NCBI RefSeq assembly: GCF_000717875.1
Contig: NZ_JOCT01000008.1
Location: 62,001 to 126,000 of the forward strand
Reading direction: 5' to 3'
DNA from: Streptomyces sp. NRRL S-455
GTDB taxonomy: Bacteria; Actinomycetota; Actinomycetes; Streptomycetales; Streptomycetaceae
Length of the DNA: 64,000 bases
Below, in pieces: positions 1 to 64,000 of this stretch (positions are counted from its first letter, which is position 1; every line of letters begins with the position of its first letter). The notes below the pieces were generated by a model, which saw nothing but the letters and a program-made list of their open reading frames with translations, was not told the DNA's origin and did no database searches. Position numbers and translations under genes: made by a program.

Positions 1-240
1 CCCCGTCCGCACGACGGCCCCGTGGTGCTCTACCGCGCCCAGCGACCGCAGGAGCTCACCACCGCTCTGGACCCGCGCTACCTCCGGCAGGAGGCGGACC
101 TGGGGTGGGCGCCCCTGTGCCGGTCCCTGGAGATCGTCCCCGTCGAGGGCGACCACCTGTCCCTCATCGACCCACCCCATGTCGAGACCATCGCGCGGCA
201 CCTCGTCCGGGCCATCGGGTCGCTGACCGACGACCGCTGA
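1..240 (+). CDS. thioesterase, C-terminal part (gene begins before the window)
   Basis: The frame is open from base 1 and ends at TGA 238-240, so only the last 79 residues are present. They read like the C-terminus of an alpha/beta-hydrolase thioesterase of the kind that ends or accompanies polyketide and nonribosomal peptide synthetases. The segment GPVVLYRAQRPQ resembles the core strand before the lid end, and VEGDHLSLIDPPHVETIA carries the expected catalytic histidine (GDH) followed by the usual helix. Whether it is a free-standing type II enzyme or the last domain of a megasynthase cannot be told from this fragment. The crotonyl-CoA reductase gene just downstream supports a polyketide context. 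The family call is fairly secure; the substrate is unknown. Confidence 0.75.
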   Translation, partial: PRPHDGPVVLYRAQRPQELTTALDPRYLRQEADLGWAPLCRSLEIVPVEGDHLSLIDPPHVETIARHLVRAIGSLTDDR

Positions 241-244
241 GCCA

Positions 245-279
245 CGCCTGTTCCGTGGGGATCACCCGCGGAACAGGCG
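245..279. terminator. bidirectional hairpin terminator
   Basis: An 11-bp perfect stem (245-255 with 269-279) and a 13-nt loop lies just after the thioesterase stop and overlaps the last codons of the convergent crotonyl-CoA reductase gene. No T-run follows, which is usual for Streptomyces hairpin terminators. It can serve both converging transcripts. Confidence 0.7.
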
Positions 280-1584
280 CAACCGCTCCTCACCCATCCG
301 GGCACGTGCCTCCGGGTCGGTGACACCGAGGTCGGGACGGGGGGCCAGACACAGCACACCGACCTTGCCGATGTGCTGGTTGGTCTGGACAGTCCGGGTG
401 GCCGCGCCCACCTCCGCCAGCGGGTACGTCCGCGACAGGGCGGGAACCACGCTGCCCATGCTGATGAGCCGGTTGACCTCGCACTGCTCGTGAAGGTTCG
501 CGCCGTGACTGCCGATGATCCGCTTCAGCCGCATCCACAGGTACCGGTTGTCGTAGGTGTGCTCGTAGCCGGTACTGGATCCGCAGGTGACGACCGTTCC
601 GCCGCGCCTGGCCAGGAACACGGAGGCCGCGAAGGTGGCCCTGCCGACGTGCTCGAACACGATGTGCGGGTCCTCTCCGACCGCGTCGCGGATCGCCCGT
701 CCCATCTTCTTCCAGCCCTCGGGACGCTGCAGGAGTGTGTCGTCCCCGCCCAGGACCTCCTGGCGGTTGATGACCGCGTCGCATCCCAGCGACCGGAGCA
801 GACGTGCCTTCTCGTCGGAATTCACCACGCCGACCGGGATACCGCCTCCGCCCCGCACCAGTTGGACCGCGTAGGAGCCCAGCCCGCCGGTCGCGCCCCA
901 GACCAGCACGATGTCGCCCTGCTTCATCCGCGCGCCGCGGTCGCTGACCAGCATGCGGTACGCCGTACTCGCACACAGCGGGTTGACGGCCGCTTCCTCC
1001 CAGGTCAGAGCGGGAGGCTTCGGCATCAACTGGCTGGCCCGGACGACGGCGTAGTGCGCCAGACCGCCGAAGTTCGTCTCGAACCCCCACGCCTTCTGCC
1101 CGAGCCCGAGCATGCCGTCGTGGTGCGTGTCGGGGTCCTGCTCGTCGACATAGGCCGGCGAGATCGAGACATGATCACCGACCTTCCACCTGCGCACGGA
1201 CGATCCGGTACGGACGATGACGCCCGAAGCGTCGGAACCCACGATGTGGTACGGCAGATCGTGCCGCGCCTGCCATCCTCCGGCCTTCCCCATCTCCTTG
1301 AGGAACTGGAAGGTGGGCAACGGCTCGAACATGGCCGTCCAGACCGTGTTGTAGTTGATGGCACTGGCCATCACGGCGATCAGAGCCTCGTCGGGGGCGA
1401 GTTCCGGCATGGGAACGTCCGCTACGCTGAGGGACTTGCGCACGTCCTTGTCCTCGACGCCCTCGAACATGCCGACATCGTCGGCGCGCACACAGGCCGC
1501 CGGGAAGTGGTCCGGGAGGGGGAGGGACTCGAGGTCCGCTGCGTCCGCACCCGCGATGACCGCTTCGGACAGGGGCGATGTCAT
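262..1584 (-). CDS. ccr: crotonyl-CoA carboxylase/reductase
   Basis: A 440-residue medium-chain dehydrogenase/reductase that matches crotonyl-CoA carboxylase/reductases along its length. These enzymes use NADPH and CO2 to convert crotonyl-CoA (or longer 2-enoyl-CoAs) to ethylmalonyl-CoA-type extender units, and also serve the ethylmalonyl-CoA pathway. Seen here: INYNTVW near residue 77, GFETN near 168, a nucleotide-binding loop WGATGGLGSYAV near 229, and IIGSH near 356. The Asn, Phe-Glu and His in these motifs correspond to the CO2-binding residues described for the Kitasatospora enzyme (Asn81, Phe170, Glu171, His365). ATG 1584 is chosen because GGAG lies 6-9 bases upstream; the frame stays open far upstream without a better start. 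Its place beside a thioesterase suggests an extender-unit supply gene for a polyketide cluster rather than primary metabolism. Confidence 0.92.
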   Translation of the reverse strand: MTSPLSEAVIAGADAADLESLPLPDHFPAACVRADDVGMFEGVEDKDVRKSLSVADVPMPELAPDEALIAVMASAINYNTVWTAMFEPLPTFQFLKEMGKAGGWQARHDLPYHIVGSDASGVIVRTGSSVRRWKVGDHVSISPAYVDEQDPDTHHDGMLGLGQKAWGFETNFGGLAHYAVVRASQLMPKPPALTWEEAAVNPLCASTAYRMLVSDRGARMKQGDIVLVWGATGGLGSYAVQLVRGGGGIPVGVVNSDEKARLLRSLGCDAVINRQEVLGGDDTLLQRPEGWKKMGRAIRDAVGEDPHIVFEHVGRATFAASVFLARRGGTVVTCGSSTGYEHTYDNRYLWMRLKRIIGSHGANLHEQCEVNRLISMGSVVPALSRTYPLAEVGAATRTVQTNQHIGKVGVLCLAPRPDLGVTDPEARARMGEERLRLFRG

Positions 1585-1713
1585 GTCGGCTCCAATCTTG
1601 ATCACGTCTGACGACTGTTCCCAAGAGAACCGCTGATCCGATGCCCCGCAACCGCTGCTCTGCTGTACGGGCGACTGCCCGCTGTCGAACGGAGTGTCTG
1701 CCGGTGGCGGACG

Positions 1714-2751
1714 GTGTGCGCCGTCATGCTCCCAGCCGTGTGGTCCTATTTTCTGAAGTATCTGAGAACGCAGCTGGTGTGTCTCGGGCTCGTCGCCGCT
1801 CTCGTCTCGACCGGGGCGCATGCGGCTGAACGGAGCCCGGAAGGCACGCCCGGGCCTCCCGGTGCGGAGGCCCGTGTCACCGCCGTGAGAACGATCGACG
1901 ACCGGACGCGCGATCTCACGGTGAGTTCGCCGGCCATGGGAAGGTCCATCCCGGTCCGTGTCATTCTTCCGGCGAGCTGGAGCGAGCGGCCGGAAGCGAC
2001 GTTCCCCGTCCTCTACATGCTCCACGGCGGCGCCGACGACTACACGGCCTGGACCCGTGAGACGGACGTGGAGGAGCTGTCGCGCAGCTTCGATGTGCTC
2101 ATCGTCATGCCCGACGCGGGATTGGACGGCTACTACAGCGACTGGTTCGCCGGATCGCCCCGCTGGGAAACCTTCCACACCACCGAACTCGTGCGGCTCA
2201 TGGAGAAGGAGTACCGGGCCGGCCCGTCGCGCGCCGTCGTGGGACTGTCCATGGGCGGCTTCGGCGCACTCAAGTACGCGGCACACCATCCGGGACTGTT
2301 CCGGTACGCGGCTGCGATGAGTTCCTACGTGGACCTCAACGATCCGTTTGTGCGCCTGGTCATCGGACTCGGCTCCTTCGCGGTCGGCGTCGACATCAAG
2401 CAGGTGTGGGGCGACCCGGTGAAGAACGCGGATGTCTGGCAGTCCCACAACCCCGCCGCCATGGCGCGGTCCTTCCGCGGAACGCACGTCCACCTGTCAG
2501 TCGGCACCAGCATGCCCGGACCGCTGGACATGGGGCGTTCCACCGACGTCATTCTGGTGAGCATGCTGGGCGAGGCGGCGCTTCCGGAGCAGATCAGGAG
2601 GTTCGCCTCCGCACTGCGCGCGGAAGGAGTCCGTGTCACGACCCACGTGTATGAGCCAGGAACGCATTCCTGGCCGTACTGGCGGCAGGAACTCCACCGC
2701 ATCTGGCCCACGGTGATGGACTCACTCGGGCTGCGGGCTCCCCGCTACTAG
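1714..2751 (+). CDS. secreted esterase, antigen 85/esterase D-like alpha/beta hydrolase
   Basis: About 345 residues with an N-terminal hydrophobic export segment (LVCLGLVAALVSTGAHA), so probably secreted. The mature part has the fold signature of the antigen 85/S-formylglutathione hydrolase family: VLYMLHGGADDYTAWT (oxyanion region), VGLSMGGFGALKYA (nucleophile Ser) and a C-terminal EPGTHSWPYW (catalytic His). Such proteins are esterases or acyltransferases; in Streptomyces they are usually called tributyrin esterases. The start is uncertain: GTG 1714 gives the longest form, ATG 1726 a shorter one, and neither has a strong ribosome binding site. It diverges from the ccr gene and its last 30 bases overlap the convergent methyltransferase gene. 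A link to the neighbouring cluster is possible but unproven. Confidence 0.8.
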   Translation: MCAVMLPAVWSYFLKYLRTQLVCLGLVAALVSTGAHAAERSPEGTPGPPGAEARVTAVRTIDDRTRDLTVSSPAMGRSIPVRVILPASWSERPEATFPVLYMLHGGADDYTAWTRETDVEELSRSFDVLIVMPDAGLDGYYSDWFAGSPRWETFHTTELVRLMEKEYRAGPSRAVVGLSMGGFGALKYAAHHPGLFRYAAAMSSYVDLNDPFVRLVIGLGSFAVGVDIKQVWGDPVKNADVWQSHNPAAMARSFRGTHVHLSVGTSMPGPLDMGRSTDVILVSMLGEAALPEQIRRFASALRAEGVRVTTHVYEPGTHSWPYWRQELHRIWPTVMDSLGLRAPRY

Positions 2752-4596
2752 GGACGGACGCCAGCCTTCCTTGCGGGCGAGAATCCGGTAGGCCTGCCCA
2801 CCGCGCAGCGCCCCCAGGAACGGAGCGATCGCGATGTCGGCGGCGGCCGCCGCGGCGATCAGTGGGACCGAGCACGTCCAGATGGCCGCATGGGCCAGGG
2901 CCCGGGTGCGGGTCGGGGGCGTCCGGGACCAGGGATGCCGGGGGCTCGGCGTCCAGGAGCGGAAGCGCTCCACGACGGCGCCGCAGAAGTCCCCGCCCGG
3001 CCGTCCGGTGACGCGCTGCTCCCTCACCATGGTGAAGCCCCGCTCCAGCAGTGCCTGTCTGAGGTTGGCGAAGGGCATCAGGTGCACGTGCTGCGGCTGC
3101 ATCCAGGGAATCCAGTGCCGGCCCAGCAGCCGGCTGAGCGAGCTCTGCGGGTCGGGGACCTCGATCAGCAGATGACCGCCCGGCTTGAGGACGTCCCGGG
3201 CCGCATCCAGTTCGGCTCGTGGATCCAGGGTGTGCTCCAGGTAGTGGAACATGCTGACCACGTCGTAGGCGGCCTCCAGGGATGCGGCCAGTTCGGGAAA
3301 GTCCCCCCGGTGACCGCGGTGCACCCAGCCGTACTGCTCGGCCCGCTCCACGGCGTCGCTGCGGTCCAGGCCGTGAAAGACGGTCTGCGGCCAGACGTCC
3401 TGGGCGACGAGGCAGAAGTGACCGTGCCCGGCCCCCACGTCCAGCCAGGTCCGTGGCGTGGTGTGCGGGTGGGGGAGGCGGGCGCGATCGCGGTAGGCGG
3501 AACCCTGGAGGGCGAACACCTTCTCCATCTGCCGTTCGCCGATGCCGTCGTAGCAGTCGCGGTAGTAGAAGTCGAGGCCGGCCGGGCTCAGCCGGGGATT
3601 CTGGAAGGTGTGGCCGCAGTCCCCGCACTCCTCCAGAGTGAACCGGCCCGGTTTTCCCTGGTACATGTCCCGTGCCGTCACGCGGTGTCTCAGGTCGGAC
3701 GACCCGCACCACGGGCAGGAGCCGCGGCGTGGCTCGAAGAACCGCTCGACACCCCGGGCGATCTCGGCCTGGTATTCCGCGCGGAGCCCGGCGTGCGGGT
3801 CGGCCGGACCGCGCAGGGCGTGCGCTGCCCGTGCGGTACGCAGCCAGTCGCCAGGGCCCAGGACGGGCCTGAGCCAGGTGGCGCGGTAGCGGTCGGCGGG
3901 AGCGAACCGGCGACCGCGCACCAGCGCCGGCTGCAGTGCGTAGCCGGCCAGGGCAGCCGCTCCCCAGGCCGGGGCCGTCGCGAGGCAGGCGAAGGTGAGC
4001 GCACCGGCGGCCAGGCGTGCCGCCAGGGCGGCCGACAGCGGGACGAAGGTGTCGCCCGGCCGGGCGGCGACGCGTTCCCGGGCGGTACGGCGGACACTGC
4101 GAAGCCCGGGCGCGACCGCGAACCCGGTCGTATCCGGCGCACACTTCTTCAGCTGCCCGAGCAGACCGGTCAGTTCCGCGGCCGAGAGCCCCGCGAGATC
4201 CGTGCCTGCGGGCAGGGCGGTGCCGAGCCGTTCCAGGACGGCCGCCTCCACGACGACGGCATGCTGGGCACTCCGTCCGAAGGCCAGCCTGTCGCGCCGG
4301 AAGGAACGGGTGTTCACCAAGCGGGCGAATTCGAGCAGCTCCGCCGTCGGCAGATCACCCGGCAGCAGATCGAGTACCTGCAGCCCCTCCCGGGAAGCGA
4401 AGGCGCAGGCGGCGCGGCGGGTCGCGTCGTCCAGCCGCACCCCGGAGGCCAGCACGAACCGGAAGTCGGGGGAGGACGGATCCGCGGAGGGCTCGAGGAG
4501 GCGCAGCCCGGCCAGTCGGCGGTTGAGCCGCACCGCGTTGAGGGTGAATCCCGCGCCGAGCGCTGCCGCGGTGAGCCGGGCCATGTTCCTTGGCAT
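2722..4596 (-). CDS. zinc-ribbon class I SAM-dependent methyltransferase with N-terminal extension and membrane segments
   Basis: A 624-residue multi-domain protein. Residues 1 to about 190 form an extension of unknown fold, loosely like a nucleotide-diphospho-sugar transferase domain. Two hydrophobic stretches near 200-235 could be membrane helices. Next is a four-cysteine ribbon (CPWCGSSD ... ECGDCGHTF, about 300-335), then a Rossmann methyltransferase domain with SAM motif I TWLDVGAGHGHF near 385 and the post-motif DVVSMFHYLEHTLDP. A further hydrophobic segment lies near the C-terminus (VPLIAAAAAADIAIAPFL). The ribbon-methyltransferase arrangement is typical of enzymes acting on sugars, glycolipids or polyketides in biosynthetic clusters. 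ATG 4596 follows a GGGACGGGA site. It is transcribed away from the glycosyltransferase gene across a 190-bp region that holds four tandem repeats. The substrate is unknown. Confidence 0.75.
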   Translation of the reverse strand: MPRNMARLTAAALGAGFTLNAVRLNRRLAGLRLLEPSADPSSPDFRFVLASGVRLDDATRRAACAFASREGLQVLDLLPGDLPTAELLEFARLVNTRSFRRDRLAFGRSAQHAVVVEAAVLERLGTALPAGTDLAGLSAAELTGLLGQLKKCAPDTTGFAVAPGLRSVRRTARERVAARPGDTFVPLSAALAARLAAGALTFACLATAPAWGAAALAGYALQPALVRGRRFAPADRYRATWLRPVLGPGDWLRTARAAHALRGPADPHAGLRAEYQAEIARGVERFFEPRRGSCPWCGSSDLRHRVTARDMYQGKPGRFTLEECGDCGHTFQNPRLSPAGLDFYYRDCYDGIGERQMEKVFALQGSAYRDRARLPHPHTTPRTWLDVGAGHGHFCLVAQDVWPQTVFHGLDRSDAVERAEQYGWVHRGHRGDFPELAASLEAAYDVVSMFHYLEHTLDPRAELDAARDVLKPGGHLLIEVPDPQSSLSRLLGRHWIPWMQPQHVHLMPFANLRQALLERGFTMVREQRVTGRPGGDFCGAVVERFRSWTPSPRHPWSRTPPTRTRALAHAAIWTCSVPLIAAAAAADIAIAPFLGALRGGQAYRILARKEGWRPSLVAGSPQPE

Positions 4597-4709
4597 CAGT
4601 TTCCCGTCCCGCCAGAAGGGGTCTTTTCCTCATCTTCGCCCGATGAGTCCAGGAACGTGCCGCCCGATATGTCTATGGTCTGCCAATCGGGTAACGGCCC
4701 GGCAGGGCG

Positions 4710-4777
4710 TCGGCACACCGGGAGAACCGGCACACCTGGATTACCGGCACACCTGGATTACCGGCACACCTGGAGAG
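4710..4777. repeat. four tandem 17-bp repeats in a divergent promoter region
   Basis: Four head-to-tail copies of a 17-bp unit, CCGGCACACCTGGATTA, at 4710-4726 (diverged), 4727-4743, 4744-4760 (identical to the second) and 4761-4777 (last bases differ and run into the ribosome binding site of the glycosyltransferase gene). The spacing is exactly 17 bp throughout. The array sits between two divergent genes, ending 9 bases before the GTG start at 4787, so it could be a regulator binding array or a simple slippage repeat. Confidence 0.9.
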
Positions 4778-4786
4778 AGGAACGGC

Positions 4787-6037
4787 GTGGGGCGAACAGT
4801 GGTGATCTTCGCCGCGGGGTCCCGGGGCGACGTCCAGCCCTGCCTGGCACTGGGCCGGGCCCTGGCCCGGCGGGGCGACACGGTGAGAGTCCTGGCCAGT
4901 CGGCGTTACGAGCATCTGATCGCCGAGGAGAGGCTGGACTTCCACCCCCTTCCGGCCGACCCCGTGGAGATCGTCGAGTCCGTCGAGGGGCAGGAACTCC
5001 TCGCCGGACCACGCAACCCGGTGGCGTTCGTCCGCCGGATGGACCGAGTCCTGCGCCCCCACATCATGCCGATGCTGGAGGAGACCCGGGCCGGAGCGGA
5101 GGGCGCCGACCTGGTCCTGGCGCCCACCTTCGGGTTTCTCGGCGTCCATCTCGCCGAGTACCTCCGCGTCCCGCACGCCGTCATCCACTTCCAGCCGAGC
5201 CAGCCCACCAAGGCCTTTCCGCACCCCCTCGCGCCGGCCGCCGGGAGGCTGGGACCCCTGGGAAACCGGTTCAGCTTCGGCGCGGTCGACCTCGGGTCCT
5301 GGATGCTGTGCCGGAGGTTCGTCAACACCTGGCGCCGGCGGAGCCTGGGCCTCCCGGAGCTGTCGCTGTCGGCTCCCTTCCGGCACGTCCGCCACGCGCC
5401 CGTGCTGTGCGCGTTCAGCCCCACGGTGGTGCCGCGGCCGTCCGACTGGGGACCGAACGTCCATGTGACCGGCTTCTGGCACCACGACCGGCCGATGTGG
5501 GAACCCCCGCGGCGCCTGCTCGACTTCCTGGCCGACGGGCCGCCGCCCGTCTACGTCGGATTCGGCAGCATGAGGACCCGCGATCCGGAAGCGACCGACA
5601 CCCTCGTGCGGAGGGCGCTGCGACGCGCGGAACTCCGCGGAGTGCTGACCGGCGATCCCGCCACCAGCGAGGACGACATGCTCGTGGTGGGCGACACCCC
5701 CCACGACTGGCTGTTCCCCAGGGTGGCCGCCGTCGTCCACCACGGAGGAGCGGGCACGACCGCCTCGGCACTGCGGGCCGGAAGACCCTCACTGGTCTGT
5801 CCGTTCTTCGGCGACCAGCCCTACTGGGCCGCGCGCGTGCGCGAACTCGGCGCGGGACCCGCACCGCTGCTCGCCCGTGATCTCACCGTTCCCGCCCTCA
5901 CCCGACGCCTGCGCGAACTCACCCGGCACCCTCCCTTCGCCGAGACCGCGCGCCGGCTCGGCCGGGCTCTGGCAGCCGAGAACGGCACCGCCCGAGCCTG
6001 CCAGGTCCTCGACGAACATCCGGTCGTTCCCCGGTGA
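4787..6037 (+). CDS. family 1 glycosyltransferase (UGT/sterol glucosyltransferase-like)
   Basis: A 416-residue GT-B fold glycosyltransferase. The N-terminal acceptor domain starts with VVIFAAGSRGDVQPCLALG, the usual first strand and loop. The C-terminal donor domain has VYVGFGSM near residue 258, the nucleotide-sugar motif VVHHGGAGTTASALRAG near 317, and PFFGDQPYWAARV near 340, as in sterol, macrolide and glycopeptide glycosyltransferases. It should move a sugar from an NDP- or UDP-sugar to a hydrophobic acceptor in the cytoplasm. GTG 4787 is chosen because GGAGAGAGG lies 6-14 bases upstream, though the frame is open much further up. With the methyltransferase, ccr and thioesterase it suggests a glycosylated, methylated polyketide or lipid product; this is inference. 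Confidence 0.88.
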   Translation: MGRTVVIFAAGSRGDVQPCLALGRALARRGDTVRVLASRRYEHLIAEERLDFHPLPADPVEIVESVEGQELLAGPRNPVAFVRRMDRVLRPHIMPMLEETRAGAEGADLVLAPTFGFLGVHLAEYLRVPHAVIHFQPSQPTKAFPHPLAPAAGRLGPLGNRFSFGAVDLGSWMLCRRFVNTWRRRSLGLPELSLSAPFRHVRHAPVLCAFSPTVVPRPSDWGPNVHVTGFWHHDRPMWEPPRRLLDFLADGPPPVYVGFGSMRTRDPEATDTLVRRALRRAELRGVLTGDPATSEDDMLVVGDTPHDWLFPRVAAVVHHGGAGTTASALRAGRPSLVCPFFGDQPYWAARVRELGAGPAPLLARDLTVPALTRRLRELTRHPPFAETARRLGRALAAENGTARACQVLDEHPVVPR

Positions 6038-6065
6038 CGGCCGAGGTGTCTCCAGTCCCGGGGCC

Positions 6066-7025
6066 TCAGGGCAGCTTCCGTACGGGTGCGCCCGCGAGGA
6101 AGGCACGGATGTTCTCGACCGCCTGGCCGTAGTACGTCGCGTAGTTGGCCCGGGAGACATAGCCCAGGTGCGGGGTGGCGAGGAGGCGGGGGGCGGTGCG
6201 CATCGGGTGGTCGGCGGGCAGGGGCTCGATGTCGAAGACGTCGACACCGGCGCCGGCGATCCGGCCCTCGCGCAGGGCGGCGAGGAGCGCCGCCTGGTCG
6301 ACGATGGCCGCGCGCGAGGTGTTGACCAGATACGCGGTCGGCTTGAGGAGGGCGATCTCGGCGGGGCCGAGCAGTCCGCGGGTGCGGTCGCTCAGCGCGA
6401 GGTGGACCGAGACGAAGTCGCTGCTCGCCAGGAGGTCCTCACGAGAGGGGGCCAGTTCGACGCCGACCTCGTCGGCACGCTCCTCGGTGAGGTTCTGGCT
6501 CCACGCGCTGACGTGCATGCCGAAGGCGAGGCCGACCCGGGCCACGCGGCTGCCGATCTTCCCGAGGCCCAGGAGTCCGAGGCGGCGGCCGTGCAGGTCG
6601 GCGCCGACGGTGGACTGCCAGGGGCCGCCGGAGCGCAGGGCGTTGCTCTCCGCCACGAGGCCGCGGGCGAGACCGAGCAGCAGAGCCCAGGTCAGTTCCA
6701 CGGGCGGCGTGGAGGAACTGGCGGTGCCGCAGACGGTGACGCCGTGCTCCTCGGCGGCCGCGTAGTCGATGACCGAGTTGCGCATGCCCGAGGCGACGAT
6801 CAGTTTCAGCCGGGGCAGGCGGGCGATCAGCGACCCGGGGAAGGGCACCCGCTCGCGCAGGGTCACCACGATGTCGAAGTCGGCCAGGGCCCCGGCCAGG
6901 GAGTCCTCGCCGTCCAGGTGGGTGCCGAAGGAGACGACCTCCACGTCGTCCGTGAGCGGCGACCAGTCGGCGACCTCGGTCGCCACCTTCTGGAAGTCGT
7001 CCAGCACAGCACAGCGCAGCCGCAC
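6066..7025 (-). CDS. D-2-hydroxyacid dehydrogenase family protein
   Basis: A 319-residue NAD(P)-dependent 2-hydroxyacid dehydrogenase, the usual family length. It has the NAD-binding motif LGLLGLGKIGSRVA near residue 145, NTSRAAIVDQAALLAAL near 230 (catalytic Arg region), DVFDIEPLP (Glu) near 260, and ATPHLGYVS with the catalytic His near 284. These enzymes interconvert 2-keto and D-2-hydroxy acids; the exact substrate cannot be read from sequence. GTG 7025 is used because a purine-rich GGAAGGGGCG lies upstream and the homology starts there (LRCAVLDDFQKV). Its stop lies 28 bp from the convergent glycosyltransferase stop. It need not belong to the cluster on its left. Confidence 0.85.
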   Translation of the reverse strand: MRLRCAVLDDFQKVATEVADWSPLTDDVEVVSFGTHLDGEDSLAGALADFDIVVTLRERVPFPGSLIARLPRLKLIVASGMRNSVIDYAAAEEHGVTVCGTASSSTPPVELTWALLLGLARGLVAESNALRSGGPWQSTVGADLHGRRLGLLGLGKIGSRVARVGLAFGMHVSAWSQNLTEERADEVGVELAPSREDLLASSDFVSVHLALSDRTRGLLGPAEIALLKPTAYLVNTSRAAIVDQAALLAALREGRIAGAGVDVFDIEPLPADHPMRTAPRLLATPHLGYVSRANYATYYGQAVENIRAFLAGAPVRKLP

Positions 7026-7211
7026 GGCACGCCCCTTCCACGGCCCACGATCAATTCCAGGACCATGATCGGGCCTGAGCCCGGCAGGGGGAACCCTCCC
7101 GTCCTCCCTCTCGTACGGCCGGTCAGCTCCCCCTCGATTCTTCACGACCTCTGACCGCTCACCTGCAAGAATCTCACGACTCGAAACAACATCCCGACAC
7201 TCCAACTCCGA

Positions 7212-7721
7212 GTGATGCAACCGCAACAAAGAGGAGATGTCCCCGTCGGCGTCCACTCGGCGTGCCACCATTCCGCACGTTCCCAGATCCAATCCACCCG
7301 CAGCCAAGGGAATTTTCAGCACTGCGATCTCCTGGACAATCTGGCCGTTCAGATCATGGGGACAAAGCGCTTCTACCTCGCACACCCCGGGGCGGTGAAA
7401 CAAGCTGGAATGGAATCCCGGAAATACGATGCCTGGGCCCGCTTGTCCCTGACCAGCGCCGAGAAGCTGGCGGCCGGTCAGGAAGACGGCGCCTTCGTCG
7501 TGGCCGATCTCGCACCGGGCGATGTCCTCTACGTACCGGGGGACGGGTGGCACGAAGTCGTCAACCTGACCCCGGGCGTGCTTCTCAGCGGCTTCTTCGG
7601 CCCCCGAACCCGCGTCCTGTCACGCTGGGCGTGGGTCCAGGCGCGGGAAGGCCTCCACCGGGCAGGGCTTCTTGGCCGCGGCCACTGCACCTGCCATGCC
7701 GGACGCGCCGAGATGAGCTGA
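7212..7721 (+). CDS. cupin/JmjC-like protein, probably N-terminally truncated
   Basis: The central part resembles cupin_8/JmjC-type 2-oxoglutarate oxygenases: NFQHCDLLDNLAVQIMGTKR carries the H-x-D iron motif, and DVLYVPGDGWHEVVN carries the distal histidine. Full-length relatives are usually 250-300 residues with about 100 residues before the H-x-D motif; here only about 35 residues precede it and they look unlike the family. No clear ribosome binding site precedes ATG 7212. It may be a broken remnant or a reduced protein. The last 40 residues (rich in G, R and C) may be read-through beyond the old end. Relatives hydroxylate proteins, peptides or tRNA; no substrate is implied here. Confidence 0.5.
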   Translation: MMQPQQRGDVPVGVHSACHHSARSQIQSTRSQGNFQHCDLLDNLAVQIMGTKRFYLAHPGAVKQAGMESRKYDAWARLSLTSAEKLAAGQEDGAFVVADLAPGDVLYVPGDGWHEVVNLTPGVLLSGFFGPRTRVLSRWAWVQAREGLHRAGLLGRGHCTCHAGRAEMS

Positions 7722-7737
7722 CGTCACGACCGCCGAA

Positions 7738-8292
7738 CTAGCGGTCGAGGACGCGGGCGAGTTCGGTGAGCGCACTCGTCAGGCGGGCCGTCGAGACTCC
7801 GCGCTCGCGTTGGTACGCGAAGACGTCGGGCGCCAGCGGGGCCAGCAGGGTGTCGGCCAGTGCGTCAGGGTCGCTCACGTCGGCCTCGCGAAGGAGAGCC
7901 AGGACGTGGGCGCGCCGGAAGCCGTACGCGCCGATGGCATACCGCCTGGCACCGGTCTCGGCGCCGAGTGCCAGGTGGACATGCTGGTCGAGCAGCTCGG
8001 CCATCGCCGTGTAGAAGGCGGCCAGTCGTTCGTGCGGCGGCGCTCCCGGGCCCAGCGGCGGCGGCCCCTGGAGCAACTCGTGTTGCAGGGCCTTCTCGTG
8101 TTCATCCAGCAACGCGGTGGCGATGGAGGCGACGTCCGGGTACCGACGGTACAGCGTCCCCCGGCCCACGCCGGCGGCCCGGGCGATGTCCTCCATCGTG
8201 ACGGTGCGCGGGTCCTTCGCAGCGAACAACTCGGACGCGGCTGAGAGCACTTTTTCCCGGTTGCGGGCGGCATCGGCGCGTTCCTTGGTCAC
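7738..8292 (-). CDS. TetR/AcrR family transcriptional regulator
   Basis: A 184-residue one-component regulator. The N-terminal TetR helix-turn-helix is complete: NREKVLSAASELFAAK, then VTMEDIARAAGVGRGTLYRR with the recognition helix at about 35-55. The rest is the helical ligand-binding and dimerisation domain, not assigned to a known ligand class. GTG 8292 is the start that includes the whole DNA-binding domain. No target gene is obvious: the genes on both sides are transcribed elsewhere or on the same strand at a distance. A short near-palindrome just upstream of the start may be its own operator. It may control something unlinked. Confidence 0.88.
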   Translation of the reverse strand: MTKERADAARNREKVLSAASELFAAKDPRTVTMEDIARAAGVGRGTLYRRYPDVASIATALLDEHEKALQHELLQGPPPLGPGAPPHERLAAFYTAMAELLDQHVHLALGAETGARRYAIGAYGFRRAHVLALLREADVSDPDALADTLLAPLAPDVFAYQRERGVSTARLTSALTELARVLDR

Positions 8293-8306
8293 GGGGGTCA
8301 GCCTAA

Positions 8307-8317
8307 GAGGTCATCTC
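8307..8317. promoter_or_regulatory. possible TetR autoregulatory operator
   Basis: GAGGTCATCTC is an imperfect 11-bp dyad 15 bases upstream of the TetR start. TetR proteins often bind short palindromes there. The symmetry is weak, so this is only a candidate. Confidence 0.25.
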
Positions 8318-8399
8318 ATGCAGAAGGGGTGCCCCTCGGGGCCCGCGGCCCACCGCGGCGGCGCGCGGCCCCGGGGGTTCGTTCAGTGTCGGGAACCCG

Positions 8400-9836
8400 T
8401 CAGCGGGCGAGCACGCCGAACTCGCTGCCGGTGCCGACCTGGGCGTCGACCGGGGGCTTCACGACGTGGGTGGGCGAGGCCCCGGCGACCTTGCCGCCCT
8501 TCGTGCCGACCGACCAGACCTCCGGCGTGGTCGCCGGGACCGGGATGGTGATCTCGGGCTGCTTGTCATCGTTCAGGTCTGTGGTCTTGAGCTGCGAGGG
8601 GATGCGGTACGTGCCGGCGGGGCGGGGAAGGCCGGGCGCGTTGTAGGCGTAGAACGCGGAGCCGGTGCCGGTGACACCCCTGGACGAGCCCTTCAGCACG
8701 TAGAAGCCGCCGCCACTGGTGTAGCAGTGCTCGCAGGAGGGCCTGCCCTCGCCGGGGGCGCCGGCGATCAGCTCGGCGTAGCCGTCCAGGTTGAGGTCGG
8801 CCGCGGCGACGGAAGAGCCGAAGCGGTCGCCCCGCTGCACACTGCCCGGGACGCCGGCGCTGTCCTCGGTGAACATCCGCATGGCGCGGTTCTCGTCCAC
8901 GCCGCCCGATGCGCCGTAGTTGACCCGGACCACGCCCGCGGCGACTTCGGTGTCGAGCACGGACTCCGCGTCGCCGACCGCTATGTCGCCGTAGCCGTCC
9001 TTGTCGAAGTCCGCGACGGCAACGCTGTTGCCGCCACGAACGGTGACCGGGGTGAGGCGCAGTCCGGAGGCCCCGCCGAGGAGTACCCGGCCCCGCATGC
9101 GGTCCTCGCCGAGGACGACGAGGTCGTCGACGGACCCCTTGTTGATGCGGCCCACGGCGATCCGGTCCTGCGCCCCCGTGTAGACGGGGTAGTTGCGGCC
9201 GGTGTCCACCTTCAGCGTCGAGGAGGGCGAGCCGTCCGCCTTGAAGGGGCCCCGGAAGAGGCGGAGCGAGGTGGAGTAGCCGACGACCAGGTCGGTCTTC
9301 CCGTCGCCGGTGAAGTCACCGGCCTTCAGGACCGAACCGAAGCCGGGCCTGTTCGCGGGGTCGGCCATCAGGGTGCCGCCCTTGAGGCCGGTGGGGCTCC
9401 CCCAGAGCAGACTGACCTGGTCGCCCCGCGCGCCCACGGCGAGGTCCGCATAACCGTCGGCGTTGAAGTCGCCGCTGGTGAGGACCTGCCCGAACCGCCC
9501 GCCCTGTGTCGGGTCGCCCGGCACTCCGGGGCGATTCTGGGTGACGGCCTTCAGGCCGTTCTTCTGGGCGCCGTACTTGCCGCCGTACGAGACGGTGACG
9601 TAGCCCGCGCTCCCCAGCGTCGTGGTGGCCCCCTCCGTGCCGGTGACGATCACGCTGGCGTCCGGGGAGCCGATGGCCAGGTCGTGGTAGCCGTCGCCGT
9701 TGAAGTCGTCGGAGTACCGGCTGGGCGCGGGACCCGCGGTGGCGGCCTCGGCCTGGGTGCCGGTGGAGGCCAGCAGGCCTCCGGCAAGCGTAGTGGCCGC
9801 GGCGATCGCGATGGCGTGACGGATGTGGCGTCGCAC
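8400..9836 (-). CDS. secreted FG-GAP/VCBS repeat protein
   Basis: A 478-residue exported protein. The N-terminus (RRHIRHAIAIAAATTLAGG, then ASTGTQAEAA) is a typical Sec signal peptide with an Ala-x-Ala-type cleavage region. The rest is built of about seven FG-GAP units, each with a calcium-binding DxNxDGxxDL loop, for example DFNGDGYHDLAIG, DFNADGYADLAVG, DFTGDGKTDLVVG and DFDKDGYGDIAVG. This is the integrin-alpha-type beta-propeller. Such proteins are abundant and extracellular in Streptomyces and mostly of unknown function. GTG 9836 has GGGGA about 10 bases upstream and is the start that gives the signal peptide. A CEHC pair in one loop could form a disulphide. Confidence 0.88.
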   Translation of the reverse strand: MRRHIRHAIAIAAATTLAGGLLASTGTQAEAATAGPAPSRYSDDFNGDGYHDLAIGSPDASVIVTGTEGATTTLGSAGYVTVSYGGKYGAQKNGLKAVTQNRPGVPGDPTQGGRFGQVLTSGDFNADGYADLAVGARGDQVSLLWGSPTGLKGGTLMADPANRPGFGSVLKAGDFTGDGKTDLVVGYSTSLRLFRGPFKADGSPSSTLKVDTGRNYPVYTGAQDRIAVGRINKGSVDDLVVLGEDRMRGRVLLGGASGLRLTPVTVRGGNSVAVADFDKDGYGDIAVGDAESVLDTEVAAGVVRVNYGASGGVDENRAMRMFTEDSAGVPGSVQRGDRFGSSVAAADLNLDGYAELIAGAPGEGRPSCEHCYTSGGGFYVLKGSSRGVTGTGSAFYAYNAPGLPRPAGTYRIPSQLKTTDLNDDKQPEITIPVPATTPEVWSVGTKGGKVAGASPTHVVKPPVDAQVGTGSEFGVLAR

Positions 9837-10041
9837 GTGCGTTTTTCCCCTAGGAATTCGGTCGGAAATACGCCCCTGAGACCCCTGCCGTACTGGAACG
9901 GTTGTACGTATTTCCGCGCCGCTTCGCGCCCGGCACCCTTGCCCTCGCCACCCCGTCGCCGCAGACCCTCGCGCGATGCCGTTCACCGATGCGGTGCGGC
10001 AGAAGCACTCTTCGTCCGTGCCGCCAAAGCCGAGTGACTAC

Positions 10042-10197
10042 ATGAGCACCCACCACGCCTCTGACCTGCTCGGCGGGCTGCACCTGGCGGAGTTGCCGCC
10101 GGTCTTCCCCGCGCACCGACGCTTCACCGAGTGGACCGCCGCCCGGCTCTGGGCGAAGCTGCACCGCCTCATCCTCGGCGAGCTGGGTTCACGCGGA
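10042..10197 (+). pseudogene. IS5-family transposase fragment
   Basis: About 50 codons starting at ATG 10042 read through FPAHRRFTEWTAARLWAKL and LHRLILGELGSRG, which match the region of IS5-family transposases just before the DDE core (usually followed by a LDWSRCAIDS-type segment). Here the match stops abruptly after SRG, and the catalytic domain is missing. It is a remnant joined directly to an unrelated fragment of an efflux pump. Confidence 0.65.
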
Positions 10198-10309
10198 GTT
10201 CCTGACCTGCTTCCTCCTCGCCGCCGCCGTCTACCTGCTGTCGCTGGCGATGAAGGGCCTGCCGGTGGGCACGGCTTACGCGGTGACACCGAAGACCTGG
10301 AGGAGCTGA
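10196..10309 (+). pseudogene. small multidrug resistance (SMR) efflux protein fragment
   Basis: In a different frame from the transposase remnant, 10196-10286 encodes FLLAAAVYLLSLAMKGLPVG followed by TAYAV, which matches the second helix and the start of the third helix of SMR (Qac/Sug-type) transporters, including the KGLPVGTAYAV motif. The match ends after AYAV and the frame stops at 10309. The first helix with the essential Glu and the C-terminal half are gone. This is a relic of a quaternary-ammonium or guanidinium exporter gene cut by insertion and deletion. Confidence 0.6.
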
Positions 10310-10860
10310 ACCTTCTCGCCGCCCAGTTGACGAGCGCATTGCGGGACGTGCTGCGCGTCGACCTGCGGCTTCGATACCCGGTACGGCCGCTGGAAGCTCG
10401 CCGCGGGACACCCCAGTGACCGTCGCTGGCTCCTGCGTTCGGCACGACTGTGGCACGCACTCAGTCGGCGACAGTCAGTCACGCCGGGGATGTGTCCGCT
10501 CCGCGAGGGCGCATGTGAGTCCGTAGCTCCGGGCTTCGCTGGGAGCCGGGTTAGCAGGTGGCGTGTGAAGCGGCTCCAGGGCACGCGCCGCACCCCGCGG
10601 TCAGTCCGGATTGCCAGCCGCGTTTTGACAGTGGTGTAGCTGCTGCCGCTGGACTTCTGAACTGCAGCCGTACCTGCTGGCCGGCGTAGTCGACTGGTAC
10701 CTTCGGCCCCTCCATCTCGTTAATTGATTTGACGTTGCCAGCCGATCGACGTACATCTGCTGCGAGTGAGAGGCTTCTTGCGACCAAAGTTGAGAGCCAT
10801 GCCTTCGCCGTGCGTGCCGATTGGTCTCGTGCACGCCACGATATGAGACCCGCCGCTCTT
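10310..10860. other. stretch without a recognisable gene
   Basis: No reading frame here has convincing similarity or codon bias. GC content starts to fall at about 10.6 kb, marking the entry to the low-GC segment with the amidohydrolase. The promoter of that gene should lie in the last 200 bases; no clear -35/-10 pair was picked. Confidence 0.5.
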
Positions 10861-10869
10861 GGAGGATGC

Positions 10870-12552
10870 ATGCGCAGGTCGGCTGCAGATCTTGTTCTGA
10901 CTGGAGCTCGGGTCCGCCTCGGTCGGGATCACTGGGCCAGGACTGTAGCTGTCAGCGGAGGAAGAATTTCCGCAGTCGGGAACGACCTTTACAGCGTTCG
11001 CGATCTGATCGGACCTCATACACGGGTAATCGAGTCACCCGGAGCGTTGGTTGTCCCAGGATTTCAAGACAGTCACGTACACGCGCCCTTCGCGGGCCTT
11101 GATAGACGACGCCTGTCTCTTCATGACGTGAAGGGGCGATCAGCCTACCTTGAGGCGATCGCCACCTACGCCCATCAACATAGTTCCAATGCGTGGATTG
11201 TTGGTGGTGGTTGGGCGGCAGAGTACTTTACCAATGGCTGTCCACGGAAGGAGGACTTGGACAGTGTCGTACCGGACCGGCCGGTGTTCCTGTTCAATGG
11301 TGATCTGCACGGAGCATGGCTCAACTCCCGGGCACTAGAGATAGTTGGTATCACGAAGCACACCCCGGACCCTGTCGACGGCCGTATCGAACGTGATCCG
11401 ATTACCGGAGACCCATCGGGGACTTTGCAGGAAGGAGCGGCATACTGGGTCAACGACCACTTTGTTCCGCAGCCAGCGCAAGAGGAGTGGGAAGCAGCAA
11501 TTCTTGAGGCTCAGCATTACCTGCATTCTCTTGGTGTTACTGGCTGGCAGGACGCCTGGGTAACCTCCGCCACCCAAACCGCCTATGAGTCACTCGCCCG
11601 TCAAGGTCGATTGACAGCCCGAGTTGTTGGCGCACTCTGGTGGGACAGGAACCGGGGAATGGAACAGCTCCCTGAATTACTGGAGCGCAGGGAACGTGGG
11701 CTCGCTGTTGTCTCACCCACGGCACACTTGGGCTCGGGATTTCTGCCCACCTCAGTAAAAATCATGACGGACGGTGTGCTGGAGAACTTTACTGGAGCTC
11801 TGCTGGAGCCGTACTGTGACGGGTGTGGTGGCCATAGTGACCAGCGCGGCGTCACTTATCTAGATCGAGATCTATTGGCTGCCGCCGTCACGGAACTCGA
11901 TGCTCAAGGATTCCAGGTGCACTTTCATGCGATTGGGGATCGGGCAGTACGAGAAAGTCTCGATGCCGTTTCCCGCGCCCGCTCCTTGAACGGCGATAGT
12001 GATCGACGCCACCATATAGCCCACGTGCAGGTCGTTCAGCCAGACGACGTCGTTCGATTCGGCGAATTGAGTGTTGTCGCCAATTGTCAGGCGTTTTGGG
12101 CGCAGAGTGCAAGCGAAAGAGACGATCTAACAATCCCCTTCCTTGGGGCGGATCGGGCTAGGCTGCAGTTTCCGTTCGCGGCGTTGCTCGCCTCAGGAAC
12201 TCGCCTCGCCATGGGGAGCGACTGGGCAGTGACCACAGCGGACCCCTTGGAGCAACTTGAGGTTGCTGTCACGAGAACATCGCCCCAGGACCGGGACCAC
12301 CCCCCATTTCTCCCCGAACAACGCATTAGCCTGGATGATGCCCTGGACGCATTCACCGCTGGTTCTGCGTATGTTAACCACGACGATCAGGGTGGCCGTA
12401 TTGCGGTGGGGAGCCGTGCCGATCTTGTTCTGCTGGACACCGACATTTTCGCCCCAGGGTTCGTCACGGACCATGCGGCACCCATTGCAGATGCTCGTGT
12501 GCGACTCACAGTGGCCGGCGGGTCAGTCGTCTACGACGCCGAAAGCTGCTAA
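10870..12552 (+). CDS. amidohydrolase, YtcJ/N-substituted formamide deformylase-like
   Basis: A 560-residue metal-dependent hydrolase of the amidohydrolase_3 group. The metal-site motifs are in order: DSHVHAPFAG near residue 70, KIMTDGVLENFTGALL near 300, HFHAIGDRAVR near 353, HHIAHVQ near 385 and LAMGSDWAVTT near 449. Relatives such as NfdA deformylate N-substituted formamides; most are uncharacterised hydrolases of amide bonds or cyclic amides. ATG 10870 has a GGAGGA site four to nine bases upstream, better than any earlier start. Base composition is clearly lower in GC (roughly 57% in one 60-base line counted) than neighbouring genes, with many A/T-ending codons, so it was probably acquired from another lineage. 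It is convergent with the next gene (stops 3 bp apart). Confidence 0.85.
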   Translation: MRRSAADLVLTGARVRLGRDHWARTVAVSGGRISAVGNDLYSVRDLIGPHTRVIESPGALVVPGFQDSHVHAPFAGLDRRRLSLHDVKGRSAYLEAIATYAHQHSSNAWIVGGGWAAEYFTNGCPRKEDLDSVVPDRPVFLFNGDLHGAWLNSRALEIVGITKHTPDPVDGRIERDPITGDPSGTLQEGAAYWVNDHFVPQPAQEEWEAAILEAQHYLHSLGVTGWQDAWVTSATQTAYESLARQGRLTARVVGALWWDRNRGMEQLPELLERRERGLAVVSPTAHLGSGFLPTSVKIMTDGVLENFTGALLEPYCDGCGGHSDQRGVTYLDRDLLAAAVTELDAQGFQVHFHAIGDRAVRESLDAVSRARSLNGDSDRRHHIAHVQVVQPDDVVRFGELSVVANCQAFWAQSASERDDLTIPFLGADRARLQFPFAALLASGTRLAMGSDWAVTTADPLEQLEVAVTRTSPQDRDHPPFLPEQRISLDDALDAFTAGSAYVNHDDQGGRIAVGSRADLVLLDTDIFAPGFVTDHAAPIADARVRLTVAGGSVVYDAESC

Positions 12553-12555
12553 TAA

Positions 12556-13032
12556 TCAACGCTGCGGCACAGTCGCTGGCGGCGACGGTTCCGGAAGATG
12601 CGGTGTCAGTGTTGGCCACCAGGATGGGTGATCGAGCACAACCTGTCGAATAGCGGGAGACGTTGCGATCATTCCGGCTACGTAATGATCCCAGCAGTCG
12701 TACTCACTCGTTCCCGGAGCCAGTGATTTTATCATGAGGCCATAGTCGAGAGCATCGGCAAACATGTGTGCCAAAGTCAAAACCTGTTCCCTCTCCTCCC
12801 CAGGGCCCGGCATGGCAGCACCGTGAAAGAAGTACTGATTGAGCTGTGGATGCTGGAAGATGAGCGTACCGATGTTGTGGAGTCTTTCAACGCTATTGTT
12901 GATGGCTGATGCGGCTGCGATTCCGTTGGTTATGGCTGTTTGCTGCGTTAGTTGGCGAATTTGCCAGGCAGAAAACAAAATCGAGAACACTGCGGCTGCG
13001 GAAGCTATAATGCCGAAGATCAGAGTGCTCAA
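12556..13032 (-). CDS. hypothetical single-pass membrane protein
   Basis: A 158-residue protein with one N-terminal membrane helix (LIFGIIASAAAVFSILFSAW, residues 4-23) and a polar domain that begins RQLTQQTAITNGIAAASAIN and contains IGTLIFQHPQLNQYFFHG. I do not recognise a characterised family, although similar small membrane proteins with an HPxLxxYF-type motif occur in actinomycetes. The start is TTG 13032, supported by a strong AGGGGGG site just upstream. Like the amidohydrolase, it has unusually low GC and A/T-rich codons, so the two probably came in together. No function is proposed. Confidence 0.6.
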   Translation of the reverse strand: MSTLIFGIIASAAAVFSILFSAWQIRQLTQQTAITNGIAAASAINNSVERLHNIGTLIFQHPQLNQYFFHGAAMPGPGEEREQVLTLAHMFADALDYGLMIKSLAPGTSEYDCWDHYVAGMIATSPAIRQVVLDHPSWWPTLTPHLPEPSPPATVPQR

Positions 13033-13429
13033 GATCCCCCCTCATGACGCGAAATGCACGTATGAGCCTTCCCTGATCGGCTGACTTCAAATCCCGCCTG
13101 GGCCATCGACGTGGGTTGGTGAATGCACAGCTACATCAAACGATGCAGAAGAATCGGAGGCCACTGAGTCATCTCGTTGGATGTGACGCTGCCTGAATCT
13201 CTTCCTGCCGCAAGCGTGAACACAGGTTTCGGTACCCGAGTCCGCAGTCGTATACGTATTGCACACTGGTGCCCCGCACGCCGGAACTCTGACTGCGGCG
13301 CTGACACGGGCAGGCATCTGTCGGTGGCTGCAAGAGGTGCTAACCGCAGAGCTGAACGCGCCAGTTTTCACCGTGACTCCCCGTTGTTCCCCGCTGGATC
13401 TGGGTCGTCAAGATTCCGACCGACCGCGC
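13033..13429. other. gap without a recognisable gene; end of low-GC segment
   Basis: Open frames here on both strands are short, A/T-rich or antisense to the MerR gene and show no family signature. GC rises back to the Streptomyces level at about 13.3-13.4 kb, so this marks the right border of the low-GC segment. Confidence 0.5.
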
Positions 13430-13807
13430 CTACGGGTGCGTGTCCGTGATCGCGATGACCTCGTCGAGGCGGTCCAGGGCAGCCTGCAAGTCGTCGACCT
13501 TGGCCTGGATGCGGTCCCGCTCGGCGCGCAGCATGGCTCGTTGCTCGGCGTCGGTGTGCCCGGAGTCCCAGCACGGAAGGAGTTCCGTGATCCTTCGGCT
13601 GGTCAGGCCAGCGGCGAACATCTGCTGGAAGAAACGGACCAGGGCTACGGCGTCCTGCCGGTAGAGGCGCTGGCCGGATGGGCTGCGCTCCGCGATAAGC
13701 AGCCCCTGCTGCTCGTAGTAGCGCACGGCGCGTACCGAGACGCCGGCACCCCGCGCCACCTCGCCGATGCGGATCAGCCGCTCGCCCGCGGCCTCTGTGA
13801 CGGTCAT
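13430..13807 (-). CDS. MerR family transcriptional regulator
   Basis: A 125-residue regulator. The winged helix-turn-helix is complete: IRIGEVARGAGVSVRAVRYY near residues 12-31, then EQQGLLIAERSPSGQRLY. A coiled-coil dimerisation helix follows (RDRIQAKVDDLQAALDRLD). There is no long effector domain and no cysteine pattern for metal or iron-sulphur sensing, so it may respond to a small organic ligand or act as a simple repressor/activator. ATG 13807 has AGAGGA seven bases upstream. It diverges from an SDR gene 75 bp away, with a dyad between them, which makes that gene its likely target. Confidence 0.88.
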   Translation of the reverse strand: MTVTEAAGERLIRIGEVARGAGVSVRAVRYYEQQGLLIAERSPSGQRLYRQDAVALVRFFQQMFAAGLTSRRITELLPCWDSGHTDAEQRAMLRAERDRIQAKVDDLQAALDRLDEVIAITDTHP

Positions 13808-13843
13808 GGTGATTCCTCTCACCCCGGCCTTGGTGACCAGCGC

Positions 13844-13875
13844 TTGCCTCTGACGTCAGCGTCAGGTTTTAGCGT
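13844..13875 (+). promoter_or_regulatory. MerR-type operator and promoter of the SDR gene
   Basis: A -35-like TTGCCT (13844-13849) and a -10-like TAGCGT (13870-13875) are 20 bp apart, longer than usual, as in MerR-activated promoters. Between them lies a perfect dyad CTGACG-TCAG-CGTCAG (13850-13865). The -10 is only seven bases from ATG 13883, so the SDR transcript may be leaderless. Confidence 0.6.
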
Positions 13876-13882
13876 ACCGGGC

Positions 13883-14611
13883 ATGGACATCACCAACTCA
13901 GTTGCCCTTGTCACCGGAGCCAACCGCGGCCTGGGCCGCGCTTTCGCCCAGCGCCTGCTCGAAAGGGGCGCCCGCAAGGTCTACGCGACGGCTCGCCGGC
14001 CCGAGACCGTGGACCTGCCCGGGGTCGACGTGCTGCCCCTCGACATCGCCGATCCCGCATCCGTGAGGGCCGCAGCCGAGGCCGCCCCGGATGTCTCGCT
14101 GCTCATCAACAACGCGGGGATCCAGACGGGGACCGACCTGGTGACCGGTTCACTGGACGCGGTACGGCACGAGCTGGAGACCAACATGTTCGGCCACTTG
14201 GGAATGATCAGGGAGTTCGCGCCGGCGCTCGCCAGGAACGGCGGGGGCGCGATCGTCGACGTCCTCTCCGCCATGTCGTGGTTCGGGGGCAAGGGCGCCA
14301 ATGCCTACCACCTGACCAAGGCAGCCGCCTGGGCCATGACCAACGGCGTCCGCCTGGAACTCGCCGAGCAGGGCACACTCGTGACAGCGGTGCACCTCGG
14401 CCTGGCCGACACCGACATGGCCGCGGGCTGGCCCGTGGCCAAGATCGCGCCGTCGGACCTGGCCGACGCGGCGCTCGACGGTGTCGAGGCGGGCTCCGCC
14501 GAGGTCCTCGCCGACCAGTGGAGTCGGGACGTCAAGTCCCGGCTGCCGCTGAGGCCGGAAGAATTCAACGCCGCGATGGACCGCGCCCTGGCGGCGCTAA
14601 CGGCGGCATGA
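13883..14611 (+). CDS. short-chain dehydrogenase/reductase
   Basis: A 242-residue classical SDR oxidoreductase: LVTGANRGLGRAF (cofactor loop TGxxxGxG) near residue 9, LPLDIADPASV near 50, LINNAGIQ near 75, and catalytic Ser (DVLSAMSW near 118) plus the Y-x-x-x-K motif NAYHLTKAAA near 134. It should oxidise or reduce a hydroxyl/carbonyl group with NAD(P)H; substrate unknown. The start at ATG 13883 has no ribosome binding site, but a -10-like element lies just upstream, consistent with a leaderless mRNA. The divergent MerR gene is its probable regulator. It ends about 210 bp before the island's left repeat. Confidence 0.9.
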   Translation: MDITNSVALVTGANRGLGRAFAQRLLERGARKVYATARRPETVDLPGVDVLPLDIADPASVRAAAEAAPDVSLLINNAGIQTGTDLVTGSLDAVRHELETNMFGHLGMIREFAPALARNGGGAIVDVLSAMSWFGGKGANAYHLTKAAAWAMTNGVRLELAEQGTLVTAVHLGLADTDMAAGWPVAKIAPSDLADAALDGVEAGSAEVLADQWSRDVKSRLPLRPEEFNAAMDRALAALTAA

Positions 14612-14664
14612 GGCCCCTCGGGACGCACTGACTTCGGTCGGTTGCTTCCGAGCTCAGTCAGTTA

Positions 14665-14685
14665 ATACTCCATCCGCAGTTGTGG
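14665..14685. repeat. possible solo insertion-sequence end
   Basis: A 21-bp stretch matches 17 of 21 bases of 25453-25473, which lies just before the IS701-type transposase. Both contain CCGCAGTTGT. It may be an isolated IS left end, or chance similarity. Confidence 0.3.
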
Positions 14686-14820
14686 ATCTTCATGCTGTGG
14701 CCTCGCGTCGGCGGTAGTGGCAGTCGCGGACGCGGGCCTGGTGTCGACGACGCCATAGGGACCAGTGCAGGCGATGGTCGCGTTGGTCGTTCGGGGATGC
14801 GGCGGGCGGAGCGAATAACA

Positions 14821-14915
14821 AAACGCCCTGGAGGGGAGATCCCCTCTGGGGCGTTTTGGCTGGTAGGAGGTGGCGCCCCCGGCAGGACTCGAACCTGCGG
14901 CCAAGCGCTTAGAAG
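14821..14915. repeat. left att repeat of the tRNA-Arg(TCT) element
   Basis: A 95-bp perfect copy of 26912-27006. It holds the tRNA terminator hairpin (14821 to about 14858) and the 3' part of tRNA-Arg(TCT) up to the anticodon region (ending AGCGCTTAGAAG at 14915). Beyond that base the sequences diverge, so the crossover lies at or before the anticodon loop. Confidence 0.9.
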
Positions 14916-14999
14916 ATGCGGGCAAGGCTTGGTGGGTCAACCCGATCGGCCTATGTCGGCACCATGCGGAGCTGCTGAGTGTCGCTGTCGTCCGCCGTC

Positions 15000-15021
15000 G
15001 TTGCCGTCAGCGCTGCCGTCA
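15000..15021. repeat. integrase arm-site-like repeat, left end
   Basis: A 22-bp sequence beginning GTTGCCGTCAGCG matches 26882-26903 at 20 of 22 positions in the same orientation; further GCCGTCA units follow at 15016-15030. The two copies sit just inside the left and right att repeats, where tyrosine integrases bind their arm sites. Confidence 0.55.
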
Positions 15022-15177
15022 CTGCCGTCAGCGGCACTGCCCTGTGACCACCGCATTAGGAGTGGGGTCGAATCTCTGATGGGTGGTGCTCGGTTGTGCC
15101 GCGTGGTGCCATTCGGCCTGATCAGCGCCGCGTGGTACGGCCGGCCCATCCAGGTCAGGACGGCTCCTGTTGCGCAG

Positions 15178-15206
15178 TCCGCTCACGCGCCGCTCACGCA
15201 TACGGC
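15178..15206. repeat. arm-site-like repeat of the nested element, left copy
   Basis: A 29-bp sequence with two CGCTCACGC-type units matches 23872-23900 at 26 of 29 positions, same orientation. Its place close to the left scar suggests an integrase arm site. Confidence 0.5.
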
Positions 15207-15369
15207 AACCGTGGGGGTGTCCAATGGCGAACCATGCTGGGGCGCGGAAGGCTGATCGTCTCCCGTGGGTGCACTGGGGGAAGCACCTCCCCAAGCCTTT
15301 AACTAACTCCAATGTTGCTAACTGTGATGTTAGTATCTGCGGGGTACGTGGCACTGGGGAGGCGGCGGC

Positions 15370-16788
15370 ATGGCAGATTTCGTGGGCAGGCGGCACGAGC
15401 TCGAGACGCTGGATCGCGAGCTGGGCAAGGTGACGGCCGGGGCCGGTGGGGAGCGGCCCGGGCGGTGCGTGATGCTTCGAGGGCGCCGCCGGGTGGGTAA
15501 GTCGCGGTTGGTGGAGCGGTTCGCCGAGAGGTCCGGTGTGCCGTTCCTCTTCTATGCCGCCACAGGGGCGTCGCCGGGGGCGGACCTGGAGCGGCTCAGC
15601 CAGGATGCGCAGTCGTCCAGCCTTCCGCTGGCGAATCTGCTGTCCGCGGCCCGCCCGGCGAGTTGGGACGCGGCCTTCGACGTACTGGCGGCGGCACTGC
15701 CGCACGACCGGGCGAGCGTGGTGGTCATGGACGAGGTGCCCTACTTGATGGATGCGGAGGGCGCCTTCGAGGGCATGCTCCAGCGGGCCTGGGACCGAGT
15801 GCTGGAGAAGAAGCCGGTTCTGCTGGTTCTCATCGGTTCCGACCTGTCGATGATGGAGGCGCTGAACAGCTATGGACGCCCGTTCCATCAGCGCGGACGG
15901 GAGATGGTGCTGGGTCCGCTCAACCCGGCGGAGGTGGGCGAGATGCTCGGCCTCGATCCTGCCTCGGCCTTCGATGCGGCCTTGATCACCGGTGGACTGC
16001 CTCTGATCTGTGCGGAGTGGACGCACGGCGCCGGGATGTGGGATTTCCTGCAGGTGGCGCTCAGCGATCCGGTCTCGGCCTTGCTGGTGTCGGCGGAGCG
16101 CTCGCTTGCTGCGGAGTTCCCTCAGCAGGTCCAGGCCCGCACCGTCCTCTCGGCGATCGGCAGCGGTGAGCGGACTTTCTCCAATATCGCCCGCGCCGCC
16201 GGCGGCATCGGGGCGACCCCGCTACAGCGGTCACTGGGGATCCTCGCGGACAAGCGGGTGATCGCGGCGGAGCTTCCCGTGTCCACGCGGCCTTCGAAGG
16301 ATCGTCGCTACCGGGTCGCGGATCCCTACCTCCGCTTCTGGCTGAAGCTCCTGGGCCCGGCGATGGAGGAGATCGAGCGGGGCCGGGGTGACCTGACACT
16401 GCAGCGCATCCGTGAAAACTGGACCAGCTGGCGTGGCAGGGCCATTGAGCCTCTGGTGCGCGAGGCTCTGGCACGGCTGCTTCCCGATGCGAGCCTCCCG
16501 GCTGCCCCCGCCATCGGCGGTTACTGGACCCGTACCAACGATGTGGAGATCGACGTCGTGGGAGCGGATCGCGCGCCGATCGCCAAGGAGCTGTTGTTCG
16601 TCGGCTCGGTGAAGTGGCTGGAGAACTCCCCCTTCGACCGGCACGATCTGGCGGCGCTGCACCGGCACCGCGCCGCGCTCACACCTGCTCCCGTGCCTGT
16701 GATCGCCATCTCGCGCAGCGGGACCGACTGCGCGGGGCTCGACGCTGCGTACGGCCCGGCGGAACTCCTCGCGGCGTGGTCCTCCTGA
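15370..16788 (+). CDS. P-loop ATPase with C-terminal DUF234-type domain
   Basis: A 472-residue protein of the ATPase_2/DUF234 group. The N-terminal AAA-like domain begins FVGRRHELETLD and has Walker A LRGRRRVGKSRLVERF near residue 36 and Walker B SVVVMDEVPYL near 119. The middle holds a winged helix (TFSNIARAAGGIGATPLQRS). The C-terminal part matches the DUF234 nuclease-like region, with EIDVVGADR near 393 and VGSVKW near 410; family members usually have an acidic or Gln residue and then Lys at this second motif, and here the acidic residue seems replaced by Ser-Val, so nuclease activity is doubtful. ATG 15370 is the only start that includes the FVGR motif. Such ATPases are common on mobile elements; their role is unknown. 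Confidence 0.8.
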   Translation: MADFVGRRHELETLDRELGKVTAGAGGERPGRCVMLRGRRRVGKSRLVERFAERSGVPFLFYAATGASPGADLERLSQDAQSSSLPLANLLSAARPASWDAAFDVLAAALPHDRASVVVMDEVPYLMDAEGAFEGMLQRAWDRVLEKKPVLLVLIGSDLSMMEALNSYGRPFHQRGREMVLGPLNPAEVGEMLGLDPASAFDAALITGGLPLICAEWTHGAGMWDFLQVALSDPVSALLVSAERSLAAEFPQQVQARTVLSAIGSGERTFSNIARAAGGIGATPLQRSLGILADKRVIAAELPVSTRPSKDRRYRVADPYLRFWLKLLGPAMEEIERGRGDLTLQRIRENWTSWRGRAIEPLVREALARLLPDASLPAAPAIGGYWTRTNDVEIDVVGADRAPIAKELLFVGSVKWLENSPFDRHDLAALHRHRAALTPAPVPVIAISRSGTDCAGLDAAYGPAELLAAWSS

Positions 16789-16867
16789 GCATGCTGGAAT
16801 CCGTGTGGGCGCCAGGTGTCCATGGCCTGCTGCGGCGGCCGGCGTCGGAACTGCGGGCGGCGCTGCG

Positions 16868-17270
16868 GGTAAGGTCGCGGAGGGCGCCCACACCCTGTTC
16901 TCTCCACTGAGGGACCTGTTCGCCGCGATCGTCTTCATCTTCTTCGGCCTGAACACCGACCCCGCCAGCATCCCCCGGTCCTGCTCCCGGCGCTCGCCCT
17001 CGCCGCCGTCACCACCACGAAGATCGCCACCGGCTCTGGGCCGCCCGGCGCGCCAGGATCTCCAGCAAAGGCCGCTGGCGGGTCGGCGGCACGCTGGTCG
17101 CCCGCGGGGAGTTCTCCATCGTGATCGCCGGTCTGGCCGTCTCCGTCGGCATCGAGTACTCCCTCGGTCCCCTGGCCACCGCTTACGTCCTGATCCTGGT
17201 TGTGCTGGGTCCGCTCACCGCCCGGTACACCGAGCCGGTCGCCACCTGGTTGACCGGCCGGCGTCACAAC
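16868..17270 (+). pseudogene. cation:proton antiporter (CPA2/Kef-type) remnant
   Basis: Two pieces in different frames match the C-terminal membrane part of Kef-type sodium/proton or potassium/proton antiporters. The first is EGAHTLFSPLRDLFAAIVF with FFGLNTDPASIP; the second is VARGEFSIVIAGLAVSVGIE followed by LGPLATAYVLILVVLGP and an EPVATWL end. Between them (about 16980-17100) the frame is shifted. The N-terminal helices are absent: the region upstream belongs to the ATPase gene. It is a dead 3' fragment, probably left by an earlier recombination. Confidence 0.7.
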
Positions 17271-17587
17271 TCCACCGCCGTGTCTCCGGCCGTGGCACAC
17301 AGCGGTGGTGCGGAGAAGGCGCCTTCCGAGACCGCGTCGTGGACGGCGCACCGCGATGCAGGACACCGTTCGGGAGAGCACAGGACCAGTCGTCGGGACT
17401 TCCCCGGGACCGGCAGCACCCGCCGCATACGTCGGGCGCCATGACCCGCGCGGTCGCCAGGTGCGGAAGGGCACTGGGCGTCATACGCTGACCCTCAGGG
17501 GGCTGTTTGTGCCTTCATGGAACGAGGCACGGCCGGAATGGCCTGGCGGCCATGCGGTGAAGTCCGTGGCAGTGGAGTGAGGGGCCC

Positions 17588-18661
17588 GTGCACTCTCCGT
17601 ACACTCTCGCGTTCGACAGCTCCGCCGAGGCCGGGACGAGCAGGCTCGGCGGCAAGTGCGCCGCGCTCATCGCGATGACCCGGGCCGGTGCTCCGGTGCC
17701 GCCCGGGTTCGTGGTGACCATGGATGCCTTCGAGGCGCTGCTCGACCGCGGCGGGTTGTGCCGGGCCGTCGACGCCGCCCTTGCCGGGCTCGTCGCCGAT
17801 CCGGGTGCTGTGGCGGCGCGCGGCGCCGAGATCCGCTGCATGGTGATTGACCAGCTCATGCCCTCACCGGTCGCGTCGGCGGTGACGGCGGCGTACAAGG
17901 AATTCTGCCGGGCCATCGGCTGTCCGGATGTCGCGGTGGCCGTCCGGTCGAGCGCCGAGGGGGAGGACTCGCCCGACGCGAGTTACGCCGGGCAGCACGA
18001 CACGTTCTTGTGGATCCGGGGCGCGGATGCGGTCCTCGACGCCGTTCGGCGCTGCTGGGCGAGCCTGTGGACCGACCGCGCGATCATCTACCGCGCGACC
18101 CATGGGCTGCGGCAGAGAGGGCTGCGCATGGCGGTCGGGGTGCAGCAGATGGTCGATGCCCGTACGTCCGGCGCCGCCGTGACCGTCAACCCCGCCGACG
18201 GTGACCCTTCGAAGATCGTGGTGGAGGCGATCTGGGGAATGGGGCAACTCATGGTGTCCGGCGAGGTGACCCCGGACGCCCACCTGGTGGACAAGGTACT
18301 GCTCACGACGGTACGGACGACCGTGTCGCCGAAGCACCAGGAACTGGTCCCCGCCCCCGACGGGCACGGGCTCATACGGCGAGAGGTCGAGGAGCGCCGT
18401 CGGCGGGTCCCCTGCCTGGCTCCGCCGGAGGTCGTCGAGATCGCCCGCCTGGCCAAGACCGCCGAGCGGTACTACGGCGTCCCTCAGAACATCGAGTGGG
18501 CCATCGACCGCCGGCGGCACGCCTCCGCGGGCGCCACCGCGATGCTGCTCCAGACGCGGCCCGAGGCGGTCTGGAGCCGTCGGCCGAGGACACCTGCCCG
18601 GGTCGGCCGCGGCGCGGGCGTCTCCAGCATCCTCGACACCCTCCTTCGCCCTGGAAGGTAG
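17588..18661 (+). CDS. PEP/pyruvate-binding (PPDK N-terminal type) ATP-binding subunit
   Basis: A 357-residue protein that is only the ATP-grasp-like nucleotide-binding domain of PEP synthase/pyruvate phosphate dikinase. Visible: LGGKCAALIAMTRAGAPVPPGF near residue 20 split by the usual loop, VAVRSSAEGEDSPDASYAGQ near 116, VGVQQMVDARTSGAAVTVNP near 176 and a C-terminal LLQTRPE motif. This domain uses ATP to phosphorylate the swivelling His of the partner subunit. GTG 17588 follows GTGAGGGG. The partner gene starts 93 bp downstream. The split in two proteins, one with ATP-binding and one with the His domain, resembles the beta and alpha subunits of phenylphosphate synthase; a rifampin-phosphotransferase-like role is an alternative. 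Confidence 0.82.
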   Translation: MHSPYTLAFDSSAEAGTSRLGGKCAALIAMTRAGAPVPPGFVVTMDAFEALLDRGGLCRAVDAALAGLVADPGAVAARGAEIRCMVIDQLMPSPVASAVTAAYKEFCRAIGCPDVAVAVRSSAEGEDSPDASYAGQHDTFLWIRGADAVLDAVRRCWASLWTDRAIIYRATHGLRQRGLRMAVGVQQMVDARTSGAAVTVNPADGDPSKIVVEAIWGMGQLMVSGEVTPDAHLVDKVLLTTVRTTVSPKHQELVPAPDGHGLIRREVEERRRRVPCLAPPEVVEIARLAKTAERYYGVPQNIEWAIDRRRHASAGATAMLLQTRPEAVWSRRPRTPARVGRGAGVSSILDTLLRPGR

Positions 18662-18754
18662 CCGATATGCCCCTTCGGCTCGGCCGCCGTCGAAAGACTC
18701 GTCCACGCCGAGTCGGCATCGCCCGCCTGCGAGCCTTGTAAGGAGCACGTCAAG

Positions 18755-20569
18755 ATGACAGTCTCGCGCACAGCCTTCCCGAGCCCCTACGAGATGGCCT
18801 CCCCCGCGGCCGCGGAGGGGTGGGAAGGGTTGTACCCGTACTACATGCTCTTCCAGCCCTGGCGGCGCTCGGTCGAGGAGGAACGCTTCTGGTTCCGCGA
18901 CAGCCAGCACTGGCCCACTGTGGTGAAGCCGTTCGAGACGGTCGTCACCGAGCTCGCGTTCAAGGGCCAGGGCCAGTTCAACACCCGGCACTTCGTCGTA
19001 CCGCCCGCGTACGGCGTCACGTTCCGCATCCACCAGGGCTACGTCTACCTGAGTCCGGTGGCCGCGCCGGAGAGCCGGATCCCTGCCCGAGCACAGCAGT
19101 TCCTGGAACGCGCCGGGTACTACTACGCGAACTGGGACAGGCTGCTGGAGAACTGGAAGGGCAAGGTCCTCGGCATCATCCGTGAACTGGAGTCCATCAG
19201 CTTCGGCGAGCTACCGGAGGTCCAGCCGTACGAGGACATCGAAGCGGGGGTCGGCCTGGGCGCCGCCGATGCCCTGATCGGCGGGTACGACCGGCTCCTC
19301 GCCCTGTGCCAGCGCGCCTTGCAGTACCACTTCGAGTTCCTGAACCTCGGCTACGCGGCCTACCTGGACTTCTTCCAGTTCTGCAAGCAACGGTTCCCGG
19401 GCATCCCGGACCAGGGCATCGCGGCGATGGTCACGGGAGTGGAGATGGAGCTGTTCCGTCCGGACGACGAGCTCAGGAAACTGGCAAGGCTCGCTGTCGA
19501 ACTGGGCGTCGACAGGGCACTGACCGTGCCCGACCCCGGGGAGCACACTCTGACTGCCCTCAGCCGCGAGCCGGGCGGCCGCGACTGGCTCGACGCCTGG
19601 AACGCCGCCCGTGATCCCTGGTTCAACTTCACGTCGGGCAACGGCCTCTACAGCAGCGACCGGTACTGGAGGGACACCCCCTCGCTTCCCCTGGGGTACA
19701 TCCGCGACTACATCCTGCGCCTGCGGCGGGGCGAGGCCATCGACCGGCGCCTCGCCGAACTCGCCGCCGAGCGCGAGCGGATCACCGGCGAGTACGCCGC
19801 ACTGCTCGACTCCCCGGCACGGGCCGACCTCGAGGTGAAACTGGGCCTCGCCCGCCAGGTCTACCCGTATGTGGAGAACCACAACTTCTACATCGAGCAC
19901 TGGACGATGGGCGTCTTCTGGCGCAAGGCCAGGGAGCTGTCCGCCCTGCTGCACCGGGCCGGGTTCTGGCCCGGCGCGAACGACATGTTCTACCTCACGC
20001 GTGACGAAGTCCGCGCAGCGCTGTTCGACCACGCGTCCAGCTGGGCGATCGGCGTCGAGCCGGTCGGCCCCGGTCACTGGCCGGCGGAGGTGGAACGGCG
20101 GCGCCGGATCGTGGCCGCGCTCGAACGGCAGCACCCGGAACCGGCGCTGAACGAGCCGCCGCGGGCCATCACCGAGCCGTTCAGCGTCATGCTGTGGGGC
20201 ATCACCGGCGAGCGGATCCGGTCGTGGCTGGCAGCCCCCGGCGACCTGGGCGACCTGACCGGCATGGCCGCCTCGCCGGGCGTCGCCGAAGGCACGGCCC
20301 GGGTGATCCGCAGCCCCGACGAGCTGGACCTCCTCCAGGAGGGCGACATCCTGGTCGCCCCGGTCACCGCGCCCAGCTGGACGCCGGCCTTCGGGAAGGT
20401 CCGCGCGACCGTCACCGACATCGGGGGAGTCATGTCCCACGCCGCCATCGTCTGCCGTGAGTATTCCCTGCCTGCCGTCACCGGGACGGGCTCGGCGTCC
20501 ACCCGCATCAAGTCCGGCCGTCGGATCCGTGTGGACGGCACGGCCGGCACGGTCACCCTTCTCGACTGA
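18755..20569 (+). CDS. PEP-synthase-like swivelling-His subunit, phenylphosphate synthase-like
   Basis: A 604-residue protein. The N-terminal and middle parts are rich in aromatics (WEGLYPYYMLFQPWRRSVEE, QYHFEFLNLGYAAYLDFFQF, VENHNFYIEHWTMG) and closely recall the 70-kDa subunit of phenylphosphate synthase from anaerobic phenol degraders. The C-terminal 90 residues are the PEP-utilising mobile domain with the phospho-acceptor His in GGVMSHAAIVCREYSLPAV near residue 565. With the preceding ATP-binding protein it should pass phosphate from ATP to a small, probably phenolic or hydroxylated, acceptor. The third (CBS-type) subunit of the phenol enzyme is not seen. ATG 18755 has AAGGAG ten bases upstream. 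Family call is good; substrate is a guess. Confidence 0.82.
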   Translation: MTVSRTAFPSPYEMASPAAAEGWEGLYPYYMLFQPWRRSVEEERFWFRDSQHWPTVVKPFETVVTELAFKGQGQFNTRHFVVPPAYGVTFRIHQGYVYLSPVAAPESRIPARAQQFLERAGYYYANWDRLLENWKGKVLGIIRELESISFGELPEVQPYEDIEAGVGLGAADALIGGYDRLLALCQRALQYHFEFLNLGYAAYLDFFQFCKQRFPGIPDQGIAAMVTGVEMELFRPDDELRKLARLAVELGVDRALTVPDPGEHTLTALSREPGGRDWLDAWNAARDPWFNFTSGNGLYSSDRYWRDTPSLPLGYIRDYILRLRRGEAIDRRLAELAAERERITGEYAALLDSPARADLEVKLGLARQVYPYVENHNFYIEHWTMGVFWRKARELSALLHRAGFWPGANDMFYLTRDEVRAALFDHASSWAIGVEPVGPGHWPAEVERRRRIVAALERQHPEPALNEPPRAITEPFSVMLWGITGERIRSWLAAPGDLGDLTGMAASPGVAEGTARVIRSPDELDLLQEGDILVAPVTAPSWTPAFGKVRATVTDIGGVMSHAAIVCREYSLPAVTGTGSASTRIKSGRRIRVDGTAGTVTLLD

Positions 20570-20594
20570 CCGGCCCCGTACGACAGGAGACGTC

Positions 20595-21348
20595 ATGACG
20601 TCCGACCGGGCGGCCCGCGAGCCGCTGTCGACCCTCCCCCCCTGGCAGCCTCGGAGATTCCCCTGAGCGACCCCCTTCCGCCCGTGCCGTTGACCGGCGT
20701 CCGGCGGGAGATATGGGACCGCGCCCTTCCCTGCCTCGACGTGCGCGACAACGACGCCCATTCGCTGTACGCCTTCGCGCTGGCGGCCGCGCTGCTGCAC
20801 GTCCTGCCAGGGGCACGGGCGGACGTCGTGCTGCCCGCCGTCCTCCTGCACGACACCGGCTGGAAGCCGGTCGACCCTGCGGACATCCTGCCCGCCATCG
20901 CCGGGCGGGCCGGACCTGCCGGGCAGGAGACGATACGCAGGCACGAGTCCGAGGGCGCCGCCAGCGCCGCCCGCATCCTCGCCGACGTCGGCTACCCGGC
21001 GCGGGACACCGAGCGGATCGTCACCATTATCGACGGGCACGACACCCGCAGGGATGCCCTCGACCTGGACGACGCCGTGGTGAAGGGCGCCGACAAGCTG
21101 TGGCGGTTGACCCCGCACGGCCTGCGCACCGTCGGTGCGTGTTCCGCCCTCGATCCGACCGGATACTGCGGTTCGTGGCGGCACGTACCTACGACCGGCT
21201 GCTTACCGACCCCGCCCGCGCCGTCGCGGCCGCACTCAGCGTGCTGGCCCGTACCGATGTCAGCGTGCAGCGAAGCGGCCTGAAACCGCCATCACTCGAT
21301 GAATGGCCTATTTCGGTTGCTTATGGATATTTCCGGCGTGAGTCTTGA
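20595..21348 (+). pseudogene. HD-domain phosphohydrolase, frame disrupted twice
   Basis: The protein is an HD-domain hydrolase: NDAHSLYAFALAAALLH, VVLPAVLLHDTGWKPVD (HD motif), RRHESEGAASAARIL and VTIIDGHDTR. The best start, ATG 20595 with AGGAGA five bases upstream, is out of frame with this domain; the frames meet at a C7 run (20636-20642) if one C is missing. Near 21140-21165 the sensible C-terminus (RFVAARTYDRLLTDPARAV) is again in another frame, ending at 21348. Alternatively translation starts at GTG 20684 and runs to 21283 with an abnormal tail. Two missing bases would restore one 250-residue protein, so either sequencing errors or real decay is possible. It follows the split synthase and overlaps the SpoIIE gene start. 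Confidence 0.65.
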
Positions 21349-23818
21349 CTGCATGGACGCCTATCCGCCACTCGGAGTGGTCGTGATCGACCGGCAGGGC
21401 CTCGTAGTCGGGTGGACGCCCGGAGCGGAACGCCTGCTCGGTCACACGAGCGCCGAGGCCCGCGGCCGGTCCGTGGCGGAGCTGCTGGACGCCCCCGTGC
21501 TGGCGGGCGGGGAACCTGCTCGAGGTGAAGGGGCTGCCGGGCTCGGTGAGCGGCATCCGGACGTGAGCGTACGCCACAAGGACGGGCGCCGGCTGGCCGT
21601 GGCCGTCTCCCGCTACCGCTTCGCCCCGGGGGTGGACAGCACCGGAGGAGGACCCGGCACCGTCCTGCTTGTCGCCCCGCAGTCCGGGTCGGCGGCGGAG
21701 CGCCTGCGGCAGTCGCTGTCCGGCTGGGTTCTGCAGGACTCGCCCCTGGCCCTGACGGTGTACGACACCGAGCTGCGCAGCGTGTGGCAGAGCGCCGCGA
21801 TGCACCGCCTCAGCGGCCTGCCGGACGAGGAGCGATGCGAACGCCGGCTGACGGAGGTCTTCGCCGGCCCCGACGCGGTGGAGTGGGAGGAGCGGATGCG
21901 GCTGGCCATGGCCACGGGCGAAGAGCAGGTCAGCGAGCTCAAGGGCACCGGCCTGACCGGCCTCGGATCCCGTGTCTTCAGTGTCACGGCGACGCCGCTG
22001 CGGGACGCGGAGGCCCGTACGCTCGGAGTCTGCGCTCTCGTGAGTGATGTGACCGAGAGGCGCCGTGCCCGCGAGCGGCTCTCTCTGCTGAACGACGCGA
22101 GCCTGCACATCGGCAGCACCCTCGACATGGTGCAGACCGCACGGGAGCTCACCGAGGTGGCCGTACCCAGGTTCACCGACTTCGCCCGCGTGGACCTGCT
22201 GGACGTCATCCTCCAGGGCGACGAACCCGCTCCTGGGCCGCTGGCCGGCCCCGTGCGGCTGCGGCGCATCGCGGAACTGTTCCTGTGCGAGGGGGTCACC
22301 ACGGAACAGCGCACCGTCGGCGAGGCGGACGTCTACCTCGCGAACTCGCCGGCCGCCCTGTGCCTGGCCAGCGGCCGGCCGACGCTGTACCGGGACAACA
22401 CCGCCCCGCCGATCCGCTCCTACTACGCGATCGACGCGACCCCCGAGCGGCGGGCGAGGGTCCGGCGGATGGGCCCGCACTCATGGATCATCGTGCCGGT
22501 GAAGGCCAGGGGCACGACCCTCGGCGTGGTGTGGTTCACCCGCATGCGGGAGACTCCGGAGAGCTTCGACGAGGACGACCTTCCCCTCGCCGAGGACCTG
22601 GTGGCAAGGGCGGCGGTCTGCCTGGACAACGCCCGGCGCTTCACCCGCGAACGCGCTGCGGCTCTCACTCTGCAGCGGAGCTTGCTGCCGCAGCGGATGC
22701 CGGAGCAGTCGGCGGTGGAAGCCGCCTTCCGCTACCTCCCCGCCGAACAGCGTTCCGGGGTGGGCGGCGACTGGTTCGACGTGATCCCGCTCTCCGGAGC
22801 CAGGGTCGCGCTGGTGGTCGGCGACGTGGTCGGGCACGGCATCCACGCGGCCGCCACGATGGGCCGGCTGCGCGCCGCCGTGCAAACCCTCGCCGATGTC
22901 GACCTCGCTCCCGACGAACTGCTCACTCGCCTCGACGACCTGGTTCTCCGGCTGTCGGCGGAGTCCGGGGCGGACACGGAGCCGTCGGGGGCGGAGGCCG
23001 CCGGGGACATCGGGGCCACCTGCCTGTACGCGGTGTACGACCCGGTCTCCAGGCGCTGCTCCATGGCGCTGGCCGGCCACCCGCCGCCCGCCGTCGTCGG
23101 TCCGGACGGCACCGCTGAGTTCCTGGACGTCCCCGTGGGACCGCCACTCGGACTGGGCGGGCTGCCGTTCGAATCGATGGACGTCACCCTCCAGGAAGGC
23201 AGCCTGCTCGCCCTTTACACCGACGGCTTGATCCATTCCGGCCACCGCGACCTCGGGGACGGGCTTGAGGCCCTGCGGGAGGCGCTGGCCGTGCCGACGG
23301 GCACGCTGGACTCCCTGTGCGACCACGTCGTACACAAGCTGCTGCCCGAGGGCCCCGCCGACGATGCGGCCCTGCTCCTGGTGCGGCCCCGGGCCCTGGA
23401 CGCGCGCAGGGTCGCCGTGTGGGACGTGGAGGCCGACCCCGCCGAGGTGGCGCGGATACGGTCGAACGCAGGCCGTGCCCTGGCCGAGTGGGGGCTGGAA
23501 GATGCCGCGTTCGTCACCGAACTGGTGGTCAGTGAACTGGTCACCAACGCCATCAGGTACGGCGACACGCCGATCCAGTTGCGGCTCATCCACGACCGCG
23601 GGCTGATCTGCGAGGTCTCCGACTCCAGCAGCACCGCACCGCATCTGCGGCGGGCCCGGGTGTTCGACGAGGGCGGTCGGGGGCTGTTGCTGGTCGCGCA
23701 GCTCACGGAGCGCTGGGGCACCCGGCAGACGGCGGCCGGCAAGACGATCTGGTGTGAGCAAACCCTGGCCGCGGCCGGCGGCCCGCTCCTCTCCCTGGAG
23801 GGAACTGCCGCCATATGA
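21299..23818 (+). CDS. PAS-PAS-GAF-SpoIIE-HATPase regulator (PP2C phosphatase with anti-sigma-like kinase)
   Basis: An 839-residue multi-domain protein. Residues about 20-130 are a PAS domain (PPLGVVVIDRQGLVVGWTPG), 140-255 a second PAS domain, 260-440 a GAF domain, and 455-690 a SpoIIE-type PP2C phosphatase (VGGDWFDVIPLSGARVALVV near 485, VVGDVVGHGIHAAATMGRL, LYTDGLIHSG). The last 130 residues are a GHKL ATPase of the RsbW type (ELVVSELVTNAIRYG; FDEGGRGLLLVAQL). Proteins of this layout are abundant in Streptomyces and act in partner-switching control of sigma factors through anti-sigma-factor antagonists. No antagonist or sigma gene is adjacent. The start is uncertain among ATG 21299, 21323 and 21353; none has a clear ribosome binding site and the PAS homology begins after the last. 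Confidence 0.88.
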   Translation: MNGLFRLLMDISGVSLDCMDAYPPLGVVVIDRQGLVVGWTPGAERLLGHTSAEARGRSVAELLDAPVLAGGEPARGEGAAGLGERHPDVSVRHKDGRRLAVAVSRYRFAPGVDSTGGGPGTVLLVAPQSGSAAERLRQSLSGWVLQDSPLALTVYDTELRSVWQSAAMHRLSGLPDEERCERRLTEVFAGPDAVEWEERMRLAMATGEEQVSELKGTGLTGLGSRVFSVTATPLRDAEARTLGVCALVSDVTERRRARERLSLLNDASLHIGSTLDMVQTARELTEVAVPRFTDFARVDLLDVILQGDEPAPGPLAGPVRLRRIAELFLCEGVTTEQRTVGEADVYLANSPAALCLASGRPTLYRDNTAPPIRSYYAIDATPERRARVRRMGPHSWIIVPVKARGTTLGVVWFTRMRETPESFDEDDLPLAEDLVARAAVCLDNARRFTRERAAALTLQRSLLPQRMPEQSAVEAAFRYLPAEQRSGVGGDWFDVIPLSGARVALVVGDVVGHGIHAAATMGRLRAAVQTLADVDLAPDELLTRLDDLVLRLSAESGADTEPSGAEAAGDIGATCLYAVYDPVSRRCSMALAGHPPPAVVGPDGTAEFLDVPVGPPLGLGGLPFESMDVTLQEGSLLALYTDGLIHSGHRDLGDGLEALREALAVPTGTLDSLCDHVVHKLLPEGPADDAALLLVRPRALDARRVAVWDVEADPAEVARIRSNAGRALAEWGLEDAAFVTELVVSELVTNAIRYGDTPIQLRLIHDRGLICEVSDSSSTAPHLRRARVFDEGGRGLLLVAQLTERWGTRQTAAGKTIWCEQTLAAAGGPLLSLEGTAAI

Positions 23819-23871
23819 CCGCGCCGTACGCGGCGCGCGACGACACGTAGATGTCGGGGCATGGCACCCCA

Positions 23872-23900
23872 TCCGCTGACGCACCGCTCACGCAGACGGC
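23872..23900. repeat. arm-site-like repeat of the nested element, right copy
   Basis: Partner of 15178-15206 (26 of 29 bases identical, direct orientation). It lies about 75 bp from the tRNA-Arg(CCT) fragment, the distance expected for an integrase arm site. Confidence 0.5.
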
Positions 23901-23975
23901 CCCGGACGAGGAGTCCGAGGCCGACTAAAACACCTCCCTGGGGGAGAAGCCCCAGGCCGGCGGCTTGACGCGTTG

Positions 23976-24018
23976 TGCCCCCGGCAGGATTCGAACCTGC
24001 GACACCCGCTTTAGGAGT
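23976..24018 (-). pseudogene. 3' half of a tRNA-Arg(CCT) gene, att scar
   Basis: On the minus strand this reads CTCCTAAAGCGGG, then the variable loop and T-arm GCAGGTTCGAATCCTGC and the acceptor strand CGGGGGC. This is the anticodon (CCT) to acceptor part of a Streptomyces tRNA-Arg. The 5' half is missing: after the anticodon the sequence becomes unrelated. It is therefore not a working tRNA but the att core carried by an element that targets this tRNA. Confidence 0.75.
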
Positions 24019-24130
24019 TCGATCCATCCCCGGCACGGTGGGACCTTCCTGCGTGCACTGGGGCCACGAACAACCACCGACATCCGCGGCGGTTCGTAGC
24101 AGTTGATGTCAGCGTTGGATGTCATTCAGA

Positions 24131-25006
24131 TCATCCGGAGAGCACCAGGAGGATCAGTTGCAGGGGCATCATGAGGAACGCGAGTGACAGCAGCAGTCCG
24201 CCGGCCAGCGTCACGCCCGCTGTGCGCCACAGCAGGGTCGAGGCCGCCAGTGAGCAGACGGCCTTGCCGGGCTGCTGACGGTCGTAGACGACTTCGATGC
24301 GTGTCGGGTCGCCGCCGATGCCCCTGGCCGCGTAGTCGGACTCGATCTCGTGCGTCCCGCCCTCCAGGTCGGTGTACCGGAAGAACGTCCGCTTACGCTC
24401 TCGCCGGGCGAACACCGCGACGACCGTGACACCCCGCCTGCGCACGGTCCACAGCTTCCACGCCCACCGGAGCGAGGGCACCACGATCAACAGACCGAAG
24501 AGGGCGGGCGCCACCCCGAGCAGCCACAACGCCGCCTGCTGCGTTTCGCCGGCCCACGCCAGCAGGGCGAACCCGCCGACGTATACGAGAAGGAGAACGA
24601 TCCCCACGGCGCGTTCACGGCGTGTCAGCCCCAGCCCTTTCTTCCGGCCGGAGGCGCTCGCCGGCCGCTCCTCGACCAGGGCCGCCCCGCCCTGCGGCGG
24701 ACCGCTCCTGGACCGTGCCCCGTGGGCCACCTCGACGAGCCGGCCTGCTTGGGCGGCGTCGCGGCCGTCCAGGGTGAACACAGGCCCCGGAGCGCCGTCC
24801 ACACCCCACAGCGCGATCTCGACCGAGCGCCGCCCCCGGCCCACGACCCGCGCCTCCTCCACGGCCTCGATAGGTATCCGCCGCCGCAGCCCCTTCTGCT
24901 CCAGCACGACGGCCTGGCCCTCCAGCCACATGGCGTCGCCATACCCACGCAGCGTGACCGACGGCAGCGGCGACAAAGGCGGTGACGGCTCGGACCGACG
25001 GGACAT
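24131..25006 (-). CDS. hypothetical membrane protein, DUF3592-like
   Basis: A 291-residue protein of unknown function. It begins with a cytoplasmic beta-rich region (VTLRGYGDAMWLEGQAVVLE, about residues 17-100) of the kind seen in PH-like domains. Then come two membrane helices (AVGIVLLLVYVGGFALLAWA near 147; ALWLLGVAPALFGLLIVVPS near 168), a DUF3592-like extracellular domain (YTDLEGGTHEIESDYAA; VVYDRQQPGKAV) and two C-terminal hydrophobic segments. ATG 25006 has GAGAGAGG upstream. It lies between the tRNA-Arg(CCT) scar and the IS, so by position it belongs to the first element rather than the nested one. No partner or regulator is evident. Confidence 0.7.
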   Translation of the reverse strand: MSRRSEPSPPLSPLPSVTLRGYGDAMWLEGQAVVLEQKGLRRRIPIEAVEEARVVGRGRRSVEIALWGVDGAPGPVFTLDGRDAAQAGRLVEVAHGARSRSGPPQGGAALVEERPASASGRKKGLGLTRRERAVGIVLLLVYVGGFALLAWAGETQQAALWLLGVAPALFGLLIVVPSLRWAWKLWTVRRRGVTVVAVFARRERKRTFFRYTDLEGGTHEIESDYAARGIGGDPTRIEVVYDRQQPGKAVCSLAASTLLWRTAGVTLAGGLLLSLAFLMMPLQLILLVLSG

Positions 25007-25452
25007 CAGGACCTCTCTCGTTGAATCCGGAGGGGGTGGCACGAACACTCAAAGCATTCCACGCATCCGCCCCCAGGAAGCGGCCGTCACCGTGAACCGG
25101 CCGGCGGACGCCGTCTGCCTCGCCGAGACCCAGGCTTCTTTGCGGGAGCTGCCGCCCCTACGGAAGGCCCGCACACTGCTCAACTGACGGGCACGGCGGC
25201 CAAGGGCAGCGGGAATTGAGGGGCCCCCGGGTTCGCCTCGGGATTCGAGTCGTGTCGGCGCACCGTCCCCTCCCACCACCTTGGCGACGAGACCGCTTCG
25301 TCCCGAAGCAACTTGGCTGGGCACTCGACCTTTGGACGCGGCGCCTCTCACCTGCGGCGGCGGTCCGCCGGCGTTCGCGGGCGTCCCCTGTTGTTCGCTG
25401 GCGTTGTCACGCAGTTTGACTCACCCGGTGCGCGGGACCGGCTCTCAGCTCA
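25007..25452. other. gap without a recognisable gene
   Basis: Between the membrane protein and the IS copy. A short plus-strand frame ending at 25187 with normal GC bias (LRELPPLRKARTLLN) has no family signature and no clear start. The stretch may be element backbone that decayed. Confidence 0.4.
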
Positions 25453-26660
25453 GTACTGCAGCCGCAGTTGTTGTGACCGGTGATCCGGTTGCTCGTTGTG
25501 CTTGGTCATGGGTGGGGGTGTCACGGTTGATGAGGTGCATAGCTGGGCGGCTGGGCTGGATGTGCTGCATGGCCGGATCGGCCGGTATTTTCGCAGGTCG
25601 GAGCCGCGCGAGCGGGCAAGGCAGTATCTGCGCGGGTTGCTCGCTCCGTTGGAGCGGAAGAACGGCTGGACGCTGGCCGAGCAGGCTGGCGAGGTGTGCC
25701 CGGACGGGATGCAGCGCCTGCTGAACCAGGCTGACTGGGACGCCGACGCGGTGCGGGACGAGGTCCGTGGCTTTGTGCTGGAGCATCTCGGCGCCGAGGA
25801 CGGCGTGTTGATCGTGGATGAGACCGGGTTCATCAAGAAAGGGGTCCGCTCGGCCGGGGTGCAGCGGCAGTACACCGGAACCTCCGGAAAGATCGACAAC
25901 TGTCAGCTGGGGGTGTTCCTCGCCTACGCTTCCGACCGGGGGCGGGCGCTGATCGACCGGGAGCTGTACCTGCCGACCTGCTGGATTGAGGATCCGGTCC
26001 GCCGGGTGGACGCGCGGATCGGCGACGAGGTCGGCTTTGCCACCAAGCCGGCCCTGGCCCGGGCGATGCTGGCGAGGGCGGTGGACGCCGGTGTGCCGTT
26101 TCGGTGGGTGACCGGGGACGAGGTCTACGGCCAGGACCCTGTGCTGCGCAGTTGGCTCGCCCAGCAGCGGCTCGGCTACGTGCTGGCGATCGGCTGCAAG
26201 CACCGTGCGGGCCCCGGGGGCAGAACGCCCGCACCGTCTCGGCCATCCTGCCCGAGGACGCCTGGGAGATCCGCTCCGCCGGCGACGGCGCCCACGGCCC
26301 GCGCGAATACGCCTGGGCGATGGTTTCGTTGCCTGGTCAGGGCACAGATGGCTTCGAAGACGGTCTGCTCATCCGCCGGTCCCTGGCCGACGGCGAACGC
26401 GCCTACTACCTCACCCACGCCCCCGCCGACACCCCGCTCGCGGAGCTCGTCCGCGCCGCCGGGGCCCGCTGGGCGATCGAGGAAGCCTTTCAGGCGGCGA
26501 AGAACGAGGCCGGCCTGGACCACTACCAGGTCCGTCACTATCCGGCCTGGTACCGGCACATCACCCTGGCCATGGCGGCCGCCGCCCATCTGACCGCCCT
26601 CCGGGCTGCCACCGGGGAAAAGGGGGACACCGAGGCGACCTGATCCGACTGACCGTACCC
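25453..26660 (+). mobile_element. IS701-family insertion sequence, right end deleted
   Basis: A presumed left end (25453-25473) and a transposase gene are present, but the right end is missing: the sequence passes straight from transposase codons to integrase codons at about 26660. A similar left-end motif recurs at 14665-14685. Confidence 0.6.
25496..26660 (+). pseudogene. IS701-family transposase, frameshifted and truncated
   Basis: The first 240 codons (GTG 25496 or ATG 25508) match IS701-type DDE transposases: LDVLHGRIGRYFRRSEPRER, LAEQAGEVCPDGMQRLL, VLIVDETGFIKKG with the first catalytic Asp, and FRWVTGDEVYG with the second. At about 26210-26220 (CCCCGGGGG) the reading shifts to another frame, which continues with TVSAILPEDAWEIRSAGDG and WAIEEAFQAAKNEAGLDHYQ (the catalytic Glu) to a TGA at 26643. 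A third frame then gives LIRLTVPDP, the start of the usual C-terminal tail, cut at 26660. The enzyme cannot be made as one protein, so the IS is probably dead. Confidence 0.85.
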
Positions 26661-26661
26661 G

Positions 26662-26874
26662 ATCCGTGAGCGGCTTGGCCTGGACGTCCGCTTCCATGAC
26701 CTCCGCCACACCTGCGTGACCCTGCTGCTGGGTCTTGGGATCCCGCCGCACATCGTCCGCGACATCGTCGGGCACAGCGCCCTGGACGTTACGATGAACA
26801 TCTACGCGCACGCCGACATGACGGAGAAGCGGGCCGCTCTGGACAAGCTGGGAGACCTGCTGTCCGACGAGTGA
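26662..26874 (+). pseudogene. tyrosine integrase, C-terminal 70 codons
   Basis: The frame from 26662 to the TGA at 26872-26874 reads IRERLGLDVRFHDLRHTCVT, then GIPPHIVRDIVGHSALDVTM and NIYAHADMTEKRAALDKLGD. It has the H-x-x-R box (HDLRH), the third-box His (GHS) and the catalytic Tyr (IYAH) of tyrosine recombinases. The first 80% of the gene is missing; it was replaced by the truncated IS. It ends 37 bp before the right att repeat, the usual place of an integrase gene in Streptomyces integrative elements, so it was probably the integrase that made this island. Confidence 0.88.
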
Positions 26875-26881
26875 CGGGGTT

Positions 26882-26903
26882 GTTGCCGTCAGCGTTGCGG
26901 TCA
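26882..26903. repeat. integrase arm-site-like repeat, right end
   Basis: Partner of 15000-15021 (20 of 22 bases, direct orientation), lying between the integrase stop and the right att repeat. Confidence 0.55.
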
Positions 26904-26911
26904 GAGACATG

Positions 26912-27006
26912 AAACGCCCTGGAGGGGAGATCCCCTCTGGGGCGTTTTGGCTGGTAGGAGGTGGCGCCCCCGGCAGGACTCGAACCTGCGGCCAAGCGCT
27001 TAGAAG
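26912..27006. repeat. right att repeat, within intact tRNA-Arg
   Basis: A 95-bp perfect copy of 14821-14915. It comprises the rho-independent-type tRNA terminator (stem around AAACGCCC and GGGCGTTT) and the tRNA 3' half. Confidence 0.9.
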
Positions 27007-27037
27007 GCGCCTGCTCTATCCACTGAGCTACGGGGGC
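26965..27037 (-). tRNA. tRNA-Arg (anticodon TCT)
   Basis: A 73-nt cloverleaf on the minus strand: acceptor GCCCCCG pairs with CGGGGGC, D-arm GCTCAGTGGATAGAGC, anticodon stem GCGCC/GGCGC-type around TTCTAAG (anticodon TCT, Arg), T-arm GCAGGTTCGAGTCCTGC, discriminator G at 26965, and an encoded CCA at 26962-26964. All parts are intact, so it should work although its 3' end is the attachment site of the island. The hairpin at about 26912-26949 is its terminator. Confidence 0.95.
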
Positions 27038-27092
27038 CGGTGTGGTGGCCTCTGTCGTGGTGCCCTGGTGTGGGCCGATCCGTGACGTGCCG

Positions 27093-27125
27093 GGGACAAG
27101 GATAGGGCTCCCGCGTCCTTGTCCC
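27093..27125. promoter_or_regulatory. 10-bp inverted repeat between tRNA-Arg and dynA
   Basis: GGGACAAGGA (27093-27102) and TCCTTGTCCC (27116-27125) form a perfect dyad with a 13-bp spacer, 56 bp upstream of the tRNA 5' end and 240 bp before dynA. It could be an operator or a hairpin in a leader. No other gene-like feature was seen in 27038-27366 except a pair of TCGATGTGG direct repeats around 27146-27164. Confidence 0.5.
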
Positions 27126-27366
27126 TGTTGCTTCGCCTCCGGGGATCGATGTGGCTCGATGTGGAGGTTCGGTGAAGCGGTCCTGATAATCGCAGGCGGG
27201 TACGAATCGTGCACCGTTTTTGGCGCCTGACGCATCGGGTGTTGTGCACTCGTTATGCCTGGAGTGTGCCCGTGTCCCAGTCATCCCTTCCGTCCCTTGT
27301 GTTCTATCGGCGCGCAGACATGCCCATATGCTTCAGAAATCCCCTAAAATTGGGCATTCTTCGCAT

Positions 27367-28974
27367 GTGGTGACCTTGGACGTACGGCCTCAGCTGCTCG
27401 ACGCACTCTCCGCCCTGCGCGACCGTGTCGCCGCCGCACGCTTCCCGCTGCCCCTGGCGGGGGCTCCACGCGCGCGTGCCAACCGCGACGAGCTGCTCGC
27501 ACAGCTCGACGACTACTTGGTGCCCCGGCTGAGAGAGCCCGAAGCGCCACTTCTGGCCGTCATCGGGGGCTCCACCGGAGCCGGCAAGTCCACCCTGGTG
27601 AACTCGCTCGTGGGGCGGCGCGTCAGCGAGGCGGGCGTGCTGCGGCCGACGACCCGGACCCCTGTACTGGTCTGCCATCCGGAGGACCAGCACTGGTTCA
27701 GCGGCATGAGGGTGCTGCCCGACCTCACGCGGGTGTGGGCGCCACAGCGGGAGCTCACGGACGACCTGCTGCTCCCGGGGGAGAACCCCGCGCGCGTGCT
27801 GCGCGTCGAGAGCGCCGAGACACTGCCGCCCGGCCTCGCCCTCCTCGACGCCCCCGACATCGACTCCCTGGTCTCCGACAACCGCGTCCTCGCCGCCGAG
27901 CTCATCTGCGCGGCCGACATCTGGGTCATGGTCACCACGGCCGCCCGCTACGCCGATGCCGTGCCCTGGCACATGCTGCGCACCGCCAAGGAGTACGACG
28001 TGAGCCTCGTCACCGTCCTCGACCGGGTTCCCCACCAGGTGATCGGCGAGGTGTCGCGACAGTACGCGGCTCTGCTCACCAAGGCCGGCCTCGGGCATGT
28101 GCCGCGGTTCACGGTGCCCGAGCTGCCCGAGTCGGCCTGGGGTGGCGGACTGCTGCCCGCCACCGCCGTGGCCCAGCTGCGCAACTGGCTCGTCCACCAG
28201 GCCCAGGACCCGGCGGCCCGCCAGCAGGTCATGGTCCGCACGGCGCGCGGCGTCCTCGACTCCCTCAAGTCCCGCCTGCCCGAACTGGCCGGCGCGGCCG
28301 CCGCGCAGCACGCCGCCGCCCTGCGACTCACCACCGCCGTCGACGGGGCGTACGACAGCGAGCACACGCGCGTGCGGGGACGGTTGCAGGCCGGGGCGGT
28401 GCTCGCCGGGGACGCCCTCAAGCGGTGGCGGGCCTTCCCCCTGGACTGCACCGCCGGTGAGCTGCTCGACGCGCTCGTGGAGAGCCTGGCCACGCTGCTG
28501 CTGTGCGCCGTCACCGCCGCCGACGAGCGCATCGACGACGCCTGGAGGCGCGAACCCGCGGCGGCCGCACCCGGGCTCGCCGACCGGGAACCGGCCGCGG
28601 AGAGCGCCGAGCAGCGGATCGGTATCGCCGTACGGCGATGGCGGCGGGAGCTCGAGGAGTACGCCGAGGACGAGGTGCGCGAGCTCGACCGGAGCCTCGC
28701 ACCCGACCCCGAGCTGGTCGCCGCCCTCGTCGGCACCTCCCTGCTGGGCGGCCGCCGGGGGCGGATGGCCGGGGAGAGCCTCGCCGAGCGGATCGGCGCT
28801 CACAGCGCGCTGCGGCTGCGCGACCGGGCCGGACGGCTGCTCGTCGAGCACGTGGACCGGGTCCTGTACGCCGAACGCGAGCGCCGGCTCGCCCCGCTCG
28901 ACGCGCTCGACGTCCACCCGGAGCCCCAGGCCGAACTCATTGCCGCGCTGTCCGTACTGCAGAAGGAGAGGTGA
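27367..28974 (+). CDS. dynA: dynamin-like GTPase DynA
   Basis: A 535-residue P-loop GTPase of the bacterial dynamin type: Walker A/G1 [17 protein letters not shown] near residue 61, G2 region [10 protein letters not shown] near 84, G3-like [10 protein letters not shown] near 158, then a long helical stalk region. In Streptomyces venezuelae two such proteins, DynA and DynB, act with FtsZ, SsgB and SepF to stabilise sporulation Z-rings. The order dynA-dynB followed by an ssbB-type gene fits that locus. The start is taken as GTG 27367 (or 27370), where homology starts ([13 protein letters not shown]); ATG 27330 would add 12 residues. No ribosome binding site is evident, and a TAAAAT box at 27345-27350 could give a very short leader. 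DynB starts three bases after the stop, so the two are translationally coupled. Confidence 0.8.
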
Positions 28975-28977
28975 CCG

Positions 28978-31020
28978 GTGGCCGCCGTCACTGACCAGGA
29001 CCACACCGAGCACGCCGACCAGCCGGGCGACGCGGACAAGGCGGGATCCGCCGGGAACCCGTCGGCGAAGGCCCCTGGGCGCTCCGCTCCGGGCGGAAGC
29101 GCCGACGGCACCCACGCGCGTGTGCGGGACAGAGACTCCTCCTCCCGTACGGGTGCCACGAACAGATCGGACTCCACCAACCGGTCGGGTGCCAGGGACG
29201 GCTCGGATGCCAGGGGCGGCCCGGGTGGCGTGGGTCGTGCGGGTGCCGCCGGCCGGGCGGATGCCGCACGCCGTACGGACTCCACGGGCTCCACGGGCTC
29301 GGGCTCCCCGGACTCCCCGGACTCCACTGACGCCTGGGACGACGGGCTCATCGCGCGACGGGTCAACGAGACCGCCATGGCCGACCACCAGTACGCCGTC
29401 ATGGACAGCCGTGCCGCCGCCTCGGCGATGGTCCCCCTGGTGTACGACTCGGCGCTGCGCTCCCGGCTGGAGGCGTTGCGCGAACTGGTGGGGCTCTCCC
29501 GCACCCGGCTCGACAGCCGGACCCTGGCACAGGCGGGGCGGGTGCTCGACGAGGCGTCCGCGCGGCGCAGGCTCTCCGGGCAGCACACCGTCGTCGCCAT
29601 CGCGGGTGCCACGGGCAGCGGCAAGTCACAGCTGTTCAACGCGCTCGCCGGGGTGACCATCTCGGAGACCGGGCTGCGCCGCCCCACCACGGCGGCACCC
29701 ATCGCCTGCAGCTGGAGCGACGGGGCGGCGAGCCTCATCGAGCGGCTCGGCATCCCGCCCCGGCTGCGCCGGCGTCCGCTGCCGAGCGGGGACGCGGAGT
29801 CGCAGCTGCGCGGACTCGTGCTGATCGATTTGCCCGACCACGACTCGGCGGCCGTACAGCACCGCGAGCACGTCGACCGCATCCTGGCGCTCGTCGACGC
29901 GGTCATCTGGGTCGTCGACCCGGAGAAGTACGCCGACGCCGTGCTCCACGAGCGTTATCTGCGGCCGATGGCGGCCCACGCCGAGGTGATGTTCGTCGTC
30001 CTCAACCAGATCGACCGGCTGCCCGGGGAGGCCGCCGAGCAGGTCCTCGACGATCTGCGGAGGCTCCTCGACGAGGACGGCATCGCCCTCGGGGAGCACG
30101 GCGAACCGGGGGCGACCGTCCTCGCGCTGTCCGCGCTCACCGGGGACGGTGTCGGCGAGCTGCGTGAGGCGCTCGGCCAGTTCGTCGCGGAGCGCGCGGC
30201 GCCCGCCCGACGTATCTCGGCCGACGTGGACATCGCGGCGGCACGGCTGTGGCCGGTCTACGCCACCCAGCTGCGCACCGGGCTCAGCGAACAGGCCCGC
30301 GAGGAGTTCTCCGACCGGCTCGCGGACGCGGTGGGGGCGACGGCGGCGGGAGAGGCGGCCGAACGGGCGTGGCTGCGCAACGCCAACCGGGCCTGTGGAA
30401 CGCCCTGGCTGCGGCTGTGGCGTTGGTACCAGGACCACTGCGAGCCCGCCACGGGCCGGCTGCCCTCACGTGCGCAGGCCGACGAGGAGGCCACCGCCCG
30501 GCAGCGAGTCGAAACGGCGGTGCGGACGGTGGCCGACCGGGCCTCGGCAGGGCTGCCCGCACCGTGGGCCCAGGCGGTGCGCGAGGCGGCCATCCGGGGT
30601 GCCCAGGGGCTGCCCGAGGCGCTGGACGAGCTGAGTGTGCGCGCGGGAGTGCCGGCGGGGCGGCCGCCGCGGCCCGGGTGGTGGCCGGTGGCCGTGCTGT
30701 TCCAGGCGGCCATGACGATCGTTCAGTTCCTGGGCGGCCTGTGGCTGCTGGGCCAGATCATCGGAGTCATGTCGCCGAACCTGGGCGTGCCGGTGCTGCT
30801 GATGGTGATCGGCATCGTCGGCGGTCCGATCGTCGAGTGGAGCTGCCGGATGGCGGCCCGTGGCCCGGCCCGGCGTTACGGCCTGGAGGCGGAACGCCGG
30901 TTGCGGGAGGCGGCGGCCGGGTGCGGGAGAGCGCGGGTGCTGGATCCGGTGGCGGCGGAGCTGCTGCGGTATCGGGAGGTTCGGGAGCAGTACGGGAGGG
31001 TGGTGGGAGCGGGGCACTGA
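28978..31020 (+). CDS. dynB: dynamin-like GTPase DynB, membrane-anchored
   Basis: A 680-residue second GTPase. The first 120 residues are disordered and rich in Gly, Ser, Arg and Asp with tandem short repeats (GSTGSGSPDSPDS region). The GTPase domain follows: VAIAGATGSGKSQLFNAL near residue 206, RRPTTAAPIA, VLIDLPDHDS near 281 and FVVLNQIDRLPG near 338. Two strong membrane helices lie near 575-620 (VAVLFQAAMTIVQFLGGLWL and NLGVPVLLMVIGIVGG), which fits DynB being the integral-membrane partner of the pair. GTG 28978 has GGAGAGG at a good distance and follows the dynA stop closely. It likely works at the sporulation septum with DynA. Confidence 0.8.
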   Translation: MAAVTDQDHTEHADQPGDADKAGSAGNPSAKAPGRSAPGGSADGTHARVRDRDSSSRTGATNRSDSTNRSGARDGSDARGGPGGVGRAGAAGRADAARRTDSTGSTGSGSPDSPDSTDAWDDGLIARRVNETAMADHQYAVMDSRAAASAMVPLVYDSALRSRLEALRELVGLSRTRLDSRTLAQAGRVLDEASARRRLSGQHTVVAIAGATGSGKSQLFNALAGVTISETGLRRPTTAAPIACSWSDGAASLIERLGIPPRLRRRPLPSGDAESQLRGLVLIDLPDHDSAAVQHREHVDRILALVDAVIWVVDPEKYADAVLHERYLRPMAAHAEVMFVVLNQIDRLPGEAAEQVLDDLRRLLDEDGIALGEHGEPGATVLALSALTGDGVGELREALGQFVAERAAPARRISADVDIAAARLWPVYATQLRTGLSEQAREEFSDRLADAVGATAAGEAAERAWLRNANRACGTPWLRLWRWYQDHCEPATGRLPSRAQADEEATARQRVETAVRTVADRASAGLPAPWAQAVREAAIRGAQGLPEALDELSVRAGVPAGRPPRPGWWPVAVLFQAAMTIVQFLGGLWLLGQIIGVMSPNLGVPVLLMVIGIVGGPIVEWSCRMAARGPARRYGLEAERRLREAAAGCGRARVLDPVAAELLRYREVREQYGRVVGAGH

Positions 31021-31200
31021 CGGCGGCGTCGGGGCCGTGCTTCCAGGGCGGTGACGGCGGTGTCCGGCCGGTGCCTCAAGGACAGGCCCGGTGCCTCAAG
31101 GGCCGGGCCCCGTGGGTAAGGGCCGGGCCCGTGGTTCTTCAAGGCCGGGGCCGTGGTTCCGGAGGCGTGGCGGTGGTGACGGACCGCGTGCGCGCAGGCC

Positions 31201-31232
31201 GAAGGGCGGCGTCCGGCCGGGCGCCGCCCTTC
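31201..31232 (+). terminator. terminator after dynAB
   Basis: A perfect 11-bp stem (31201-31211 with 31222-31232, GAAGGGCGGCG and its complement) with a 10-nt loop, 180 bp after the dynB stop. No T-run. The stretch before it (31021-31200) contains only short G/C-rich direct repeats such as GGTGCCTCAAGG (twice near 31070-31100). Confidence 0.7.
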
Positions 31233-31279
31233 GGCGCGCCCGTGAGCCCCGCGGAGCGTCACCCGCTCGGGTGACTGCG

Positions 31280-31288
31280 TTGTCCACA
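31280..31288. promoter_or_regulatory. DnaA-box match upstream of the ssb gene
   Basis: TTGTCCACA is identical to the preferred Streptomyces DnaA box. A weaker copy, CGGTCCACA, lies at 31298-31306, 18 bp on and in the same orientation. They are 110-136 bp upstream of the ssb start and could let DnaA act on that promoter, or be chance. Confidence 0.5.
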
Positions 31289-31415
31289 GGCGAGCAGCGG
31301 TCCACAGCGCTCAGCGGGCTCGGGCCGACGGCGGCAGTCTGGCAGTGCAGCCGTACGGGACGGACCCGTACGCGGGTAGCCCGTGGCCGGAGCCCGGGTG
31401 AGGGAGGGGTTCGCT

Positions 31416-31892
31416 ATGAACGAGACGATGGTGTGCGCGGTCGGCAGGGTGGCGACGCAGCCGGTGTACCGGGAGGTGGCGTCCGGCCCGTCGGCGAGGT
31501 TCCGGCTGGCGGTGACCGCGCGCTACTGGGACCGCGAGAAGAACATGTGGACGGACGGCCACACCAACTTCTTCACGGTCTGGGCCAACCGGCAGCTCGC
31601 CACGAACACGGCGGCGTCGCTGACGGTGGGGGAGCCCGTGATCGTGCAGGGCAGGCTCAAGGTGCGCACCGATGTGCGCGAGGGACAGAGCTGGACCTCG
31701 GCGGACATCGACGCGGTGGCCATCGGTCACGATCTCGCCTGGGGCACCTCGGCGTTCCGGCGCGGAGGCAGGCCGGAGACGGCGGTGGCACCGACGCAAC
31801 CCGAGCCCAACTGGGAGACACCACCGGATGGTTCAGCGAGTCAGGCGGACGGAGCCGCACAACAGCGTGCGGACGAAGCAGTACTGACGTGA
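31416..31892 (+). CDS. ssbB: single-stranded DNA-binding protein, SsbB-like
   Basis: A 158-residue protein with one OB-fold domain (residues 1-110): MNETMVCAVGRVATQPVYRE, ARFRLAVTARYWDREKNMW and TNFFTVWANRQLATN are characteristic SSB motifs. The tail is polar, rich in Pro, Gln and Ala, and lacks the acidic DDDIPF-type end that SsbA proteins use to recruit partners. Streptomyces has a second SSB (SsbB) of this kind that is needed for normal chromosome segregation in spores; its position after dynAB fits. ATG 31416 has GGGAGGGG about seven bases upstream. A DnaA-box match lies upstream. Confidence 0.85.
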   Translation: MNETMVCAVGRVATQPVYREVASGPSARFRLAVTARYWDREKNMWTDGHTNFFTVWANRQLATNTAASLTVGEPVIVQGRLKVRTDVREGQSWTSADIDAVAIGHDLAWGTSAFRRGGRPETAVAPTQPEPNWETPPDGSASQADGAAQQRADEAVLT

Positions 31893-31923
31893 CGTCAGTC
31901 ACGCCGCCCCTCGCCTGAACTGC

Positions 31924-31976
31924 GGCTTATCGGCAACTGCGCACCGAAAGGCCAGGGGTGGATTTGTCGATAAGCC
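31924..31976. promoter_or_regulatory. 9-bp inverted repeat after ssbB
   Basis: GGCTTATCG (31924-31932) and CGATAAGCC (31968-31976) form a perfect dyad around a 35-nt centre. It lies 30 bp after the ssb stop and about 190 bp before the surface-protein start. The long A/T-containing arms look more like a protein-binding dyad than a terminator, but either is possible. Confidence 0.45.
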
Positions 31977-32168
31977 CTGCTCACAAAGGATCTTGGCGAT
32001 AACGATTCCGAGTCGGATCACTCGTCCGACCGTCTCTCCGGCAAGTGGCGTCCGTCGCGTCCCTAGGATGCCGGGAAAGCTTCGCGGCTCTTGGGGCCTG
32101 CGAGGCTTGCGATTCTGCTGGTGGGACCGTACCCCCCACGTCGACGGGTCCTGCTCGAAGGGGATTTG

Positions 32169-33578
32169 GTGTTTGCTTCGTTCTCTGTGGTGTCCGTACG
32201 CAGGCGAGGTGCGGCCGGCCTCGGCGCCGCGACGCTGATGTCCGGGCTGGTCGCCGCGGGCGTGATGGCCGGCGCCGGCCGGGCGGCCGCCGACGAGACC
32301 ACGCAGAGCCAGGGCGGAGCGACCGCGACGATAGCCGGGCTCAAGACGTACGGCTCCGCCGTGGTCCACGGCGACACCGGGGACCAGCAGGTGTCGGCAG
32401 GCCTGTTCGAGATGTCCGTCGAGGGCGGCGGCATGCTCCAGACGTACTGCGTCGACCTGCACAACCCCACGCAGCGGGACGCCAGGTACCACGAGACGCC
32501 GTGGAGCGGCACGTCCCTGGGCGCCAACAGGGACGCGGGGCGGATCCGCTGGATCCTGCAGAACTCCTACCCGCAGGTGAACGACCTCGCGGCGCTCGCC
32601 CGGAAGGCGGGTGTCCGGGGTGTGCTGACCGAGCAGGACGCGGCGTCCGGCACACAGGTGGCGATCTGGCGCTACTCGGACGACGTGGCCGTCGACGCCC
32701 TCGACCCGCAGGCCGAGCAGCTCGCGGACTACCTGGAGAAGAACGCCCGGAACCTGCCCGAGCCCCGTGCCTCGCTCACCCTCGACCCGCCCGCGGTCTC
32801 GGGCCGGCCGGGCGAGCGGCTCGGGCCGGTGACGGTGCACACCAACGCGAGCAGCGTGACGGTGTCGCCGCCGGCGGACGCCGCCACGAGCGGAGTGCGG
32901 ATCGTCGACAAGCAGGGCAGGGCGATCACGTCCGCGGCCGACGGCGGGCAGGTGTTCTTCGAGGTGCCCGAGGACGCCGCGGCGGGCACGGCGGACCTGA
33001 CCGTGCACGCTTCGACGACGGTGCCGGTCGGCCGCGCCTTCGCCTCCGAGACGCGGAGCCAGACGCAGATCCTGGCCGGGTCGAGCGAGTCGACCGTGTC
33101 GGCGACGGCCGCCGCGACCTGGGCGAAGAAGGGGGCGATCCCGGCGCTGTCGGCGGCGAAGAACTGTGCCGACGGTGGTGTGGACATCATCGCGTCCAAC
33201 AAGGGCGACGAGCCGTTCACCTTCGAACTGGCGGGCCTCGAGCACACCATCGCCGCGGGCGAGACCAGGACCATCACGGTCCCCCTCCAGGAGGACCAGG
33301 CCTACGACTTCACGATCCACGGGCCCGGCGGTTTCACCCAGCGTTTCACCGGCATGCTGGACTGCCAGACCCGGGGCAGCGAGACGGGCACGGTCGCTCA
33401 GACCCTGAGCGAACCGAGCCCGGCCACCGTGGGCGGCGCGGCGTCGGACACGAACCTCGCGGAAACCGGCGGATCCGGCGTCACACCTCTCATCGCCGGC
33501 ATAGCCATCGGCCTGGTCGTCATCGGCGGAGTCACCCTGGTCGTCCTCCGCCGCAGGGACACACCCACGGGGAACTGA
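32169..33578 (+). CDS. thioester-domain (TQXA) cell-wall protein with LAETG sortase signal
   Basis: A 469-residue surface protein. The N-terminus (RRRGAAGLGAATLMSGLVAA) is an export signal ending near AGRAAADE. A thioester domain follows: the Cys in LQTYCVDLHNPT near residue 97 and the Gln in GTQVAIWRYSDD near 163 are the pair that forms an internal thioester in Gram-positive adhesins. Ig-like repeats follow. The C-terminus has LAETGGSGV, a membrane helix (LIAGIAIGLVVIGGVTLVVL) and a basic tail RRRD, the sorting signal for class E sortases, which prefer LAxTG. GTG 32169 has AAGGGG five bases upstream. The protein is probably linked to peptidoglycan and could bind a surface covalently. Confidence 0.88.
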   Translation: MFASFSVVSVRRRGAAGLGAATLMSGLVAAGVMAGAGRAAADETTQSQGGATATIAGLKTYGSAVVHGDTGDQQVSAGLFEMSVEGGGMLQTYCVDLHNPTQRDARYHETPWSGTSLGANRDAGRIRWILQNSYPQVNDLAALARKAGVRGVLTEQDAASGTQVAIWRYSDDVAVDALDPQAEQLADYLEKNARNLPEPRASLTLDPPAVSGRPGERLGPVTVHTNASSVTVSPPADAATSGVRIVDKQGRAITSAADGGQVFFEVPEDAAAGTADLTVHASTTVPVGRAFASETRSQTQILAGSSESTVSATAAATWAKKGAIPALSAAKNCADGGVDIIASNKGDEPFTFELAGLEHTIAAGETRTITVPLQEDQAYDFTIHGPGGFTQRFTGMLDCQTRGSETGTVAQTLSEPSPATVGGAASDTNLAETGGSGVTPLIAGIAIGLVVIGGVTLVVLRRRDTPTGN

Positions 33579-33611
33579 CCGGGCCGTGAGAGCGGGCCGT
33601 CGCGCTCCTTC

Positions 33612-33617
33612 TACGCT
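33612..33617 (+). promoter_or_regulatory. -10 element placed for a leaderless GNAT transcript
   Basis: TACGCT lies exactly six bases before ATG 33624 and there is no ribosome binding site. This spacing recurs before the starts at 49818 and 51167. Confidence 0.5.
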
Positions 33618-33623
33618 CGGCCC

Positions 33624-34065
33624 ATGAAGATCACTGTGCGGGCCGCGGTCGAGGCGGACCTGTCGGCGCTGCTGGCCCTCTACGAGGAACTGAACCCGGA
33701 TGACGCGCCGTTGCCCCGGGCGTCTGCGGATGCCGTCTGGGCGGCGATATCCGGGCAGCGGGGGGGGGACCGTCCTGGTGGCGGACGCCGACGGCGCGGT
33801 GGCGGGCACGGCGGACTGCATCGTCATGCCGAATCTCACCCGCGGCGGCCGGGCCATCCTGTTCGTGGAGAACGTCGTGGTGGCCGGCTCCTTCCAGCGG
33901 CGGGGCGTCGGACGCCGGCTGATGGAGGCGGCCGTGCGCCTGGGGGAGACGGCGGGCTGCTACAAGGTGCAACTGCTGGCAGCGGACGACGAGTACGTCC
34001 ACAGCTTCTACCGGGCGTGCGGCTTCGAAGCCCTCGCGCAAGGGTTCCGCCGCTACGTGGGGTGA
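33624..34065 (+). pseudogene. GNAT acetyltransferase with a frameshift in a G9 run
   Basis: Two frames together encode one GNAT N-acetyltransferase of about 146 residues. The first, from ATG 33624, reads ITVRAAVEADLSALLALYEE and ends in a run of nine G (33770-33778). The second gives TVLVADADGAVAGTADCIV, VVVAGSFQRRGVGRRLMEAA (acetyl-CoA-binding Q-R-R-G-V-G-R motif) and FYRACGFEALAQGFRRYVG to 34065. With eight G the two join in frame (SGQRGGTVLVAD). Without correction the first frame runs to 34211 with nonsense. The run may be a sequencing error or a slippage site that switches the gene. Acceptor unknown. Confidence 0.75.
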
Positions 34066-34228
34066 CCGCCCGCACGCTCCACGGGAACCGAACCGGTCCC
34101 TCCGACGTGTTCCTGGGCAAGGGGTGGTGCCTCACGCTGCGATCAGATCAAGATCCAGGCAAGGCCGGTGCGGATGTCAGTGCCGGAAGGGATACTTGCG
34201 GCGACGGATGACCATGGGGGAGGTCACA

Positions 34229-35665
34229 GTGACACAACTGCCGACGAGCAGTCCGCCACCACCGAGCCCCGGCCTGTCCACACTCCCGGCCGTCCCGGCC
34301 CAACCGGCACAATCACCGCAGGCGCCGCACGGTCGTACGGAGCCCCAGCCCCGCCGCACGGCTTTCGCCGAGGGCTTCGATCAACTCCGGGCCGCCGCCA
34401 CGACCGAACCCGGCCGTCTCCGCATCATCGGCGCCGTTCTCGCTCTACTCGTCGTCGCCTTCGGCGCCGTCACCGCCTGGCAGATGACCGACCGCGCGGC
34501 CGCCGCCGACGACGTCCTGACCAGCAGCCAGCCCCTCAGTTCGGACGCGGCCGACATCTACCGCTCCCTCGCGGACGCCAACACCGCCGCTTCCAGCGGC
34601 TTCCTCGCCGGCGGCCAGGAGACGGCCACCTCCCGCGACCGGTACGAGAGGAACATCCGCACGGCCGCGGAGAAACTCGTCAACGCCGCCGCCAACTCGG
34701 AACCCGACTCCCCGTCGGCCGCGACCATCGCCAGGCTGAACAGACTCCTCCCCGAGTACAAGGGCCTGGTCGAACGCGCCCGCACCTACAACCGCCAGGG
34801 CTTCCCGGTCGGCGGCGCCTACCTCCGCTACGCCAACGAGAAGATGCAACAGCAGATGCTCCCGGCAGCCGAGGACCTGTACAAGAAAGAGAACCAGCGC
34901 CTGCGCGCGGACTACGCGGACGCCACGCCCTACCCCTGGGCCGCCATCGCCCTCGGCGTCGCCGCCCTCGCCGCCCTCGCCTGGGCCCAGCACCGCAACT
35001 ACCAGCGGACGAACCGTGTCCTGAACCACGGCCTGGTCGCCGCCACGGCCACCGCGACCGTGGTCCTCCTCTGGCTGGTCGTCGGCCACAGCGTCGCCCG
35101 CGCGGGCCTGAACGACTCCTACGACCACGGCGTCCGCTCCCTGAACGTCCTGCACGACGCCCGCATCGCCTCCCTCAAGGCGAGAGGCAACGAGAACCTC
35201 ACCCTGGTGGCCCGGGGCGCCGAGACGAAGAAGGTCGGCGACGAGACCTACGACGCGTACGACTACGACTTCCGGGCGGAGATGAAAGCCCTGGGCGAGT
35301 ACCTGGCGGACGCCGAGCAGCTCGCCGACGACAGCTCTGGTGAGCGGCCCGTCACCGCCGCCACCGGCAACATGGCGGAGTGGAAGAAGCGCCACACCGC
35401 GGCCCGTGAGCAGGACGAGAACGGCAACTACCAGCGTGCGCTGGACATGGTGATCGGAGCGAAGAACGCGACCGGCGAGTGCTTCGACAGCGTCGACGAG
35501 AACCTGCGCACGGCACTCGCCCACGAGGAGACCGAGTTCAAGCACGCCGCCGGTGACGGCAGGGACGCCCTGACGGGCCTGTCGGCGGGTGCGGCGGTAC
35601 TCGGCGTGCTCGGCGCGGCGGGCGCGGTACTGGGCATCGGCCGCAGGCTCTCGGAGTACCGGTGA
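34229..35665 (+). CDS. glnX: GlnX-like four-helix membrane sensor
   Basis: A 478-residue protein with a Pro-rich cytoplasmic N-terminus and four predicted membrane helices: IIGAVLALLVVAFGAVTAW near residue 66, WAAIALGVAALAALAWA near 236, TATATVVLLWLVVGHSV near 270, and a C-terminal one (LSAGAAVLGVLGAAGAVLGI near 452). The two external loops of about 140-160 residues are alpha-helical. In corynebacteria and mycobacteria GlnX relays amino-acid availability from the periplasmic protein GlnH to kinase PknG; gene order here (glnX, glnH, then pknG) is the basis of the call. GTG 34229 has GGGGGAGG five bases upstream. The glnH start overlaps its stop (GTGA), so the two are coupled. Confidence 0.75.
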   Translation: MTQLPTSSPPPPSPGLSTLPAVPAQPAQSPQAPHGRTEPQPRRTAFAEGFDQLRAAATTEPGRLRIIGAVLALLVVAFGAVTAWQMTDRAAAADDVLTSSQPLSSDAADIYRSLADANTAASSGFLAGGQETATSRDRYERNIRTAAEKLVNAAANSEPDSPSAATIARLNRLLPEYKGLVERARTYNRQGFPVGGAYLRYANEKMQQQMLPAAEDLYKKENQRLRADYADATPYPWAAIALGVAALAALAWAQHRNYQRTNRVLNHGLVAATATATVVLLWLVVGHSVARAGLNDSYDHGVRSLNVLHDARIASLKARGNENLTLVARGAETKKVGDETYDAYDYDFRAEMKALGEYLADAEQLADDSSGERPVTAATGNMAEWKKRHTAAREQDENGNYQRALDMVIGAKNATGECFDSVDENLRTALAHEETEFKHAAGDGRDALTGLSAGAAVLGVLGAAGAVLGIGRRLSEYR

Positions 35666-36732
35666 ACGGGACGGAGGCGAAAGGGGGCGTGGCCATGCGA
35701 GCGCGACGTCTGCGGGCCAGTCTGAAGGGCTGGGGCGGGGTGGCCGCGATGGCGGCCGTGTGCGCCCTGGTGGCCGTCTTCGCACTCTGCCTCCCCGCTG
35801 CCGGACCGGGCATCGTGGACGGCCGGGCCGTCACCCGGGCCGCCCAGACCAGGACGGTGCAGGCCGAAGAGGACTGCGAGGCCCCCGAGAAGCAGACCCT
35901 GCCCCCCTCCTCCGCGGACGGCGACACCATCCGGGCGATCAAGAACCGCGAGGGCGAGAAACGCAAGCTGATCGTCGGAGTCGACCAGAACAGCTACCGC
36001 TGGGGCTACCGCGACCCCAACAGCGGCCAGACCGCGGAGCTGGAGGGCTTCGACATCGATCTGGTCCACCGCATCGCCGAGGACATCCTGGGCGACCCGG
36101 ACGCGGTCCAGTTCAAGGCGATCCCCACCGACCAGCGCATCCCGGCGATCCAGGACGGCCGCGTGGACATGGTCGTCCGGACGATGACGATCAACTGTGA
36201 ACGCATCAAGGACGTCGCCTTCTCCGCGCCGTACTTCAAGACGGGACAGCAGGTCCTGGCCCCCAAGTCCTCACCCGTCACGGGCTACGACGACACACTC
36301 GCGGGCCGCAAGGTCTGCACGGCGGCGGGCTCCACGGCGTACTCGACGCTGGAGAAGGACCGGAAGAACGGCGAACTCCCCGCCGGCACCGACATCTCCG
36401 GAACCGTCCCCAACCAACTCGACTGCCTGGTGAGGCTCCAGCTGGGCGAGGCCGACGCCGTCGTCACGGACGGCGCGCTCGCGGCGAGCCAGGCGGCACA
36501 GGATCCGACGGTCCAGCTCAAGGGCGACGCGTTCACTGCCGAGTACTACGGCGTGGCGATGAAGAAGGACGCGGACGATCTGGTACGCCGGGTCAACCAG
36601 ATCCTGGTGGACTACCGCAAGGACTCTGCCGACGGCTGGCAGGCGTCGTACGAGCAATGGCTGTCGGCGACACTGGGCAAGGATGCGAAGAAGTCGGAAC
36701 CACCGGCACCCCAGTACCTCCGAACCACCTGA
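35662..36732 (+). CDS. glnH: GlnH-like extracytoplasmic amino-acid-binding protein
   Basis: A 356-residue family 3 solute-binding protein. It has an N-terminal hydrophobic segment (GVAAMAAVCALVAVFALCLP), which looks like a signal or anchor; the Cys there does not sit in a standard lipobox, so anchoring may be by an uncleaved helix. The binding fold is complete: KLIVGVDQNSYRWGYRDPNS, LEGFDIDLVHRIAEDILGD, RIPAIQDGRVDMVVRTMTIN and AGRKVCTAAGSTAYSTL. In the related system GlnH binds aspartate or glutamate and signals through GlnX to PknG. GTG 35662 overlaps the glnX stop; ATG 35695 with AAAGGGGG upstream is the alternative. No transporter permease or ATPase gene is linked, which supports a sensing rather than an uptake role. 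Confidence 0.82.
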   Translation: MNGTEAKGGVAMRARRLRASLKGWGGVAAMAAVCALVAVFALCLPAAGPGIVDGRAVTRAAQTRTVQAEEDCEAPEKQTLPPSSADGDTIRAIKNREGEKRKLIVGVDQNSYRWGYRDPNSGQTAELEGFDIDLVHRIAEDILGDPDAVQFKAIPTDQRIPAIQDGRVDMVVRTMTINCERIKDVAFSAPYFKTGQQVLAPKSSPVTGYDDTLAGRKVCTAAGSTAYSTLEKDRKNGELPAGTDISGTVPNQLDCLVRLQLGEADAVVTDGALAASQAAQDPTVQLKGDAFTAEYYGVAMKKDADDLVRRVNQILVDYRKDSADGWQASYEQWLSATLGKDAKKSEPPAPQYLRTT

Positions 36733-36813
36733 CGAACCGCACCACTCGACAGACCGCACCACCTGACAACGCGACCGACCCCCCAACCGCACAACCGCAG
36801 CGAGAGGTGATCG

Positions 36814-38148
36814 ATGGGCGTCACGGGATCCACCGGGCCGGTGATGGACCGGGACGAGGTGGACCGTGCGCTGGCGCGGCTCGGCGCGGAGCACGAGGCG
36901 ATCGAGACCTCGCTCCTCGCCCTCCAGGACCACGCGGGCCGCAGACTCCTGGAGGGTGCCGAACTCACCGGCGTCACCCGGGAACGCTGGACCTCCACGG
37001 AGGCGTCGATCACGCTGCTGTGGACCTACTTCGACGCGTACACGGACGCTCTGCGCACCGCCCGGGAGATCCGCTCCCGCCGCCGCTGGTCCAGCCGTGA
37101 GGACCTGGTGGAGCTGACGGAGCTGCTGAACGGCGAGTCGGTCACGGTCGCGGGCAGCGCCACCGCCACGGCCAACGCCCCGACGCCGCACGGCGCCGCG
37201 AACAAACTCAGCGAACGCTACTCACTGGGCACCCTCGTCGACCGGATGAACGAGCTGTACGCGACGAGCCTGGACATGGTCGTCGCCGCCGACGCGGTCT
37301 GGTCGGCCCTGCCGGCCCGGATCGATCTGCTGGCAGCCGAACTCCAGCGCACCCGCCGGCTCGCGCACTCGGTCGGCGTGCGCCCCGGCGAGCACCCCGC
37401 GGGCGACGACCTGGAGCGCATCACCCGCATACTGACGAAGCTGCGCGAGCAGGTGATCTCGGACCCGCTGGCGTTCTGGCAGGCCTCGGAGGGCAGTTCG
37501 GCTCCGGGCGGCGGCAGGCCGGACACCACGGTGTACGACCGTGAGGCACGCGCCCTGGAGGACGTACGGCGGGAGATCGACGCCGTCCTGACGGTGCGCC
37601 AGGACGCCGAGAAGCGGATCGTCAAGCTCCGGGACATCCTCAGCCGGGCGGACCGTACGCTCGCCGAGGCGCGCACCGCTCGCGGCGAGGTCCTCGCGAA
37701 GATCGCGGCGACGGAGGTGCCGGTGGTCAGCGGACCGCCGACGGTGCTGCAGGAGCAGCTGGCGACGGCCGCGGAGTTCCGCAGGCAGGCACAGTGGCAC
37801 CGGCTGTCCCCGCTCCTGGAGTCGCTGGAGCAGAAGGCGGAGGACGAACTGCTGCGCGCCCGCGAGTCGCTGACCGCGGTCACGGCGCCCCTGGCGGTCC
37901 GTGCCGAGCTGCGCGGCCGTCTCGACGCGTACAAGGCGAAGGTCGCCCGGCACGGCTTCGCCGAGGACTCGCTGCTCGTGGAGCGGTACGAGAAGGCGCG
38001 CCGCATGCTGTGGAGCGCCCCCTGCGACCTGCGCGCCGCCGAACAGGCCGTGCTGCGCTACCAGCAGGCGGCCGCGGAACTGCTCGGCGGCCCGCGGGTC
38101 CCGGACCAGGGCGTGCCCGAGGACGACCGGAGGGGGCCCGGCGCATGA
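36814..38148 (+). CDS. coiled-coil protein of the PknG operon, unknown function
   Basis: A 444-residue, almost wholly helical and highly charged protein without signal peptide or membrane helix. Long heptad-like stretches include REARALEDVRREIDAVLTVR and ILSRADRTLAEARTARGEVL, then LLESLEQKAEDELLRARESL. No catalytic motif is visible and I do not recognise a named family. ATG 36814 has GAGAGG eight bases upstream. Its stop overlaps the start of the PknG-like kinase gene (ATGA), so it is made with the kinase and is a reasonable candidate for a scaffold or adaptor between the membrane sensor and the kinase; this is inference from position only. Confidence 0.7.
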   Translation: MGVTGSTGPVMDRDEVDRALARLGAEHEAIETSLLALQDHAGRRLLEGAELTGVTRERWTSTEASITLLWTYFDAYTDALRTAREIRSRRRWSSREDLVELTELLNGESVTVAGSATATANAPTPHGAANKLSERYSLGTLVDRMNELYATSLDMVVAADAVWSALPARIDLLAAELQRTRRLAHSVGVRPGEHPAGDDLERITRILTKLREQVISDPLAFWQASEGSSAPGGGRPDTTVYDREARALEDVRREIDAVLTVRQDAEKRIVKLRDILSRADRTLAEARTARGEVLAKIAATEVPVVSGPPTVLQEQLATAAEFRRQAQWHRLSPLLESLEQKAEDELLRARESLTAVTAPLAVRAELRGRLDAYKAKVARHGFAEDSLLVERYEKARRMLWSAPCDLRAAEQAVLRYQQAAAELLGGPRVPDQGVPEDDRRGPGA

Positions 38149-40706
38149 GCGACAAGGGGGAGTCCATGACTCAGGCACCGCACCCACCACCAGCCGAGCC
38201 GGCGAACGGGCCCCAGCGCAGCTGCCAGCGCCCCGCCTGTGAGGGCACCTACGAGGACGTGGGCGGCGGCGAGCTGTACTGCGACACCTGCGGCCTCGCC
38301 CCGGTCGTCGCACCGAACGGCATGGTCGGTTCGCCCCCGACCGGCATCACCGCGGGCGGCAAGGGCGGCTCCCACGGCTCGGGGCGCAGCGGCGGCTCCC
38401 GCTCCGGCGGCCGCAGTTCGCGTACGTCGTCCCAGTCGTCGAAGTCCCGCCGCTCGGTGTCGGGACGGCTCTCGCGCTCCCTGTCGGGCAAGCCCACGAG
38501 CCGTTCGTTGTCGGTGCGCAGCTCCGGTTCCGGCGCCGGTTCCTCGACGCGGGGCCGGCTGGGCGCCGGGCTGGTCCAGGTCCCGCCGATCCCGCGGCCC
38601 GACCCGCGCGAGATGGTCCTGGACAACCCGGAGGTGCCCGAGCGGAAGCGGTTCTGCTCACGCTCCGACTGCGGCGCCCCGGTGGGCCGTGCGCGCGGTG
38701 ACCGGCCGGGGCGCACGGAGGGCTTCTGCACCAAGTGCGGGCACCCGTACTCGTTCGTACCGAAGCTGAAGGCCGGGGACGTCGTGCACGGCCAGTACGA
38801 GGTCGTCGGCTGCCTCGCGCACGGCGGCCTGGGCTGGATCTACCTGGCGGTCGACCGGGCGGTGTCCGATCGCTGGGTGGTCCTCAAGGGCCTGCTGGAC
38901 ACGGGCGACCAGGACGCGATGGCCGCGGCGATCTCCGAGCGGCGCTTCCTGGCGGAGATCGAGCACGCCAACATCGTGCGGATCTACAACTTCGTGGAGC
39001 ACCTGGACCAGCGCACCGGCTCCCTCGACGGCTACATCGTCATGGAGTACGTCGGCGGCAAGTCGCTGAAGGAGATCGCCAACGACCGCCGCACACCGCA
39101 CGGCAGGCGCGATCCGCTGCCCGTGGAGCAGGCCTGCGCGTACGGCATCGAGGCCCTGGAGGCACTCGGCCACCTGCACAGCCGCAACCTCCTGTACTGC
39201 GACTTCAAGGTCGACAACGCGATCCAGACCGAGGACCAGCTCAAGCTGATCGACATGGGCGCGGTGCGCAGGATGGACGACGAGGAGTCGGCCATCTACG
39301 GCACGGTCGGATACCAGGCGCCGGAGGTCGCCGAGGCCGGCCCGTCGGTGTCGAGCGACCTCTACACCGTCGCCCGCACCCTCGCCGTCCTGACCTTCGA
39401 CTTCCAGGGCTACACGAACGTCTACGTCGACTCGCTGCCCGACCCGGACAACATCGAGGTCTTCCGGCAGTACGAGTCGTTCTACCGCCTCCTGGTCCGC
39501 GCCACGGACCCGGACCCGGCCCGCCGGTTCGCCTCCGCGCAGGAGATGACCGAGCAGCTCACGGGTGTCCTGCGGGAGGTGGTGTCCCTCCAGACGGGCC
39601 GGGCCCGGCCCGCCCTCTCCACGCTGTTCGGGCCCGAACTCCGGGTCACGGACACGGAGCTGTTCCCGAAGCCGGCCGGCGAGGTGTCCCGGCTGGGGGC
39701 ACGGGCGGTACGGACACGTCGCCCGCCCTCGACCGCGGCCGCGCTGCCCACCGCGCACAGCCTCGTCAAAGCCGTCGACACCACCACCACGGCCCTCGCC
39801 CTGCCCGTCCCGCGGGTCGACCCGTCCGACCCCAACGCCGGTTTCCTCGCGGGCCTGATGACCTCCGCGCCCGCCGAACTGCTCGGCGCCCTCGCCGCCG
39901 CCCCGGCCCCGTCGACCGAGACCCGGCTGCGGCAGATCCGGGCCTGGCTGGAGACCGGCGACCCGGCCGCCGCACTGCGGGCGCTGGTCACCCTGGAGGG
40001 CGAGCGGCCCGACGACTGGCGGGTGGTCTGGTACCGGGGCGTGGCCGCGCTGGTCACGGGCGACGACGAGGGCGCCGCGCTCGCCTTCGACGCGATCTAC
40101 GACGCCTTCCCCGGCGAGATCGCGCCCAAGCTGGCGCTGGGCCTGTGCGCGGAGGTGCTCGGCCAGCTGGACAACGCCGCCGAGTACTACCGGCTGGTGT
40201 GGTCGACCGACCCGAGCCATGTGAGCGCCGCGTTCGGGCTGGCCCGCGTGCAGCTGGCGACCGGCGACCGGCGCGGCGCCGTACGGACGCTGGAGTCGGT
40301 CCCGGAGTCCTCCATCCACTACACGGCGGCCCGGGTGGCGGCCGTCCGGGCGCGGCTGCGGCAGCGCACGGCGACCGCCTCCGACGCACCGTTCCTGGAG
40401 GACCTGACGGCCGCCGCGGCGCAGGTCGAGGCGCTGGAGGCGTACGGTCTGGATCCGGCGCGGCGTGAGCAGTTGTCGGCCGAAGTCCTCGGTTGCGCCC
40501 TGGACTGGGTACTCTCCGGGGGCCAGGGTTCCGCCCTTCCCGCCGCCGGGGGACGGACGCTGCTCGGCAGCGGCCTGGACGAGCGGGGACTGCGTTTCGG
40601 ACTGGAACGCTCGTACCGCACGCTGGCCCGGCTGGCGCGGGGCGGCGAGGAGAGGATCGACCTGGTGGAACGTGCCAACCGTTACCGCCCCCGGACGTGG
40701 GTGTAA
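38145..40706 (+). CDS. pknG: PknG-like serine/threonine kinase with zinc ribbons and TPR domain
   Basis: An 853-residue soluble kinase with the PknG layout. Residues 27-49 hold a first four-cysteine ribbon (C27, C32, C46, C49); 76-138 is a linker made almost only of Ser, Arg and Gly; 171-198 is the rubredoxin-like ribbon (C171, C176, C195, C198) that gates the active site in PknG. The kinase domain (about 216-480) has AHGGLGWIY, the ATP lysine K248, the catalytic loop YCDFKVDN (D353, K355, N358) and IDMGAV in place of DFG (D370), as in PknG. The C-terminal 300 residues are TPR-like. Mycobacterial PknG (about 750 residues) phosphorylates the FHA protein GarA. ATG 38145 overlaps the previous stop; ATG 38166 has a good GGGGGAG site and is an alternative. 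Confidence 0.88.
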   Translation: MSDKGESMTQAPHPPPAEPANGPQRSCQRPACEGTYEDVGGGELYCDTCGLAPVVAPNGMVGSPPTGITAGGKGGSHGSGRSGGSRSGGRSSRTSSQSSKSRRSVSGRLSRSLSGKPTSRSLSVRSSGSGAGSSTRGRLGAGLVQVPPIPRPDPREMVLDNPEVPERKRFCSRSDCGAPVGRARGDRPGRTEGFCTKCGHPYSFVPKLKAGDVVHGQYEVVGCLAHGGLGWIYLAVDRAVSDRWVVLKGLLDTGDQDAMAAAISERRFLAEIEHANIVRIYNFVEHLDQRTGSLDGYIVMEYVGGKSLKEIANDRRTPHGRRDPLPVEQACAYGIEALEALGHLHSRNLLYCDFKVDNAIQTEDQLKLIDMGAVRRMDDEESAIYGTVGYQAPEVAEAGPSVSSDLYTVARTLAVLTFDFQGYTNVYVDSLPDPDNIEVFRQYESFYRLLVRATDPDPARRFASAQEMTEQLTGVLREVVSLQTGRARPALSTLFGPELRVTDTELFPKPAGEVSRLGARAVRTRRPPSTAAALPTAHSLVKAVDTTTTALALPVPRVDPSDPNAGFLAGLMTSAPAELLGALAAAPAPSTETRLRQIRAWLETGDPAAALRALVTLEGERPDDWRVVWYRGVAALVTGDDEGAALAFDAIYDAFPGEIAPKLALGLCAEVLGQLDNAAEYYRLVWSTDPSHVSAAFGLARVQLATGDRRGAVRTLESVPESSIHYTAARVAAVRARLRQRTATASDAPFLEDLTAAAAQVEALEAYGLDPARREQLSAEVLGCALDWVLSGGQGSALPAAGGRTLLGSGLDERGLRFGLERSYRTLARLARGGEERIDLVERANRYRPRTWV

Positions 40707-40709
40707 TTG

Positions 40710-42041
40710 ATGTCGCAGATGCCCCAGTTGTCCGCCTGCCCGAGTTGCGAGGAACCCCTCGACTCGGGTGACCGTTTCTGCGGCGCGTGCGGATATGACC
40801 TGTCCGCCGTGCCGGCACGGCCTCAGGACAACCCGACCATCACCATGAACGGCTCGGTGCCCGCCCAGGGCGCTCCGGCCGGTGAGTATCCCGAGCCACC
40901 GTCGGCGCCGCCCGCCGGCACGGCCTGGCCGGCGCCCCCGCCACCGAGCGCCCCGCCGGCCACCGGCGTACGGTTCGACCGGCGGCCGGACGGGCAGCCC
41001 GCGCCACCCGGGAGCGACACCGCCCGGCCCGGGACCTACCCGGGACAGCAGCCCGACGAGTACCTCCTCCAGGCACCGGACCCACGGGTGTCCGCCGACC
41101 CGCCGGCGCAGGCCGCGGGCGCCGGCGGCAAGGTCTGCGTGGCCTGCCGGGCCGGCCGCGTGGACGACGACGGCTACTGCGAGAACTGCGGCCACGCCCA
41201 GCCGCGCGAACGGGACCACATGGAGCAGGAGTCCGGCCCGGTGGCCGCGGTCAGCGACCGCGGCCTGCGCCACCACCGCAACGAGGACGCGTTCGCCATC
41301 GGCACGACCGCGCTCCCCGACGGCTCGCCCGCCTCCGTGGCGATCGTCTGCGACGGCGTCTCGTCGGCGACCCGCCCCGACGCCGCCTCGATGGCGGCGT
41401 CGAAGGCGGCGAGCGAGACACTGCTGGCCGCCCTGCCGCGCGGCACGCACCCGCAGCAGGCGATGCACGAAGCGATCGTCGCCGCCTCACACGCCGTCAA
41501 CTCGCTCGCCGGGGAACCCGCCACGGCCCGTGAGCACGCCCCGCACCAGAACGCCCCGGCGTGCACCATCGTCGGCGCCGTGGTGACGTCGGGCCTGCTG
41601 ATCGTCGGCTGGGTCGGCGACAGCCGTGCCTACTGGGTCCCGGTCGACCGGAGCGCACCTCCCGCCCGGCTCACCGAGGACGACTCCTGGGCCGCGCAGA
41701 TGGTCGCCGCCGGCCTGATGAACGAGTCCGAGGCCTACGCCGACGAGCGCGCCCACGCGATCACAGGCTGGCTGGGCGCTGACGCCTACGAACTGGAACC
41801 GCACACCGCCGCGTTCAAGCCGGACCGGCCGGGCGTCGTCGTGGTCTGCACGGACGGTCTGTGGAACTACGCGGAGGCGGCCGAGGAGATGGCCCGGGTC
41901 GTCCCGCTCGACGCCGCCACCCATCCGCTGCACAGCGCCCGGGTGCTCGTCGGCCACGCCCTGGACGGCGGGGGCCACGACAACGTAACAGTGGCCCTCG
42001 TGCCGTTCCCGGCGGTCCTCCAGGGGGCAGGATCGGCCTGA
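40710..42041 (+). CDS. PP2C-type serine/threonine phosphatase with zinc ribbons
   Basis: A 443-residue protein. The N-terminus has a zinc ribbon (C10, C13, C24, C27: CPSCEEPL, FCGACGYD), then a Pro-rich disordered linker and a second ribbon (CVACRAG, YCENCG) near residues 140-160. The PP2C domain starts at about 175: VSDRGLRHHRNEDAFAI, VAIVCDGVSSATRPD, GWVGDSRAYWV, VCTDGLWNYAE and GGHDNVTVAL are the metal-binding motifs in order. It starts three bases after the kinase stop and is the natural opposing phosphatase for it. The shared double-ribbon architecture with the kinase and the FHA protein suggests these proteins dock to one another. Confidence 0.88.
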   Translation: MSQMPQLSACPSCEEPLDSGDRFCGACGYDLSAVPARPQDNPTITMNGSVPAQGAPAGEYPEPPSAPPAGTAWPAPPPPSAPPATGVRFDRRPDGQPAPPGSDTARPGTYPGQQPDEYLLQAPDPRVSADPPAQAAGAGGKVCVACRAGRVDDDGYCENCGHAQPRERDHMEQESGPVAAVSDRGLRHHRNEDAFAIGTTALPDGSPASVAIVCDGVSSATRPDAASMAASKAASETLLAALPRGTHPQQAMHEAIVAASHAVNSLAGEPATAREHAPHQNAPACTIVGAVVTSGLLIVGWVGDSRAYWVPVDRSAPPARLTEDDSWAAQMVAAGLMNESEAYADERAHAITGWLGADAYELEPHTAAFKPDRPGVVVVCTDGLWNYAEAAEEMARVVPLDAATHPLHSARVLVGHALDGGGHDNVTVALVPFPAVLQGAGSA

Positions 42042-42140
42042 GGCCGTGTACCGGACGCCTCGGCGGACCGGAGGGGACCGCTCCGCCTACCGTCATCACC
42101 CCGTCCTCGGCGGGGGCTTTGGAGGGGGATCGAAGCAGGC

Positions 42141-43487
42141 ATGGCCATTTTCTCGAAACCGAACGTGCCCCGGTTCTCGGTGGACGTGTACCAGAACGAG
42201 TACCTGCCTGAAGGCGCCGGCGAGGTCAACGCCATCGTCACGGTGACGGCGACCGGTGGCGGCACGGTCGGCAGCGCGGTCTCGGCGCCCCATCTCTACT
42301 CACCCGGGCAGGGCCCGTCCGCAGCCGTAGCGATCATGGTCGACTGCTCCGGGTCGATGGACTACCCGCCGACCAAGATGCGCAACGCCCGGGACGCGAC
42401 GGCCGCCGCCATCGACACCCTGCGCGACGGCGTGCACTTCGCGGTGATCGGCGGGACGCACGTGGCCAAGGAGGTCTACCCGGGCGGCGGGAACCTCGCG
42501 GTCGCCGACGCCACCACCCGCGCACAGGCCAAGCAGGCGCTGCGCTCGCTCAGCGCGGGCGGCGGCACGGCCATCGGCACCTGGCTGAAACTGGCCGACC
42601 GACTGCTGTCGTCCGCGGACGTCGCCATCCGGCACGGCATCCTCCTCACCGACGGCCGCAACGAGCACGAGTCGCCCCAGGACCTGAAGGCCGCGCTGGA
42701 CGCGTGCGCGGGGCGCTTCACCTGTGACGCGCGCGGCGTGGGCACGGACTGGGAAGTGAAAGAAGTCACAGGGATCGCTTCCGCCCTGCTCGGCACCGCC
42801 GACATCGTCGCCGACCCGGCCGGGCTGGCCGCCGACTTCACGCACATGATGGAAACGGCGATGGGCAAGGAGGTCGCGGACGTCTTCCTGCGGCTGTGGA
42901 CCCCGGTCGACACCACCGTGAAGTTCGTCAAGCGGGTCGCGCCGACGGTCGAGGACCTGACCGGCCGGCGCACCGAGGCGGGCCCCCGGGCGGGCGACTA
43001 CCCCCTTGGTTCCTGGGGAGACGAGTCCCGTGACTATCACCTCTGCGTGGAAGTCCCGGCCGCGAACATCGGCCAGGAGATGCTGGCGGCCCGCGTCTCG
43101 CTGGTCATTCCGCAGCCCGACGGCAGCGTTCAGAACCTCGGCGCGCAGGGCCTGGTGCGGGCCGTGTGGACGGACGACATGGTCGCCTCGACGTCGATCA
43201 ACCCCCAAGTCGCCCACTACACCGGGCAGGCCGAACTGGCACAAGCCATCCAACAAGGGCTGGACCTTCGCAAGTCGGGAGATATGGACGGAGCAACGGC
43301 CAAACTGGGCCGGGCCGTTCAGCTCGCGAGTGCCTCCGGGAACGCCGATACTGCGAAACTGCTTGCGAAGGTGGTGGACGTGGTCGATGCCGCGACCGGT
43401 ACTGTGCGACTGAAGGCGAAGGTCGAGGAGGCCGACGAGATGACGCTCGAGACCCGGTCCACCAAGACCGTCCGCGTGAAGAAGTGA
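42141..43487 (+). CDS. von Willebrand factor A (vWA) domain protein
   Basis: A 448-residue soluble protein. After about 55 residues of beta-rich sequence comes a vWA domain with a full MIDAS metal site: IMVDCSGSMDYPP near residue 64 (D-x-S-x-S), SAGGGTAIGTWL near 138 (Thr) and ILLTDGRNEHE near 170 (Asp). The C-terminal half is beta-rich, then a helical end (ELAQAIQQGLDLRKSGDM). vWA proteins bind ligands or assemble complexes through the metal site. ATG 42141 has GGAGGGGG about 12 bases upstream. It lies in the kinase operon between the phosphatase and FHA genes; vWA proteins next to PP2C, kinase and FHA genes are known from type VI-like and TerD-type signalling clusters, so an adaptor role is plausible. 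Confidence 0.85.
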   Translation: MAIFSKPNVPRFSVDVYQNEYLPEGAGEVNAIVTVTATGGGTVGSAVSAPHLYSPGQGPSAAVAIMVDCSGSMDYPPTKMRNARDATAAAIDTLRDGVHFAVIGGTHVAKEVYPGGGNLAVADATTRAQAKQALRSLSAGGGTAIGTWLKLADRLLSSADVAIRHGILLTDGRNEHESPQDLKAALDACAGRFTCDARGVGTDWEVKEVTGIASALLGTADIVADPAGLAADFTHMMETAMGKEVADVFLRLWTPVDTTVKFVKRVAPTVEDLTGRRTEAGPRAGDYPLGSWGDESRDYHLCVEVPAANIGQEMLAARVSLVIPQPDGSVQNLGAQGLVRAVWTDDMVASTSINPQVAHYTGQAELAQAIQQGLDLRKSGDMDGATAKLGRAVQLASASGNADTAKLLAKVVDVVDAATGTVRLKAKVEEADEMTLETRSTKTVRVKK

Positions 43488-43519
43488 CCTAGAAGAGATC
43501 GAAGGAGGGACGCGCCGAC

Positions 43520-45166
43520 ATGCCGACCTGCCCGAACGGACACCAGTCGGGTTCCGACGACTGGTGCGAGGTCTGCGGTCACCGCATGGCGGGTGCCGTG
43601 CCTCCGCCTCCACCGCCGCCCCCGCCCGGCGGCGGCTACGGCTTCCCGCCACCCGGCGGACCCGGTGGTCCCGGTGGCCCAGGCGGCCCTCCCGGCGGCC
43701 CTGGCGGCCCCGGTGGCCAGCCCGGTGGGCGCCCTCCGCACCTGTCCGCCGTGCCGAACGCCGAGCCGGAGCTCTGCCCGCAGTGCCGTACGCCGCGGGA
43801 GGGCGCCGCCCCGTTCTGCGAGGAGTGCCGGTGGAACTTCCTGACGAACACGGCGACCTCGTACACGCCCGCCGCTCCGCCTCCGACGTCGCCCGGCCCG
43901 GGCGGGCGCTTCCAGCCACCGGGCGGGCCCGGTCCTTCCGGCCCGTCGGGTCCCTCCTACGGCGGCGGTGACGCGTTCGAGTACCAGAGTTCCCGCCCGT
44001 CGCAGGTGAACCGCCCGGCCGAGCCGATCCCGCCGTTCGGCGACCCCTCCGGCCGGCCGGGCCCGGGCGGTCCCGGTGGGCACAGTGGTCCTCCCGGTCC
44101 TGGTGGCCCGGGCGGCCCCGGCGGTTTCGGTGGTCCTTCCGGGCCGGGTGGTCCTGGTGGTCCTTCCGGGCCCGGTGGTCCTGGTGGGCCCGGTGGCCCC
44201 GGCAGTTTCGGTGGTCCTTCCGGGCCGGGTGGTCCCGGGGGGCCTGGTGGTCCTTCCGCTCCGGGCGGTCCCGGTGGACACGGTGGTCCTCCCGGTCCCG
44301 GTGGCCCGGGCGGCCCCGGCGGTTTCGGTGGTCCTTCCGGGCCCGGTGGTCCGGGTGGTCCTTCCGGGCCAGGCGGTCCTGGTGGCCCCGGCGGCCCCGG
44401 CGGCCCGCCCGGATTCGGTGCCGCCCCCTCGCGGCAGGGCCCGCCGCCTGGACCCGGTGCGCCCGGCGCGCCCGGTGGCGCTCCGCAGGGCTACCAGCAG
44501 TCCGCCCCGTCGGCCCCGCCCGGATTCCCGCAGGAGACCCAGCGGCCGCCCCAGGGCGGTGCGCCCTTCGGCGGCGGCGGTGACGACGACTGGGTGATCT
44601 CCCCGCCCTCGTCCACCGGCCCCGGCGGCCCCGGCGGCCCCGGCGGCCCTGGTGGCCCCGGCGGTCAGGGTGGCGGCTACGGCTACCCCCAGCCCGGCGC
44701 GACCCAGGCGCCCCCCGGCCCCGGCGGCTTCCCGCAGCAGCCCCAGGCACCCCAGGGGCCGGCCACCTGGACGGCGACCATCGGCCCGGACCGCGACTAC
44801 TTCATGGCGATGATGCAGCGCTCCGGACCCGAGGCCGCGGGCCTGAACCTGCCCGCGTACTCGCCCGAGCAGCAGCGCACGCTCACCGGCAACCAGCTCA
44901 CCATCGGCCGCCGGCGGCACTCCACCGGCGACACCCCCGACATCGACCTGTCGGTGCCGCCGGAGGACCCGGGTGTCTCGCACCAGCACGCGGTGCTGGT
45001 CCAGCAGCCGGACGGCAGCTGGGCGGTGGTCGACCAGAACTCGACGAACGGCACGACGGTCAACGGCTCGGACGAGCCGATCCAGCCGTTCGTCCCCGTA
45101 CCGCTGCAGGACGGCGACCGGGTGCACGTGGGCGCCTGGACGACGATCACGATCCGCCGCGGCTGA
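43520..45166 (+). CDS. FHA-domain protein with zinc ribbons and collagen-like Gly-Pro repeat
   Basis: A 548-residue protein. It starts with a ribbon ([20 protein letters not shown]), a short Pro/Gly linker and a second ribbon ([20 protein letters not shown]). Residues about 175-305 are nearly pure Gly, Pro and Ser in G-P-G-G-P-type units with an internal duplication of about 200 bp. The C-terminal FHA domain (about 450-548) has the phosphothreonine-binding motifs: [16 protein letters not shown] and [11 protein letters not shown]. In mycobacteria the FHA protein GarA is the PknG target that switches glutamate metabolism; this one ends the pknG operon and may be the readout, although it lacks GarA's short ETT N-terminus. 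ATG 43520 has GAAGGAGG about ten bases upstream. Confidence 0.88.
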
Positions 45167-45186
45167 GGGGTCCTTTCCAAGACCCC
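45167..45186. terminator. terminator between convergent genes
   Basis: GGGGTC (45167-45172) and GACCCC (45181-45186) form a 6-bp stem with an 8-nt loop right after the FHA stop and 15 bp before the stop of the facing methyltransferase gene. Confidence 0.6.
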
Positions 45187-45201
45187 TGAGCCCTTCCGGT
45201 G

Positions 45202-46185
45202 TCAGGACGGGAGGGGCCAGGCGTACGGCCCCTCCGGGTCGTCCAGCCAGGCCCACTCCCGATCGCCGCTGACCGTGATGCCGTAGCGCTCCCGCTGCGG
45301 CATGCGCTCCTGCTCCCACAGTGCGTGCGCCTCCTGCGGATCCAGGCTGCCGCGGGTCAGGGCCAGCAGGAAGCGGAACAGATCGTCCTCCCTGGCCCGG
45401 CGCGGCACTCCGCCCAGCTGGAGCGGCTCGCCCCCGGGCCTGCTCACACCGCGCAGCGGCACGAAGTAGGCGGGCGTGTGCAGGAAGCGCCCTTCGGCGT
45501 GCCCGGCGTCGCGCACCGTGAGCGCGACCAGGCCGGTGGCGAGCGGCATGAGGATCCGGCCGCCGGGACGGCACTGGGCGAGCCAGGCGCGCGGCACGGT
45601 GCTCAGCGCGCACGTGGCGATGATCCGGTCGAACGGCGCGCGCTCGGGCACGCCCCGGGCGCCGTCCCCCGTGACGACGACCGGGCGGTACCCGGCGGCG
45701 GCCAGGTGCCGGCGGGCCGACTCGGTGATCTCCGGATCGAGGTCGACGGTGGTGACCTTGTCGTCGCCCAGCCGGTGTGCCAGCAACGCGGCGTTGTAGC
45801 CCGTGCCGGCGCCGATCTCCAGGACCGTGTTCCCGTCCTCGACGCGCAGCGCGGCCAGCATGTCCGCCATCAGGGAGGGCTGGCTGCTGGACGACAGCAG
45901 CTCGCCGTCGCGCAGCCGGGTCGCCAACGGGGTGTCCTCGTATGCGCCCCGTATCCACCGCTCACGCGCCCGCGGGTCGGGGCTCTCGCCCCACCGGCGT
46001 TCGTAACCGCCCGCGACGCCGACGTAGTAGTACGGCACGAAGAGGTGGCGCGGTACCGCCGCGAACGCCTCCCGCCACACCGGGTCGGTGACCCAGGCCC
46101 CGCTCGCGTCGATCCGGCGCACCAGTCCCGCCCGCGCGGAGGCGGCGAGACCGTCCGATTCCCTGTCGGGAGCATGACCGCCCAT
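45202..46185 (-). CDS. protein-L-isoaspartate methyltransferase-like protein
   Basis: A 327-residue protein of the PCMT family. It has WREAFAAVPRHLFVP near residue 37 (typical N-terminus), LSSSSQPSLMADML near 97, the SAM-binding motif TVLEIGAGTGYNAALLAHRL near 120, TVDLDPEITESARR and a CRPGGRILMPL motif near 210. The first 220 residues match the enzyme that repairs isoaspartyl residues; the last 100 residues are an added domain seen in actinobacterial members, some of which act on peptides in biosynthesis rather than in repair. ATG 46185 is the only reasonable start, with weak upstream signal. It stands alone between the kinase operon and the haemoglobin gene. Confidence 0.85.
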   Translation of the reverse strand: MGGHAPDRESDGLAASARAGLVRRIDASGAWVTDPVWREAFAAVPRHLFVPYYYVGVAGGYERRWGESPDPRARERWIRGAYEDTPLATRLRDGELLSSSSQPSLMADMLAALRVEDGNTVLEIGAGTGYNAALLAHRLGDDKVTTVDLDPEITESARRHLAAAGYRPVVVTGDGARGVPERAPFDRIIATCALSTVPRAWLAQCRPGGRILMPLATGLVALTVRDAGHAEGRFLHTPAYFVPLRGVSRPGGEPLQLGGVPRRAREDDLFRFLLALTRGSLDPQEAHALWEQERMPQRERYGITVSGDREWAWLDDPEGPYAWPLPS

Positions 46186-46261
46186 ACCACCACAGTAAGG
46201 GCAACCGGTGCTGGTCCTAGGCCTTGAGTCCTATGTCCCCGCGTCTGAGAGCATGGAGGGC

Positions 46262-46666
46262 GTGAATGAGATCCGGCGTGGCACGCTTCAGGAGCAGACC
46301 TTCTACGAGCAGGTCGGCGGGGAGGAGACCTTCCGTCGGCTCGTCCACCGTTTCTACGAGGGAGTCGCCGAGGACCCGCTGCTGCGGCCGATGTACCCGG
46401 AGGAGGACCTGGGCCCGGCCGAGGAGCGCCTCACGCTGTTCCTCATCCAGTACTGGGGCGGGCCCACGACGTACAGCGACAACCGCGGCCACCCGCGCCT
46501 GCGGATGCGGCACGCGCCCTTCACGGTCGACCGGGCGGCGCACGACGCCTGGCTGAAGCACATGCGGGTCGCCGTCGAGGAGCTCGGGCTGTCCGAGGAG
46601 CACGAGCGCACCCTGTGGAACTACCTGACGTACGCGGCGGCCTCGATGGTGAACACCCCGGGCTGA
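46262..46666 (+). CDS. glbO: group II truncated haemoglobin
   Basis: A 134-residue haem protein of the truncated haemoglobin O group. FYEQVGGEETFRRLVHRFYE is the A/B helix region, GPAEERLTLFLIQYWGGPTT has the CD-E segment with the Tyr/Trp typical of group II, and RMRHAPFTVDRAAHDAWLKH carries the proximal His region followed by Trp. Such proteins bind oxygen or nitric oxide and are linked to redox protection. The start is GTG 46262; ATG 46253 would add three residues and may be the real one because the GGAGG next to GTG is too close to serve. It is monocistronic, transcribed away from the methyltransferase gene. Confidence 0.9.
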   Translation: MNEIRRGTLQEQTFYEQVGGEETFRRLVHRFYEGVAEDPLLRPMYPEEDLGPAEERLTLFLIQYWGGPTTYSDNRGHPRLRMRHAPFTVDRAAHDAWLKHMRVAVEELGLSEEHERTLWNYLTYAAASMVNTPG

Positions 46667-46687
46667 CGTCGTCCGACGGGGCGCCGG

Positions 46688-47356
46688 TCAGCGGACGCTG
46701 ACGTCCAGCGCCCCGAGCCCCGCCCGGCGTACGGCGACCGACCCGTACGGTGTGCGCAGCCTGAGCCACGCGCCCGAGGAGAACAGCGCCGGCGGCACCT
46801 CGGGCCGCAGGAAGCCCAGGGACTGCGCCGCGTGCACGGCGCGTACCGGGAGCGGGGTGTCGCCGACCGTGCGGGACCAGATGTCCCGGCCGATCCGGTC
46901 CAGCTCCGCCCTGGTACGCCGCTCGTCCGGCAAGTCCCGCGTACGGGAACGGAACTCGGCGACCGCGGCGGCCACGAGCGACCGGAGCGCGTCGGGCGCC
47001 GGCAGCCCCGGCTCGGGCCGCCAGCCACCGCGCGGCGGCAGCACACCCGCCCACGGCGGCCCGGTCACGGCCTGCGGAACGACGGCCGTGCCCGCCTTCT
47101 CGTCCACGGACTCCAGGAACTCACCGGCGGACACGGTCATGTCCAGTGTGACGTCAAGGCCCCTCTCGTACGGCTTCGCCAGCCGCACCGCGCGCACGGC
47201 CAGCACCTCGAAGGACGGCGGCCGCCCGAAGACGGCCAGTGCGGTGCCGGCGGCCTGGAGGCGCACCGCGGCCCCGCGGTCGTAGTGGAGCAGCCGGGAG
47301 AGGAAGGCCGCGAGATCCGCCGCCTCCCCCTCGTCGGCGAGGTGGAGCACCGTCAT
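46688..47356 (-). CDS. hypothetical protein, coupled to thioesterase gene
   Basis: A 222-residue soluble protein, LHLADEGEAADLAAFLSRLL at the start and RLRTPYGSVAVRRAGLGALD at the end, with no signal peptide, membrane helix or catalytic motif that I can name. It is conserved in this position in Streptomyces as far as I recall, but no function is known to me. Its ATG (47356) overlaps the thioesterase stop by one base pair pattern (ATGA), so it is translated with ettA and the thioesterase. The stop lies 21 bp from the convergent haemoglobin stop. Confidence 0.7.
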   Translation of the reverse strand: MTVLHLADEGEAADLAAFLSRLLHYDRGAAVRLQAAGTALAVFGRPPSFEVLAVRAVRLAKPYERGLDVTLDMTVSAGEFLESVDEKAGTAVVPQAVTGPPWAGVLPPRGGWRPEPGLPAPDALRSLVAAAVAEFRSRTRDLPDERRTRAELDRIGRDIWSRTVGDTPLPVRAVHAAQSLGFLRPEVPPALFSSGAWLRLRTPYGSVAVRRAGLGALDVSVR

Positions 47357-47766
47357 GCGGCGACGGCCTCCTCCTCGTCGTCGTCCGTGTACTCCTGGAG
47401 GAACTCCCGTTCCTCCGCGGTGATCCGGCGCGGGCGCTGTGCCTCGAAGTCGAACGGGACTATCACCGTCGAGGCCCGCACGTAGACCAGGTCGTCGTCC
47501 TTCACCTCGTACGTGAGGGTGAAGGACGCCGCCCTGATCTCGGTGACCCACAGCTCGATGTCCACCGGGGTGTGCCGGTGGACCAGCTGCCGCTTGTAGT
47601 CGATCTCATGGCGTGCCACCACGGACCCCTGCTGGAAGTCCTTCTCCGGGCGGAACAGGAAGTCGATACGGGCCTCCTCCAGATAGCGGAGGAACACCAC
47701 GTTGTTGACGTGGCCGTACGCGTCCATGTCCGCCCAGCGCAGCGGGCAGCGGTAGATGTGCCGCAA
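47353..47766 (-). CDS. acyl-CoA thioesterase, 4HBT/YbgC-FadM type
   Basis: A 137-residue hot-dog-fold thioesterase. The catalytic segment is RWADMDAYGHVNNVVFLRYL (Asp in D-x-x-G-H-V-N-N) near residue 10, followed by EARIDFLF. It should hydrolyse acyl-CoA thioesters in the cytoplasm. Start is TTG 47766, two bases after the ettA stop, giving the family's usual N-terminus (HIYRCPLRWADMDAYGH); no earlier start is compatible without running deep into ettA. The next gene overlaps its stop, so ettA, this gene and the hypothetical gene form one coupled operon. Confidence 0.88.
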   Translation of the reverse strand: MRHIYRCPLRWADMDAYGHVNNVVFLRYLEEARIDFLFRPEKDFQQGSVVARHEIDYKRQLVHRHTPVDIELWVTEIRAASFTLTYEVKDDDLVYVRASTVIVPFDFEAQRPRRITAEEREFLQEYTDDDEEEAVAA

Positions 47767-47768
47767 GA

Positions 47769-49433
<1,665 letters not shown>

Positions 49434-49805
49434 GAGAAACCGTCCGGCAGCTTGAATCTGGCAGTGGGCAGATACACCCCATCTTGCCGTACCGCCACCC
49501 CTGGGTGGAAACGCGTCTGGCCGGGTGCGGCTGACCTGGTCTTTCTCGGATGTGGACCGTCAGCCGTCGCCGGTGCGGCGACACCCACGCGTAGAAGAAC
49601 CCGGTGGCGACTGGCGATGAGCCCGATGACACGCAGGGCCGAGACGCGGTTCTCCCGCGGCCCGCTGCGCGCCCTCGCTCAGTGAGCGACGCACGAAGAG
49701 GGTGACGACGCCGAGCACCCGCCCACGGTGAACGGCACACGCCAACTCCGGCTCCCCGGCTCACCACCGGCCGCTCTGCCCGTGCCCGCACCGCCCATCG
49801 CGCGG
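49434..49805. other. divergent intergenic region without a gene
   Basis: 372 bases between ettA and the histidine kinase gene. No frame has family similarity. It holds the ettA promoter and the kinase promoter; no repeat or stable RNA was recognised. Confidence 0.5.
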
Positions 49806-49811
49806 TACCGT
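49806..49811 (+). promoter_or_regulatory. -10 element of a leaderless kinase transcript
   Basis: TACCGT followed by exactly six bases and ATG 49818, without a ribosome binding site. A transcript beginning at or next to the A of ATG would be leaderless. Confidence 0.5.
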
Positions 49812-49817
49812 CCAGAC

Positions 49818-51086
49818 ATGCCGTGGTATTCCGCCGTCGCGGCCGTACTGCTCCTGGTGGGAGCGCTGGTGCTCATCGTCGCTGCCACCATCCTGCTGCT
49901 GCGTTCGGCGCGCAAGCGGCAGTTCCTGGGAACCACGCAGGAGCGGGCGACGTACGAGACGCTGCACACGGCCTCGCTGGCCGCTCCGCCGCTGCGGGCC
50001 AGTCTGGACCCGGACGGGGCGCGGCGGGCCGGACGGCATCTGCGTGCGCTGCTCGGTGTTCCCGCGCTGATGCTGGCGGACACGTCCGGCACCGTGCTGG
50101 CCTGGGACGGCTTCGCGCCCGCGGCAGGACACGATCACGAAGAGGCGGTGTCCGGGCACGCCCGGAGCGCTTTGGCCAGCGGTCGTACGGAGGTCGTGGG
50201 ACCTGACGACATACCGTGTGACGACGTGGACTGTCTGCTGCGGCAGGGCGTGGTGGTGCCACTGGTCGTCGCGGGCCGCCCGGAGGGCGCCCTGGCGGTC
50301 TATGGAGCCTCCGCCACCACCGGTCTGGTCCGGGCCACGACCGAAGTCGCTCGCTGGGTGTCGACACAGCTGGAGCTGGCCGAGCTCGACCGCTCACGCA
50401 CGGCGGTGGCCGAGGCGGAGACCCGCGCGCTGCGCGCCCAGATCTCGCCTCACTTCATCTACAACTCGCTGTCGGTCATCGCCTCGTTCGTCCGCACCGA
50501 CCCGGAGCGGGCCAGGGAGCTGCTGCTGGAGTTCGCCGAGTTCACCCGCTACTCCTTCCGCCGGCACGGTGACTTCACGTCACTCGCCGAGGAGCTGCGC
50601 TGCGTCGACCGCTATCTGCTCCTGGAGCGCGCCCGCTTCGGCGGTCGTCTTCAGCTGTCCTTGCAAGTGGCGCCGGAGGTCCTCTCCGTGGTGGTCCCCT
50701 ACCTGTGTCTGCAGCCCCTGGTCGAGAACGCGGTGCGGCACGGCCTGGAGTGCCGCGCCGGTCCGGGGCATCTGAGGATCACGGCCCAGGACGTGGGCAA
50801 CGAGGCGCGCATCACCGTGGAGGACGACGGTGTGGGCATGGATCCCGAGCGGCTGGCGGACACACTCAGGGGCGAGACCAAGCCGTTCGCCGACGTGCCC
50901 TCGGGCTCCGACAGACGCCGCGAGCCGGGCATCGGACTGCGGAACGTCGATGTCCGGCTCCGGCATGTCTACGGCGACGCCTACGGGCTGGTGGTGGAGA
51001 CCGCACCGGGTGCCGGAACGAAGGTGCGGGTGCGGGTGCCGAAGTTCCATCCGCACGCCGTTCAGGAGGGGCCGGACGACAGCTGA
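49818..51086 (+). CDS. LytS-type sensor histidine kinase
   Basis: A 422-residue membrane kinase. One N-terminal membrane helix (VAAVLLLVGALVLIVAATIL, residues about 7-26), a GAF-like domain (about 55-190), then a LytS-type (His_kinase) phosphoacceptor region with ALRAQISPHFIYNSLSVIAS near 206, where the His is phosphorylated, and a GHKL ATPase (LQPLVENAVRHGLE near 300, VEDDGVGMDP, GIGLRNVDVRLRHVYG). It controls the LytTR response regulator encoded next. ATG 49818 is chosen over the upstream ATG 49728, because a -10 element lies just before it and the membrane helix begins there. Followed by regulator, DUF485 protein and symporter, so the ligand may be the carboxylate carried by the symporter. 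Confidence 0.88.
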   Translation: MPWYSAVAAVLLLVGALVLIVAATILLLRSARKRQFLGTTQERATYETLHTASLAAPPLRASLDPDGARRAGRHLRALLGVPALMLADTSGTVLAWDGFAPAAGHDHEEAVSGHARSALASGRTEVVGPDDIPCDDVDCLLRQGVVVPLVVAGRPEGALAVYGASATTGLVRATTEVARWVSTQLELAELDRSRTAVAEAETRALRAQISPHFIYNSLSVIASFVRTDPERARELLLEFAEFTRYSFRRHGDFTSLAEELRCVDRYLLLERARFGGRLQLSLQVAPEVLSVVVPYLCLQPLVENAVRHGLECRAGPGHLRITAQDVGNEARITVEDDGVGMDPERLADTLRGETKPFADVPSGSDRRREPGIGLRNVDVRLRHVYGDAYGLVVETAPGAGTKVRVRVPKFHPHAVQEGPDDS

Positions 51087-51154
51087 CCGCAATCATGCAC
51101 ATCCGGCGTGTATCGGGCATCCGATCAGGGTTCCGCTCTCCGCGCGGCGCTGGT

Positions 51155-51160
51155 TACGCT
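51155..51160 (+). promoter_or_regulatory. -10 element of a leaderless regulator transcript
   Basis: TACGCT followed by six bases and GTG 51167; no ribosome binding site. It may give the response regulator its own leaderless transcript inside the operon. Confidence 0.5.
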
Positions 51161-51166
51161 CACAGT

Positions 51167-52114
51167 GTGCTCCATGTTCTCGCGGTTGACGACGAGGAGC
51201 CGGCGCTGGAGGAACTGGCCTATCTGCTCCGTCGCGACCCGCACGTGGCGGAGGTGCGAACGGCCAACGACGGCACCGAGGCGCTCCTCGACATCGATCG
51301 GACCCTGGGTGCGGGACGGCCGCTCGACGCCGTCTTCCTCGACATAGGCATGCCCGACCTGGACGGCGTGTCCATCGCCCGCCTGATCTCCCGCTTCGCC
51401 GAGCCGCCGCGGGTCGTGTTCGTGACCGCGCACGAGGACTACGCGGTGGACGCGTTCTCCTTGCACGCCGCCGACTACGTGCTCAAACCGGTCGACCCGC
51501 AACGCCTGGCCGAGGCGGTGCGCCGGGTCGCGGACGAGAAGCCGAGCGAGCCGGGGGAGTCGGGCGAGCAGGGCGAGCAGGGCGATGGCACCGCGCGGCA
51601 GGAAGCCGCGCAGGCCGCCGCGCCGCCCGCCGACGAGGTCATCTGCGTGGAACTGGGCGGAGTGACGCGCTTCCTGCGCCGCAGCGAGGTGCTCTACGCC
51701 GAGGCCCAGGGCGACTACGCGCGCCTGCACTCCTCATCGGGCACCCACCTGGTGCGGACGTCGCTCACCGCCTTGGAGGAAGGCTGGCGCGACGCGGGAT
51801 TCATCCGCATTCACCGAGGCTTCCTGGTCGCCGTCGACGCGGTGAGCGAGATTCGGATCGAGGCCGGGAAGACCTGTGTGCGGCTCGGTGACCAGGTGCT
51901 GCCGGTCAGTCGACGTCACGTCCGGCAGGTCAGGGACGCCCTGGTGCGCCAGGCGCTGGCCCGCCGTCCCGAGGCGAAAGCCACCGGTCCGCCGACGCCC
52001 GCCACGGGCACGCCGACACCCACCACCGGTCCGCCGGCGCACGGCGGCGGGCTGCCCGGCACCGTCAGACCGCTCATCCAGCGTCCCTTCCACCACCGCG
52101 ACGGTGTCACATGA
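51167..52114 (+). CDS. LytTR-family response regulator
   Basis: A 315-residue response regulator. The receiver domain (residues 1-120) has VLAVDDEEPALEELAYLL (acidic pair), AVFLDIGMPDLDG with the phosphoacceptor Asp near 57, VFVTAHEDYAVDAFSLHAAD and YVLKPVD. A Glu/Gly/Gln linker leads to a LytTR DNA-binding domain (about 165-262): VTRFLRRSEVLYAEAQGDYA and RDAGFIRIHRGFLVAVDAV. The C-terminal 50 residues are Pro/Thr-rich. LytTR proteins bind paired direct repeats. GTG 51167 fits the receiver start. Its stop overlaps the start of the DUF485 gene (ATGA). Likely activates the symporter genes downstream. Confidence 0.9.
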   Translation: MLHVLAVDDEEPALEELAYLLRRDPHVAEVRTANDGTEALLDIDRTLGAGRPLDAVFLDIGMPDLDGVSIARLISRFAEPPRVVFVTAHEDYAVDAFSLHAADYVLKPVDPQRLAEAVRRVADEKPSEPGESGEQGEQGDGTARQEAAQAAAPPADEVICVELGGVTRFLRRSEVLYAEAQGDYARLHSSSGTHLVRTSLTALEEGWRDAGFIRIHRGFLVAVDAVSEIRIEAGKTCVRLGDQVLPVSRRHVRQVRDALVRQALARRPEAKATGPPTPATGTPTPTTGPPAHGGGLPGTVRPLIQRPFHHRDGVT

Positions 52115-52542
52115 CGGCGGGGCAGGACCGCTCCCGCGGCGATCCGGGCACCGGCGAGCCACCTCCGCGCCGCGTCACGGTGGCCCACCCCAGGACCCTG
52201 GCGGCCCTCGGCAGGGGGGAGCTGGCCACCGGGCACGCGCCGGTCCACGACGATCTCGGCCGCCAGACCCCGCTGGGCGACATCTACCTCCGCTCCCTGA
52301 TGCGCAGCCAGCTCCGGCTCGGACTCGCCGTCGTGGGAACCCTCGCCCTTGTCCTCGGTTCCCTTCCCTACCTCTTCCTCATGACGCCCGTCCTGCGGGA
52401 CGGGAGCCTGGCCGGAATCCCCGTGACGTGGCTGGTCATCGGCGTGGCCGTGTACCCGGTGATCCTCACGCTCGCCCTGGTCTGTGTCCGCCAGGCCCGC
52501 AGGAACGAGCGTGACTTCGTCGACCTGATCGACCGCTCATGA
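52111..52542 (+). CDS. DUF485-like small membrane protein
   Basis: A 143-residue protein with a polar N-terminal half and two membrane helices (LRLGLAVVGTLALVLGSLPY near 71 and VTWLVIGVAVYPVILTLALV near 104), then a basic end (RQARRNERDFVDLID). DUF485 proteins are made together with acetate/solute symporters of the ActP type and are thought to be accessory subunits. ATG 52111 overlaps the regulator's stop; the symporter gene follows after 13 bp. The long soluble N-terminus (about 60 residues) is more than in the usual 100-residue family member. Confidence 0.82.
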   Translation: MTAGQDRSRGDPGTGEPPPRRVTVAHPRTLAALGRGELATGHAPVHDDLGRQTPLGDIYLRSLMRSQLRLGLAVVGTLALVLGSLPYLFLMTPVLRDGSLAGIPVTWLVIGVAVYPVILTLALVCVRQARRNERDFVDLIDRS

Positions 52543-52555
52543 GGGGCCCGGCCCC

Positions 52556-54397
52556 GTGAACAGCGTGCAGGCCATCGCGGCCGTCGCTCTGGTGTCCGTC
52601 GCCACGGCCCTGTTCAGCGTGTACGGACTGCGCCCGGGACGGGCCACATCCGACTTCTACGTCGCCTCGCGGGCCGTCTCGCCCTTCCGTAACGCCTCGG
52701 CGATCGGTGGCGAGTACCTCTCCGCCGCCTCCTTCCTCGGCGTCGCCGGGCTGGTGCTGGCCTACGGCGCGGACATGCTGTGGTTCGGCGTCGGGTACAC
52801 CGCCGGATATCTGGTGCTCCTGGCCTTCGTCGCCGCCCCGCTGCGCCGTTCCGGCGCCTACACCGTCCCCGACTTCGCCGAGGCGCGTCTGGAGTCCGTT
52901 CGGGTGCGCCGCCTGACGGCGCTGCTGGTGGTGCTCACCGGGTGGCTTTACATGCTGCCGCAACTGCAGGGAGCCGGACTGACACTGCGTACCGTCACCT
53001 CCGCCCCGCTGTGGGTGGGTCCGGTGGTCGTGACCACCGTGGTGATGATCACCGTCGCGTCGGGCGGGATGCGCAGCGTCACCTTCGTGCAGGCCTTCCA
53101 GTACTGGCTCAAGCTCACCGCGCTCGCCATCCCCGTGATCTTCCTGCTGCTGGCCTGGCGTGCCGACGGAGCCCCGTGGCCGAGTGCCGACACTCCGCCG
53201 CGGTTCCGGGAGACGACGACCGTGTCCGTGCAGCAGGCCGTGCGCGTGGAGGTGGACGAACCCGTGACCGTGACGGTGAGCGGCAGCCTCGAAGGGCGTC
53301 AACTCGACGACACGACGGTACGGCTCGCCGAAGGGGAGCACCGGATCGGCGAAGAGACGGAGGTGGAGTTCCCCGCCGGAGCCGACGTCCCGCACACCGT
53401 GGGGCAGGAGCCGCTGGAGGGCAATGACTGGTCCCAGCCGCTGTCGGCGATCAGCCATCCCGTGTACGGGACGTATTCGCTGCTGCTCGCCACCTTGCTG
53501 GGCACCATGGGGCTGCCCCATGTGATCGTGCGCTTCTACACCAATCCCGACGGGGCGGCCGCCCGCCGCACCACGTGGGTCGTCCTGTGGCTGCTCGGCG
53601 CCTTCTATGTGATGCCCCCGGTCTACGGGGCACTGGGCCGCCTGTACACCCCTGAGCTGCTCATGACCGGCCGCACCGACGCGTCCGTGCTGCTGCTGCC
53701 CACCCAACTCGTCGGCGGGACCGTCGGCACGTTGCTGGGCACGCTGGTCACCGCGGGCGCGTTCGCGGCGTTTCTGTCGACGGCCTCCGGCCTGACCGTC
53801 TCGGTCGCCGGTGTCCTCGGTCAGGAGCTGGACCATGTGCGGGCACACATCAGAGCCCGGCTTGCGCGTCGGCGCACGCTGGTCGCCGGACCGCGCCGGG
53901 GGAACGCGAGGGGCACGCTCCGGGCGGAGGGCCGCGGGGACATTCTGCGCCTGCGGCTCGCCGGAGTGGCTGCCGCGGGTGTGCCGTGCCTGCTCTCGCT
54001 GGCCGTGGTCCACCGTCCGGTGGCGGATGTGGTCGTGCTGGCGTTCGCGGTGGCCGCCTCGTCGTTCTGGCCGCTGCTGTTGCTCGGCATCTGGTGGCGT
54101 GGCCTGACTCCGCAGGGTGCGGTGGCGGGGCTGCTGGTCGGTGGGGGCGCCACGATCGGTGCGGTGGCCCTCACCATCGTCGGCCACCCGTTCGGCGGCT
54201 GGCCGGGGGCCCTGCTGAGCCGCCCTGCGGCCTGGAGTGTGCCGCTCGCCTTCGCGGTGATGATCGGGACCTCCCTGCTGACCCGGCGCAGCATCCCTCG
54301 CGGCACCGCCCGTATCCTCGTCCGCCTCCACGCGCCCGAGGGGCTGGTGCTGCCCCGCCGGGACTCGGCGGCCCGTGACCGCGGACGCTGGAAGTGA
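52556..54397 (+). CDS. sodium/solute symporter, ActP/MctC-like
   Basis: A 613-residue member of the sodium:solute symporter family with about 13 hydrophobic helices. Diagnostic parts: SDFYVASRAVSPFRNASAIG near residue 23, GEYLSAASFLGVAGLVLAYG near 50, MGLPHVIVRFYTNPDGAAAR near 317 and LSTASGLTVSVAGVLGQELD near 405. This matches acetate/monocarboxylate permeases. Unusual is a hydrophilic insert of about 100 residues (about 205-305) between helices, with beta-type sequence (VSVQQAVRVEVDEPVTVTVS), probably extracytoplasmic. GTG 52556 fits the first helix. It is the last gene of the two-component operon and probably its main target. Confidence 0.88.
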   Translation: MNSVQAIAAVALVSVATALFSVYGLRPGRATSDFYVASRAVSPFRNASAIGGEYLSAASFLGVAGLVLAYGADMLWFGVGYTAGYLVLLAFVAAPLRRSGAYTVPDFAEARLESVRVRRLTALLVVLTGWLYMLPQLQGAGLTLRTVTSAPLWVGPVVVTTVVMITVASGGMRSVTFVQAFQYWLKLTALAIPVIFLLLAWRADGAPWPSADTPPRFRETTTVSVQQAVRVEVDEPVTVTVSGSLEGRQLDDTTVRLAEGEHRIGEETEVEFPAGADVPHTVGQEPLEGNDWSQPLSAISHPVYGTYSLLLATLLGTMGLPHVIVRFYTNPDGAAARRTTWVVLWLLGAFYVMPPVYGALGRLYTPELLMTGRTDASVLLLPTQLVGGTVGTLLGTLVTAGAFAAFLSTASGLTVSVAGVLGQELDHVRAHIRARLARRRTLVAGPRRGNARGTLRAEGRGDILRLRLAGVAAAGVPCLLSLAVVHRPVADVVVLAFAVAASSFWPLLLLGIWWRGLTPQGAVAGLLVGGGATIGAVALTIVGHPFGGWPGALLSRPAAWSVPLAFAVMIGTSLLTRRSIPRGTARILVRLHAPEGLVLPRRDSAARDRGRWK

Positions 54398-54435
54398 GGC
54401 CGTGACGATCCACCGGTCCCCGACCAGCGTGTCCG

Positions 54436-54939
54436 CTAGGCGGCGCCGGTTTCGGGCTCGTGCTCGGGAGCGTCGACGGCCAGTGTGGCCCAGACGAGCT
54501 TTCCGCCGTGGCCGGTGGCGGTGCCCCAGCGGCTGGCCAGGCACTGGAGGATGTACAGGCCGCGGCCGTGTTCGTCCGAGGACGCGGGGGACGCCACCTC
54601 GGGCATCGCCTCGGCCGGGCACTCGTCGGTGACGGTGATCAGCAACTGCGGGTCCGTGGCGGTACCGCACTTGGCGAGGTGCACCATGATCGTTTCGGCG
54701 AGGCCGTAGAGCACGGCGTTGGTCACCAGCTCGGAGGTGATCAGAGTGGCGTCGTCCACCAGGTGGTCCAGGTCCCAGCACCGTAGATGGGCCGCGACCT
54801 GCCGACGGGCAGTAGAGATGTGTTCCGGATCGGCGGCCAGGGCGAGACCGACGCGGGTGGGGACCGACTGTTTGCCCCAGGCAGCGGCGGCCGGCGCGGA
54901 CGGCCAGGACACCGGTTCGGCTGCGATGGTGGTGGACAT
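54436..54939 (-). CDS. RsbW-like ATP-binding protein (GHKL anti-sigma-type kinase)
   Basis: A 167-residue single-domain GHKL ATPase: DDATLITSELVTNAVLYGLA (N box) near residue 62, LLITVTDECPA (G1) near 98 and DEHGRGLYILQCLASRWGTA (G2) near 121. Dozens of these occur per Streptomyces genome; some are anti-sigma factors, some pair with SpoIIE phosphatases or conservon proteins. ATG 54939 has GGAAGGA about nine bases upstream. It faces the symporter gene and no partner is adjacent. Confidence 0.88.
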   Translation of the reverse strand: MSTTIAAEPVSWPSAPAAAAWGKQSVPTRVGLALAADPEHISTARRQVAAHLRCWDLDHLVDDATLITSELVTNAVLYGLAETIMVHLAKCGTATDPQLLITVTDECPAEAMPEVASPASSDEHGRGLYILQCLASRWGTATGHGGKLVWATLAVDAPEHEPETGAA

Positions 54940-55499
54940 GACGGGGTCCTTCCCTGCAGCGGCGGTCGGCCTAGGAGTTTCTGCGCCAACTGTTTTCGAG
55001 ATGGAGGTCTGCTCAGTTCGGTTCGTGCTTTGTGTCTACACCGATCGCGGCGGCCTGTGTCCCCCTCCGGAACCCCGGGCATGCCGAACGGACACCTCCA
55101 TGCGACGAACGGACCGGCACGTGCGCCGAACGGTAGCCGTGGACGACGAACGACGTGTCTCGTGGTCGGCCCGGCGCGTTGTGCTCGGGCCGACACGTGC
55201 CCTATCGCCCATGCCACAGCGTCGGCGGCCGACCTCGGGCGCCCTCACACGGCCCAGGGGCGGGCCGGCGATGATCATTCGGTGGCACCGGTCGAGGGTT
55301 TGCTCCGCTCCTACTCCTCAGCGCAGGACTGACCGCCTCGCTGCGCCTCGCCCATACCGCACTCCTGGCCGATCCTGATCGTCACCCAGTCGGCGTCAGC
55401 CCGACTCTCAGAGTGGATCTTCCGCCTGCCTCAGTGTCCAGCTGCGCTGTTCGCCCACCACTCTGCATCGGTGGGACGTTCCTCGTTCACTCCCGCCCG
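54940..55499. other. gap without a recognisable gene
   Basis: No frame shows family similarity. Sequence near 55310-55430 (SLRLAHTALLADPDRHPVGV in one frame) looks coding-like but was not recognised. The region leads into a broken dehalogenase, so it may be a decayed stretch. Confidence 0.4.
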
Positions 55500-56047
55500 A
55501 AGCAACGTGTCGAACACATATCCCGCGAGCAGCGTGGCATCCTCAACGGCGTCCGGCCCTACCTCACCAGCGACGTCCTGGACCTGGAGGCCGCTCGGCT
55601 CGTAGCCGGTGCCGCCGGAGTCGAAGACCCGACCGCCGTAGCGGCACTGGCGCTTTCAGGTCGTCAGCTCCCGCCGTGGCCTGACACCGTGTCGGGGCTC
55701 GCCCGACTCGCCGAACGGTTCCCGCTGATCGGCCTCTCCAACGCTGGCCGGATGGCGCTCCTCGGGCTCAACGCCCACGCCGGACCGCGCTGGCACCAGG
55801 CGTTGTCCGCCGAAGAAGCACGGACTTACAAGCCGTCGCTGCCCACGCCTGGGATCTGCGCGGAGCGCAGGGCATCGGCATGCGCACCGCCTATGTCGCT
55901 CGCCCCGTTGGCGACCCTCCCGCATCCTCGGACCGGTTCGATCCGCACGCCGACGACCTGGATGACTTGGCCGAACAACTCGACGTCGTCCAGCGCCGTG
56001 ACCGTGAAGGGTGGTTCCCGGACGGTGACGGGGGCGGGGGGAGTTGA
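55500..56047 (+). pseudogene. haloacid dehalogenase-like (type II) remnant
   Basis: Two frames match a type II haloacid dehalogenase of the HAD family. The first has VSGLARLAERFPLIGLSNAG (motif II Ser-Asn) and ALSAEEARTYKPS (motif III Lys). The second has VAAHAWDLRGAQGIGMRTAY followed by VARPVGDPP and ends in HADDLDDLAEQLDVV at the stop 56045-56047. The usual 20-30 residues between Lys-Pro and the A-A-H-A-W-D motif are deleted together with a frame change near 55832. The N-terminal motif I with the nucleophilic Asp is not found. It is dead. Confidence 0.75.
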
Positions 56048-56238
56048 CGGCACGCAGCACCCTCGCCGTCTTGGTGCCGGGCGGGGCGGTGGAGTCGCAG
56101 CAGGCAGTCCGCGCGGCAGCAGGTCCGGGCAGCAAGCGGTGACCGCGAAGTCAAGTGGCCTCGCGGCGCCGGGTTGGTCGGGCTGCGAGGGGGCCGCCCC
56201 GCACGGTACTGCCGTACGGGGCGCTCCCGGCGAGCCGG

Positions 56239-57567
56239 TCAGAGCGGGCAGGTGTCCATCCAGCGGGTGACCAGGGACGTGTCGTTCTTGTCGGCCTCAC
56301 GTGCGGGGCCGCACAGGAACGGGGTGAAGCGGGTGTCGGCTCGCAGCCAGTAGCTGAGGAACGACACGATCCACTTGCCCTGCTTGGCCTTGTTGCCGGA
56401 GCCCGTCATCGGGCACAGGTGGTCGCCCGGAACCTCGATGTAGAGCTTCTCGGCCTGCGCCATGGAGTTGTACCAGGGCACGGCGTAGCTGTTGCCGTGG
56501 GCGACGGGGTCGCTCTGGCAGGTCAGGAAGAACGTGGGGTCGGTGACCCCGGAGAAGTCCACGCTCGGGTAGTACGGGGCGGTGGGCACGCCCGCCCGGA
56601 ATCGGGAGTCGTCCCGGAGGGCCGCCATGACACCACCGCCGCCCATCGAGTGCCCGACCGCGCCCAGCGTGCCGTTGACCTTCCCCGAGACCGGGTTGCC
56701 GGGGGCGTTGCCCAGAGCGAGCAACTGGGTGCCGGCGGCCGTGATCTGGCGTCCGCGTGAGGCGGGATCGTCGGTGAGCGTGGTGGTTCCGACGTTGAGG
56801 ACGACGAAGCCCCAGGAAGCGAGACGGGGGGCGAGCCACTGGAGGTTCTGCTGGGTGCCCTGGTATCCCGGCATCAGGACGACACCCGGGTACGGGCCGC
56901 CGGCCGTCGGGTAGGTGACCGTGCCGGAGCCGTATCCGCTCGGGTCGGGGACGGTGTAGGTGGCGGTGGTCAGCGGCCCGGCCGCGGCCTCGAGGGAAGC
57001 CGTCGACGGGTCGGGGATCCCATCGCCCGGAGGGGTGCCGCGGGAGCCGTACACCTGGAACTCCCACAGCGAGTAGCCGAAGGCGGTGCCGCGCTGGGTG
57101 CCGTGGACGCGGACGTACCGGCCGTTGCCGTTCACGTCGAGGGTCTGCACGCCGCCGGTGCCGGCCGTGGCCGAGTGGATGGTGGTCCAGGCCGTGCCGT
57201 CGTCGGAGGTCTGGATCTGGAAGGCGCGGGCGTACGCGGCCTCCCAGCGCAGCACGACCCGGCTGATGGTGGCGGTGGTGCCCAGGTCGACCGTCAGCCA
57301 CTGCGGATCGCGGAACGTGCTCGACCAGCGGGTTCCGGTGTCGCCGTCCACGGCCGCCGACGCGGGCGTGGACGCTTTCTCGGTGGACGAGGCGGTCGCC
57401 GGCCGGCCTTGGGACAGTAAGTCGGCGGCGGCCGCGGGTGGGGCGGCGACGGTCAGCAGGGTCAGTGCCAGGCCGATGGTGGTCGTCAGGGCGATCAGCG
57501 CCGTCACGGCACGGGGCCGGGTCCGTGGCGGCGCGGTCGTGCCGGTCGGGGGGCGGGATGGACGCAT
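56239..57567 (-). CDS. secreted discoidin (F5/8C)-cutinase/polyesterase-like hydrolase
   Basis: A 442-residue exported protein. Signal peptide at about 20-48 (ALIALTTTIGLALTLLTVAA, PPAAAA). Residues about 50-180 are an F5/8 type C (discoidin) domain: ASSTEKASTPASAAVDGDTG, TRWSSTFRDPQWLTVDLG and the closing LWEFQVYGS. The C-terminal part is an alpha/beta hydrolase closest in motifs to bacterial cutinases and PET hydrolases: YPGVVLMPGYQGTQQNLQWL, GAVGHSMGGGGVMAAL (nucleophile Ser), TCQSDPVAH (Asp), PGDHLCPM (His) and a two-Cys C-terminus (FLCGP ... MDTCPL) as in that family. ATG 57567 follows a consensus GGAGGT. It probably hydrolyses polyesters or lipids, with the discoidin domain binding a surface. 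Confidence 0.85.
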   Translation of the reverse strand: MRPSRPPTGTTAPPRTRPRAVTALIALTTTIGLALTLLTVAAPPAAAADLLSQGRPATASSTEKASTPASAAVDGDTGTRWSSTFRDPQWLTVDLGTTATISRVVLRWEAAYARAFQIQTSDDGTAWTTIHSATAGTGGVQTLDVNGNGRYVRVHGTQRGTAFGYSLWEFQVYGSRGTPPGDGIPDPSTASLEAAAGPLTTATYTVPDPSGYGSGTVTYPTAGGPYPGVVLMPGYQGTQQNLQWLAPRLASWGFVVLNVGTTTLTDDPASRGRQITAAGTQLLALGNAPGNPVSGKVNGTLGAVGHSMGGGGVMAALRDDSRFRAGVPTAPYYPSVDFSGVTDPTFFLTCQSDPVAHGNSYAVPWYNSMAQAEKLYIEVPGDHLCPMTGSGNKAKQGKWIVSFLSYWLRADTRFTPFLCGPAREADKNDTSLVTRWMDTCPL

Positions 57568-57641
57568 TGCTTTACCTCCGGGTAGCGGTGAGAGCGCGGT
57601 GACCGGACAGCGAGGTACGCCCGTAGGTGAGGGCGGCAGGG

Positions 57642-59036
57642 CTAGCGGGACTGGGCGAAGAGCCAGTCGATGACCACGTCGTTCTCGTAGGTCTGGGCCC
57701 AGGAGAGGTGTGGGTTCACCGGTGTCGTTCCGGGCGTGTAGCTCGTGAACAGGATGTGGCTGCGCGTGGCCCGGGCCTGCTTCAGCAGGGCCCGGGCCCG
57801 GGCCTCGAACTGTGCCTTCGGCAGGTCGTTGGCCCATTCCCCCCGGCTGACCCGTGCGCCGGCGGCTTCCAGCGCGTTCATCAGGGTCCAGGTGCCGGGC
57901 TTGCCGAACCGGCCCTCCCGGTAGGGGACGATCGGGTCGTCGACGGAGTGGTCGGCCCAGATCGGGATGTGCGTGATCTTTTCCATCGCGGCCGGGTCGC
58001 CCCAGCCTGCCGTGGGCAGGGCGGCCGCGAACTGGGCGGGCCGCTTCGCCAGCAGGCTGTAGATGCCGCGTCCGCCGGAGGACAGTCCGACGAGGTAGAG
58101 CCGGTCCGTGTCCACGTTCCGGGTGTGCTCGCGTACGAAGGTGTCGATGAGTTCGATCAGCGCGCCCTGGACCCTGGCGTCGGTCCAGTCCGTGCCGTCG
58201 GGTCCGTCCATGGGACGGGGCAGGGGGATCTGCGGGGCGAGGACGAACGCGGGGTCGCGGCGCTGTCGTTCCGGCTTGGCGAAGGTGACAGCGATCCGGT
58301 TGGAGGTGAGCTGGGTCATGTTGTTGTCCGCGACCTCGCCACCGCCGTGCAGGGTGACGACGAGCGGGTATCGCGTGCGGGTCCGCGGGTTCCGTACGAA
58401 GCCCGCGGGCCGGTAGAGCCGGAAGTTCAGAGCGAAGCCCGTGGAGTCGGTGAAGGAACCGGCGGTGAAGTCGTCGGCCACGGGGGTGATGACGTCGTCG
58501 TTCCGGCTCGCGAACGGGCCGGCCACGAGCACCGGTTCACCGTTCGGGGCGTGCACGTCCGCGAGCTGTGTGACGGAGTAGGCGCGGTCGAGCGGAAGGG
58601 GGTCGGTGCCGGCGGCCCGCGCGTTGGAGTCGTTCGGGTCGAGTTCGATGATCAGCCGGTCTCCGGGCCGTCCGGGGCGAGAGCGGTCGTCCACTTCGGC
58701 CGTGGTGCTGGAGTACACCCGGGTCACCGTTCGAGCCGCTGTCTGCCCGCCCACGGTGGCCTTCACCTGGAAGGCGGAGGGCGGGACCACTCCGCCGGGT
58801 AAGTCGATGCGGTGTGCGTACTGGAGGGCCACGGCTGTCACCAGCCAGTTGTTCCTCGGTGTGACCCGGGTGACCAGGTCCGTTCGCAGGACCGGGTTGC
58901 GTGCGAAGGCCGCTCGGCGTCCTTCGGATGTGCCTGCCGTGGTGCCGGCGGCAGCGGCGGGTGCCGTGGTCAGAGCCGGCGCCGCGAGCGCACCCGCGGT
59001 GACGGTGAGCGCCGTGCGTCTGCTGATCGCTTTCAT
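57642..59036 (-). CDS. secreted esterase with Ig-like N-terminal domain (EstA/PHB-depolymerase-like)
   Basis: A 464-residue protein. A twin-arginine-type signal is at the N-terminus (ISRRTALTVTAGALAAPALT). Then an Ig-like domain of the EstA type (NPVLRTDLVTRVTPRNNWLV to RTVTRVYSS, residues about 45-140) and an alpha/beta-hydrolase of the PHB depolymerase/peptidase type: YPLVVTLHGGGEVAD near 250, YLVGLSSGGRGIYSLLAKRP with the nucleophile near 342, HSVDDPIVPYREG (Asp) and a C-terminal His in VNPHLSWAQTYEN. ATG 59036 has GGAGGA eight bases upstream. It is transcribed toward the discoidin-polyesterase gene 74 bp away, so the two secreted esterases may share a transcript and a job in polyester breakdown. 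Confidence 0.85.
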   Translation of the reverse strand: MKAISRRTALTVTAGALAAPALTTAPAAAAGTTAGTSEGRRAAFARNPVLRTDLVTRVTPRNNWLVTAVALQYAHRIDLPGGVVPPSAFQVKATVGGQTAARTVTRVYSSTTAEVDDRSRPGRPGDRLIIELDPNDSNARAAGTDPLPLDRAYSVTQLADVHAPNGEPVLVAGPFASRNDDVITPVADDFTAGSFTDSTGFALNFRLYRPAGFVRNPRTRTRYPLVVTLHGGGEVADNNMTQLTSNRIAVTFAKPERQRRDPAFVLAPQIPLPRPMDGPDGTDWTDARVQGALIELIDTFVREHTRNVDTDRLYLVGLSSGGRGIYSLLAKRPAQFAAALPTAGWGDPAAMEKITHIPIWADHSVDDPIVPYREGRFGKPGTWTLMNALEAAGARVSRGEWANDLPKAQFEARARALLKQARATRSHILFTSYTPGTTPVNPHLSWAQTYENDVVIDWLFAQSR

Positions 59037-59055
59037 CGGTATTCCTCCGTGGATA

Positions 59056-59075
59056 CCCCCGCCTTCAGGCGGAGG
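59056..59075 (-). other. hairpin in the leader of the esterase gene
   Basis: CCGCC-TTCA-GGCGG (59059-59072), extended with one mismatch to 59056-59075, lies just upstream of the esterase ribosome binding site. It resembles the small hairpins at IS200/IS605 ends; no transposase or TnpB fragment was recognised in 59076-59340, which otherwise holds nothing identifiable. Confidence 0.35.
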
Positions 59076-59340
59076 GAGGGACGGACCCCTGCGGAGCATG
59101 GCGGTGCTCGCGTCCTCGGGGACGGCCTCGGCGGCGGGCGGGAGCTGGGCGGGTGCGGGCCGAGGTGTTACGCGAGAGTTTCGGAGCATCGGCGGATCGG
59201 CGTCCAGCGGCAAACCGAGATCTGTCCATGCGATAAGCGCATCAATGCCGGCGGGTGCGCCACAGAGGGTGTGGGGAGGGCGAGTACGCATGGGAAAGGG
59301 CGGCACCCGGCAGACCGGATGCCGCCCTCCGCAGGGCCGT

Positions 59341-59382
59341 TACTTCGTGGTGCTCGTCGGCTACTTCGTGGTGCTCGTCGGC
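59341..59382. repeat. 21-bp tandem duplication across the mscS stop codon
   Basis: TACTTCGTGGTGCTCGTCGG plus C occurs twice in tandem (59341-59361, 59362-59382). On the minus strand the copy encodes PTSTTK and the junction supplies the stop, so the last codons were duplicated past the stop. Confidence 0.85.
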
Positions 59383-60476
59383 GCGGGCGGAGCGAGCGGG
59401 GACGCGGCCGCCGACTGCGGTGACGTCGCGTTCGCGTACGCCGACGGGGGCGCCATCCCCGCCGTCGGGTCGGCGGGCTGCTCCTCGACCGGGGCCGTGG
59501 CGCCGCCCACGATCCGGATGTCCGCCGCGTCGAACGCCCGCTTGATGCGCCAGCGCAGCTCGCGCTCGACGGTCAGGGACTTGCCGGGCATCGTCTTGGC
59601 CGAGACGCGCACGACCATGGAGTCCAGCAGCACGCTGTCCAGGCCGAGGACCTCGATCGGGCCCCACAGCAGCTCGTTCCAGGGCTCCTCGGCGCTCATC
59701 TTCCCGGCGACCTCGTCGAGCGTGGCCTTCACCCTGTCCAGGTCCTCGCCGGAGTGGACCGTGACGTCGACGTTGGCGGTGGCCCAGCCCTGGGAGAGGT
59801 TGCCGATGCGTTTGACCTCGCCATTGCGGACGTACCAGATCTCGCCGTTGTCGCCGCGCAGCTTGGTCACGCGCAGGCCGACCTCGATCACCTCGCCGGA
59901 GGCGACGCCCGCGTCGATCGTGTCGCCGACGCCGTACTGGTCCTCCAGGATCATGAAAACGCCGGAGAGGAAGTCCGTGACCAGGTTGCGGGCGCCGAAA
60001 CCGATCGCCACACCGGCGACACCGGCCGAGGCGAGCAACGGGGCCAGATTGATCTGGAAGGTGCCCAGGATCATCAGCGCGGCCGTGCCCATGATCAGGA
60101 ACGACGCCACCGAGCGCAGCACCGAGCCGATGGCCTGCGAGCGCTGACGACGGCGTTCGTAGTTGACCAGCAGCCCCCCGAGCGCGCTGCCGTCCGCGGA
60201 CTGGACGTTCCGGTTCATGCGGTCTATCAGCTTGGTGATCGCACGCCGGACGACGACCCTCAGTACGGCCGCTATCACCACGATGAGCAGGACCCGCAGG
60301 CCGATCGCGAGCCATGTCGACCAGTTCTGCTCGACCCAGCCGGCGGCGTTCGTCGCCTTCTCCTGGGCGTCCTGGAGCGAGGGGACTCTCGGGGTCTGTG
60401 TGTCCGAGGGAGTCGGCGACGGCGACGGCGACGGACCGGCGGCGAGCAGGACGGCGTCCGCAGGGGACATGGACAC
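59361..60476 (-). CDS. small-conductance mechanosensitive channel (MscS family)
   Basis: A 371-residue membrane channel. Three hydrophobic segments (WLAIGLRVLLIVVIAAVLRV near 53; SVLRSVASFLIMGTAALMIL near 117; LLASAGVAGVAIGFGARNLV near 148, the pore-lining helix with Ala/Gly pattern) are followed by the MscS beta domain: FLSGVFMILEDQYGVGDTID near 170, LRVTKLRGDNGEIWYVRNGE near 205. It opens on membrane tension to release solutes in osmotic downshock. GTG 60476 has GGAGG nine to thirteen bases upstream. The tail of about 50 residues is Pro/Ala/Thr-rich and cytoplasmic. Confidence 0.9.
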   Translation of the reverse strand: MSMSPADAVLLAAGPSPSPSPTPSDTQTPRVPSLQDAQEKATNAAGWVEQNWSTWLAIGLRVLLIVVIAAVLRVVVRRAITKLIDRMNRNVQSADGSALGGLLVNYERRRQRSQAIGSVLRSVASFLIMGTAALMILGTFQINLAPLLASAGVAGVAIGFGARNLVTDFLSGVFMILEDQYGVGDTIDAGVASGEVIEVGLRVTKLRGDNGEIWYVRNGEVKRIGNLSQGWATANVDVTVHSGEDLDRVKATLDEVAGKMSAEEPWNELLWGPIEVLGLDSVLLDSMVVRVSAKTMPGKSLTVERELRWRIKRAFDAADIRIVGGATAPVEEQPADPTAGMAPPSAYANATSPQSAAASPLAPPAPTSTTK

Positions 60477-60790
60477 GGCGGGTACCTCCAGGTGCAGCGG
60501 TCTGCCCCGGTGCGGTGGCCCTGCGGGGGTCAAGGTCACGGATGGGTCACCGAAGGGGCAGAACCACCACACTAACGGGGCATTGTGTGTGCTCTTGCCG
60601 GATGTGTGAAGGAGAGACCATGCTCACCTGGGCTTGAACCGGCCACCATCCGGGGGATGAATCGGATGTGGTCGAAAACACTCCCAGCCCGTTACGGGGA
60701 CATGGTGGCGCTTCCACCAGGCATGAGGGGAGACTGGCTACGAATCGTCCCGGCGCGAGCCACGCGCCGCCGGCGTCCAAGGAGGCATCC

Positions 60791-61327
60791 GTGCCGCATG
60801 TCCTGGTCCTCAACGCGTCGTACGAGCCGCTAGGTGTCGTACCGCTCCGCCGCGCGCTCGTCCTCGTCCTCGAGAACAAGGCCGTATGCCTCGAGGAGTC
60901 CGGCGCCTATCTGCACAGCGCGACCGTCACAGTCCCCGCACCCAGCGTGGTCCGGCTCAAGCGATTCGTCCGGGTTCCCTATCGGGGGCCCGTTCCTCTG
61001 ACCCGCCGGGCGCTGTTCGCCCGCGACGGGGGCCGGTGCATGTACTGCGGTGGCGTCGCAACCAGCGTCGACCACGTCATCCCGCGCAGCCGCGGGGGCA
61101 AGCACGTCTGGGACAACGTGGTGGCGTCCTGCCGCCGCTGCAACCATGTGAAGGCCGACCGGCACCTCGTCGAGATCGGCTGGCGGCTGCGCCACAAACC
61201 CGCTCCGCCCACCGGTCTGGCCTGGCGCATCATCGGGACCGGCCATAGGGATCCGCGCTGGCTGCCGTACTTGCAGCCGTACGGCGCGGATGACGCCTTG
61301 GCCCGGATCGACGGCATTTCCGCCTGA
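60791..61327 (+). CDS. HNH endonuclease
   Basis: A 178-residue HNH nuclease. The zinc-finger HNH core is at about 78-125: RCMYCGGVATSVDHVIPRSR with CxxC and the His-Val-Ile-Pro motif, then GGKHVWDNVVASCRRCNHVK with Asn and the second CxxC. The N-terminal PHVLVLNASYEPLGVVPLRR and the length match a widespread bacterial HNH family of unknown physiological role, often near ribosomal or cell-wall genes. GTG 60791 has AAGGAGG five bases upstream. No restriction-modification or phage genes are adjacent. Confidence 0.9.
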   Translation: MPHVLVLNASYEPLGVVPLRRALVLVLENKAVCLEESGAYLHSATVTVPAPSVVRLKRFVRVPYRGPVPLTRRALFARDGGRCMYCGGVATSVDHVIPRSRGGKHVWDNVVASCRRCNHVKADRHLVEIGWRLRHKPAPPTGLAWRIIGTGHRDPRWLPYLQPYGADDALARIDGISA

Positions 61328-61423
61328 CGAGGATCCGGGCCTTCGCATTGCCGCGTGCGCGGCCGGCCGACCGGCCCGGGAAACCCCCGTTCCCCCCGGG
61401 CCGGCCCGTCATCGACAGGGCAC

Positions 61424-62779
61424 TTACGCGTACCGCAGCTCGCCCGGGCGTACCGAGCGGCGCAGCAGGGGCAGTGAGGTGGCGGCGGCCAGCAGGCAGG
61501 CGGCGTAGACGGCGACGGGCGCCAGGGCGATCGCCCAGGGCACCGGCCGGTCGTAGAGCAGGGCGTACCCGGTGCCTATGGTCATCCCGCCCAGGCCCGA
61601 GAGCAGCACGGCGGGGGCGAGTGGCAGCGCGGTCTCCAGCAACAGGGCCCGGCCGAGCACCGTGCGCGGCCCCCCGGCGGCGGTCTGCGCGGCCAGGCCC
61701 CGGCGGCGGGTGGCCAGGGACTCGGCGGTGCCGACTGCGAGGCTTGACAGGGTGATCGCGAAGGCGACGACGATGGCGGCGCCGGTGAGGTCGAGGCCGG
61801 TGGTGTAGTAGGACGCGGGCTCGGCGAGGTGCCGCGTGCTGTGCAGCACGTCGCTCAGCACCTGCCGGATGCCCAGGAAGCTGGTGCCCACGACTGTCAC
61901 CAGCAGCACCGCCGCATGCGTGCGGGCGGCCGACCAAGGGTCGTCGCGCAGCCGTTCCGCCGCGATCAGCGTCGCCGCCGACCGGGCCCGGACCGCGAGG
62001 ATGCGCCCGGTCGCCTTCGCGGTGGCCCCGGAGAGCCACACCGCGCCCGCGCCGACCGCGAGGACCACGCCCATCATCGTCAGCGGCACCCTGCCGTTCG
62101 GCCGGTTGGGGGCGGCCGTGGACGTGGTGACCACGGTCAGCAGCGCCAGTATTGCGACGAGCAGCACCCCGGCCAGGAACAGCAGCCCGGGCCCTCGTCC
62201 GCCCCGTGCCCCGACCCGGCGCACCCAGCCGAGCGGGGAGGTCACGACCCGGCGCAGCGCCAGGGCGCCCGCCGCCGCGCCCAGCACCGGTACGGCGAAG
62301 GCGGCCAGGGCGATCCCCACCCAGGCCAGGGCGGTCGGCCGGTCCCACTGCCGCAGCAGGAGCAGCACCGAGAGGACGGTGGCGACCGCCGAGCCCAGCA
62401 GACAGGCCAGCCCGGTCTCCAGCGCCGCGATGCGACGCACCTGCCAGGGCGTTGCCCCGGCCAGCCGCAGCCCGGCCAGCCGCCGGTCCCGGTGCACAGC
62501 ACCGATCCGGGTGCACTGGCCGAGGAACCCCAGCACGGGCACGAGCAGGAGCAGCAGGCCGACGATCACGCCGGACCGCGTGCCGGGCTCGTCCAGCAGG
62601 CCCGCGGCGACGGGCACCTGGTGGCCACCCCGCAGGGAGGCCAGGGCGACGGCTGCCAGCGCGAACCCCGTCGCCAGTGCGGCGCCCGTCGCCGTCAGCG
62701 TGATCCGCCACCACTCCCCGCGATCGGAGCCACGGGTGAGTTCCCAGGCGAGGCGCAGATCGGAACGCAGGGAGCTCAT
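61424..62779 (-). CDS. FtsX-like ABC transporter permease
   Basis: A 451-residue integral membrane protein with eight or more hydrophobic helices, two FtsX-like units: VIVGLLLLLVPVLGFLGQCT and LETGLACLLGSAVATVLSVL in the first half, then VAFAITLSSLAVGTAESLAT and APAVLLSGLGGMTIGTGYAL in the second. HRDRRLAGLRLAGATPWQVR is the typical coupling-helix region. It pairs with the upstream ATPase, whose stop overlaps its ATG (62779). Such transporters export or handle peptides, lipids or antibiotics, or act as mechanotransducers. Substrate unknown. Confidence 0.88.
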   Translation of the reverse strand: MSSLRSDLRLAWELTRGSDRGEWWRITLTATGAALATGFALAAVALASLRGGHQVPVAAGLLDEPGTRSGVIVGLLLLLVPVLGFLGQCTRIGAVHRDRRLAGLRLAGATPWQVRRIAALETGLACLLGSAVATVLSVLLLLRQWDRPTALAWVGIALAAFAVPVLGAAAGALALRRVVTSPLGWVRRVGARGGRGPGLLFLAGVLLVAILALLTVVTTSTAAPNRPNGRVPLTMMGVVLAVGAGAVWLSGATAKATGRILAVRARSAATLIAAERLRDDPWSAARTHAAVLLVTVVGTSFLGIRQVLSDVLHSTRHLAEPASYYTTGLDLTGAAIVVAFAITLSSLAVGTAESLATRRRGLAAQTAAGGPRTVLGRALLLETALPLAPAVLLSGLGGMTIGTGYALLYDRPVPWAIALAPVAVYAACLLAAATSLPLLRRSVRPGELRYA

Positions 62780-63462
62780 GCCGTCACCCCCAGCGGCGCC
62801 ACGGCACCGTCCCGGAGCTGGACCTCGCGGTCCGCGTACGCCGCCACCTGGGCGTCGTGGGTGATCAGCAGGACCGCGGTGCCCGTCTCGCGGGCCGTGT
62901 GGACCAGGGCCGTCATGACCTGCTCCCCGGACAGTGAGTCCAGCGCCCCCGTCGGCTCGTCCGCGAAGACCACCCTCGGTCCGGTGGCCAGGGCCCGGGC
63001 CAGCGCGGCCCGCTGGGCCTGGCCGCCGCTCATCTCGCCCGGCCGCAGATCCTGCTGCCCGCGCACGCCGAACCGCTCCAGCCACTCGGCGGCCCGGGCC
63101 CGGGCCGCGGTGCGGTCGGTGCCGGCCAGCAGCAGCGGCAGGGCGACGTTGTCCAGGGCCGTCAGCTCGGGGATGAGCTGCCCGAACTGGAACACCACAC
63201 CGAACTCGGTACGCCGCAGCTCGCTCAGTCGCTTCTCGGGCAGGTCCGTGAGGCGCCGCCCGTCGTACGTCACCGAACCCTCGTCCGGACGGACGATCCC
63301 GGCCAGACAGTGCAGCAGCGTCGACTTGCCGCTGCCGCTCGCGCCGGTCACCGCGAGGATCTCGCCCGCGTGCAGCTCGACGGAGGCGCCGCGCAGTGCG
63401 GGCGTCCTGCCGTGCGCCTTGGTGAGGCCGCTCGCCGAGAGAAGGGGCACGGGTTTGCTCAT
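62776..63462 (-). CDS. ABC transporter ATP-binding protein (MacB/LolD-like)
   Basis: A 228-residue ATPase with all ABC motifs: Walker A VTGASGSGKSTLLHCLAG near residue 38, Q-loop VVFQFGQLIPELTALDNVAL near 88, signature MSGGQAQRAALARAL near 142, Walker B VVFADEPTGALDS near 163 and the His switch LITHDAQVAAYAD near 197. It resembles the MacB/LolD branch that energises FtsX-like permeases. Its ATG overlaps the PadR stop and its stop overlaps the permease start, so the three proteins are made in a fixed ratio. Confidence 0.92.
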   Translation of the reverse strand: MSKPVPLLSASGLTKAHGRTPALRGASVELHAGEILAVTGASGSGKSTLLHCLAGIVRPDEGSVTYDGRRLTDLPEKRLSELRRTEFGVVFQFGQLIPELTALDNVALPLLLAGTDRTAARARAAEWLERFGVRGQQDLRPGEMSGGQAQRAALARALATGPRVVFADEPTGALDSLSGEQVMTALVHTARETGTAVLLITHDAQVAAYADREVQLRDGAVAPLGVTA

Positions 63463-63992
63463 ACTGCGTCGACCTCCGCGGTCAGTGTGGTCAGCCGGGC
63501 CGCTGTGGTGTTCATCCAGCGGAGGTCGGCGTCGAGGTGGTTGAGGGCGTAGTCCGCCGAGAGCACGGTCGCCAGGTCCGCGCCCTTGGCGGCCTTGACC
63601 GCCGTGAGCTCCCGCATCCGCTCCATGTGGGCGGCACGCTGGGCGCTCAGATACGCGGCCGGGTCGCCGTCCGAGAGGATCGCGACCACGACCTTGGCGA
63701 AGATCTCGTTCGCCACGAAGGGCGCGGGCGGCGCGATCTCGGCGGTCCACCGGGACAGTTCGTGCGTTCCGTCGCCGGTCGCGCGGTACATCGTCCGCTC
63801 CGGGCCGCCGTCCGAGTCGGTGCCCTCGACCTCGGCGAGGCCGTCCCGGACCAGGCGCTGGAGTGTCGTGTAGACCTGCCCGTAGGCCAGGGGCCGGGCC
63901 TGGGGGAAGCGTTCGTCGTGGCGTCGCTTGAGGTCGTAGCCATGGCTCGGCCCCGAGGCGAGCAGGCCCAGCAGAATGTGGCGGGTGCTCAT
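63459..63992 (-). CDS. PadR family transcriptional regulator
   Basis: A 177-residue regulator. The winged helix (residues 3-75) reads RHILLGLLASGPSHGYDLKR, then AYGQVYTTLQRLVRDGLAEV, typical PadR. The C-terminal half is helical, for dimerisation (RAAHMERMRELTAVKAAKGA). PadR proteins commonly repress a neighbouring transporter; here it is the first gene of a three-gene operon with an ABC ATPase and permease, so autoregulation of an efflux system is likely. The ATG at 63990-63992 is eight bases from the window end, so its promoter is not seen. Confidence 0.9.
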   Translation of the reverse strand: MSTRHILLGLLASGPSHGYDLKRRHDERFPQARPLAYGQVYTTLQRLVRDGLAEVEGTDSDGGPERTMYRATGDGTHELSRWTAEIAPPAPFVANEIFAKVVVAILSDGDPAAYLSAQRAAHMERMRELTAVKAAKGADLATVLSADYALNHLDADLRWMNTTAARLTTLTAEVDAV

Positions 63993-64000
63993 GGCGTTCA

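Follow-up and report, generated by a model that had tools for sequence, protein, structure and literature searches.

A conserved seven-gene PknG operon in Streptomyces that may form an amino acid-gated Ser/Thr phosphorylation switch

The operon described here is a PknG signalling system of seven parts, of which a three-gene version is already known from mycobacteria. In order, it encodes a GlnX membrane sensor, a GlnH binding protein, a coiled-coil protein, the PknG kinase, a PP2C phosphatase, a vWA protein and an FHA protein. We see about an even chance that these constitute an amino acid-gated Ser/Thr phosphorylation switch operated by PknG and PP2C, with an output resembling archaeal ArnA and ArnB in addition to GarA. 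The evidence is gene order, conservation, intact active sites, fold similarity and the conservation of the vWA protein tail; from these we infer the phosphorylation, binding and ligand steps, the scaffold role and the downstream output. The PknG literature that we found centres on mycobacteria and corynebacteria. No description of the seven-gene cassette was found in the openly accessible literature, although some of the genes may appear in Fig. 2B of PMC6069109, a drawing of the pknG operon across Actinomycetales.

Organization and spread of the operon

In the window, by which we mean the whole 64,000-nucleotide stretch of DNA that was analysed, seven open frames lie on the + strand (Table 1), confirming an initial sequence-only reading of seven genes in a single direction. 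That reading also proposed stop-start overlaps, of which two are present (at 35662 and 38145), while the other junctions have gaps: 3 bases between the PknG and PP2C genes, and 81, 99 and 32 bases at the remainder. Scanning the operon for promoters and terminators gave none above the shuffled mean.

The seven-gene order is identical in 31 of the 32 loci compared across the genus and order, therefore the arrangement is not due to chance. As proposed, the genes for the sensor, the kinase, the phosphatase and the vWA and FHA proteins are conserved together as a unit. The kinase, phosphatase, vWA and FHA genes co-occur in five further families and in one mycobacteria-like locus. A search of a plasmid collection returned a single record, from Nonomuraea, of 11.85 Mb. 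Active-site and zinc-ribbon residues of the operon proteins are retained; where counts differed, the conservation figures given are those of a recount across loci using profiles built from aligned parts only.

Table 1. Features of the operon, with positions in the window
Feature	Position	Strand	Evidence
GlnX-like membrane sensor, GTG start	34229..35665	+	NF058618 511.5 bits, cut-off 250
GlnH-like solute-binding protein, overlaps glnX stop	35662..36732	+	SBP_bac_3 94 bits; best PDB match 6h1u GlnH
Coiled-coil, all-helical protein, no known family	36814..38148	+	No Pfam over cut-off, no NCBIfam match
PknG-type kinase: N-terminal zinc ribbon, Ser/Thr-rich linker, rubredoxin, kinase, TPR	38145..40706	+	Pfam; PDB 2pzi PknG E 9e-170
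Extra N-terminal zinc ribbon of PknG, Cys27-Cys49	38223..38291	+	Kept in 52-56 of 60 homologues
Rubredoxin cysteines of PknG, Cys171-Cys198	38655..38738	+	56-60 of 60 homologues; PF16919
PP2C phosphatase, two zinc ribbons; start ATG 40710 or TTG 40707	40710..42041	+	PP2C_2 50.6 bits
First PP2C zinc ribbon	40737..40790	+	Zn_Ribbon_1 28.3 bits (sole Pfam ribbon in PP2C); Cys in 51-52 of 54
Second PP2C zinc ribbon	41136..41189	+	Cysteine pattern; Cys in 48-49 of 54
ArnB-like vWA protein: vWA, beta-sandwich, C-terminal helices	42141..43487	+	VWA_3, VWA_3_C; family of PDB 4fx5; ArnB fold match
S-T-K-T-x-R tail motif of vWA protein, proposed phosphoacceptor	43458..43475	+	S440, T443, R445 in 54/54
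Zinc-ribbon FHA protein, Gly/Pro-rich linker	43520..45166	+	FHA 60.5 bits
CX3H...CX2C ribbon of FHA protein	43529..43576	+	Read from translation; pattern in homologues
Second ribbon of FHA protein, CX2C...CX2C	43775..43828	+	Read from translation; pattern in homologues
FHA domain	44900..45133	+	PF00498, residues 461-538

Sensor pair, kinase and phosphatase

Against the equivalog NF041460 the GlnX-like protein scores 190.6 bits, below the curated cut-off of 780 bits. Seven ligand-contact residues have been named in mycobacterial GlnH (PMC6069109); four are identical here and the others are changed from S to T, K to R and W to Q (Trp232 to Gln). The pair may serve in amino acid sensing: GlnH and GlnX would detect an amino acid outside the cell, probably an acidic one, and thereby control PknG.

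The kinase matches PknG_TPR (293.5 bits), PknG_rubred (PF16919, 106.4 bits) and Pkinase (87.5 bits), all over the cut-off, and its catalytic positions K248, D353, K355, N358 and D370 are intact in all 60 homologues. Zinc-ribbon positions overall are retained in 52–60 of the 60, with the N-terminal ribbon absent mainly from family f6 and locus L141. Two zinc ribbons had been proposed for each of the kinase, phosphatase and FHA protein, and this is confirmed, in part from cysteine patterns: Pfam gives no match in the window proteins for the first ribbon of the kinase, the second of the phosphatase or either of those of the FHA protein. The signalling is of the Ser/Thr kinase type, for which the earlier term “phosphorelay” is wrong. 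As in its relatives, PknG would phosphorylate the unlinked GarA, and it may also phosphorylate the disordered tail of the vWA protein. The phosphatase, in which the five active-site aspartates are kept in 53–54 of 54 homologues, would undo phosphorylation by PknG.

The coiled-coil protein had been called undescribed, and neither NCBIfam nor PADLOC gives any match to it, nor Pfam one above the cut-off; 2626 homologues were found among 7997 candidates scored. Its AF2 model is nearly all helical, with a mean pLDDT of 88.2, and gave 145 matches to the PDB at E ≤ 10 but none at E ≤ 0.001; the lack of a match does not show a new fold because helical models match poorly. The protein is probably a scaffold for the kinase and its partners.

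The vWA and FHA proteins as a possible second output

Outside the 4fx5 family, the best PDB matches of the vWA protein in Foldseek are archaeal ArnB and its paralogue. The vWA, beta-sandwich and C-terminal helical architecture of ArnB is present, although the superposition is loose. MIDAS residues D68, S70, S72, T143 and D171 are intact in three homologue sets (15/15, 54/54 and 53/53). A cluster of hydroxyl residues sits in the tail beyond the C-terminal helices, where the predicted structure is disordered (pLDDT under 50 at residues 440–448). The S-T-K-T-x-R motif is found in 50 of 51 vWA proteins adjoining an FHA gene and in none of nine that do not, a comparison confounded by ancestry.

The adjoining gene encodes a protein with an N-terminal zinc finger and a C-terminal FHA domain, as expected of an ArnA-type neighbour, although the ribbon is not of the RanBP2 type found in ArnA. 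At least two ribbon-type cysteine patterns occur in 47 of its 54 homologues, and in the FHA domain R464 is conserved in 52 of 53 and S487, H490 and N510 in all 53. ArnA, a zinc-finger FHA protein, is bound by ArnB when the latter is phosphorylated (PMC6509490, PMC12852372). By analogy with this pair in Sulfolobus, the zinc ribbons of the FHA protein would keep it loosely attached to the vWA protein, and its FHA domain would bind tightly once the tail is phosphorylated. The authors of the Arn studies list 4fx5 among the proteins related to ArnB in architecture, and place such relatives mostly outside phosphorylation-dependent processes. Its gene neighbours suggest that 4fx5 probably does take part in one, which gives this crystallized protein a testable place.

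Alternative explanations

The best-surviving alternative, which we consider rather unlikely, is that the operon is the known GlnH-GlnX-PknG sensor with GarA as its sole physiological output, in which the phosphatase and the vWA and FHA proteins serve only to adjust or hold PknG. A GarA-like protein is encoded elsewhere in the genome (187.9 bits against NF041660, just under the cut-off of 200), with the ETTS site in SETTSTISI and a zinc ribbon of its own, and the accessible part of PMC12321487 describes phosphorylation of Saccharopolyspora GarA at ETTS. Four mycobacteria-like loci and locus L141 have three genes only. Against this, the extra genes are retained across several families with catalytic and binding residues intact, and the 20 kb read at locus L147 have the PP2C, vWA and FHA genes together but no PknG, with no kinase beside them among the eight ORFs run against Pfam.

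It is somewhat less probable that the FHA protein is a scaffold bound to the kinase, recognizing the Ser/Thr-rich N-terminal linker of PknG after autophosphorylation instead of the vWA tail. Autophosphorylated mycobacterial PknG recruits GarA through its N-terminal region, and in several of the homologues the stretch linking the two PknG ribbons is rich in Ser, Thr and Arg. However, this linker varies in sequence and length, whereas there is hardly any variation in the vWA tail, and in L147 the FHA gene adjoins the vWA gene with no PknG in the 20 kb.

It is very improbable that the operon is a system for stress or conflict, whether of the type reported with GAP1-N2 GTPases (zinc-ribbon kinase, PP2C and vWA protein) or of the TerY-P type. 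TerY-P likewise groups genes for a zinc-ribbon kinase, a PP2C and a vWA protein, and the accessible part of PMC7159879 describes kinase genes of actinobacteria, frequently encoding a zinc ribbon as well, that are linked to PP2C and vWA genes. The present operon, however, has a dedicated amino acid sensor pair, and PknG_TPR occurs in most genomes of the genus. PADLOC matched the kinase domain of PknG only, with none for the phosphatase, vWA or FHA protein, and a defence system was rejected on this result; for the TerY-P triad, PADLOC may be without models of the PP2C and vWA proteins.

That the FHA protein is a second GarA, binding 2-oxoglutarate or glutamate dehydrogenase, is barely credible: its FHA-domain profile does match GarA structures in the PDB (best E 1.5e-8, in a search that does not separate ArnA from GarA), but the score of the protein with the OdhI/GarA model NF041660 is 23.2 bits, far below that of the unlinked GarA-like protein, and its translation has no ETTS motif, so we rejected it as GarA and the GarA role once proposed for it is unsupported.

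Ancestry and comparison with known systems

In the PknG tree the four three-gene mycobacteria-like loci fall among the cassette-bearing loci, and they therefore look reduced. This suggests that the mycobacterial operon is a reduced relative of the seven-gene operon, and that the initial description of the latter as “expanded” probably has the direction wrong. A further proposal, possible but doubtful, is that the PknG system began as a seven-part switch whose direct output was a bacterial complex of ArnA/ArnB type, with the zinc-ribbon FHA protein on the phosphorylated vWA tail. Archaeal starvation control and actinobacterial amino acid control would then share one kinase-phosphatase-vWA-FHA design, and the mycobacterial operon would be a remnant that lost this output and kept GarA alone. 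If the ancestral system did have its own phosphatase and FHA-vWA complex, then studies seeking its outputs in antibiotic producers have overlooked a portion of the circuit.

The GAP1-N2 gene sets resemble the operon in grouping zinc-ribbon kinase, PP2C and vWA genes, but the PknG TPR and GlnX/GlnH found here do not appear in the accessible part of their description (PMC7159879). The GlnH-GlnX-PknG and GarA/OdhI system of Mycobacterium and Corynebacterium has the same sensor pair and kinase domains, with a GarA-like protein in the genome; the operon differs in its four additional genes (coiled-coil, PP2C, vWA and FHA) and extra PknG zinc ribbon, and the GarA-like protein in also having a ribbon. 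Like the ArnA-ArnB-ArnC-PP2A switch of Sulfolobus, the operon encodes a zinc-finger FHA protein and a vWA/beta-sandwich/helical protein from adjoining genes, and the published Arn switch likewise has a kinase with a TPR-like stretch, a Ser/Thr phosphatase and a nutrient input. It differs from that switch in having PknG with a membrane sensor pair, a PP2C rather than a PP2A phosphatase and no archaellum, and in a phosphoacceptor-like tail where ArnB has threonines in a helix pair, at a sequence identity of 13–15%.

Organization and conservation of the operon

The sequence-only reading proposed that seven genes in one direction form a signalling operon encoding a sensor pair (GlnX and GlnH), a coiled-coil protein, a PknG kinase, a PP2C phosphatase, a vWA protein and an FHA protein. 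The observation was right, and the unit is real and widespread. In the host genome (8.23 Mb in 120 contigs) the first gene encodes GlnX (NCBIfam NF058618, 511.5 bits), while Pfam and NCBIfam assign SBP_bac_3 to the second product, no family over cut-off to the third, kinase, PknG rubredoxin and PknG TPR domains to the fourth, PP2C with a zinc ribbon to the fifth, vWA with VWA_3_C to the sixth and FHA to the seventh. Of the six junctions, two are 4-base overlaps; the others are gaps of 3, 81, 99 and 32 bases.

Locations of the operon and of the other features discussed
Feature	Location	Strand
Seven-gene operon	window:34229-45166	+
4-base overlap	window:35662	
4-base overlap	window:38145	
PP2C segment after first ribbon	window:40833-40847	
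FHA linker	window:44042-44420	
Best OdhI/GarA match, host genome	G000:C1:559177-559512	
GarA-like protein with ribbon, host locus	L080:1483-2430	-
Short PknG and vWA frames, genus genome	G191:C25:47562-50563	
PP2C-vWA-FHA trio	L147:7384-11585	

PknG_TPR is present in 36 of 41 relatives, the host genome counted. The 35 other genomes gave 32 main PknG loci, three with a PknG match at a contig end being omitted, and 8 further PknG loci were fetched. By tblastn the seven genes keep an identical order in 31 of the 32 main loci (20/20 in the genus and 11/12 in another family of the order), and the sole exception, L064, is truncated by a contig end. At locus L054 the coiled-coil match is divided between two frames, the larger share being in that of pknG; either a frameshift or a sequencing error therefore splits the gene. 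One genus genome holds short PknG (184 residues) and vWA (128 residues) frames, apparently a decayed or broken cassette.

Across 296 genomes of the class, PknG_TPR was found in 101 and VWA_3_C in 71. A same-strand VWA_3_C match lies no more than 6 kb downstream at 59 of 132 PknG places, and 59 of 87 vWA places are linked to PknG; part of the unlinked places may be on broken contigs. By family, the linked PknG places number 26/36 in f1, 11/18 in f19, 12/39 in f20, 6/6 in f28, 1/1 in f13, 1/1 in f44, 1/2 in f48, 0/1 in f29 and 1/28 in the mycobacteria-like f6. The whole unit is undescribed in the literature searched.

The cassette in other families and its direction of change

We read 35 chosen loci with profiles that were rebuilt using the aligned stretches of the 32 loci from the genus and the order. 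In f19 the order is coiled-coil, PknG, PP2C, vWA, FHA, then GlnX and GlnH in 7 of 12 main loci, the others being without a coiled-coil match, without a full vWA gene or missing more. All seven genes occur in Streptomyces order in four f20 loci (coiled-coil match 88-109 bits), a fifth being truncated by a contig end. Four loci of f28, f13 and f44 hold the six other genes; the coiled-coil profile had no match there except one of 31 bits in L148, and their FHA genes match the rebuilt profile weakly or, at L140, have no match to it, with Pfam detecting FHA in each. GlnX, GlnH and PknG alone are found at L141 (f48) and four f6 loci, and all seven genes at the fifth f6 locus, L143, whose genome (contig G320:C144) has four PknG_TPR rows, two being pieces of one gene.

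A maximum-likelihood tree was built from 54 PknG sequences: the one in the window, 34 from the 35 chosen loci, 8 from the further PknG loci, and 11 retained after thinning the 32 genus and order loci. The four three-gene f6 sequences group with L143 (support 100/99), and this group is nested (96/95) in a 32-row clade that also holds f1, f3, f13, f20, f28, f44, f29 and L141, the majority of which carry the cassette. A label for a vWA neighbour over 350 bits changes 10 times on the tree, paralogues with a weaker vWA neighbour being scored as without. Loss of the cassette in the mycobacterial line is the simplest reading of this PknG-only tree, which is midpoint-rooted, has some long branches and leaves the inner order of the 32-row clade partly open; alternatively, the partner genes may have been transferred.

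Other arrangements were also seen. Seven loci (L072-L074 and L076-L079) carry PknG paralogues adjoining a vWA gene, with no match to the cassette FHA profile; by eye, several of these vWA proteins terminate in a CX2C-type ribbon, that of L076 matching Zn_ribbon_3 just below cut-off. The f20 paralogues at L135, L136 and L154 are accompanied by a GlnH/GlnX pair encoded on the other strand, and L135 and L154 have an additional pair on the kinase's strand, so that one kinase is flanked by two sensor pairs. At L147 a PP2C-vWA-FHA trio lies near a cysteinyl-tRNA synthetase gene, with no PknG in the 20 kb read.

Sensor, kinase, phosphatase and coiled-coil protein

Five catalytic positions of PknG are invariant in 60 homologues, of which 56-60 retain the rubredoxin cysteines and 52-56 the cysteines of the additional N-terminal ribbon. 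In PP2C the five Asp are retained in 53-54 of 54 homologues and the ribbon cysteines in 48-52. The FHA protein keeps Arg464 in 52 of 53 homologues and Ser487, His490 and Asn510 in all 53. A PT[ILVM] motif after the first PP2C ribbon, present in 8/8 Streptomyces homologues compared, is perhaps another phosphosite. Much of the FHA linker is Gly-Pro-rich, with a collagen-like Gly-X-Y register, and stop-to-stop FHA frames span 365-758 residues across 20 genus loci.

PMC6069109 names seven residues of mycobacterial GlnH, which we mapped onto the window GlnH through the 6h1u alignment. Arg159, Thr174, Arg181 and Asp270 are identical (retained in 55, 58, 59 and 60 of 63 homologues), while Ser164 is replaced by Thr, Lys161 by Arg and Trp232 by Gln; Trp occupies position 232 in 6/63. 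The ligand is thus likely, not certainly, an acidic amino acid, as judged from these residues.

Of 7997 candidates scored, 2626 are homologues of the coiled-coil protein. Those named among the 120 matches listed are Streptomyces, and the labels, where given, are hypothetical or coiled-coil with a few stray others. The predicted structure is a confident helical model that had no match in the PDB. Its position directly 5' of pknG suggests, we infer, a scaffold.

The vWA tail and its FHA neighbour

The disordered tail of the vWA protein, a proposed phosphoacceptor, was aligned in 54 sequences (the window and 53 chosen from 120 listed matches of 7954). S440, T443 and R445 are constant in 54/54, with Thr or Ser at 441 and Lys or Arg at 442. 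The PF18571 match extends only to residue 440 and thus leaves out most of the motif. Of the 50 main vWA proteins at the loci read, 46 have ST.T within the last 45 residues and 49 have S[TV].[ST]; when the tails are shuffled, ST.T is found in 1.6 on average and in 6 at most.

An FHA gene lies within 3 kb downstream for 51 of the 60 vWA proteins over 200 bits. S[TVS].T is present in the last 45 residues of 50/51 with this gene compared with 0/9 without, three of the nine having it further in. Rebuilt profiles gave 49/50 and 1/10, because the FHA of L140 is detected by the first profile and Pfam only. The association is partly due to ancestry.

Comparison with GarA and ArnA/ArnB

The best OdhI/GarA match in the host genome scores 187.9 bits, below the cut-off of 200, and bears SETTSTISI; the operon FHA protein scores 23.2 bits against the same model. 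GarA is separate from the operon FHA protein. The vWA tail motif resembles the site that GarA carries in these organisms (TSTISI and similar sequences), which is no more than a lead. The host GarA-like protein has an N-terminal zinc ribbon (Zn_Ribbon_1, 34.9 bits). In 21 GarA ORFs, the host's and 20 chosen from 118 genomes, a CX2C...CX2C ribbon is found in 19, the two without being the two f6 ORFs; exact ETTS occurs in 7, the rest being mostly variants such as TSTI. Ribbons are therefore common to the kinase, the phosphatase, the FHA protein and GarA, which fits a docking role, although such ribbons are widespread.

The best-supported reading is an amino-acid-gated PknG/PP2C switch, all of whose biochemical steps we infer, with an FHA-vWA output like that of ArnA/ArnB, the Sulfolobus pair of zinc-finger FHA and vWA proteins, beside GarA, the FHA target of the mycobacterial GlnX-GlnH-PknG system.
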